A stretch of DNA of 35,953 bases from Gemmatimonadaceae bacterium. Lineage in GTDB: Bacteria; Gemmatimonadota; Gemmatimonadetes; Gemmatimonadales; Gemmatimonadaceae. Both the position numbers and the translations under genes were made by a program. The notes below the pieces were generated by a model. It was not told the DNA's origin and ran no database searches. It saw only the letters and a list, made by a program, of their open reading frames with translations. Within the stretch, counting starts at the first letter, position 1, and every line of letters begins with the position of its first letter. The stretch covers positions 1-35,953 of the forward strand of contig JAIBBJ010000059.1 in NCBI GenBank assembly GCA_019694735.1, given 5' to 3'. Positions 1 through 35,953 of this stretch are shown here, piece by piece.

Positions 1-991
1 ACACTTCCCCGTCGGCCGCCGCCTCGCCTTCGATGCCGCGAAGGGCCGATTCTGGGTCGTCTGCCAGGCGTGCCGCCAGTGGAACCTCTCGCCGCTCGAG
101 GAGCGCTGGGAGGCGATCGAGGCGGCCGAGCGGATGTACCGCGACACGCGGCTCCGGGCGGCGACCGACAACATCGGGCTCGCGCGGCTGCGCGACGGCA
201 CCGAGCTCGTGCGCATCGGCGCGCCCCTGCGGCCGGAGTTCGCGGCGTGGCGCTACGGGGACCGGTTCCGCGCCCGATACCGCCGGAACACGGCCGTCGC
301 GTCGCTCGTCGGCGCCGGGGGGTTGGCGGTGATGGCCGGCGGCTGGCTGGCCGGCTTCGGCATCGTCTCGCTCCCGCTCAACCTGTACAGCGTCGGTCGC
401 ATGATGATCGACAGCCGGCGGGTCGTGGCGCGGCTCACCGATGACGAGGGGCCGCTCGTGCTCACGGCGAGGCATGCGGCCGTCGCGCGCATCCTCCCGA
501 TGCCCGGGGATCCGCTGGGCTGGCGGCTCACGGTGCCGCACCACCGTCTCGATGGGGTGGTCGGGCGATTCACGCGCTCGGCGTCGCTCAGCGACCGGCG
601 GGTGGAACTGGCCGGCGCGCAGGCGGTGGACGCGGCGCGGCGGATCCTGCCGGTGATCAACGCCGCCGGTGGCCGCGCGCGACAGGTCGAGGACGCCGTG
701 AAGGTGCTCGAGGGCGCCGGGGCGCTGCGCGAGACGTTCCTGGCGGCGTCCGGGAAGGTCGGCCGCGACGGATACGGCGATCCTTCGCGCGACCTGAGCG
801 CAATGCCGATCGCGCTGCGGCTCGCGATGGAGATGGCGGTGCACGAGGATCTCGAGCGCCGGGCGCTCGAGGGGGAGCTGGCCGCCCTCGAGGCGACCTG
901 GCGGGACGCGGAGGCGATCGCGCGGATCGCGGACGACCTGACGCTCCCGGAGTGGGTCGGGGTGCGGCTCGACCGCCTGTCGCGCGGCTGA
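1..991 (+). CDS. Unrecognised membrane protein, 5' end missing
   Basis: The frame is already open at the left edge (first full codon at base 2), so the N-terminus lies outside the window; 329 residues are visible. Visible residues 21-24 form a Cys-x2-Cys pair followed by Trp-Asn-Leu-Ser-Pro, which could be the second half of a zinc ribbon whose first Cys pair is upstream. At about visible residues 97-131 there is a hydrophobic stretch rich in Gly, Ala and Leu that could be one or two membrane segments. The rest is charged and probably helical, with Glu/Arg-rich stretches near the C-terminus. I do not recognise the family and assign no function. A promoter follows 15 bases after the stop, so this gene is probably the end of its own transcription unit. 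Confidence 0.75.
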   Translation, partial: HFPVGRRLAFDAAKGRFWVVCQACRQWNLSPLEERWEAIEAAERMYRDTRLRAATDNIGLARLRDGTELVRIGAPLRPEFAAWRYGDRFRARYRRNTAVASLVGAGGLAVMAGGWLAGFGIVSLPLNLYSVGRMMIDSRRVVARLTDDEGPLVLTARHAAVARILPMPGDPLGWRLTVPHHRLDGVVGRFTRSASLSDRRVELAGAQAVDAARRILPVINAAGGRARQVEDAVKVLEGAGALRETFLAASGKVGRDGYGDPSRDLSAMPIALRLAMEMAVHEDLERRALEGELAALEATWRDAEAIARIADDLTLPEWVGVRLDRLSRG

Positions 992-1005
992 CGGGCGTCT
1001 GCCCG

Positions 1006-1034
1006 TTGAACCAGCGGGGTGGGGGCCCTAACTT
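1006..1034 (+). promoter_or_regulatory. Sigma70-like promoter ahead of the zinc ribbon gene and argS
   Basis: TTGAAC at 1006-1011 and TAACTT at 1029-1034 are separated by exactly 17 bases. This predicts a start of transcription near 1041 and a leader of about 28 bases before the ATG at 1069. It lies in the short gap after the stop at 991. The match is by eye. Confidence 0.5.
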
Positions 1035-1068
1035 CAACGGGTTCCACACGATACGCTCTCTCCGACCG

Positions 1069-1431
1069 ATGCCGACGTACGAATACCGCTGCCCGAACGG
1101 GCACGACTTCGAGAAGTTCACGCTGAAGATCAGCGCCGCTCAGGCCGAGTTGCCGTGTCCGACCTGCGGCACGGCTGCGCCGCGTCGCGTCTCCGCGGGG
1201 GGCGGACTCGTGTTCAAGGGGTCGGGGTTCTACATCACCGACTACGGGAAGGACGGCAAGAAGGATCAGCGCGCCGCCGCGGCGAAGACCGACGGTGCGA
1301 GCGCGAAGGGCGACACTTCCGCGCCCGCGCCGGCGGCCGCCCCGGCGGCGTCGTCGGCCCCGGCCGCGGCCTCGAGCGCGCCGCCGTCCACGGGGAGTTC
1401 GGGTCCGTCGTCCGGCGGCGGCGCGTCGTGA
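1069..1431 (+). CDS. FmdB-type putative regulatory zinc ribbon protein
   Basis: This 120-residue protein opens with the Met-Pro-Thr-Tyr-Glu-Tyr-Arg-Cys start typical of the FmdB/CxxC_CXXC_SSSS small zinc ribbon family. Cys30 and Cys33 form the second knuckle. The first knuckle is altered: Cys8 is followed by Pro-Asn-Gly-His12 rather than Cys-x2-Cys-Gly-His, so His12 may stand in as a ligand. After about residue 68 the chain becomes a low-complexity Ala/Ser/Pro/Gly tail, probably disordered. The role of the family is not firmly known; regulation is the usual guess. The ATG was chosen because the family N-terminus starts exactly there. No Shine-Dalgarno sequence is obvious. The stop overlaps the GTG of argS by four bases, so the two genes are translationally coupled. 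Confidence 0.85.
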   Translation: MPTYEYRCPNGHDFEKFTLKISAAQAELPCPTCGTAAPRRVSAGGGLVFKGSGFYITDYGKDGKKDQRAAAAKTDGASAKGDTSAPAPAAAPAASSAPAAASSAPPSTGSSGPSSGGGAS

Positions 1432-3071
1432 GCGGCGTCGACGCACTCCGCGACGCACTCGGCAAGGCGGCGGCGGCCATCGGCGCGCCGGCCGGCACGA
1501 CGCCGTCCCTCGAGCGGCCGCGCGACCCTGCGCACGGCGACTGGGCGACGAATCTCGCCATGACGCTCGCGAAGCCGCTCGGCCGGAAGCCGCGCGAGGT
1601 CGCGGACGCCCTCCTCGCCGCGCTCGACACCGGCGCGGCCGGGGTCGCCGAGGCCAGCGTCGCCGGGCCGGGGTTCATCAACTTCCGGCTCGCGGCCGGC
1701 GACCTCGCGGCGCAGCTCGCGCGGGTCCTCGAGGCCGGGCCGGCCTACGGCACCGGACACGGCGGCGACGGCAAGGTCGCGAACGTCGAGTTCGTCTCGG
1801 CCAATCCGACCGGCCCGCTGCACGTGGGGCACGGCCGGCAGGCCGCGCTCGGCGACGCGATCGCGGCGCTGCTCGCGTCGCAGGGTTGGAAGGTCACGCG
1901 CGAGTTCTATTACAACGACGCCGGTGTGCAGATCGCGAACCTCGCGTGCTCGGTACAGGCGCGGCTCCGCGAGCGCGCGGGCCGCCCGCTCGAGATCCCT
2001 GAGGGCGGCTACCACGGCGAGTACATCAAGGAGATCGCGGCCCGCTACGCGGAGGAGTGCCCCGGGGACCCCGCGGGCGACGACCTCGAGCGCGTGCGGC
2101 AGGTCGCGGTGCGCGAGTTGCGGAAGGAGCAGGACCTCGACCTGCGCGCCTTCGGCGTGAAGTTCGACGTGTACTACCTCGAGAGCTCGCTCTACACCGA
2201 CGGCCGCGTGGACTCCACGGTGGCGGCGCTCGTGCGCTCGGGGCACACGTTCGAGGACGAGGGGGCGCTCTACCTCCGCACCACGGGCTTCGGCGACGAC
2301 AAGGACCGCGTGATGCGGAAGCGGGACGGGACGTACACCTACTTCCTGCCCGACGTCGCCTACCATGTGACCAAGTGGGAGCGCGGCTTCACGCGCGCGG
2401 TGAACGTGCAGGGCGCCGACCATCACGGCACCACCGCGCGCGTACGGGCGGGCCTGCAGGCGATGGGGATGGGCATCCCGGCTGGCTACCCCGAGTACGT
2501 GCTGCACCAGATGGTGACGGTGATGCGCGGCGGCGAGGAGGTCAAGATCTCCAAGCGCGCCGGGAGCTACGTCACGGTCCGCGACCTCATCGACGAGGTG
2601 GGCCGCGACGCGGTGCGCTACTTCTTCCTGATGCGGAAGGGGGACAGCCAGCTCGTCTTCGACGTGGACCTCGCGCGTTCGCAGAGCGAGGAGAACCCGG
2701 TCTACTACATCCAGATGGCGCACGCGCGCCTCTCCGGCATCTTCCGCCAGGGCGGGATCGATCCGGCGGGCATCACCGGGGCGGGGGTGGAGTGGGCCCG
2801 CCTTGACCAGCCCGAGGAGCGCGAGCTCGTGAAGGCCCTCCTCGACTTCCCCGCGCTCGTCGCGAACGCCGCCGAGGCGCTCGAGCCGCACCGCGTCGCC
2901 AACTGGCTCCTCGAGACCGCCCGGCTCGTCCACACCTGGTACCACAAGCACCACGTGCTCGGGGAACCCGAGCCGGTGATGCAGGCCCGGCTGGCACTCG
3001 CCAAGGCCGCCCGGACCGTGCTGGCGAATGGGCTCGGCCTGCTCGGCATCTCGGCGCCCGAGCGGATGTGA
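1428..3071 (+). CDS. argS: Arginyl-tRNA synthetase
   Basis: ArgRS (547 residues, normal length) charges tRNA-Arg with arginine in the cytoplasm. It is a class I synthetase: the HIGH-type motif is His-Val-Gly-His at residues 132-135 after Ser-Ala-Asn-Pro-Thr-Gly-Pro-Leu, and the KMSKS-type loop is Lys-Ile-Ser-Lys-Arg at 373-377. An N-terminal tRNA-recognition domain containing Asp-Trp-Ala-Thr-Asn precedes the catalytic core. The C-terminal helical anticodon-binding domain ends the protein and includes Met-Ala-His-Ala-Arg near residue 430. The GTG at 1428 overlaps the preceding stop (GTGA) and puts the start at the expected distance from the core. The open frame runs further upstream, but only as a shadow of the zinc ribbon gene. 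Confidence 0.97.
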   Translation: MSGVDALRDALGKAAAAIGAPAGTTPSLERPRDPAHGDWATNLAMTLAKPLGRKPREVADALLAALDTGAAGVAEASVAGPGFINFRLAAGDLAAQLARVLEAGPAYGTGHGGDGKVANVEFVSANPTGPLHVGHGRQAALGDAIAALLASQGWKVTREFYYNDAGVQIANLACSVQARLRERAGRPLEIPEGGYHGEYIKEIAARYAEECPGDPAGDDLERVRQVAVRELRKEQDLDLRAFGVKFDVYYLESSLYTDGRVDSTVAALVRSGHTFEDEGALYLRTTGFGDDKDRVMRKRDGTYTYFLPDVAYHVTKWERGFTRAVNVQGADHHGTTARVRAGLQAMGMGIPAGYPEYVLHQMVTVMRGGEEVKISKRAGSYVTVRDLIDEVGRDAVRYFFLMRKGDSQLVFDVDLARSQSEENPVYYIQMAHARLSGIFRQGGIDPAGITGAGVEWARLDQPEERELVKALLDFPALVANAAEALEPHRVANWLLETARLVHTWYHKHHVLGEPEPVMQARLALAKAARTVLANGLGLLGISAPERM

Positions 3072-3117
3072 CCGCCACGTCCCCGCTGTCCTTCCTTCCT
3101 CTCCTCCCTCCCGCGCA

Positions 3118-4035
3118 ATGAGCGTCCTCGTCGTCGGATCCGTCGCCCTCGATTCCGTCGAGACCCCTTTCGGCAAGGCCGATGAGGTCCTCGGCGGCTC
3201 GGCCAACTACTTCTCCGCCTCGGCGTCGCACCAGACGCGCGTCCAGCTCGTCGGCGTCGTCGGGAGCGACTACCCGATGGAGAAGCTCGAGCCCCTGAAG
3301 GCGCGTGGCATCGACTTCGCGGGGCTCGAGCAGATGGCCGGCGAGTCGTTCCGCTGGCGCGGCCGGTACCGCCACGACCTCAACTCGGCCGAGACGCTCG
3401 AGACGCGGCTCGGCGTCTTCTCGCACTTCAAGCCGAAGATCCCGGCGCAGTTCACCGACGCCGAGTTCGTGTTCCTGGCGAACATCGACCCGCGGCTGCA
3501 GCTCGAGGTGCTCAAGCAGGTGAAGAAGCCCCGTCTCGTCGCCTGCGACACGATGAACTTCTGGATCGAGTCGCGGCGCCCCGACCTGCTGGAGCTGCTG
3601 AAGCACGTGGACCTGATCACGCTGAACGACGGCGAGGCGCGGCAGCTCACGGAATGCGCCAACCTCGTGCAGGCCGCCCGCTGGATCATGGACAAGGGAC
3701 CGCGCACGGTCCTGATCAAGAAGGGCGAGCATGGTGCCTTCATGTTCAACAAGGACGAGATCTTCTACGCGCCCGCCTACCCGCTCGAATCGGTCTTCGA
3801 CCCCACCGGGGCCGGCGACTCGTTCGCCGGCGGGTTCATGGGCTGGCTCGCGCGCACCGGCGACCTCTCGGAGGCCAACATGCGCCGCGCGGTGATCGTC
3901 GGGTCGGCGATGGGGTCGTTCGTGGTCGAGGGCTTCTCGATCACGCGCCTCCTCGAGGTGACGCGCGCCGACATCGACCGGCGCGTCGCGGACTTCCACC
4001 GGCTCGTCTCCTTCGAGAAGGCGCTCGACGCGTGA
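3118..4035 (+). CDS. PfkB-family sugar or nucleoside kinase
   Basis: This 305-residue protein belongs to the ribokinase/PfkB superfamily, which phosphorylates sugars or nucleosides with ATP. The N-terminal signature includes Gly-Gly-Ser-Ala-Asn-Tyr, and the C-terminal signature Asp-Pro-Thr-Gly-Ala-Gly-Asp lies at residues 228-234, with Asp234 as the expected catalytic base. The substrate cannot be read from sequence. The four-base overlap with purM hints at a nucleoside or purine-linked substrate, but that is inference. The ATG at 3118 follows argS by 46 bases through a pyrimidine-rich tract with no Shine-Dalgarno sequence. Confidence 0.88.
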   Translation: MSVLVVGSVALDSVETPFGKADEVLGGSANYFSASASHQTRVQLVGVVGSDYPMEKLEPLKARGIDFAGLEQMAGESFRWRGRYRHDLNSAETLETRLGVFSHFKPKIPAQFTDAEFVFLANIDPRLQLEVLKQVKKPRLVACDTMNFWIESRRPDLLELLKHVDLITLNDGEARQLTECANLVQAARWIMDKGPRTVLIKKGEHGAFMFNKDEIFYAPAYPLESVFDPTGAGDSFAGGFMGWLARTGDLSEANMRRAVIVGSAMGSFVVEGFSITRLLEVTRADIDRRVADFHRLVSFEKALDA

Positions 4036-5063
4036 CCGACGCCAAGCTGACGTACGCGAGCGCGGGCGTCGACATCGACGCCGCGGACGACTCGAAGCAC
4101 CGCATCAAGCGACTGGTCGAGTCCACGTTCACGGCGGGGGCGCGCGGCGCGTTCGGCGGCTTCGGCGGGATGTTCCGCGTGCCCGAGGGCGCGCAGCGGC
4201 CACTGCTGGTGGCCTCGGCTGACGGCGTCGGCACGAAGATCAAGATCGCGATCGAGGCGGACCGACATGACACCATCGGGCACTGCCTCGTCAACCATTG
4301 CGTCAACGACATCCTGGTGCAGGGGGCACGGCCGCTCTTCTTCCTCGACTACGTGGCCTTCGGGAAGCTGCTGCCCAAGGTGGTCGAGGGGGTCGTCGCC
4401 GGCGTCGCCGCCGGCTGCCGGGAGAACGGCGCCTCCCTCATCGGCGGCGAGACCGCCGAGATGCCGGGCGTGTACACGCCGCCCGACTACGATCTCGCAG
4501 GCTTCATCGTCGGCTGGGTCGAGGAGGACCAGGTGATCACCTCGGCCGGCGTGCGCGACGGCGACGTCCTCGTCGGCCTGGCGAGCAGCGGCCTGCACAC
4601 GAACGGCTACTCGCTCGCCCGCCGCATCATCGTCGAGCGACTCAAGCTCGGACCGCACGATCCGTTCCCGGAGGCGGGTGGGCGGTCCGTCGCCGACGTG
4701 ATGCTCGACGTGCACCGGAGCTACCTGAACGTGCTGGGACCCGCCCTGGGTCACATCCACGCCATGGCGCACATCACCGGCGGCGGCATCCCCGGCAATC
4801 TCGACCGGGCGCTGCCGTCGCATCTCGATGCGGTGGTCGAGACGTCGGCGTGGGACATCCCGGGCACCTTCCGGGTACTGGAGGAGGCGGGCAAGGTCGA
4901 CCGTGGCGAGATGTACCGGGCGTTCAATATGGGGGTCGGCATGATTGTGATCACCGACACAGCCGGGGCGGCCCGCGTGCGTGACCTTGCTTCGAAGGCC
5001 GGCGTCGATAGCTGGATGATCGGCCACACCCGTCCTGGATCGGGGCGGGTTCACCTCGTCTGA
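4032..5063 (+). CDS. purM: Phosphoribosylformylglycinamidine cyclo-ligase
   Basis: PurM (AIR synthetase, 343 residues) closes the imidazole ring of aminoimidazole ribotide in purine synthesis, using ATP. The family start Tyr-Ala-Ser-Ala-Gly-Val-Asp-Ile is present at residues 8-15. The central signature Ser-Ala-Asp-Gly-Val-Gly-Thr-Lys, the following His-Cys-Val-Asn-Asp stretch and the Gly-Gly-Glu-Thr-Ala-Glu-Met-Pro motif are all intact, as is His-Ile-Thr-Gly-Gly-Gly in the C-terminal domain. The GTG at 4032 overlaps the kinase stop as GTGA, and a GAAGG sequence lies about nine bases upstream. No other purine genes are in the window. Confidence 0.97.
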   Translation: MTDAKLTYASAGVDIDAADDSKHRIKRLVESTFTAGARGAFGGFGGMFRVPEGAQRPLLVASADGVGTKIKIAIEADRHDTIGHCLVNHCVNDILVQGARPLFFLDYVAFGKLLPKVVEGVVAGVAAGCRENGASLIGGETAEMPGVYTPPDYDLAGFIVGWVEEDQVITSAGVRDGDVLVGLASSGLHTNGYSLARRIIVERLKLGPHDPFPEAGGRSVADVMLDVHRSYLNVLGPALGHIHAMAHITGGGIPGNLDRALPSHLDAVVETSAWDIPGTFRVLEEAGKVDRGEMYRAFNMGVGMIVITDTAGAARVRDLASKAGVDSWMIGHTRPGSGRVHLV

Positions 5064-5078
5064 CACGGAGCTCCCGCA

Positions 5079-6017
5079 ATGCGTCGTCTTCTCGTCGGTT
5101 CCGCGCTGCTGCTCGCCGTCTCGGCCCCCGCCCAAGCCCAGTGCGCCGGCGGCAACACCCAGGACGCCTGCCAGAAGGCGGCGGACCTCTGGGCCTACAT
5201 GATGCCCCAGCTCGGCACCTCGCTCACCGGCGGCTCGCACACGCTCGGCATGGGCACGACGCTCGGCGGTCTCGGCCACTTCGCGCTCGCGGTCCGCGCG
5301 AATGCGGTGCAGGGGGCGTTGCCGGACGTCGGGAACATGACCGTCGCCGTCGGCGCGGCGCAGAACTCCAACATCGCGTCGCCATCGCAGTACATCGGCC
5401 TCCCGACGGTGGACGTCGCGCTCGGCGTCTTCAAGGGCATCCCGCTGGGCGTCACCCGCATCGGCGGCGTGGACCTCCTCGGCAGCGCGACCTACGTGCC
5501 GGATGTCGAGGGCGACGGCACCGCGATCACCACGAGCGACGGCAATCTCAAGATCGGGTATGGCGCCCGCGTGGGCATCCTCGAGCAGTCGCTGATCGTG
5601 CCCGGCGTCTCGGTCTCGTACCTGATCCGCGACCTCCCCACGGTGAACCTCTCGGCGTCGGCGACCAACGCGAACTTCGCGATCACCGACTTCTCGGTGA
5701 AGACGACCTCGTGGCGCATCGCCGCGCAGAAGAACCTCCTGCTGTTCCAGCTCGGGGCCGGCTTCGGCCAGGACACGTACAAGTCGGCCGCGACCCTCGG
5801 CGGCGACGTCGCGGGCAACGGGTTCTCGACCGCCGTCTCGCAGGACCTCACGCGGACGACGATGTACGGGTCGCTCGGCTTCAACCTCCTCATCGCGAAG
5901 GTCGTGGCGGAGGTCGGTCAGGTCAGCGGCGGGGACGTGACGACGTTCAACACCTTCGATGAGGCCGCCGACAAGTCGCGCCTGTACGGCACGATCGGCC
6001 TCCGCATCTCCTTCTGA
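5079..6017 (+). CDS. Predicted outer-membrane beta-barrel protein
   Basis: This 312-residue protein has a clear Sec signal peptide: two Arg, a Leu/Ala/Val core and cleavage after Ala-Gln-Ala at about residue 20. The mature chain shows many alternating polar/hydrophobic stretches, few charged residues in a row, and ends in Ile-Ser-Phe. A terminal Phe is the usual signal for outer-membrane barrel assembly. It resembles the generic outer-membrane proteins of Gram-negative bacteria, and I cannot name a substrate. Two Cys sit just after the cleavage site. The ATG is preceded by CGGAG at a good distance. It follows purM by only 15 bases and may share its transcript, although the functions seem unrelated. 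Confidence 0.7.
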   Translation: MRRLLVGSALLLAVSAPAQAQCAGGNTQDACQKAADLWAYMMPQLGTSLTGGSHTLGMGTTLGGLGHFALAVRANAVQGALPDVGNMTVAVGAAQNSNIASPSQYIGLPTVDVALGVFKGIPLGVTRIGGVDLLGSATYVPDVEGDGTAITTSDGNLKIGYGARVGILEQSLIVPGVSVSYLIRDLPTVNLSASATNANFAITDFSVKTTSWRIAAQKNLLLFQLGAGFGQDTYKSAATLGGDVAGNGFSTAVSQDLTRTTMYGSLGFNLLIAKVVAEVGQVSGGDVTTFNTFDEAADKSRLYGTIGLRISF

Positions 6018-6067
6018 CCGCACCGGACCCACTCGCCCCGGCCGCGACCCCGCACGACGGGACGCTG

Positions 6068-7123
6068 ATGCGCCGCGCGCTCCGTCTGGCGCGGCGCGGC
6101 TGGGGACGGACGGCGCCGAACCCCATGGTCGGCGCCGTCGTCGTTCGGGACGGCGCCATCGTCGCCGAGGGATGGCATGCCGAGTTCGGCGGCCCGCACG
6201 CCGAGGCGATGGCGCTCGCGCAGGCCGGCGACCGGGCCCGCGGGGCGGACGTGTACGTCACGCTCGAGCCATGCAACCACCACGGGAAGACCCCGCCGTG
6301 TGCCGCCGCGCTCATCGCGGCGGGCGTGCGTCGGGTCATCGTCGCCGTGCGCGACCCGAACCCGGTCGCCCACGGCGGGATCGCCGCGTTGCGCGCCGCC
6401 GGCATCGCCGTGACCGAGGGGGTGGAGACCGAGGCCGCGGCCGCCCTCCTGGCCCCGTTCCTGTTCGCGCACGGCGGCGCGAGCCGGCCGTTCGTGTCGC
6501 TCAAGCTCGCGGTCTCGCTCGATGGCGCCCTCGCGCCGGGGGACGGGCGCCAGCGGTGGCTCACGGGCGCGGCGGCGCGCCGCGAGGTGCACCGGCTCCG
6601 CGCCGAGGCGGACGCGGTCGGGGTGGGGCGTGGGACGGTCCTCGCGGACGATCCGGCGCTCACGGTCCGGCACGGGCGTCGTCCCCGGGTCGCGCCGGTC
6701 CGTGTCGTGTTCGCGCGAGGGGCGGCGGTCCCGCTGGACCGTGTCCTCGTGCGGACGGCGCGCCGCGCGCCGACCTGGGTCATGGCGGCGGCGCCCGACG
6801 CGGCGCACCGCGCGGCGCTGGAGTCCGCCGGGGTCCGGGTACTCGAGGCGGACGGGCTGGAGCCCCAGCTCCGGGTCCTGCGGGCGTCGGGCGTCCGGCA
6901 CCTGTTCGTGGAGGGGGGGGCGGCCCTCGCCGGGGCCCTCCTGACGGGTGGTCTGGTCGACCGGATGATTATCTTTCAGGCGCCGGTCCTGCTCGGGGCC
7001 GGGGCGCTGCCCGCCTTCGGGGGCGCGCTGCCGTCCGCGGCGCTGGTGGACCAGTGGCGGGTGCTCGAACGACGCACGTTCGGCGACGACCTGATGACCA
7101 CCTACGCGCCCGGCGGCCGCTGA
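6068..7123 (+). CDS. ribD: Riboflavin biosynthesis deaminase/reductase
   Basis: RibD (351 residues from this ATG) deaminates and then reduces the pyrimidine made from GTP in riboflavin synthesis. The N-terminal deaminase domain has the zinc site His44-Ala-Glu46 and Pro-Cys69-Asn-His-His-Gly-Lys-Thr-Pro-Pro-Cys78. The reductase domain starts near residue 140 with Arg-Pro-Phe-Val-Ser-Leu-Lys-Leu-Ala and carries the usual Ser-Leu-Asp-Gly motif. The ATG lacks a Shine-Dalgarno sequence and gives a protein a few residues shorter at the N-terminus than usual. The frame stays open upstream to a CTG at 6014 that overlaps the previous stop, so translation may begin earlier. No FMN riboswitch fits in the 50-base gap. 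Confidence 0.95.
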   Translation: MRRALRLARRGWGRTAPNPMVGAVVVRDGAIVAEGWHAEFGGPHAEAMALAQAGDRARGADVYVTLEPCNHHGKTPPCAAALIAAGVRRVIVAVRDPNPVAHGGIAALRAAGIAVTEGVETEAAAALLAPFLFAHGGASRPFVSLKLAVSLDGALAPGDGRQRWLTGAAARREVHRLRAEADAVGVGRGTVLADDPALTVRHGRRPRVAPVRVVFARGAAVPLDRVLVRTARRAPTWVMAAAPDAAHRAALESAGVRVLEADGLEPQLRVLRASGVRHLFVEGGAALAGALLTGGLVDRMIIFQAPVLLGAGALPAFGGALPSAALVDQWRVLERRTFGDDLMTTYAPGGR

Positions 7124-7146
7124 TTCCACCGTCGTCGGGCGCGCCT

Positions 7147-7746
7147 TTGTTCACGGGTCTCATCACCGCAGTCGGCCGGGTTCGCGAGGTGTCCGTCACG
7201 GATGCCGGGCGGACGCTCGTCCTCGAGGCGCCCTACGAGGGGCTCGCGCTCGGCGAGAGCATCGCCTGCCATGGTGCCTGCCTGACGGTGACGGCCTTCG
7301 GCCCCGGCTGGTTCGCCGTCTCGGCGGTGACGACCACGCTCGAGCGGACCACGATCGGGGCGTGGACGCCGGGGACGCGCGTGAACCTCGAGCGCGCCCT
7401 CGCGGTCGGCGACCGGCTCGGGGGCCACATCGTCCAGGGGCACGTGGACGGGGTGGGCACCGTGACCGTGACGGCCGCGCACGGCGACGCGTGGCTGATC
7501 GACATCGCGGTGCCGGACGCGATCGACGAGCTCCTCGTCCCGCTCGGCTCCATCGCCGTGGACGGCGTGAGCCTCACCGTGAACGCCCTGCCGGCGCCCG
7601 GCACGCTGCAACTCAGCATCATCGACCACACCCGGCGGCACACGACGCTCGGGGCGCTGCGCCCGGGCGACCGGGTGCAGCTCGAGGCCGACGTCCTCGC
7701 CAAGCATCTCAAGCGCCTCGCGGCGCCCCTCCTGTCCCGCCCGTGA
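7147..7746 (+). CDS. ribE: Riboflavin synthase, alpha subunit
   Basis: This 199-residue protein joins two molecules of dimethylribityllumazine to make riboflavin. The N-terminal Phe-Thr-Gly-Leu-Ile hallmark starts right after the initiator, which fixes the start at a TTG (7147). Two lumazine-binding repeats are visible. The first contains Gly-Gly-His-Ile-Val-Gln-Gly-His-Val-Asp-Gly (residues 92-102) and the second Gly-Ser-Ile-Ala-Val-Asp-Gly-Val-Ser-Leu-Thr-Val-Asn. Length is normal. The stop overlaps the GTG of ribBA by four bases. In some nomenclatures this gene is called ribC. Confidence 0.96.
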   Translation: MFTGLITAVGRVREVSVTDAGRTLVLEAPYEGLALGESIACHGACLTVTAFGPGWFAVSAVTTTLERTTIGAWTPGTRVNLERALAVGDRLGGHIVQGHVDGVGTVTVTAAHGDAWLIDIAVPDAIDELLVPLGSIAVDGVSLTVNALPAPGTLQLSIIDHTRRHTTLGALRPGDRVQLEADVLAKHLKRLAAPLLSRP

Positions 7747-8948
7747 CCACATTCGGCACCATCGAGCAGGCCCTCGAGGACCTGCGCTCCGGCAAGTTCA
7801 TCGTCGTCGCCGACGACGAGGACCGCGAGAACGAGGGCGACCTCATCTGCGCGGCAGAGTTCATCACCCCGCAGATGGTGAACTTCCTCATGCAGGCGAA
7901 GGGCATGATCTGCGTCGCCCTGAGCCCCGAGCGCGTCCGGCAGCTCGGCCTGCAGATGATGGGCGACGAGAACACCGACGCCCTGCGCACCGCCTACACG
8001 GTGACGGTGGATGCCGCGCCGCGCCATGGGGTGACGACCGGCATCAGCGCCTCCGACCAGGCGACGACGATCAAGCTGGCCGCGTTGCCGACGACGCAGC
8101 CGCACGACCTCCGGCGCCCGGGGCACGTGCATCCGCTGCGCGCGCGCGAGGGCGGCGTGCTCCAGCGCGTCGGCCACACCGAGGCCGCGGTCGACCTGAT
8201 GCGGCTCGCCGGCCTCCAGCCGGCGGGCGTCATCTGCGAGATCCTGACCGACGACGGCAGCTCGGCGCGCCGGCCGCAGCTCGAAGCCTTCTCGCGGGCG
8301 CACGGGCTCACGTTCATCACCGTCGCCCAGCTCGTCGCCTACCGCCTGCAGCACGAGCGGCTCGTGCATCGCGAGGCGGATGTCCGGCTCCCCACCGAGT
8401 TCGGCGAGTTCCGCCTGGTGGGCTATCGCAACGACGTCGACGCCCGTGAGCACGTGGCCCTCGTGTACGGGGACGTCGCGGGCGCGGAGGACGTGCTCGT
8501 CCGGATGCACAGCAAGTGCCTCACCGGCGACACGTTCCACTCCATGCGCTGCGACTGCCACTGGCAGCTGCACGAGGCGATGCGCCTCGTCGTGGAGTCG
8601 GGGAAGGGCGTGATCGTCTACCTCGACCAGGAGGGGCGCGGCATCGGGCTCCTCAACAAGCTGAAGGCGTACGCGCTGCAGGACGCCGGCGCCGACACCG
8701 TCGAGGCGAATGAGAAGCTCGGCTTCGCGCCCGACCTGCGGAACTACGGTATCGGCGCGCAGATCCTGCTCGACCTCGGCCTGACCTCGATCCGCCCGAT
8801 CACGAACAACCCGAAGAAGCTCGTCGGGCTCGAGGGCTACGGCCTGCGGCTCGGCGAGCGGGTGCCGATCGTCTCGCCGGCGACCGAGGAGAATGCGGAG
8901 TATCTCGAGACCAAGCGCACGAAGCTCGGCCACCTGAGGGCCGTCTGA
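7743..8948 (+). CDS. ribBA: Bifunctional DHBP synthase / GTP cyclohydrolase II
   Basis: RibBA (401 residues) performs both entry steps of riboflavin synthesis: ribulose 5-phosphate to dihydroxybutanone phosphate, and GTP ring opening. The RibB half (to about residue 205) has Asp-Asp-Glu-Asp-Arg-Glu-Asn-Glu-Gly-Asp, Arg-Pro-Gly-His-Val and Gly-His-Thr-Glu-Ala-Ala-Val-Asp. The RibA half keeps the zinc ligands Cys259, Cys270 and Cys272, then Gln-Glu-Gly-Arg-Gly-Ile-Gly-Leu and Thr-Asn-Asn-Pro-Lys-Lys, so both halves look active. Three residues near the RibA zinc and active sites differ from the form I know: Ser-Lys-Cys for Ser-Glu-Cys, Cys-His-Trp-Gln for Cys-Gly-x-Gln, and Tyr-Leu-Asp-Gln for Tyr-Leu-Arg-Gln. 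The start is a GTG in a GTGA overlap with ribE. Confidence 0.96.
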   Translation: MTTFGTIEQALEDLRSGKFIVVADDEDRENEGDLICAAEFITPQMVNFLMQAKGMICVALSPERVRQLGLQMMGDENTDALRTAYTVTVDAAPRHGVTTGISASDQATTIKLAALPTTQPHDLRRPGHVHPLRAREGGVLQRVGHTEAAVDLMRLAGLQPAGVICEILTDDGSSARRPQLEAFSRAHGLTFITVAQLVAYRLQHERLVHREADVRLPTEFGEFRLVGYRNDVDAREHVALVYGDVAGAEDVLVRMHSKCLTGDTFHSMRCDCHWQLHEAMRLVVESGKGVIVYLDQEGRGIGLLNKLKAYALQDAGADTVEANEKLGFAPDLRNYGIGAQILLDLGLTSIRPITNNPKKLVGLEGYGLRLGERVPIVSPATEENAEYLETKRTKLGHLRAV

Positions 8949-9433
8949 TGGCCGAGTTCATCGGGGAGCCGGCCGGGCAGGGGCGCCGGGTGGTGATCGT
9001 CGCGGCGCGGTTCAATCAGCACGTGACGGAGAAGCTCGTCGAGGGGGCGCTGGACTGCTGCGTGCGCCACGGCGTCGCGTTCGAGGACGTGGACGTCGTC
9101 TGGGTGCCCGGTGCGTGGGAGCTGCCGCCCGCGGTCGCCCGGGCGCTGCAGACGGAGCGCTACGACTGCTGCGTCGCGCTCGGCGCGGTGGTGCGCGGCG
9201 ACACGCCGCACTTCGACTTCGTCGCCGGCGAGGCGTCGCGCGGCCTGTCGATGCTGCAGGGGGAGTTCGGGGTCCCGATCGGATTCGGGTTGCTCACGTG
9301 CGACACGATGGCGCAGGCCGAGGCCCGCGCGGGCGGGGCGCACGGCAACAAGGGCTGGGACTCGGCGCTCGCCGCGCTGGAGATGGCGGACCTGTTCGGC
9401 CGCCTCGACAACGCCGCGGGGGCGGAGGACTGA
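8948..9433 (+). CDS. ribH: 6,7-dimethyl-8-ribityllumazine synthase
   Basis: RibH (161 residues) condenses dihydroxybutanone phosphate with the ribityl-pyrimidine to make lumazine, usually as a large hollow particle or pentamer. Diagnostic motifs are Ala-Ala-Arg-Phe-Asn near residue 20, Val-Pro-Gly-Ala-Trp-Glu-Leu-Pro, Gly-Ala-Val-Val-Arg-Gly-Asp-Thr-Pro-His88-Phe-Asp (His88 is the family's catalytic His) and His-Gly-Asn-Lys-Gly near the C-terminus. The ATG shares one base with the ribBA stop, and GAGGG upstream serves as the ribosome binding site. It is followed by nusB with the same one-base overlap. Confidence 0.97.
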   Translation: MAEFIGEPAGQGRRVVIVAARFNQHVTEKLVEGALDCCVRHGVAFEDVDVVWVPGAWELPPAVARALQTERYDCCVALGAVVRGDTPHFDFVAGEASRGLSMLQGEFGVPIGFGLLTCDTMAQAEARAGGAHGNKGWDSALAALEMADLFGRLDNAAGAED

Positions 9434-9855
9434 TGCCGGCGCGTCTGGAGACCCGGGGGCGCACGCGCGCCCTGCAGGCGCTGTACGCCTGGGACGTCCG
9501 GGGCACGCCGTCGGAGCTGCCGCGCGTGGCGGCGACGGTGTGGGACGACCTCGCGATCAAGCCCGACGAGCGCGCGTTCGCGCACGCCCTCGTCCAATTG
9601 GTCGCCGTGCAGTGCGACGAGATCGATGCCGAGCTGTCCGAGGTGACGACGAACTGGCGGCTCGACCGCCTCGGCCACATCGAGCGCACCGTGCTGCGGC
9701 TCGCGGCCGCGGAGCTCCTCCAGGGCGGCACCCCGCCGCGCGTGGTCATCCAGGAGTGCGTCCGGCTCGCCGAGCGATTCGGGACCGCGCAGAGCGCGCG
9801 GTTCGTGAACGGGGTGATCGACGCCCTCGCACGCCGGATGGGCCGGCTCACGTGA
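9433..9855 (+). CDS. nusB: Transcription antitermination factor NusB
   Basis: NusB (140 residues) is the all-helical RNA-binding partner of NusE (S10) in the antitermination complex on ribosomal RNA operons. The N-terminal Thr-Arg-Gly-Arg-Thr-Arg-Ala-Leu-Gln-Ala-Leu-Tyr-Ala-Trp-Asp motif and the C-terminal Phe-Gly-Thr-Ala-Gln-Ser-Ala-Arg-Phe-Val-Asn-Gly-Val motif are typical. Its place after ribH is a widely shared bacterial gene order. A GGAGG-type site precedes the ATG. The stop overlaps the GTG of the glycosyltransferase. Confidence 0.95.
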   Translation: MPARLETRGRTRALQALYAWDVRGTPSELPRVAATVWDDLAIKPDERAFAHALVQLVAVQCDEIDAELSEVTTNWRLDRLGHIERTVLRLAAAELLQGGTPPRVVIQECVRLAERFGTAQSARFVNGVIDALARRMGRLT

Positions 9856-10967
9856 GGATCTGCGCGGTCAACTGGCAGGACATCGAGAATCCGCTGGGCG
9901 GGGGGGCGGAGACGCACCTGCACGAGATCCTCGAGCGGCTGGCGGCCTGGGGGCACGAGGTGGTGCTGCTCTGCGGCGGATGGCCGGGATGTCCGCCGCG
10001 GGTGACGCGGCGCGGCCTCGAGATCCACCGCGTCGGTACGCGGCAGACCTTCGCGCTCCACGCGCACCGCTACTGGGACCGGCACCTTGCCGACCGCGGA
10101 TTCGACGTCCTGTACGAGGACATCAACAAGATGCCGCTCTTCACCACCCGCTGGCGCGGCCCGCAGCGCGTGGTGGTGGTGGTGCCGCATCTCTTCGGCA
10201 GCGCGGCGTTCCAGGAGCTGAATCCGGTCCTCGCGTCGGCCGTCTGGCTGTCCGAGCGGCCGATCCCGTGGATGTACCGCGGGGTGCCGTTCCAGGCGAT
10301 CAGCGAGAGCACCGCGGACGACCTCGTGGCGCGTGGCATCCCACGCGGCGACGTCGTCGTCATCCCGCCCGGGGTCTCGTTCGACCACTACACCCCGGAC
10401 CCCGCGGCGCGCGCACCGCACCCCACGTTCGCCTACCTCGGTCGGCTGAAGAAGTACAAGGGCGTCGACCTCGTCATCCGCGCATTCGCACGGCTGGCGC
10501 GGCCGGACGCCGTGCTCGAGATCGCCGGTGCCGGGGACTTCCGTCCCGCGCTCGAGGCCCTCGCCCGTTCGCTTGACCTCGGCGCGCGGGTGCGTTTCCT
10601 TGGCTTCGTGAGCGAGGCGGAGAAGCTCGCGCTCCTGCGGCGGTCCTGGGCGGTGGCGCTCGCGTCCCCGAAGGAGGGCTGGGGCCTGACGAACGTGGAG
10701 GCCGAGGCCTGCGGCACGCCGGTCGTCGCCTCCGACTCGCCGGGGATCCGCGAGTCGGTGCGCAACGGGGAGACCGGCTTCCTCGTCCCCCACGGGGATG
10801 TCGCCGGGCTCGCCGCCGCGATGGGGCGGCTCGCCGCCTCGCCCGCGCTGGTGCAGGAGATGGGGACGCGCGCCCGCGCGTTCGCCGAGACCTTCACGTG
10901 GGACCGGTGCGCGCGCGAGACCGAGGCGCACCTCACCCGCGTGGCCGCCCACGGAGGCCGCCGATGA
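9852..10967 (+). CDS. GT4-family glycosyltransferase
   Basis: This 371-residue protein has the GT-B fold layout of GT4 enzymes, which transfer sugars from nucleotide or lipid-linked donors with retention of configuration. The N-terminal acceptor half begins with a beta strand and Gly-Gly-Gly-Ala-Glu-Thr-His. The C-terminal donor half has Tyr-Leu-Gly-Arg-Leu-Lys-Lys-Tyr-Lys-Gly and the E-x7-E-type motif Glu-Gly-Trp-Gly-Leu-Thr-Asn-Val-Glu-Ala-Glu-Ala, followed by Cys-Gly-Thr-Pro-Val-Val-Ala. No signal peptide or membrane segment is seen, so it acts at the cytoplasmic side. Donor and acceptor are unknown. It is translationally coupled to nusB (GTGA), with no other envelope genes nearby. Confidence 0.88.
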   Translation: MRICAVNWQDIENPLGGGAETHLHEILERLAAWGHEVVLLCGGWPGCPPRVTRRGLEIHRVGTRQTFALHAHRYWDRHLADRGFDVLYEDINKMPLFTTRWRGPQRVVVVVPHLFGSAAFQELNPVLASAVWLSERPIPWMYRGVPFQAISESTADDLVARGIPRGDVVVIPPGVSFDHYTPDPAARAPHPTFAYLGRLKKYKGVDLVIRAFARLARPDAVLEIAGAGDFRPALEALARSLDLGARVRFLGFVSEAEKLALLRRSWAVALASPKEGWGLTNVEAEACGTPVVASDSPGIRESVRNGETGFLVPHGDVAGLAAAMGRLAASPALVQEMGTRARAFAETFTWDRCARETEAHLTRVAAHGGRR

Positions 10968-11026
10968 CCCGGGAACTCCCCTCGCCCGCGCACGCGGTCG
11001 CGTGCGCCCTGCGATGCCGACGCTGA
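10964..11026 (+). other. Possible 20-codon coupling mini-ORF before hprK
   Basis: An ATG at 10964 overlaps the glycosyltransferase stop as ATGA and opens a frame of 20 codons that ends at 11026, 13 bases inside hprK. The peptide is Arg/Ala/Cys-rich with no recognisable motif. It may carry terminating ribosomes across the 46-base gap to hprK, which has no visible ribosome binding site. It may equally be chance in GC-rich DNA. Confidence 0.2.
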
Positions 11027-11982
11027 CGGTCGGGACCTTCTTCGAGCGGACGCGGGACCTCCTCCAGCTCGAGCAGCGGGGCAGCGCCGACGGGCTCGCC
11101 CGCGAGATCCCGAACGCGGATGCCTCCGGCCCTGGGCTCGTGCTCGCCGGCTACACCGGGCGCTTCGTCCCGCAGCGCATCCAGGTGCTCGGCGAGACCG
11201 AGGTGAGCTATCTCCGCTCGCTGCCCGAGCCCGAACGGCTGCGGATCCTCGACACCTTCCTCGGCTACGAGATCCCCTGCCTGATGGTGACGAAGGGGCT
11301 CGAGTTGCCGGAGGGGATGGAGGCCGCCGCGCAGAAGCATGGCATCACCATCCTCGTGTCGAGGCTGAAGACGCTCGAGTTCTACAATCGGATCGGGCCG
11401 TTCCTCCTCGATGCGTTCGCGCCGAGCACGTCGCTCCACGGCTCGCTCGCCGACGTGTACGGCGTGGGCCTGCTCTTCACCGGGGCGAGCGGCATCGGCA
11501 AGTCGGAGTGCGTGCTCGACCTCGTCGAGCGCGGGCATCGGCTCGTCGCGGACGACCTCGTCATCACGAAGCGCAAGGGCGCCGACGTGCTCATCGGGTC
11601 GGGGCACCCGCTGCAGCGGCACTACATGGAGATCCGGGGCATCGGGCTGATCGACGTGCGCGCGATCTTCGGCATCCGGGCCGTGCGCCAGCAGAAGCGC
11701 ATCGAGGTCGTCGTGGTCCTGCAGGAGTGGAAGCAGGGGATGGTGGTCGAGCGCACCGGGCTCGACACCGACACCACCGAGATCCTCGGGGTCGAGGTCC
11801 CGCGCATCACCGTCCCGCTCAACCCCGGCAAGAACATCACCGTCATCGCGGAGGTGATCGCGATGAACCACCTGATGCGGTACAGCGGCCACGACCCCGC
11901 GCAGGCCTTCAACGAACGCCTGAAGTCGCACATGCGCGACAAGGCCGACGTGCAGCGCTACCTCCTCGACGACGATGAGTGA
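11014..11982 (+). CDS. hprK: HPr kinase/phosphorylase
   Basis: HprK (322 residues) phosphorylates HPr on Ser46 with ATP or pyrophosphate and removes that phosphate again, so it gates PTS flux. The Walker A motif Gly-Ala-Ser-Gly-Ile-Gly-Lys-Ser-Glu is at residues 157-165; the more usual second residue is Asp. The family signature appears as Met-Glu-Ile-Arg-Gly-Ile-Gly-Leu-Ile-Asp-Val-Arg about 50 residues later. The N-terminal domain typical of the full-length enzyme is present. ATG 11014 is preferred; an in-frame GTG at 11002 is possible. Neither has a clear ribosome binding site. It overlaps the EIIA gene by eight bases, and its presumed substrate HPr is encoded at the end of the same run. 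Confidence 0.95.
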   Translation: MPTLTVGTFFERTRDLLQLEQRGSADGLAREIPNADASGPGLVLAGYTGRFVPQRIQVLGETEVSYLRSLPEPERLRILDTFLGYEIPCLMVTKGLELPEGMEAAAQKHGITILVSRLKTLEFYNRIGPFLLDAFAPSTSLHGSLADVYGVGLLFTGASGIGKSECVLDLVERGHRLVADDLVITKRKGADVLIGSGHPLQRHYMEIRGIGLIDVRAIFGIRAVRQQKRIEVVVVLQEWKQGMVVERTGLDTDTTEILGVEVPRITVPLNPGKNITVIAEVIAMNHLMRYSGHDPAQAFNERLKSHMRDKADVQRYLLDDDE

Positions 11983-12346
11983 CGCGCCGGTCGCGATCGT
12001 CGCGGGCCACGGCAGCTTCGCGGAGGGGATCCGCTCCGCGGTGGAGCAGATCGCCGGACGCGGCGACTGCTTCGTCGCGGTGAGCAACGCCGGCCTCGGC
12101 CCCGGCGAGATCGAGGCGCGCCTGCGCGAGGCGCTCTCGTCGAGCGGGGCGCGCCTGATCTTCACCGACCTGCCGGCCGGGAGCTGCACGATCGCCGCCC
12201 GGCGCCTGCAGAAGGCCGATCCCGGGCTCGTCGTCGTCACCGGCGCGGCGCTGCCGACGGTGCTCGCGTACGCCTGTGGTGGCGACGTGGCGAAGGCCGC
12301 GGAACAGGGGCGTGCCGCGCTCACGGTGCTCGAGGGCCCCAAGTGA
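11975..12346 (+). CDS. Mannose-class PTS EIIA component
   Basis: This 123-residue cytoplasmic protein takes phosphate from HPr and passes it to EIIB. It has the N-terminal beta strand Val-Ala-Ile-Val-Ala followed by Gly-His12-Gly-Ser-Phe-Ala-Glu-Gly, where His12 is the phosphorylation site of the mannose-class EIIA fold. A second loop, Thr-Asp-Leu-Pro-Ala-Gly-Ser-Cys, sits where family members carry the Asp-x-x-Gly-Gly-Ser stretch. It stands alone rather than fused to EIIB. The ATG lies inside the end of hprK. No ribosome binding site is clear, which is consistent with translational coupling. Confidence 0.88.
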   Translation: MSDAPVAIVAGHGSFAEGIRSAVEQIAGRGDCFVAVSNAGLGPGEIEARLREALSSSGARLIFTDLPAGSCTIAARRLQKADPGLVVVTGAALPTVLAYACGGDVAKAAEQGRAALTVLEGPK

Positions 12347-12834
12347 CGCTGGAGCTCTTCCGCATCGACGACCGCCTCATCCACGGCCAGGTGGTGGTCG
12401 GCTGGGGGCAGCCGTGCGCGCTGGGCTTCCTCGTCCTCGTGGATGACGAGGTCGCGGGCTCCGAGTGGGAACAGGAACTGTACCGGATGGGCGTGCCGCC
12501 GGAGATGGACGTGTACTTCGACTCGGTCGCGGGCGCGGCACGCCGCCTGGAGGGCTACCGCGCGGACCGCCGCACCGGCATGCTGCTCACCGGGGACATC
12601 GGGACGATGCGGCGGCTCGTCGCCGCGGCGCCGGGCATCCGCGCCGTGATGGTCGGTGGCATCCATCACAAGCCGGGGCGCGAGGCGCGCCTCCGCTACG
12701 TGTTCCTGACCGCCGACGAGGAGGACCAGCTCCGCGCGCTCGCGGCGGACGGGGTCGCCGTGACCGCGCAGGATGTGCCGCAGGCGGCGGCGCTCCCCCT
12801 CGAGGAGCTGCTCCGGGGGGATGGGACCGGATGA
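12343..12834 (+). CDS. Mannose-class PTS EIIB component
   Basis: This 163-residue protein carries the EIIB hallmark Arg-Ile-Asp-Asp-Arg-Leu-Ile-His14-Gly-Gln-Val at its N-terminus. His14 should accept phosphate from EIIA and give it to the transported sugar. Length is normal for a free-standing subunit. The GTG start is in a GTGA overlap with the EIIA stop and is preceded by GAGGG. The sugar cannot be deduced: no sugar-specific catabolic gene is near. Confidence 0.92.
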   Translation: MTLELFRIDDRLIHGQVVVGWGQPCALGFLVLVDDEVAGSEWEQELYRMGVPPEMDVYFDSVAGAARRLEGYRADRRTGMLLTGDIGTMRRLVAAAPGIRAVMVGGIHHKPGREARLRYVFLTADEEDQLRALAADGVAVTAQDVPQAAALPLEELLRGDGTG

Positions 12835-13526
12835 CCCTGGCCCCCGTGCTGCAGGCCCTCCCCTTCGCGGTGCTCGGCGCCATCCTCGGGCTCGACGTCG
12901 TCAGCTTCCCGCAGGCGATGCTGTCGCGACCCATCGTGGCGGCGACCGCCGCCGGGGCGCTCATCGGCGAACCGGGCCGCGGGATCGCGATGGGGGTCGC
13001 CCTCGAGTTCTTCGCCCTTGAGTCGATGCCGTTCGGCGCGTCGCGGTACCCGGAATGGGGCTCGGCGGCCGTCGTGGGCGGCGCGCTGTTCGCCCAGGTC
13101 CCGGACCAGACGGTGGGGGCGATGAGCGTGGCGGCGCTGGCCGCGCTCGTCACGGCCGGCGTCGGCGGGTGGACGATGGTGCTGCTCCGCCGGTTCAATG
13201 CGATCTGGGCGCGGCGCCAGCAGGCGCGCATCGCGCGCGGGTCGGGCAGCGCCGCGATCGCCCTCCAGCTGGGCGGGATGACGGCCGACCTGCTCCGGGG
13301 CGGCGTGCTCACGCTGGCCGCTCTCCTCACGTTCGCCCCGCTCTTCGACGCCGTCGTCTCGACGACGCGGGTCAGCGGGACCGTCAGCCGTGCGACCGTG
13401 GTGGCCATCGCGTCGGCGGTCGGGCTCGCCGCCGTCTGGAAGGTCGTGCACACCACCCGGCTCGCCCGCTGGTACCTGCTCGCCGGAGTCCTCGTGGGCT
13501 TCGGGCTCGCCGGGAGCCTGTCGTGA
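12831..13526 (+). CDS. Mannose-class PTS EIIC membrane component
   Basis: This 231-residue protein is strongly hydrophobic, with several Ala/Gly/Val/Leu membrane segments, and matches the EIIC (sorbose/mannose-class) permease subunit. Visible family features are the early Leu-Gly-Leu-Asp-Val-Val-Ser-Phe-Pro-Gln stretch, Gly-Val-Ala-Leu-Glu-Phe-Phe-Ala-Leu, and the Pro-Glu-Trp-Gly loop. It would form the sugar path with EIID. It is a little shorter than the mannose permease EIIC of enteric bacteria. The ATG is in an ATGA overlap and follows a strong G-rich ribosome binding site. Confidence 0.85.
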   Translation: MTLAPVLQALPFAVLGAILGLDVVSFPQAMLSRPIVAATAAGALIGEPGRGIAMGVALEFFALESMPFGASRYPEWGSAAVVGGALFAQVPDQTVGAMSVAALAALVTAGVGGWTMVLLRRFNAIWARRQQARIARGSGSAAIALQLGGMTADLLRGGVLTLAALLTFAPLFDAVVSTTRVSGTVSRATVVAIASAVGLAAVWKVVHTTRLARWYLLAGVLVGFGLAGSLS

Positions 13527-14308
13527 CCGCCCCGGCGATCGCCCGTCCGCCCGCCGACGCGCTGGCGCTGCCCTGGCGGGTGCGCGCGGCGATGCTCGTG
13601 CGCATGCTGGGCATCCAGGGCGCGTGGAACTACGAGACCATGATGGGCAACGGGGTCGCGTTCGCGCTCGAACCCGCGCTGCGGCTGCTCCCGGGTGGGA
13701 AGGGCGGCGACCGGTATCGTCGGGCGATGGCGCGTCACAGTGGATACTTCAACGCGCATCCCTACCTCGCGGCGCTGGCGGTGGGCGCGCTGGCCCGGGC
13801 CGAGCTCGACGGCGTGCCGGAAGCGCAGATCGACCGCTTCCGGGTCGCCGCACCGGGACCGCTCGGGTCGGTGGGCGACCGGCTGGTCTGGGCGGGCTGG
13901 GTGCCGTTCTGCTCCGCCGTGGCGCTGCTCGCGTTCGGCCTCGGGGCGACGCCGTGGGGCGTGGTGCTGCTCTTCCTCGCGGCGTACAATGTCCTGCACA
14001 TCGGCCTCCGTGTGTGGGGGTTGCACGCCGGTTGGACGCACGGGTTGCGAATGGCGCAGGCGCTCGCCAATCCGGTGCTCCGTGAGGGGCCGGCCCATGT
14101 GGCCCGGGCGACGGCATTCGTGGCGGGGATCGCGCTCCCCGTCGCGGCACAGGGGATCATCGGTCCCGGCCGCGCGGTGCTCGGAGGGGTGCTCGCCGCG
14201 GTGAGCGCTGGCGCGGTGCTGGTGACGGTGTTGCACGGCCGGATCGAGGGGTGGCGGCTCGCCACCCTCGTGCTGGCCGCCTTCGTCCTCTACACGATGG
14301 TGCGCTGA
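13523..14308 (+). CDS. Mannose-class PTS EIID membrane component
   Basis: This 261-residue protein has the EIID layout. The N-terminal cytoplasmic part contains Gln-Gly-Ala-Trp-Asn-Tyr-Glu-Thr-Met-Met-Gly and the conserved Phe-Asn-Ala-His-Pro-Tyr loop. Near residue 110 comes Gly-Pro-Leu-Gly-Ser-Val-Gly-Asp. The C-terminal half holds hydrophobic membrane segments. It partners with EIIC in the membrane. The start is a GTG in a GTGA overlap, and the stop shares one base with the ATG of HPr. Confidence 0.88.
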   Translation: MTAPAIARPPADALALPWRVRAAMLVRMLGIQGAWNYETMMGNGVAFALEPALRLLPGGKGGDRYRRAMARHSGYFNAHPYLAALAVGALARAELDGVPEAQIDRFRVAAPGPLGSVGDRLVWAGWVPFCSAVALLAFGLGATPWGVVLLFLAAYNVLHIGLRVWGLHAGWTHGLRMAQALANPVLREGPAHVARATAFVAGIALPVAAQGIIGPGRAVLGGVLAAVSAGAVLVTVLHGRIEGWRLATLVLAAFVLYTMVR

Positions 14309-14574
14309 TGCCCGAACGTGCCGTGCAGGTCGTCAATGCCAACGGGATCCACGCCCGCCCCGCCGCCGAGATCGTCAAGACGGCCGGGCGCTTCAAGGCG
14401 GACATCACCATCGCCCGCGATGATCTCGAGGTCAACGCGAAGAGCATCATGGGGGTGATGATGCTCGCGGCGGAATGCGGCGCGACGGTGCGGCTCAAGG
14501 CCGACGGCGAGGACGCCGACGGTGCCCTCGAGGCGCTCGCCACGCTGATCGCCAACCGGTTCGGGGAGCACTAG
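14308..14574 (+). CDS. ptsH: Phosphocarrier protein HPr
   Basis: HPr (88 residues) shuttles phosphate from Enzyme I to EIIA. The active-site motif is Asn-Gly-Ile-His15-Ala-Arg-Pro-Ala-Ala. The regulatory serine is in place as Lys45-Ser46-Ile-Met-Gly, the target of HprK, so both the PEP-dependent and ATP-dependent sites are kept at their standard numbers. The ATG overlaps the EIID stop by one base. The next gene, Enzyme I, starts three bases after the TAG stop. Confidence 0.97.
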   Translation: MPERAVQVVNANGIHARPAAEIVKTAGRFKADITIARDDLEVNAKSIMGVMMLAAECGATVRLKADGEDADGALEALATLIANRFGEH

Positions 14575-14577
14575 GGC

Positions 14578-16344
14578 GTGCCGGCCACCCTCCACGGGGT
14601 CTCGGCGTCCCCCGGCATCGTCGTCGGGCCCGCCCACCTGCTGCGGTGGGAGGTGCCGGAGGTGCCGTCGCGGGTGATCGACGACGCGGAGATCGAGGGA
14701 GAGATCGCGCGGCTTCGGACCTGCATCGAGGCCGCGTGCGACCGTCTGCGCGCGGTGAAGGCGCGTGCCGAGGAGAAGGCGGGGGCCGCGGAGGCGGCGA
14801 TCTTCGACGTGCAGGTGGCCATCCTGCAGGACGGCGAACTGCGCACCCGGATCGAGACGCTCGTGCGGCAGAACCTCGCGGCCGAGAAGGCGTTCGACCT
14901 CGTCATGCTCGAGTGGCGCGAGCATTTCGGGCGCTCGACGAACCCGATGATGCGCGAGCGCGTCGGGGACCTCGTGGACGTGCACATCCGGCTGCTCTCG
15001 CTCCTGCTCGATCTGCCCGACCACGACCCGGTCGACCTCGAACCGGGCTCGAATGCGATCCTCGTCACGCACGACCTCACGCCGTCGCTGACGATCCAGC
15101 TCGATCGGCGGGCGATCGCCGGCATCGCCACCGATGCCGGGACACGCACGTCGCATGTGGCGATCCTCGCGCGGTCGCTCGGGCTGCCCGCGGTCGTGGG
15201 CCTCATCGACGCCACGAGCAAGCTCCAGACCGGCGACCGCGTCATCCTCGATGGGACGAACGGCACCCTGATCCCGCGCCCGACGGCGGCGGTGCTCGCC
15301 CAGTTCGCGGACCGGGCGCGGCGGGAGGCGGCCGCGCAGGCCGAGCTCGCGACCCTCGCCGACGCCGAGGCCGTGATGCTGGACGGCACGCGCGTGACCC
15401 TGCGCGCGAATGTGGACCTCCCCGACGAGGCCGGCCGCGCCGCCGAGAGCGGGGCCGAGGGGGTCGGCCTGATGCGCACCGAGTTCCTCGTCGTGGGGCG
15501 CACGGCGATGCCGAGCGAGGATGAGCAGGTGGAGGCCTACGCGAACGTCGTGCGCGCGTTCCGCGGCCAGCCCGTGGTGATCCGGACGTACGATGTCGGC
15601 GGCGACAAGCTGCCCATCGGGGGCTTCCCCCACGAGCCCAACCCCTTCCTCGGCTGGCGCGCGATCCGGATGTGCCTCGACGAGCCGGAACTGTTCAAGG
15701 TGCAGCTGCGCGCGCTGCTCCGGGCGGCCGTCGATGGCGACCTGCGCATCATGCTCCCGCTCGTCGTGTCGGTCGAGGAGGTGCGCCAGGCGCGCTTCCT
15801 GCTGCAGGAGGCGGCGGACGAGCTCTCGCGGCGGGGCATCGCGCACCGCGCCGATGTGCCGCTCGGCGTGATGATCGAGACCCCGGCGGCCGCGATGAGC
15901 GCGGACTCGTTCGCGGACGACGTCAGCTTCTTCTCCATCGGGACGAACGACCTGGTGCAGTACACGCTGGCGGTGGACCGCGGCAACGCCTCGTTGGTGA
16001 CGCGCTACACCCCGTTGCATCCGGCGGTGCTGCGGCTGATCGCGCGGACCGTCGAGGTGGCGCGCGGCGCCCGGCTCGACGTCAGCGTGTGCGGCGAGAT
16101 GGCCTCGCAGCCGTTGATGGCGTTCGCCCTGCTCGGGCTCGGGGTGCACACCCTCAGCGTCGCGCCGAGCGGCATCCCGGCGGTGAAGCGGCTCGTGCGG
16201 GGGGTGAGCCAGGCGGCCGCGCGCGATGCCGCGACGGCGGCCCTGCGGAGCGCCACCGCCCGCGAGGCGGAGCAGGTGCTCCGCCAGGCCCTCGGGGCGC
16301 AACTGGGTGAGGAGCTCCTCGACGGGTTGCTCGGCCTCGCCTGA
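14578..16344 (+). CDS. ptsI: PTS Enzyme I (phosphoenolpyruvate-protein phosphotransferase)
   Basis: Enzyme I (588 residues, normal length) starts the PTS relay by taking phosphate from PEP onto a histidine. The active-site His is His193 in [11 protein letters not shown]. The PEP-binding TIM barrel carries Gly-Val-Gly-Leu-Met-Arg-Thr-Glu-Phe, Gly-Thr-Asn-Asp-Leu-Val-Gln-Tyr and the catalytic Cys motif Val-Cys-Gly-Glu-Met-Ala. The GTG at 14578 is preceded by GGGGAG. It ends the PTS run, and a strong hairpin follows 30 bases after the stop. Confidence 0.97.
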
Positions 16345-16373
16345 GGGCGTTATCGTTCGAGGCGCGATTCTTG

Positions 16374-16402
16374 CGGCTGGCGTCCGTCGCCAGCCGTTGT
16401 GC
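16374..16402 (+). terminator. Hairpin between ptsI and metK, possible terminator
   Basis: A nine-base-pair perfect stem (CGGCTGGCG, 16374-16382, with CGCCAGCCG, 16388-16396) closes a five-base loop and is followed by TTGTGCTT. It would end the PTS transcript or sit in the metK leader. The T-run is interrupted, so strength is uncertain. I see no known SAM riboswitch core around it. Confidence 0.45.
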
Positions 16403-16430
16403 TTCCTACTCCACGCAAACCACCCCTCCC

Positions 16431-17606
16431 GTGCTGCATCGCCACCTCTTCACGTCCGAATCGGTGACCGAGGGTCACCCCGACAAGGTCGCCGACCAGA
16501 TCTCCGACGCGGTGCTCGACACGCTGCTCGCGCAGGATCCGTACTCGCGCGTGGCCTGCGAGACGATGGTCACCACCGGCCTCGCGACGATCTTCGGCGA
16601 GGTGACCACCGCGGCGTGGGCGGACCTCCGCGGCCTCGTCCGCGAGACGATCAAGAACATCGGCTACACCGAGGCCGGGATCGGCTTCGATGCCGACAGC
16701 TGCGCGGTGCTGAATGCGCTCGGGCAGCAGTCGCGCGACATCGGCCAGGGCGTGGACACGGGCGGCGCCGGCGACCAGGGCATGATGTTCGGCTTCGCCT
16801 GCGACGAGACCGAGGAGCTGATGCCGCTCCCGATCCAGCTCGCGCACCGGCTGACGCAGGCGCTCGCCGATCGCCGCAAGGATGGCACGCTGCCGTGGCT
16901 CCGGCCCGACGGGAAGTCGCAGGTCTCCGTGGTCTACGAGAACGGGCGTCCGGTGGAGGTCGACACGGTCGTCATCTCGACGCAGCACGCCGACTCGGTG
17001 AAGAACAAGGCGATCCACGAGGCGGTGAAGCGCGACATCATCGAGGCGGTGATCCCGGAGGCGCTCCGCGCCAAGAAGATGAAGGTCCACATCAACCCGA
17101 CCGGCCGCTTCGTCATCGGCGGCCCGCACGGCGACGCCGGCCTCACCGGCCGCAAGATCATCGTCGACACCTACGGCGGCTACGGCCGGCACGGCGGCGG
17201 CGCGTTCTCGGGCAAGGACCCGTCGAAGGTGGATCGCTCGGCGGCCTACGCCGCCCGCTGGGTGGCCAAGAACATCGTCGCCGCCAAGCTCGCCTCGAAG
17301 TGCGAGGTCCAGGTCGCCTATGCGATCGGGGTCGCCAAGCCGGTGTCGGTGATGGTGGACACGTTCGGCACCAACACGGTGGATGAGCGGCGCATCATGA
17401 AGGCGGTCGAGGAGTGCTTCGACCTCACGCCGAAGGGCATCATCGAGGCGCTCGACCTCCGCAAGCCGATCTACGGTCCGACGGCCGCGTACGGCCACTT
17501 CGGCCGCGCGCCGGAGAAGGCGGAGCGCCACGGCCGGAAGGTGCAGCTCTTCAGCTGGGAGCGCACCAACAAGGTGGCCGAGCTCAAGCGCGCCGCGCGC
17601 GCCTGA
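16431..17606 (+). CDS. metK: S-adenosylmethionine synthetase
   Basis: MetK (391 residues) makes SAM from methionine and ATP. The N-terminal motif [13 protein letters not shown] starts at residue 6, and the two family signatures Gly-Ala-Gly-Asp-Gln-Gly and Gly-Gly-Gly-Ala-Phe-Ser-Gly-Lys-Asp are intact. The GTG at 16431 gives the correct N-terminus. The frame is open a little further upstream to a TTG at 16371, but that would place the hairpin inside the gene and add a non-family extension. The 34 bases before the start are pyrimidine- and A-rich, with no Shine-Dalgarno sequence. Confidence 0.97.
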
Positions 17607-17625
17607 GCCGGACCCGGGAGGCGTC

Positions 17626-18138
17626 GTGGTCGAGGTGGAGGTCGCACGGCTCGGGCTCGACGCCTCCCAGCAGGCGTATGTGGTGGTACTGCAGGAGAAG
17701 GGTGGCGAGCGCCAGCTCCCGATCTGGATCGGCCGGCCCGAGGCCGAGGCGATCGCCGCCCACCTGAACGGCATCGTCCGTGAACGGCCGATGACGCACG
17801 ACCTCCTCGCGTCGGTGGTCGGCGGACTCGGCGGGCTCCTCCGGCGCGTGTGCGTCACGCGCGTGCATGAGGGCACCTTCCACGCCGAGCTGCATTGCAC
17901 GAAGGCGGGCGCGTCCGTGATGGTCGACGCGCGCCCGTCCGATGCGATCGCCCTCGCACTCCGGCTCGACGCCCCGATCCTCGTCGCCGAGGCGCTCCTC
18001 GCCGAGGATGCGGACGAGGTGGACGGGCGCGGCGAGCGTCCTCCGGCCGGCGGCGACGCCGACCCCCTCTCCGCCGATGAACTCCAGCGACACCTCGCGC
18101 AACTGCGCCCTGAGGACTTTGGCCGCTTCTCGCTCTGA
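17626..18138 (+). CDS. Bifunctional nuclease (BFN/DUF151) domain protein
   Basis: This 170-residue protein matches the DUF151/BFN family. Seen motifs are Val-Val-Leu-Gln-Glu-Lys, Leu-Pro-Ile-Trp-Ile-Gly-Arg-Pro-Glu-Ala-Glu-Ala-Ile near residue 32, Arg-Pro-Met-Thr-His-Asp-Leu, and Ala-Arg-Pro-Ser-Asp-Ala-Ile-Ala-Leu-Ala. Family members in plants were reported to cut RNA and DNA; the bacterial role is poorly known. The last 35 residues are an acidic tail. The GTG start is preceded by GGGAGG at good spacing and lies 19 bases after metK, probably on its transcript. The end overlaps the next gene in another frame. Confidence 0.88.
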   Translation: MVEVEVARLGLDASQQAYVVVLQEKGGERQLPIWIGRPEAEAIAAHLNGIVRERPMTHDLLASVVGGLGGLLRRVCVTRVHEGTFHAELHCTKAGASVMVDARPSDAIALALRLDAPILVAEALLAEDADEVDGRGERPPAGGDADPLSADELQRHLAQLRPEDFGRFSL

Positions 18139-19297
18139 CCACGGCGGGATCGGCCCACGACGCACGCTGCACGCCCTCGTCGGGCTGCTCGCCGTGCCCG
18201 CCGTGCTCGCCGCGCAGGACGCGCGCTCCATCGAGGGCCAGGTGACGCTGCCCGGCGCCACCGCCGCGGGACGGCCGGCCGCGGGCGCGATGATGACGCT
18301 GCATCGCGTCGGTCCGGACGCCGCGGGGCCCATCGACTCGATGCGCACCGGCACCGACGGCCGCTACCGCTTCCGCTACCGCGCGACGGGCGACACGAGT
18401 GCGGTGTACTTCGTCTCCACCGTCCGCGGCGGCGTGAATTACTTCACGCCCCCGATGCGGGAGCCGACCGTGCGGGGCGGCATGGCGGACCTCGTCGTCT
18501 ACGACACCACGAGCGCGCCGGTGCCGATCGCGGTCCGCGGCCGGCACCTGATCATCACGGTCCCGGACAGCGGGACGCGGAGCAAGCGTACCGTCATCGA
18601 GGCGTTCGAGCTCAGCAACGACAGCTCCGTCACGCGCGTCGCACGTGGCGCCGCGGGGACGACGTTCGAGGCGGCGCTGCCGCCCGGCATCGGCGCACCA
18701 CAACCCGGGCAAGGTGATGTCTCGCCGGACGCCATCGCGTTCGCCGAGGGCCGGATGAAGGTGACCGCGCCGCTGGCGCCGGGGCTCAAGCAGGTCTCGA
18801 TCTCGTACGAGATCCCCGCCGACGTGGACCCGTTCGAGGTGCTCATCGAGCAGCCGGTGACCGTGCTCGAGGTGCTGGTCGAGGATCCGAGCGCGGTCGT
18901 CACCGGCGCCGGCCTCGTGCCGGAGGACCCGGTGTCCATCGAGGGCCGCCCCTTCCGGCGGTTCGTCGCGCAGGACGCCGCGGCCGCGCAGACGGTGCGT
19001 GTCACGATCCCGCCCGCCGCGACCTCCCGCTCGCTGCGCGTGATGCTGATCGTCACCGCCGTCGGTGCGGCGATGCTGCTCGGCCTCGGCATGGTGATGA
19101 TGCGTCGCGGACCGCATCTCGCGCGCCGTCGCGACGACGATCCGGACTCGCTCGCACTCGAGGTCGCCGCGCTCGATGCCGCGTTCGAACGCGTGGGCGC
19201 GCCGACCGAGGCGGAGCGGGCGGAGCACTACCTCAAGCGGGCGCAACTGAAGGGCCGCCTCGCGGCCGCGCTTGCCAAGCGCGACGGGCTGGCGTAG
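18119..19297 (+). CDS. Unrecognised exported protein with a carboxypeptidase-like domain and C-terminal membrane anchor
   Basis: From a TTG at 18119 the protein has 392 residues; an ATG at 18077 in the same frame would add 14. I prefer the TTG because GAGG lies just before it and the overlap with the upstream gene is smaller. A signal-type hydrophobic segment ending Val-Leu-Ala-Ala-Gln-Asp is followed by a beta-rich domain (Glu-Gly-Gln-Val-Thr-Leu and Thr-Asp-Gly-Arg-Tyr-Arg-Phe) that looks like a carboxypeptidase regulatory-like fold. Residues about 306-328 form a membrane segment ending in Met-Met-Arg-Arg. A short helical, charged tail of about 64 residues follows. This suggests a large periplasmic part and a small cytoplasmic tail. 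Function unknown. Its TAG stop is the first part of the next promoter's -10 element. Confidence 0.7.
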   Translation: MAASRSDHGGIGPRRTLHALVGLLAVPAVLAAQDARSIEGQVTLPGATAAGRPAAGAMMTLHRVGPDAAGPIDSMRTGTDGRYRFRYRATGDTSAVYFVSTVRGGVNYFTPPMREPTVRGGMADLVVYDTTSAPVPIAVRGRHLIITVPDSGTRSKRTVIEAFELSNDSSVTRVARGAAGTTFEAALPPGIGAPQPGQGDVSPDAIAFAEGRMKVTAPLAPGLKQVSISYEIPADVDPFEVLIEQPVTVLEVLVEDPSAVVTGAGLVPEDPVSIEGRPFRRFVAQDAAAAQTVRVTIPPAATSRSLRVMLIVTAVGAAMLLGLGMVMMRRGPHLARRRDDDPDSLALEVAALDAAFERVGAPTEAERAEHYLKRAQLKGRLAAALAKRDGLA

Positions 19298-19300
19298 GTT
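19272..19300 (+). promoter_or_regulatory. Sigma70-like promoter of the cobalamin uptake operon
   Basis: TTGCCA at 19272-19277 and TAGGTT at 19295-19300 are 17 bases apart, which predicts a transcript start near 19307, just before the riboswitch core. The whole promoter lies inside the end of the preceding gene, and the -10 element includes that gene's TAG stop. By-eye match. Confidence 0.45.
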
Positions 19301-19304
19301 CGAC

Positions 19305-19465
19305 CCACAACCGAAAGCGAACGCGGGACACGGAAGCCGGTGCGATGCCGGCGCGGCCCCGCCACTGTAACGGGCAACCACACGTCCGCTCACGACCCGC
19401 CACTGGGCTCACGCCCGGGAAGGCGAGCGGACGGCCCGGAGCCAGGAGACGACCCACGTTCGCGC
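19305..19465 (+). ncRNA. Cobalamin (vitamin B12) riboswitch aptamer
   Basis: The core elements of the B12 riboswitch class occur in order. GGAAGCCGGTG starts at 19332. CCCCGCCACTGTAACGGG follows at about 19357-19374. GCCACTGGG at about 19399 comes with a GGGAAGGC, flanked by the long helix GTCCGCTC / GAGCGGAC. The B12 box AGCCAGGAGAC is at 19440-19450. A closing helix GCGAACG (19317-19323) with CGTTCGC (19457-19463) brackets the core. Downstream are a terminator and btuF, so the aptamer should shut off B12 uptake when adenosylcobalamin or a related cobalamin is plentiful. Confidence 0.93.
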
Positions 19466-19548
19466 CACACTCGGACCCTCGGGGGAGGGTCGGTGGCGTC
19501 GCGGGCCGCACGTCCTCTGACTCGTGCGCGACCGTGCACGTGCATCGA

Positions 19549-19577
19549 GGCTCCTTCGCACTCCGAAGGAGCCTTTT
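19549..19577 (+). terminator. Riboswitch-controlled intrinsic terminator before btuF
   Basis: A ten-base-pair perfect stem, GGCTCCTTCG (19549-19558) with CGAAGGAGCC (19564-19573), closes a CACTC loop and runs into TTTT. It ends six bases before the btuF ATG. The 3' arm contains the Shine-Dalgarno sequence. The GGCTCC of the 5' arm is also complementary to GGAGCC at 19438-19443 in the aptamer, which could form an antiterminator. Confidence 0.85.
19566..19571 (+). promoter_or_regulatory. btuF ribosome binding site held in the terminator stem
   Basis: AAGGAG, the best Shine-Dalgarno match I saw in the window, lies 12 bases before the btuF ATG (19584). It is fully base-paired when the terminator hairpin forms, so any read-through message would also be poorly translated. 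Confidence 0.6.
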
Positions 19578-19583
19578 CGTTCG

Positions 19584-20480
19584 ATGCGTCCCGGACCCGT
19601 CGCGCCCCTCGCGTTCGCCCTGATCGTCGCCGTCGGGTCCGCCTGCGGCCCCCGTCCCGCCGCGGAGGTGGACGCGGACCCGGCGGTCGATGACTTCGGC
19701 GACACGGTGGCCGTCGATCGCGTCGCGGCGCGCATCGTCTCGCTGAATCCCGTCACGACGGAGTTCCTGCTGGCCCTCGGGGCGGGGGACCGGCTCGTCG
19801 GGCGGACGCACTGGGACCTCTTCAACGAGGCGGCGCGCGCGATCCCCGATGTCGGGGACGGGATGCAGCCGAACGTCGAGGTGGTGCTCGGGCAGCGGCC
19901 GGACCTCGTGATCCTCTACGCGACGGAGTCGAACCGCGCCGCCGCGCGGCAGTTCCGCCGCGCCGGCGTGGCGACGCTCGCCTACCGGACGGACCGCATC
20001 AACGACCTGCCGCGCGTCGCGCCGGTGCTCGCGGCGGCCGTGGGGCGCCGCGGCGAGAGCCACCGCGTCACCGACACCGTCCTCGCGCGGCTCGACTCGT
20101 TGCGGCGCGCGCCGGCCGCGGGCGCGCCGGTGCGTGCCTTCTGGCATGTGTGGGACGCGCCGGTCCTCACCATCGGCAAGGGCAGCTATCTGTCCGAGCT
20201 GCTGGAGCTCGCCGGCGGCGTGAACGTCTTCGCCGACCTGGAGGCACCGTCGCCGCAGGTCACCCTCGAGGAGGTCGCGCGGCGTGATCCCGATGTCGTG
20301 CTCGCCGGCCCCGAGGGCGCCCGCGCCATCCGGGGCAGCGCCGCGTGGCGCGCCGTTCGCGCCGTGCGCGAGGGGCGCATCGTCGAGATCGACACCGGGA
20401 TCGTCGGGCGGCCGGGCATCCGGATGGCGGAGGCGGCGCAGTTCCTGCGCGCACGTCTCCATCCCGAGGGACCGCGGTGA
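19584..20480 (+). CDS. btuF: Periplasmic cobalamin-binding (lipo)protein
   Basis: This 298-residue protein is a class III (helical-backbone) substrate-binding protein of the BtuF/FecB type that delivers B12 to BtuCD. The N-terminal hydrophobic segment ends in Val-Gly-Ser-Ala-Cys21, a lipobox-like site with a weak -3 residue, so it may be lipid-anchored. The binding domain starts with Arg-Ile-Val-Ser-Leu-Asn-Pro and includes Glu-Val-Val-Leu-Gly-Gln-Arg-Pro-Asp-Leu-Val, typical of the family. Assignment to B12 rather than iron chelates rests on the riboswitch directly upstream. The stop overlaps btuC (GTGA). Confidence 0.88.
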   Translation: MRPGPVAPLAFALIVAVGSACGPRPAAEVDADPAVDDFGDTVAVDRVAARIVSLNPVTTEFLLALGAGDRLVGRTHWDLFNEAARAIPDVGDGMQPNVEVVLGQRPDLVILYATESNRAAARQFRRAGVATLAYRTDRINDLPRVAPVLAAAVGRRGESHRVTDTVLARLDSLRRAPAAGAPVRAFWHVWDAPVLTIGKGSYLSELLELAGGVNVFADLEAPSPQVTLEEVARRDPDVVLAGPEGARAIRGSAAWRAVRAVREGRIVEIDTGIVGRPGIRMAEAAQFLRARLHPEGPR

Positions 20481-21466
20481 GCGCGAGCGCCCGTGTGCGC
20501 TGGGCCACGCTCCTCGCCGCGCTCGTCGCGGCGGTGACGCTCGGGCTCGCGTTCGGTCCGGTGCCGATCGCGCCGCTCGATGTCTGGCGCGCGCTCGCGG
20601 GCGTCGGCGACGCCGCGGTGGTGGGCATCGTCCGCGACCTGCGGCTGCCGCGCGTCGCGCTCGGTCTCGTGGTCGGGGCGGGGCTCGCGGCCAGCGGCAC
20701 CGCCCTCCAGGCCACGCTCCGGAACCCGCTCGCCGAGCCCTATCTGCTCGGCGTCTCCGGTGGCGCGGCCGTGGGCGCGGTGCTCGCCGTGACGCTCGGC
20801 TTCGCGGCGCCGGGACTCGTCCCGCTGAGTGCCTTCGCCGGCGCGACCGGGGCCGTCATGCTCGTGCTGCTGGTCGCGCGCGCCGCCGGCGGACGGGCCG
20901 ATCCGCGGCTGCTCCTCATGGCTGGCGTCGTCGTCGGGGCCTTCTGCACCGCGGCGATCATGGTGGCGCTCGCGACGGCCCCTGAGGGCGCCGTGCGCGG
21001 CGCGCTCTGGTGGATGATGGGTTCCCTCGGAGACGCGCAGTGGAGCGGCGTGCGCTGGGTCGCGGCGTACGTCCTGGTCGGCGTCGCGCTGCTCGCGCTC
21101 TGGGGGCGGGATCTGGACGTCCTCGCGCTCGGCGAGGAGGCGGCCGCTTCGCTCGGGCTCGACGTCGAACGTGCGACCCGCCGCATCTACCTGACCGCCT
21201 CGCTGCTCGCGGCGGCGACGGTCGCCGGTGCGGGCCTCATCGGGTTCGTCGGACTCGTCGTGCCCGCGATCGCGCGAGCGCTCGGCGGCCGTGGCGCGCG
21301 CGAGACCGTGCTCGCCTCCGCGCTCGCCGGCGGGACGCTCGTCGTCGTGGCCGACCTCGCCGCCCGCACGGCGCTGCGCCCGGCCGAACTGCCACTCGGC
21401 GCGGTCACGGCGCTGGTCGGCGTGCCGTTCTTCCTCTGGCGGCTGAAGGACGGGGCGACCCGATGA
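20477..21466 (+). CDS. btuC: Cobalamin ABC transporter permease (FecCD family)
   Basis: This 329-residue protein of the BtuC/FecCD family has many hydrophobic segments and forms the inner-membrane channel with BtuD. Family motifs seen are Arg-Leu-Pro-Arg-Val near residue 57, Gln-Ala-Thr-Leu-Arg-Asn-Pro-Leu-Ala-Glu-Pro-Tyr-Leu-Leu-Gly, Gly-Phe-Val-Gly-Leu-Val-Val-Pro and Glu-Leu-Pro-Leu-Gly-Ala-Val-Thr-Ala. The usual His after Val-Val-Pro in the coupling-helix region is Ala here. The GTG has GAGGGA just upstream. The stop overlaps btuD as ATGA. Confidence 0.93.
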   Translation: MSASARVRWATLLAALVAAVTLGLAFGPVPIAPLDVWRALAGVGDAAVVGIVRDLRLPRVALGLVVGAGLAASGTALQATLRNPLAEPYLLGVSGGAAVGAVLAVTLGFAAPGLVPLSAFAGATGAVMLVLLVARAAGGRADPRLLLMAGVVVGAFCTAAIMVALATAPEGAVRGALWWMMGSLGDAQWSGVRWVAAYVLVGVALLALWGRDLDVLALGEEAAASLGLDVERATRRIYLTASLLAAATVAGAGLIGFVGLVVPAIARALGGRGARETVLASALAGGTLVVVADLAARTALRPAELPLGAVTALVGVPFFLWRLKDGATR

Positions 21467-22248
21467 TCCACTTCGACGACGTGGTGCTGGGATATGGGGC
21501 CGGGGACCCGGTGGTGCGCGGGGTGCGCTTCACTGCGGCGGCCGGGCACCTCACCGCCGTGGTCGGGCCGAACGGGTCGGGGAAGAGCACGCTCGTGCGC
21601 GCGCTGCTCGGCCGCATCGCGGTGCACGGCGGGGCCGTCCGCGTGGACGGCCGCCCGATCGCCGGACGTGACCGCCGCGAGATCGCGCGCGCGATGGCCG
21701 TCGTGCCGCAGCGCGAGGAACCGGCCTTCCCGCTCGCCGTGCGCGACTTCATCGCGCTCGGTCGCTTCCCGCATGGCGGCGCCTTCGGTGGGCACACCGC
21801 GGCGGACCACGCCGCGATCGCGCGCGCGGCCGAGCGCGCCGCGGTCGAACCATTCCTCGCGCGCCGGACCGACGAGTTGTCGGGCGGCGAGTGGCAGCGC
21901 GTCCGGATCGCCCGCGCGCTCGCCCAGGGCGCGCGGACGCTCGTGCTCGACGAACCGACGACGTACCTCGACATCGCGCACGAGATGGCGGTGTTCGAGC
22001 TGATGGACGCGCTCGCGCGCGAGGGCCACGCGGTCCTCGTGGTGAGCCACCAGCTCAACCTCGTGGCCCGCTTCGCGGACCACATCGTGCTGCTGCACCG
22101 CGGCAGCGTCGCGGCCGCCGGGACGCCGGCGGACGTGATGCGCGGGGACGTGCTCGAACGGGTCTACGAGTGGCCACTCGTCGTCTCGCGCGATCCCGCC
22201 GTCGGTGCTCCCGTGCTCGTGCCCCTCCGGGGGCGCGGCACCCGCTAG
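21463..22248 (+). CDS. btuD: Cobalamin ABC transporter ATPase
   Basis: This 261-residue ABC ATPase powers B12 import with BtuC. Walker A Gly-Pro-Asn-Gly-Ser-Gly-Lys-Ser-Thr is at residues 35-43, the signature Leu-Ser-Gly-Gly-Glu starts at 139, Walker B is Leu-Val-Leu-Asp-Glu-Pro, and the switch His is in Val-Ser-His-Gln. The layout matches the FecE/BtuD subfamily. The start is an ATG in an ATGA overlap. The btuB gene follows after 48 bases. Confidence 0.93.
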   Translation: MIHFDDVVLGYGAGDPVVRGVRFTAAAGHLTAVVGPNGSGKSTLVRALLGRIAVHGGAVRVDGRPIAGRDRREIARAMAVVPQREEPAFPLAVRDFIALGRFPHGGAFGGHTAADHAAIARAAERAAVEPFLARRTDELSGGEWQRVRIARALAQGARTLVLDEPTTYLDIAHEMAVFELMDALAREGHAVLVVSHQLNLVARFADHIVLLHRGSVAAAGTPADVMRGDVLERVYEWPLVVSRDPAVGAPVLVPLRGRGTR

Positions 22249-22296
22249 GCCCGGCCGCCACGTCCGACCGCGCCCTCCTCCTGCTGGATCCCCGCC

Positions 22297-24243
22297 GTGA
22301 CCCCCTCGTCGTTCCGCCGCGCCACCCTGCTGGTCGCCTGCGCTGCCGTGCCCGTTGCCGCCCAGGCGCGCCGCGACACGCTCACCCTCCCGCCCGAGGT
22401 GGTGACGGCCACCCGGCTTCCCGGCGTGCCCCGCACGCCCACCGCGACCGCCACGGTGCTCGACGGCGACGTCCTGCGGGCCGAGGGGATCACGCACCTC
22501 GCCGACGCGCTGCGCCGCGTCCCCGGCCTCAGCGTCGTGCGCTCGTCGTCCTTCGGTTCCCCGGTGTCGCTCTTCCTGCGGGGCGGCGAGTCCGACTACG
22601 TGCGGGTGCTCGTGGATGGCGTGCCCGTGAACGATCCGGGGGGCGCCGTGGACCTCGGTCGGATCACGCTCGATGATGTCGAGCGGATCGAGGTCGTGCG
22701 CGGCCCGTCGAGCGTCCTCTACGGGTCGGAGGCCGTGACGGGTGTCATCCAGCTCTTCACGCGCCGCGGCGGCGCTCCGCAGCAGCGGGCCGAGGTCGGG
22801 GGCGGCTCCTACGGGACCCGGCGCGCATCGCTCGGCGCCGACGGGCGGCTCGGCGGCGCGACCTGGACGCTGCAGGGCGACCATCACGCGTCGGACGGCA
22901 TCCTCGCCTACAACAACGCCTACCGGAACGACGGCCTCGCGGGCGCGCTCTCCTTCCGCCGCGGTGCGTCCGACCTGCGCGTGACCACGCGCTACAGCGG
23001 CTCCTCGTACCGGTATCCGACGGGGTCCGGCGGTGCACTCGAGGATCGGAACGCCGAGCGCGGCGAACATCGGCTCCTGCTCGGCGCGGAAGGCGGTCGT
23101 CGCTGGAACGATCGCTTCGAGGTGCGCGCGGCCTTCACCGCCAACACCTTCCATCCGCGGACGAGTGACGGGGCTGACGACGCCGGCGACACCCTCGGCT
23201 TCTACGGCTTCACCTCGACGGCGGTCGTCACGCGCCGGGTCGCGGACCTGCGGACCGTCCTGCGCACCGGCCGTGCGGCGCACCTGACCCTCGGCGTCGA
23301 GGCCGCGCGCGAGGTCGAGCACGCCAACTCCGTCTCGCTCTCCGAGTTCGGGCCGAGCGCCGATTCCTCGCGGAACGCGCGGGACACACGCGCGGCGTAC
23401 GCGCAGTTCCTCGGCGAGCACGGGCGCCTCGCGTGGTCGGCGGGCGCGCGGCTCGACGACAACAGTGCCTTCGGTACCTTCCGGACGGTGCGGCTCGGCG
23501 CGGCGTGGCGGCTGGCCCCGGCACTGCGCGCCCGCGCGTCCGTCGGCAACGCGTTCAAGGCGCCGAGCTTCTACGAGAACTTCGCGACCGGATTCGTCAT
23601 CGGGAACGCGGCGCTCCGGCCGGAGCGCTCACGGGCGACCGAACTCGGCGTGGAGGGGCTCCTCGCCGGACGCGCGCTCGTGCGCGTCACCGGCTTCACG
23701 CAGCGCTTCCGCGACCTGATCCAGTACACGTTCGTCACGCCGGCGCCGGGTGACCCGAACTACTACAATGTCGCCGAGGCGAACGCGGGCGGGGTCGAGG
23801 TGGAGGCGGAGCTCCCCGACCTCGCCGGCGTGGATGCGATCATCGGCTACACCTGGACCGACACCCGCGTCGTCGACGCCGGGTTCGACACCGACGACAA
23901 CGCGACCTTCGTGGCCGGCAACCGGCTGCTGCGGCGGCCGGAGCACGTCGCCTCATTGCGCCTCGCGCGGACGCTCGGCCGCGCGGGCCGGGTGAGCGCG
24001 GTGGTGATGCGGGTGGGGGAGCGTGAGGACCGGGACTACGGCGTCTTCCCGGCCGGCGTGGTGCGGCTCCCGGCGTACGCGACGATCGACCTTGCCGCCG
24101 AGCTGGCCTTGCCGGGACGCTGGTGGCCCGGGGCGCAGCTGCAGCTTCGCGCCGACAACGTCGCGGATGCGCGCCTCGAGCAGATCGCCGGTTTCCGCGC
24201 CCCGGGGCGCACGCTCTACGCGGGGCTTAAGTTGTCGAGGTGA
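22297..24243 (+). CDS. btuB: TonB-dependent outer-membrane receptor, probably for cobalamin
   Basis: This 648-residue protein has a signal peptide ending Val-Ala-Ala-Gln-Ala and a TonB-box-like Asp-Thr-Leu-Thr-Leu at the mature start. The plug domain carries Thr-Ala-Thr-Arg-Leu, Leu-Ala-Asp-Ala-Leu-Arg-Arg-Val-Pro-Gly and Glu-Val-Val-Arg-Gly-Pro-Ser-Ser-Val-Leu-Tyr-Gly. The barrel includes Asn-Ala-Phe-Lys-Ala-Pro-Ser-Phe, and the end is Thr-Leu-Tyr-Ala-Gly-Leu-Lys-Leu. Length and plug fit BtuB, and its place behind a B12 riboswitch with btuFCD supports the substrate. The start is a GTG with no clear ribosome binding site. It overlaps recO by GTGA. Confidence 0.88.
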   Translation: MTPSSFRRATLLVACAAVPVAAQARRDTLTLPPEVVTATRLPGVPRTPTATATVLDGDVLRAEGITHLADALRRVPGLSVVRSSSFGSPVSLFLRGGESDYVRVLVDGVPVNDPGGAVDLGRITLDDVERIEVVRGPSSVLYGSEAVTGVIQLFTRRGGAPQQRAEVGGGSYGTRRASLGADGRLGGATWTLQGDHHASDGILAYNNAYRNDGLAGALSFRRGASDLRVTTRYSGSSYRYPTGSGGALEDRNAERGEHRLLLGAEGGRRWNDRFEVRAAFTANTFHPRTSDGADDAGDTLGFYGFTSTAVVTRRVADLRTVLRTGRAAHLTLGVEAAREVEHANSVSLSEFGPSADSSRNARDTRAAYAQFLGEHGRLAWSAGARLDDNSAFGTFRTVRLGAAWRLAPALRARASVGNAFKAPSFYENFATGFVIGNAALRPERSRATELGVEGLLAGRALVRVTGFTQRFRDLIQYTFVTPAPGDPNYYNVAEANAGGVEVEAELPDLAGVDAIIGYTWTDTRVVDAGFDTDDNATFVAGNRLLRRPEHVASLRLARTLGRAGRVSAVVMRVGEREDRDYGVFPAGVVRLPAYATIDLAAELALPGRWWPGAQLQLRADNVADARLEQIAGFRAPGRTLYAGLKLSR

Positions 24244-24986
24244 TCCAGACCGAGGCGATCGTCCTCCACGGCTTCGACTATCGCGAGACCTCGCGGATCG
24301 TGCGGCTCGCGACGCGCGGCGCCGGCGTGGTGAGTGCGATCGCCCGCGGGGCCAAGCGGCCCAAGAGCCGCTTCGGGACCGGCCTCGACCTGTTCACGAG
24401 TGGGGTGGCGCATCTCGTGCTCCACCCCACGCGCGACCTCCATACCCTGAGCGCGTTCGATGCGACGCGCGCGCGGCCGATGCTCGCGGGAACGATGGCG
24501 CGCTTCACCGCCGCCGCGGCGCTCGGGGAGCTCTGTCTCCGATTCGCCAATGAGGATGCGCACGGTGCCATCCACGACGTCCTCGGCGAGGCCCTCGACG
24601 GGATCGGCGGCGCGCCGGACGCCGAGGTGCCGGAGCGCACGGTCGCCGCGGCCTGGCGGCTCGTCGGCGAACTCGGGTTCTCGCCGTCGCTCGAGGAGTG
24701 CGCGGCCTGCCGTCGCGCACTCGACGCCGCCGAGCTGGTGCGATTCGGCCACCGCGCGGGCGGGGCGCTCTGCCGGCCCTGCGCGGCGCTCGTGCCGGGC
24801 GCCCGCCCCCTCCCGCCCGAGGCACGCGCCACGTTGGCGGCGTGGGCACGCGGCGAGCGGGCAGCGCTCGACGATGGTCGCACGATCCGGGCACATCAGC
24901 GCCTGCTGCGCGAGTTCGTCGAGGAGCACCTCGCCGACGGCCGCGCGCTCCGGGCCTGGGCGGCCTGGGAGCGGGGCCAGCCGTGA
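24240..24986 (+). CDS. recO: DNA repair protein RecO
   Basis: RecO (248 residues) helps load RecA onto SSB-coated single strands in the RecFOR pathway. The N-terminal OB-fold domain opens with [14 protein letters not shown] and includes Gly-Ala-Lys-Arg-Pro-Lys-Ser-Arg. A zinc finger of the Cys4 type is made by Cys154, Cys157, Cys178 and Cys181. The GTG overlaps the btuB stop (GTGA) and the stop overlaps selB (GTGA), so it is co-transcribed with the B12 genes despite no functional link. Confidence 0.93.
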
Positions 24987-26854
24987 TCCTCGGCACGGCC
25001 GGCCACATCGACCACGGCAAGACCGCGCTGGTCCGTGCGCTGACCGGGGTGGACACCGACCGTCTGCCCGAGGAGCGGCGGCGCGGCATCACCATCGCCC
25101 TCGGATTCGCGCCGCTCACGCTCGACGGCATCGGCACCGTCGGCGTCGTGGATGTGCCCGGGCATGAGGCGTTCGTCCGGACGATGCTCGCGGGGGCGAC
25201 GGGCGTTGACCTGGCGCTCCTCGTCATCGCGGCCGACGCGGGCGTGATGCCGCAGACGCGGGAGCATCTCGCGATCCTCACGCTGCTCGGCGTGAGCGGT
25301 GGCGTGGTCGCACTCTCCAAGAGCGATCTCGTGGACGCCGACCTCTGTGCGCTGGCCGTCGAGGAGGTGCGCGCCGTGCTGGCGGGCACCGCGCTCGCGG
25401 GCGCCGCGATCGTGCCGTGCTCGGCGACGACCGGCGCCGGGCTCGACGCGCTGCGCGTGGCCCTCCGCGACGCGGCTGGCCGGGTCCCGGCGCGGCCGAC
25501 CGACGAGCCGTTCCGTCTGCCGGTGGACCGGGTGTTCTCGGTGGCGGGAGCCGGCACGGTCGTGACCGGGACCAGCTGGAGCGGCAGTCTCGCCCGCGAG
25601 GACACGGTCCGGCTGCTGCCGGGCGTCCGCACCGCGCGAGTGCGCGGCCTCGAATCGCACGGCGTACCGACGGATCGAGTCGGGCCGGGCGCACGGACCG
25701 CGATCGCGCTGGTCGGCGTCACGCGGGACGAGGTGGCCCCCGGCACGATGGTGGTGCGCGCCGAGGACCCGTGGTGGCCGAGCCTGGTGCTGCGGGCGGA
25801 CGTCACGCTGCTGCCGAACGCCGGGCCGGTCGGGGCGCGCCGATGGGTGCGGCTCCATCTCGGCACCGCGGAGGTCGGGGCGCGGGTGATCGGCGCGGGG
25901 GGGACCCCGCCGACGGCCGCGGTCGAGGGCGCGGCTCCCCGGCCGGTGCGCCTCATGCTCGATGCGCCGGTGGCGGCCCGCGGCGGCGACCGCTTCGTGC
26001 TCCGTACCGGCGGAACCGAAGGCACGATCGGCGGGGGCATCATCACGGACTCGCTGCCGCCCACGCCGCGGGCCAAGCCATGGCCCTCCGGAGCGGCGAG
26101 CGCAGCCGAGCGTCTCGGATGGATGCTCGACGAGGTCGGCGCGGCAGGACTGGAGATCGGTCCGCTCGGCACACGGCTTGGCCTCCGCCCCGCGGCGGTG
26201 GACCGCCTGCTCAAGGACCTTGAGAAGGTGGTCCGCGTGGGAGACCGGCTCGTGCGGCTCGAGGTACTGCAGGTGATGCGGGAGCGCCTGGTGGCCCTGG
26301 TCGATCGGGGGCACGCCGAGCAGCCCTTGGCGCCGGGCGTCGACCGGCAGGCGGTGCGCGCCGCGCTCACGTCGCATCACGCGCTCGCGGACGAGGTCAT
26401 CCGCCGGGCGGAGCGCGCGGGACTCATCGCCGTCGAGGGGGCCCACCTGAAGCGCGCGGGCTTCGTCGCCGGCGCGTCCGCGAGTGCGGGCGATGCGCGC
26501 GCGCGAGTGCTCGAACGCTTGCGCTCGGCCGGGGTCGAGCCGCCCAGTCTTGCCGAGCTCACCGTGGAGTTGGGTCCGGAGGTGCCGGCGCTCCTCAAGC
26601 TCGCCGAGCGGGAGGGGCAGGTCGTGATGGTGGCCCTCGACCGGCCCTTTGCGCGGGAGGCCGTGGTCGAGTTGCTGCGGCGGCTGCGGGGGCACGTGGT
26701 GGGCGGACGCCGCTACACGCCCTCCGAGCTGCGCGAGGCGCTGGGGATCACGCGCAAGTGGCTCATCCCCTTCCTGGAGTGGTGCGACCGGCGCCGCCTC
26801 TCGCTCCGGCGGGACGACGGCCGCACCTTTGGGGAGATCCCCGACGCGCCGTGA
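24983..26854 (+). CDS. selB: Selenocysteine-specific elongation factor SelB
   Basis: SelB (623 residues) brings Sec-tRNA to UGA codons marked by a SECIS hairpin. The GTPase domain has G1 Gly7-His-Ile-Asp-His-Gly-Lys-Thr14, switch II Asp-Val-Pro-Gly-His-Glu and Ser-Lys-Ser-Asp in place of Asn-Lys-x-Asp. Two beta-barrel domains follow. The C-terminal third is a run of winged helices, ending with [15 protein letters not shown] and Trp-Cys-Asp-Arg; this region binds SECIS RNA in the family. No selA, selD, tRNA-Sec or selenoprotein gene is in the window. Coupled to recO by GTGA. Confidence 0.93.
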
Positions 26855-27013
26855 CGGTGCGACGAATCGGCGGACGCCCGGCCAACTCCGGTGGTCGCTC
26901 CGCCGAAACGGCGGGCTCGGCGCGGCGTACGGCTTGCACCTGCAGGACCAGTGGACGGCCCGCCCTGTGGCCGCGCGGCGCTGCCGCATCCGACCCCTTG
27001 CCCCACACTCCGC
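26855..27013 (+). other. selB-clpB intergenic region
   Basis: These 159 bases hold no gene I can support. A small stem CCGCCG-AAA-CGGCGG lies at 26900-26914, without a T-run. I see no convincing sigma32-type heat-shock promoter and no CIRCE repeat (the TTAGCACTC dyad). The clpB promoter must be here or further upstream, but I cannot point to it. Confidence 0.4.
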
Positions 27014-29592
27014 ATGCTGAGCCCTGACCGCCTGACCGTGAAGTCCCAGGAGGCCCTGACCGATGCGATCGGCCGCGCTCGGCGGAACGGCAATCCGCTG
27101 GTGCACGACACCCACCTGCTCCTCGCGCTCCTCGCGCAGGAGGAGGGGATCGTGCAGCCGATCCTCCAGAAGCTCGGGGTGGCCATCCCGCCGCTCCGCG
27201 AGGCGCTGGAGCGCGAGATCGACCGCTACCCCCGGCAGTCCGACGCCCAACCCACGCTCGCCCGCGAGCTCAGTGCGGTGCTCGACGCGGCGGAGCGCGA
27301 GGCGAAGGGGCTCGGCGACGAGTACGTGAGCACCGAGCACCTGCTGCTCGCGCTCACCGAGGTGAAGGGCGCCGAGACGGCGGCCCTGCTCAAGACGCAG
27401 CGGGTGACGCGGAAGGGCCTGCTGGAGGCGCTCGAGGCCGTGCGCGGGGCCCACCGCGTCACCGACCAGACGCCGGAGAACCAGTATCAGGCGCTGCAGA
27501 AGTTCACCCGTGACCTCACCGAGGATGCCCGCAAGGGGAAGCTCGATCCGGTGATCGGCCGGGACGAGGAGATCCGGCGCGTGGTGCAGGTGCTCTCGCG
27601 GCGCACCAAGAACAACCCGGTGTTGATCGGCGAGCCCGGCGTCGGCAAGACGGCGATCGCCGAGGGGCTCGCCCAGCGCATCGTGAACGGCGACGTGCCG
27701 GAGTCGCTGCGCAACAAGCGGCTCGTGTCGCTGGACCTCGGTGCGCTCATCGCCGGCGCGAAGTTCCGTGGCGAGTTCGAGGAGCGGCTCAAGGCGGTGC
27801 TCAAGGAGATCACCGCGAGCGAGGGGCAGTTCGTCGTCTTCATCGACGAGCTGCACACGCTGGTCGGGGCGGGGAAGGCCGAGGGCTCGATGGACGCCGG
27901 CAACATGCTGAAGCCGATGCTCGCGCGCGGCGAGCTGCGGGTCGTCGGCGCGACGACGCTCGACGAGTACCGCAAGCATGTCGAGAAGGACCCGGCGCTC
28001 GAGCGCCGCTTCCAGCCGGTGCATGTCGGCGAGCCGACCGTCGAGAGCACGATCGCGATCCTGCGCGGCCTCAAGGAGCGCTACGAGTCGCATCACGGCG
28101 TGCGCATCACCGACGGCGCGGTCGTCGCCGCGGCGACGCTCTCCAACCGCTACATCGGCGACCGCTTCCTGCCCGACAAGGCCATCGACCTGATGGACGA
28201 GGCGGCCTCGCGGCTCCGCATCGAGATCGACTCGCTGCCGCAGGAGATCGACGAGGTCGAGCGGCGCATCGTGCAGCTCGAGATCGAACGGCAGGCGCTG
28301 GCCAAGGAGAAGGACGCGGCGACGGTCGAGCGGCGGACGGCCATCGAGCAGGAGCTCGCGCAGTTGCGCGAGCGCTCGGCCGGGATGAAGGCCCAGTGGC
28401 AGAACGAGAAGGACGCCCTCGGTGGCGTCGGGCGGCTCAAGCAGCAGATCGAGGAGGCCCGCATCGAGGTCGAGCGGGCGACCCGCTCGGGGGACCTCGG
28501 AACGGCGGCGGAGATCCAGTACGGCCGGATCCCGAAGCTCGAGGGCGAGATGCGCGCGCTGGAGGAGCGGCTGAGCGCGCAGAAGGCCGGCGGTGCCGTC
28601 TTCCTGAAGGAGGAGGTCACCGCGGACGACATCGCCGAGATCGTCGCGCGCTGGACGGGCATCCCCGTCTCGCGGATGATGGAGAGCGAACGGGAGCGCC
28701 TCGCGAAGCTGGACCAGGAGCTCGCGCGCCGCGTCATCGGACAGCGCGAGGCGGTCGAGGCCGTCGCGAACGCCGTGCGCCGGTCCCGCGCCGGCCTGCA
28801 GGACCCCGACCGGCCGATCGGATCGTTCATCTTCCTCGGGCCGACCGGCGTGGGCAAGACCGAGACCGCGCGCGCCCTCGCCGAGTTCCTGTTCGACGAC
28901 GAGCAGGCGATGGTGCGGATCGACATGTCGGAGTACATGGAGAAGCACGCGGTCGCACGCCTGATCGGTGCACCGCCGGGCTACGTCGGCTTCGAGGAGG
29001 GGGGCCAGCTCACCGAGGCGATCCGCCGCCGGCCGTACGCGGTCGTGCTGTTCGACGAGATCGAGAAGGCGCATCCCGACGTCTTCAACATCCTCCTGCA
29101 GATCCTCGACGACGGCCGCCTGACCGACGCGCAGGGCCGCACCGTGGACTTCCGGAACACGGTCATCATCATGACCTCGAACATCGGCTCCACCTGGATC
29201 CTCGAGCAGGGGACCCGCGAGTGGCCGATGGTCGAGACGCAGGTGACCTCCGCCCTGCGGCAGCATTTCCGCCCCGAGTTCCTCAATCGTGTCGACGACA
29301 TCGTCATCTTCCGGCCGCTCGGCGAGGAGGAGATCGGCCACATCGTCGAACTGCAGCTCACGCGACTGGACCGCCTGCTGGCCGACCGCAAGATGACGCT
29401 CGCCCTCAGCGACGACGCCAAGGCGCTCATCGCCGCCGAGGGGTACGAGCCGGCCTTCGGCGCGCGGCCGCTCAAGCGCGCCATCCAGCGCCTGCTGCAG
29501 AACCCGCTGGCGCTGGCGATCCTCGAAGGCCGGTTCAAGGACGGCGACCACATCCTCGCGAAGGTCGCCGACGACCGGATCGTGTTCGGGAC

Positions 29593-29596
<4 letters not shown>
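27014..29596 (+). CDS. clpB: ATP-dependent disaggregase ClpB
   Basis: ClpB (860 residues) pulls proteins out of aggregates together with DnaK. The domains in order are two N-terminal Clp repeats (residues about 1-145), AAA+ domain 1 with Walker A Gly-Glu-Pro-Gly-Val-Gly-Lys-Thr at 206-213, the long coiled-coil middle domain (about 410-530) that separates ClpB from ClpA/ClpC, and AAA+ domain 2 with Walker A Gly-Pro-Thr-Gly-Val-Gly-Lys-Thr at 609-616. Pore-loop Gly-Tyr-Val-Gly is present in the second ring. The ATG has no Shine-Dalgarno sequence. The stop overlaps the next gene as GTGA. Confidence 0.97.
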
Positions 29597-30953
<1,357 letters not shown>

Positions 30954-30963
30954 GACGACGATG

Positions 30964-31012
30964 GCGTCGCCGCCGCGGCGCCCTCAGGGGGTGCAGCGGG
31001 CGGCGGCGACGC
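30964..31012. terminator. Inverted repeat between convergent genes, possible bidirectional terminator
   Basis: GCGTCGCCGCCG (30964-30975) and CGGCGGCGACGC (31001-31012) are perfect 12-base inverted arms. The stop codon of the minus-strand gene (30984-30986) lies in the loop. No T-run follows on either side, so an intrinsic terminator is not proven. Confidence 0.3.
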
Positions 31013-31793
31013 GGGCCCGAACGTCCGCGGCCGAGGTGCTGCGCTCCGCGGGGCGCGGCGCGCGGAAGACGATGACGTACGCTCCGTCCGCCATCACCTC
31101 CCGCCGGATGCGGCGGTAGCCGAGCGCCTCGACTTCGCAGAGGAGCAGGCGCGGCGGGGTCCCGTGCCGGTCGGTCGGCGCGTCGACGTCGAGGATCGCG
31201 AGGCGGCCCTCCGCGCGGAATGCCGGCGCGAGCCGGTGGAGCAGCGCGAATGGCGAGGTGATCTCGTGATACATGTGGATCATGAGCGCCACGTCGATGC
31301 TGCCCGGCGGGAGGCGCGGGTCGTCCGCGGCACCCGCGATCACGTCGACGTTCGTCCAGCCGGCCCCTTCGGCGCGTGCCCGGAGCAGCGCGAGATAGCG
31401 CGGCTCGAGGTCCTCCGCGAGCACGCGGCCTTCCGCGCCGACGCGCTCGGCGAGCCGCGCGACGTAGTAGCCGTCGCCCGCGCCGATGTCCGCCACGCGC
31501 GTGCCGCGTCGGATGCCGAGGAGGTCCATCACGCGCGCCGCCTCCCCGTAGCCGTCGCGCCGGTCCTCCGCGATCCAGCGCGGGGCGACGATGGCGGACA
31601 CGGGGCGGCGGGGGAGCGGGAACAGGGAATCCGCGTCCGGGCGGGCCGCCAGCCGAGCGCCCGCTTCGGTGGCGGGGCCAGTGGCAGCGGCCGGCGCGCC
31701 GCTGGGACCCGCGGTGGCGGACTGGGCCGGGGCGGTCGCGGCGGAGGCAAGGGCCAGCGCGCTGATGGCGAGGAAAGCGTGGTGGGGGCGCAC
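30984..31793 (-). CDS. Secreted class I SAM-dependent methyltransferase
   Basis: This 269-residue protein has a signal peptide (hydrophobic core around residues 7-20, likely cleavage near Ala-Pro-Ala-Gln-Ser). A disordered Ala/Gly/Pro linker follows, then a Rossmann methyltransferase domain. Motif I Val-Ala-Asp-Ile-Gly-Ala-Gly-Asp-Gly-Tyr is at 100-109, with Ala-Glu-Asp-Leu-Glu-Pro as the acidic end of strand 2 and Asp-Val-Ala-Leu-Met-Ile-His-Met-Tyr-His-Glu as motif IV. The upstream helix Gly-Tyr-Gly-Glu-Ala-Ala-Arg-Val-Met-Asp is typical of the exported methyltransferase group. Why a SAM enzyme should be exported is not clear. It is the only minus-strand gene here. The ATG gives the signal peptide its proper positively charged start. 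Confidence 0.8.
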   Translation of the reverse strand: MRPHHAFLAISALALASAATAPAQSATAGPSGAPAAATGPATEAGARLAARPDADSLFPLPRRPVSAIVAPRWIAEDRRDGYGEAARVMDLLGIRRGTRVADIGAGDGYYVARLAERVGAEGRVLAEDLEPRYLALLRARAEGAGWTNVDVIAGAADDPRLPPGSIDVALMIHMYHEITSPFALLHRLAPAFRAEGRLAILDVDAPTDRHGTPPRLLLCEVEALGYRRIRREVMADGAYVIVFRAPRPAERSTSAADVRARVAAARCTP

Positions 31794-31882
31794 GCGGGAC
31801 GAGCGCCTGGATGCCTTCGTCGGTTCCCAATCACAACCGATGCTATGTGCCGCTCGGACCGGAGGATACGTTGGCCCGGCGG

Positions 31883-31912
31883 TTGACCCTCTCCGCCCGC
31901 CCCGCTTAGATT
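31883..31912 (+). promoter_or_regulatory. Promoter of the tRNA-Ser pair
   Basis: TTGACC at 31883-31888 and TTAGAT at 31906-31911 are separated by 17 bases (or TAGATT at 31907-31912 by 18). The predicted start is about 8 bases before the tRNA. This is the clearest promoter in the window. Confidence 0.6.
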
Positions 31913-31925
31913 CCGGCCTCCGTCA

Positions 31926-32012
31926 GGACAGGTGGCCGAGTGGCTGAAGGCACCGGTCTCGAAAACCGGCATACCGGCAACGGTATCGTGAGTTCGAATC
32001 TCACCCTGTCCG
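31926..32012 (+). tRNA. tRNA-Ser (anticodon CGA)
   Basis: The acceptor stem is GGACAGG/CCTGTCC with discriminator G. The anticodon stem CCGGT/ACCGG holds the loop CTCGAAA, so the anticodon is CGA and reads UCG. The long variable arm (ATACCG-GCAA-CGGTAT) and the G discriminator are class II serine features. The T arm is GTGAG-TTCGAAT-CTCAC. CCA is not encoded. Confidence 0.95.
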
Positions 32013-32021
32013 TGCAGGTCC

Positions 32022-32054
32022 CGACGCGCTGGCTCCGCCGGCGCGTCGTCGTTT
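32022..32054 (+). terminator. Hairpin after tRNA-Ser(CGA), possible terminator
   Basis: An 11-base-pair stem (32022-32032 with 32038-32048, one T-G pair) closes a five-base loop and is followed by TCGTTT. It could end the first tRNA transcript, or be a processing structure if both tRNAs are read together, because I see no separate promoter for the second tRNA. Confidence 0.5.
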
Positions 32055-32084
32055 GCGGGGGCCTTGTCGGGCCCCGAGGTCCCA

Positions 32085-32172
32085 GGACGGATGGCCGAGT
32101 GGTTTAAGGCGCACGCCTGGAAAGTGTGTGTACGTTAACAGCGTACCGTGGGTTCGAATCCCACTCCGTCCG
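32085..32172 (+). tRNA. tRNA-Ser (anticodon GGA)
   Basis: The acceptor stem is GGACGGA/TCCGTCC with discriminator G. The anticodon loop CTGGAAA gives GGA, which reads UCC and UCU. The variable arm is GTACG-TTAACAG-CGTAC and the T arm GTGGG-TTCGAAT-CCCAC. CCA is not encoded. It is not tRNA-Sec: the anticodon is not TCA. Confidence 0.95.
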
Positions 32173-32184
32173 TGCAGGTGGCAG

Positions 32185-32220
32185 CGGCGGTCGCCCGAGC
32201 GGGCGACCGCCGTTCGCGTT
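32185..32220 (+). terminator. Strong hairpin after tRNA-Ser(GGA)
   Basis: A perfect 12-base-pair stem, CGGCGGTCGCCC (32185-32196) with GGGCGACCGCCG (32201-32212), closes a GAGC loop and is followed by TTCGCGTT. Likely terminator of the tRNA unit despite the weak T-run. Confidence 0.65.
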
Positions 32221-32343
32221 GCGGGGGCGGGGCCGCCGGGGCGTGACCGGACCGTGACGACCCGGTCGCCTCATTGCCGTCTGCGGTGGCAAACCTTCCC
32301 GCGTGCCACGGTGTCAGAACGAGTGAGCCCGCCGGAGCCCCCG

Positions 32344-32514
32344 ATGCCCCCAGAGATGAAGCCCGCCGCCCCCCCGCAACTTCCCGTCGTGGACGAGCAT
32401 GGCCGAGTGATCGGCGTGATCACACGCCCCGTCGAGGCCGAGGTGCTGGGCCCGGGCCGCGAGAAGGTCTACCTCCAGCGCCGACCGGCGCTCCGGAGCT
32501 CGCAGGCGGCCTGA
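32344..32514 (+). CDS. Small protein with a CBS-like motif
   Basis: From the ATG at 32344 the product has 56 residues. In-frame GTGs at 32311 and 32323 are other starts, but the ATG has GGAG six bases upstream. After a Pro-rich start comes Val-Val-Asp-Glu-His-Gly-Arg-Val-Ile-Gly-Val-Ile-Thr-Arg-Pro, which closely resembles the strand-turn-strand core of a CBS domain; one copy is too short for a whole CBS pair. The end is basic. Codon third positions are mostly G or C, which supports a real gene. Function unknown. It sits between the tRNA terminator and pyrR. Confidence 0.6.
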   Translation: MPPEMKPAAPPQLPVVDEHGRVIGVITRPVEAEVLGPGREKVYLQRRPALRSSQAA

Positions 32515-32537
32515 CCGGTCGGGCGTCGCGCCGCCCC

Positions 32538-32544
32538 TTATATT
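32538..32544 (+). promoter_or_regulatory. Candidate -10 element of the pyr operon
   Basis: TTATATT stands out as AT-rich in this GC-rich DNA and ends 9 bases before the pyrR ATG at 32554. A transcript starting the usual 6-8 bases downstream would have almost no leader. I find no good -35 at 16-18 bases upstream. Confidence 0.4.
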
Positions 32545-32553
32545 TCGGGCGCA

Positions 32554-33102
32554 ATGAGCGATGCCCCGACCGTGGTGCTCAACGCGCGCGCCGTCGCGCG
32601 CACGATCTCCCGCATGGCGGATGAGATCCTGGAACTCAACGACGGCACCGACCGGCTCATCCTCGTCGGCATCCAGCGCCGCGGCGTGCAGATCGCCGAC
32701 CGGCTCGCGGACGTGATCCGCGAACGCGAGGGGACCGACCTCCCCCGCGGGGCGCTCGACATCACGCTCTACCGCGACGACCTGCAGACCGTCGGGCCGC
32801 GGCCGGTGGTGGGGAAGACCCACCTGCCGGTGCCGCTCGAGGGCAAGGTCGTCGTGATCGTGGACGACGTGCTCTTCACCGGGCGGACCATCCGCGCCGC
32901 GCTCGACGAGCTCGCCGATTTCGGGCGCCCGGCGCGCATCATGCTCGCGGTGCTGGTCGATCGCGGCGGGCGCGAGCTGCCCATCCAGCCCGACGTGGTC
33001 GGCAAGGTGCTCGACGTGCCGGCCGGCGGACGCGTGGATGTGTTCGTTCCCGCGCTCGACGACCGCGACGAGGTCGTGGTCGCGGGCGGGGCGCCGGCGT
33101 GA
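32554..33102 (+). CDS. pyrR: PyrR: pyrimidine regulator / uracil phosphoribosyltransferase
   Basis: PyrR (182 residues) is a phosphoribosyltransferase-fold protein that senses UMP and, in Gram-positive bacteria, binds pyr mRNA; it can also make UMP from uracil. The PRPP loop is [13 protein letters not shown], and Gly-Ile-Gln-Arg-Arg-Gly-Val and Tyr-Arg-Asp-Asp-Leu are family marks. The start is an ATG with no Shine-Dalgarno sequence. No PyrR-type attenuator can fit between the -10 element and the start, so control of this operon by RNA binding is not supported here. Coupled to pyrB by GTGA. Confidence 0.95.
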
Positions 33103-34055
33103 CGATCCTCGGGAAGGACCTCATCGCGCTCGAGGGGATGACCCGCGAGCAGGTCACCGGGATCCTCGATGTCGCTGAACCGTTGAAGGAGATCTCCGAG
33201 CGCGCGATCAAGAAGGTGCCGACCCTCCGCGGCATGACGGTGGTGAACCTCTTCTTCGAGGCCTCCACCCGCACGCGGATCTCGTTCGAGTTCGCCGAGA
33301 AGCGGATGTCGGCCGACACGGTCAACGTCGCGGCGGCCGCGTCGTCGGTCTCGAAGGGCGAGACCCTCGTGGACACGGCGCGCAACCTCGAGGCGATGCG
33401 GATCGACATGGTCGTCATCCGGCACCCGCATTCCGGTGCCGCGCGCTTCCTGGCCGAGCGCATCGAGTCGAACGTCATCAACGCCGGGGACGGCACCCAC
33501 GAGCACCCGACGCAGGGCCTCCTCGACCTCCTCACGCTCCGCGAGCGGCTCGGCACGCTCGAGGGCCGCCGGGTCTGCATCGTCGGTGACGTGCTGCACT
33601 CCCGCGTGGCGCGCTCGAACATCTGGGGCCTCAAGGCGATGGGCGCCGAGGTGGCCGTCTGCGGGCCGCGGTCCCTGCTGCCGGGCGCCATCGAGGACCT
33701 CGGGGTCCGGGTCTTCGACCGGATCGAGGCGGCGATCGAGTGGGCGGAGGCGCTGAACGTCCTCCGGCTCCAGCTCGAGCGCATGCAGCTCGGCTACATC
33801 CCGTCGCTGCGCGAGTACAACCGCGTGTTCGGCGTCACCCGCGCCCGGCTCGAGCGGGCCCCGCGCGATCTCCTCATCCTGCACCCCGGCCCGATGAACC
33901 GCGGCGTCGAGATCGACTCCGACGTGGCCGATGGACCGCATTCCGTGATCCTGCATCAAGTCACCAACGGCGTCGCCGTGCGCATGGCCGTCCTCTACCT
34001 CCTCGCCGGCAACAAGGCGTCGCTCGCGGATGTCGCGAAGGGCGGGGCCCAGTGA
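33099..34055 (+). CDS. pyrB: Aspartate carbamoyltransferase catalytic subunit
   Basis: PyrB (318 residues) joins carbamoyl phosphate and aspartate in UMP synthesis. The carbamoyl phosphate loop is Phe-Phe-Glu-Ala-Ser56-Thr-Arg-Thr-Arg60. [10 protein letters not shown] and [11 protein letters not shown] are intact, and [10 protein letters not shown] marks the C-terminus. No pyrI regulatory subunit gene is present, which fits the class paired with PyrR and PyrC. GTG start, GTGA overlaps on both sides. Confidence 0.97.
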
Positions 34056-35341
34056 CCGCGCCGCTCCTCCTCACGGGCGGCCGCATCGTCGACCCCTCCC
34101 AGGGGCTCGACGCGGTCGGCGACGTGCTGCTCGTGGACGGGAAGGTCGCCGCGATCGGCGGCACGATCGCCGGCCCGGAGGCGGCCCGCCGCGTCGACTG
34201 CGCAGGCCTCATCGTCGCGCCGGGCATGATCGACGTGCACGTGCACCTCCGCGAGCCCGGTCGTGAGGACGTCGAGACCGTCTCGTCCGGCGCGCACGCC
34301 GCCGTCGCCGGCGGCTTCACCGCGGTCGCCGCGATGCCGAACACCAAGCCAGTCACCGACAATCAGGCGACCGTGGGCTTCGTGAAGCGCCAAGGCGAGG
34401 CGGCGGGCTTCGCGCGCGTCTATCCGTACGGTGCCATCTCCCTCGGCCAGAAGGGAGAGACCCTCGCCGAGTTCGGGGAGATGGTCGCCGCCGGCGCGGT
34501 GGCGGTCTCCGACGATGGCAAGCCGGTGGAGAACTCGCATCTGATGCGGACGGCGCTCGAGTACGCGCAGACGTTCGGCATCCCCGTCGTCGAGCATTGC
34601 GAGGTCATGGCGCTCGCGCACGGCGGCTCGATGCACGAGGGCATCGTCTCGGCGCGCCTCGGGCTCAAGGGGATCCCGGGCGAGGCGGAGGAGATCGACG
34701 TCATCCGGTGCATCCTCCTCGCCAAGCTCACCGGCGGCCATATCCATCTCTGCCATCTGAGCACGAAGGGGAGCGTCGACCTCGTGCGGTGGGGCAAGGA
34801 CCAGGGCGTCAACGTGACCGCCGAGGTCTGCTCGCACCACATCTCGCTGACCCACGAGGCGGTCGAGGGGTACGACACGAACGCCAAGATGAACCCGCCG
34901 CTCCGGACCCAACGGGACGTCGAGGCGCTCCAGCAGGGCCTCAGGGACGGCACCATCGATCTCCTCGTGACCGACCACGCGCCGCACCATTACGACGAGA
35001 AGGAGCGCGAGTTCGCCGACGCGCCGAACGGCATCGTCGGGCTCGAGACCGCGCTGGGGGTGAACGTGACCTGGCTCCTCGAGCCCGGGATCCTCACCTT
35101 GGCCCAGCTGGTCGACCGGATGGCCTGCCGCCCCGCCAAGGTGTTCCATCTCCCCGGCGGCACCCTCGCCAAGGGGAGCCCGGCTGACGTGACCGTCTTC
35201 GACCCGACGCGGGCCTGGACCGTGGACCCGTCAGCGTTCAAGTCCAAGGGCCGGAACACGCCGTACGGCGGCCGGACCCTCCGCGGCCAGGCGGTCCGTA
35301 CCATCGTGGGCGGTCGGATCGTCTACGACCTGAACGGGTGA
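34052..35341 (+). CDS. pyrC: Dihydroorotase
   Basis: This 429-residue type I dihydroorotase closes carbamoyl aspartate to dihydroorotate. The metal-binding motif is Asp61-Val-His63-Val-His65-Leu-Arg-Glu-Pro-Gly. Further ligand or catalytic elements are Met-Pro-Asn-Thr-Lys-Pro, Glu-His-Cys-Glu, His-Leu-Cys-His-Leu-Ser and Asp308-His-Ala-Pro-His. The C-terminus has the amidohydrolase [10 protein letters not shown] end. All key residues are present, so it should be active rather than a PyrX-type partner. GTG start in a GTGA overlap, preceded by AAGGGCGGGG. Confidence 0.97.
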
Positions 35342-35350
35342 CCCCCACCA

Positions 35351-35366
35351 CGTCGCGCGCGCGACG
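35351..35366. repeat. 16-base perfect palindrome upstream of the last gene
   Basis: CGTCGCGCGCGCGACG is its own reverse complement. It starts 9 bases after the pyrC stop and ends 12 bases before the next ATG, with GAAGGGA between. It could form a hairpin or be a protein site. Random GC-rich sequence makes such palindromes less surprising. Confidence 0.4.
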
Positions 35367-35378
35367 AAGGGACTGTTG

Positions 35379-35953
35379 ATGGCGAAGCCGGACACCGCGA
35401 AGATCGACTCGCTCGAGGCCATCCTGGCCGAGAAGCGCAAGCACGAGACCTACCTGGCGAAGCTCGAGGAGCGCCGCGGGCAGGTGCCGTCGCACGTCTT
35501 CAACAAGCTGCGCGACGAGTACCTCACCAAGCTCACCGACCTCCAGGTGCGGGCCTCGCTGGAGGCGGAGTCGCTCGGGGAGTCGCTTCGCGTGGACGAG
35601 TCGGCGGTCACCGATGTGGACCAGCGCCTCACCGCCGCGATCGAGCAGCGGCTCGAGGGCGAGTTGCGCGCCGAAGTGGGAGAGTACGACCCGAAGGACT
35701 GGGAGAAGAAGCGGATCGCGCTCGAGGCATCGATCGCGCAGCTGGAGAACGAGAAGCAGGTGAAGGTCGCGGCGTTCGAGCGCACGCGGACCCTGCTCAG
35801 CGAGGCGCGCGGGGCCGCCGCCGCGCTCTCCACGTCGACCGCCCCCGAGCCCGAGCCGCCGTCGGCGCCGATGCCTCCGGACCTGCCGCTCCTCGCGCCG
35901 GCGGCTCCGGTCGCGGCGGCCCCGGCGGCACCGGTACCCGGCCGCGCGTCAGC
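35379..35953 (+). CDS. Coiled-coil protein, 3' end missing
   Basis: From the ATG at 35379 (GAAGGGA just upstream), 191 codons are open to the right edge with no stop. Residues 1-145 are rich in Glu, Lys, Leu, Ala and Arg with heptad-like spacing and should form long helices or a coiled coil. Then follows a Pro/Ala/Glu linker with repeated Ala-Ala-Pro. No signal peptide is seen. What lies beyond the window (for example a zinc ribbon, FHA or membrane domain) would decide its type. I do not recognise it. It may be co-transcribed with pyrC, since only 37 bases separate them. Confidence 0.75.
   Translation, partial: MAKPDTAKIDSLEAILAEKRKHETYLAKLEERRGQVPSHVFNKLRDEYLTKLTDLQVRASLEAESLGESLRVDESAVTDVDQRLTAAIEQRLEGELRAEVGEYDPKDWEKKRIALEASIAQLENEKQVKVAAFERTRTLLSEARGAAAALSTSTAPEPEPPSAPMPPDLPLLAPAAPVAAAPAAPVPGRAS

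Follow-up and report, generated by a model that had tools for sequence, protein, structure and literature searches.

A predicted dual-platform cobalamin riboswitch with a probable P13-strand antiterminator ahead of a btuF-like operon in Gemmatimonadaceae

A cobalamin riboswitch, whose ligand binding is predicted from sequence, lies ahead of a B12-uptake operon in a 35,953-nt stretch of DNA from a Gemmatimonadaceae bacterium (hereafter the window). It is likely that this leader acts as an OFF switch on a dual platform, in which a single hairpin terminates transcription and hides the ribosome site, and that an antiterminator built from the 3′ strand of P13 completes the control of the btuFCD-btuB-like operon. 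Dual cobalamin riboswitches would then extend to a lineage that has been little studied, in which they would be the norm for btuF and not an oddity, and the comparison indicates that the type of P13-strand antiterminator established in a single Firmicute is in use far away from it.

The aptamer, the operon and the terminator hairpin

With a gathering cut-off of 31.5 bits, the RF00174 covariance model matches the window at 70.9 bits (Table 1), and a search of the whole genome returned the same match as a single copy. The first-pass annotation had recognized a cobalamin aptamer here and named this model as the check; its identification holds, and its coordinates were all correct when the sequence was re-read. 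The aptamer is followed by genes whose Pfam domains give the order btuF-btuC-btuD-btuB-like. A consensus promoter scan found no sigma-70 site. Two tRNA genes with long variable arms, serine-like, lie close together elsewhere in the window (31926-32012 and 32085-32172).

Table 1. Features of the riboswitch leader and operon (window coordinates)
Feature	Position	Strand	Basis or remark
P1 5′ strand, aptamer	19318-19327	+	CGAACGCGGG; partner 19453-19462 with one C/A mismatch; read from sequence
Cobalamin riboswitch aptamer core	19332-19450	+	RF00174, 70.9 bits
L5 loop CCCCG, proposed kissing partner of L13	19357-19361	+	complementarity to L13, -10.1 kcal/mol
GGAGCC, antiterminator strand of the first-pass annotation	19438-19443	+	overlaps the B12 box; pairing not conserved outside the genus
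B12 box	19441-19450	+	GCCAGGAGAC, exact in sequence; inside the RF00174 match
P13 hairpin	19463-19498	+	L13 loop CGGGGG 19480-19485; folds at -22.2 kcal/mol
Proposed antiterminator, one long hairpin	19480-19558	+	P13 3′ strand, linker and terminator 5′ arm; folding and swap tests
Predicted terminator hairpin, also sequestering the ribosome site	19549-19573	+	U-run 19574-19577
Shine-Dalgarno AAGGAG, inside the 3′ arm	19566-19571	+	read from sequence
btuF-like periplasmic (lipo)protein gene	19584-20480	+	PF01497
btuC-like permease gene	20477-21466	+	PF01032 FecCD
btuD-like ABC ATPase gene	21463-22248	+	PF00005
btuB-like TonB-dependent receptor gene	22297-24243	+	PF07715 and PF00593

Kissing complementarity is present between L5 (CCCCG) and L13 (CGGGG). 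A variable loop near GCCACTG was also considered as L5 and rejected as the wrong loop, one that varies freely. Across relatives L5 reads CCCCG in most leaders and UCCCG in all leaders of four genera with altered L13 (g37, g43, g44 and g3); within these genera UCCCG is found exactly in the leaders whose L13 departs from CGGGGGAG, a coincidence that suggests a coupled kissing-loop change.

Just ahead of btuF, the 5′ arm GGCTCCTTCG (19549-19558), the loop CACTC (19559-19563) and the 3′ arm CGAAGGAGCC (19564-19573) form a perfect stem of 10 bp that folds on its own at -17.3 kcal/mol and runs directly into TTTT (19574-19577), only four uninterrupted U. The perfect ten-pair hairpin of the first-pass annotation is thus confirmed; its U-run ends 6 nt before the ATG (19584-19586), the stem itself 10 nt before it. 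AAGGAG is likewise found in the 3′ arm as annotated, no other Shine-Dalgarno (SD) sequence lies between the stem and the start codon, and its distance of 12 nt to the ATG is longer than optimal. In the dual platform described for riboswitches (Barrick and Breaker, 2007, PMC2258182), the terminator lies near the gene, at most 10 nt from the start codon, and the 3′ side of its hairpin contains the ribosome site. The window falls within this definition, with a stem-loop that ends at exactly 10 nt and has a U tail, and with AAGGAG in the 3′ side. According to the same study, the dual category had been predicted earlier for cobalamin riboswitches too.

A consensus terminator scan did not list the terminator of the window; the stem can be extended by A19548-U19574 and G19547-U19575, leaving fewer than five T, which may account for the miss. 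To gauge the rarity of the arrangement, stems with at least 8 perfect base pairs and TTTT behind them were counted in 295 kb sampled from this genome (72.6% G+C). Five were found, that of the window among them, and none in each of three Markov controls (0, 0, 0), so chance and base composition do not account for the combination. Of the remaining four, one comes after a SAM-II riboswitch (RF00521, 44.1 bits; L186:998-1084, contig C70), where a 10-bp stem with a six-T run comes next and the nearest long downstream reading frame looks homoserine acetyltransferase-like. This genome also has two terminator-like stems that are nearly identical (GACCTCGCGT...ACGCGAGGTC) and end in T-runs; they lie on opposite strands at a distance of about 10 kb (L172:5092-5115 and 14885-14908).

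The dual-function hairpin in related genera

RF00174 was searched in relatives and then in the whole family of the window, and 170 loci were surveyed, 128 of them with a btuF-like gene downstream. Nearly all leaders run from the aptamer to a P13 hairpin immediately downstream of the B12 box (its loop CUCGGGGGAGG or closely similar), a linker, a second hairpin and the start codon. Seventeen leaders in which the second hairpin was absent or the calls were doubtful were taken out by hand; the leader set comprised 111 leaders in 33 genera, 103 of which (28 genera) have a stem of at least 8 bp. Hairpins were picked by energy, and a separate terminator-hairpin alignment was not the basis of the counts. 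The best hairpin reaches -20.9 kcal/mol, compared with -14.3 in shuffles, and in 98 of 102 btuF leaders no more than 10 nt separate the stem from the start codon; the start codon is often TTG or GTG and lies within or beside the U-run.

This anatomy, with its conservation, is a direct observation on the leaders. One hairpin serving as both terminator and ribosome-site blocker, as the first-pass annotation proposed, is seen again in the btuF leaders of related genera, about 100 in all, and comparison supports the dual control of transcription and translation well. Judged from the sequences, the design recurs lineage-wide, in about 30 genera of relatives, and belongs to a category of dual platforms that already has its name. 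Barrick and Breaker (2007) assigned theirs by distance only, whereas here the antiterminator partner and the conservation across the lineage were examined as well. A literature search for cobalamin riboswitches together with Gemmatimonadetes returned nothing on such a switch.

The hairpin might instead act on translation alone, hiding the SD while the U-run just reflects low structure near the start codon and no termination takes place there. Translation control is the commonest mode outside Firmicutes (PMC2258182). Moreover, six short leaders (L012, L029, L035, L040, L043 and L055) have no second hairpin and place the start codon directly after P13, where the P13 strand GGGAGGG would be the SD, and the U-runs are weak or interrupted in several relatives, as they are short in the window. 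Against this, the 8 nt after the stem hold on average 5.1 T (at least four in 90 of 103 leaders), four times the 1.29 T of ordinary SD spacers in the genome of the window (n = 17); many relatives have 5-8 consecutive U, and a stem followed by TTTT is very rare in that genome. Pure translation control is unlikely.

Equally, the SD in the stem might be incidental, and read-through transcripts freely translated. The terminator features of the hairpin would fit, the long spacing in the window means that AAGGAG may be a weak SD, and 25 of the 103 related stems have no SD-like motif. The other 78 do carry one in the 3′ arm, however, and the window offers no alternative SD between stem and start codon, which makes control at the level of transcription alone quite improbable.

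Two further arrangements were seen among the relatives. High-scoring second cobalamin riboswitches of a related genus (L062 and L067) precede genes that look ribonucleotide reductase-like in translation, and in one genome (G024, contig C491:11146-11638; L052 and L056) two cobalamin riboswitches lie about 100 bp apart on opposite strands.

The strand that pairs with the terminator 5′ arm

The antiterminator of this dual-platform switch is probably formed by the 3′ strand of P13 (19480-19498), a helix first drawn from the sequences, ahead of any comparison with the metE switch of Priestia megaterium. Folding was done with the P13 5′ strand and the terminator 3′ arm left out. The resulting long hairpin has 30 pairs in the window, 19480-19487 facing 19551-19558 and 19490-19504 facing 19532-19548, and reaches -42.8 kcal/mol, as against -46.5 for the P13 form; over the 103 leaders it lies on average 3.7 kcal/mol above the P13 form. 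At least five pairs between the P13 3′ strand and the terminator 5′ arm can be formed in 101 of the 103, and against dinucleotide shuffles the long hairpin has a mean z of -2.6, with genera g2 and g7 showing no favourable z.

Swapping tests point the same way. The native hairpin beats one whose 3′ half was exchanged between genera in 24 of 28 genera (p 1.3e-5) and one with only the P13 3′ strand swapped in 21 of 28 (p 0.0012), statistics that treat genera as independent and were obtained on leaders from which the P13 idea had partly been formed. The second figure is the more specific, since swapping the 3′ half also disturbs linker pairs. When windows along the entire leader were scanned against the terminator arm, those of the L13 region paired most strongly (-12 to -14 kcal/mol). 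Their native-over-swapped score was also the most extreme one (Z -3.1, with p 0.003 uncorrected for about 85 windows). RNAalifold recovered the P13-strand helix as the consensus of 29 leaders.

Some of this complementarity is of a general kind: exposed purine strands of the L13 type are G-rich and pair with any pyrimidine-rich arm, and beyond the part forced by the SD the complementarity of L13 is weakly enriched (p 0.02-0.03). Double compensatory changes in the antiterminator were absent from the sequence alignment, in which the linkers align poorly. In one leader (L132) an altered L13 (GGAGCAAG) still matches the terminator arm (CUUGCUCC) at eight of eight positions; in leaders of g43, g3 and g44 with altered L13, pairing with their own arms was not improved. 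Among twelve leaders outside the btuF set, three (two before btuB-like genes, one before a btuC-like gene) form the hairpin with z of -3.5 to -5.3, and in the remaining ones it is weak or negative.

The first-pass annotation had assigned the antiterminator to the B12 box: GGCTCC of the terminator 5′ arm (19549-19554) would pair with GGAGCC, of which it is the exact reverse complement, and opening of the aptamer core would itself turn the gene on. The pairing is real in the window. Its duplex with flanks (-14.8 kcal/mol) and that of the P13 strand with the same arm (-14.3 kcal/mol) are not separated by energy, it has a pairing probability of about 0.3 in a truncated transcript, and when helices are forced there it costs 2.8 kcal/mol against 9 for the P13-strand helix, a difference due to the great stability of P13. 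When the complete leader or truncated transcripts were folded without constraint, the outcome was ambiguous, with many competing pairings with the aptamer.

Outside the genus, however, the box pairing is not retained. An exact GGCTCC arm is shared by 10 leaders from the genus of the window and by a single other leader, essentially one genus. Of the 111 leaders, 84 lack both GGCTCC and GGCTTC; where the arm reads GGCTTC, the box is GGAGCC in some leaders and GAAGCC in others, and one leader (L006) combines GAAGCC with GGCTTC. Covariation itself has little power here, as the box is nearly invariant. The proposed helix swap found no support in the exchange tests either: pairing of the box with its native arm has no advantage over swapped arms (Z +0.5), the box windows of the leader scan lie at about -8 kcal/mol with a positive Z in every one, and the long hairpin becomes 12 kcal/mol weaker when the box, a segment 4 nt shorter, takes the place of the P13 strand. 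Much of the complementarity to GGAG of the box is a by-product, because a 3′ arm that contains an SD must face CUCC in the 5′ arm, a sequence able to pair with GGAG anywhere and with either GGAG of the box. When the SD-complementary positions were locked, the full box segment did worse than shuffled sequence and its first half weakly better (p 0.027). Having failed the tests of conservation, of native against swapped arms and of G/A box variants, the B12-box antiterminator is probably wrong, and control through it has very little probability. SD-bearing terminators will automatically look complementary to the GGAG motifs of B12 boxes, which calls for caution.

Proposed refolding and known switches

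With the P13 strand as antiterminator, bound cobalamin would let L5 (19357-19361) kiss L13 (19480-19484) and hold the P13 hairpin. The terminator 5′ arm would then be free for its 3′ arm, transcription would stop at the U-run, and any RNA read through in the presence of ligand would keep its SD hidden within the terminator stem. In the absence of cobalamin, P13 would open and give its purine-rich 3′ strand to the long hairpin (19480-19558), which would also take in the linker and the 5′ arm of the terminator; RNA polymerase would pass, and the SD in the unpaired 3′ arm would be exposed. The decision must presumably be taken during transcription, since the OFF form gains a large advantage in stability as soon as the terminator 3′ arm has been made. 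We infer the response to ligand, termination and the sequence of refolding steps from the P. megaterium metE corrinoid riboswitch, in which the 3′ side of P13 pairs with the 5′ side of the terminator and was identified as the antiterminator by mutagenesis (PMC10653944). The same P13-strand antiterminator is predicted here; the metE switch, by contrast, is a transcriptional one of a Firmicute, while in the window an SD lies within the terminator as well and btuF is the gene behind it. As in E. coli btuB and env8HyCbl (as described in PMC10653944), the kissing loop would stabilize P13 and lead to a hidden ribosome site, but those are translational platforms, to which the window adds a hairpin resembling an intrinsic terminator.

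Relatives of the same order with short leaders (L012, L040 and L055, for example) share the aptamer, P13 and btuF and differ in lacking the second hairpin. Short and long leaders within one order form a natural series for following how a translation-only switch gains a terminator. One tentative reading, which we hold to be possible though doubtful, is that throughout the lineage two SD-like purine strands, those of P13 and of the terminator, compete for a single anti-SD-like strand, and that a terminator bearing an SD, whose U-run contained or adjoined the start codon, was inserted downstream of an older switch in which the purine strand of P13 was the SD.
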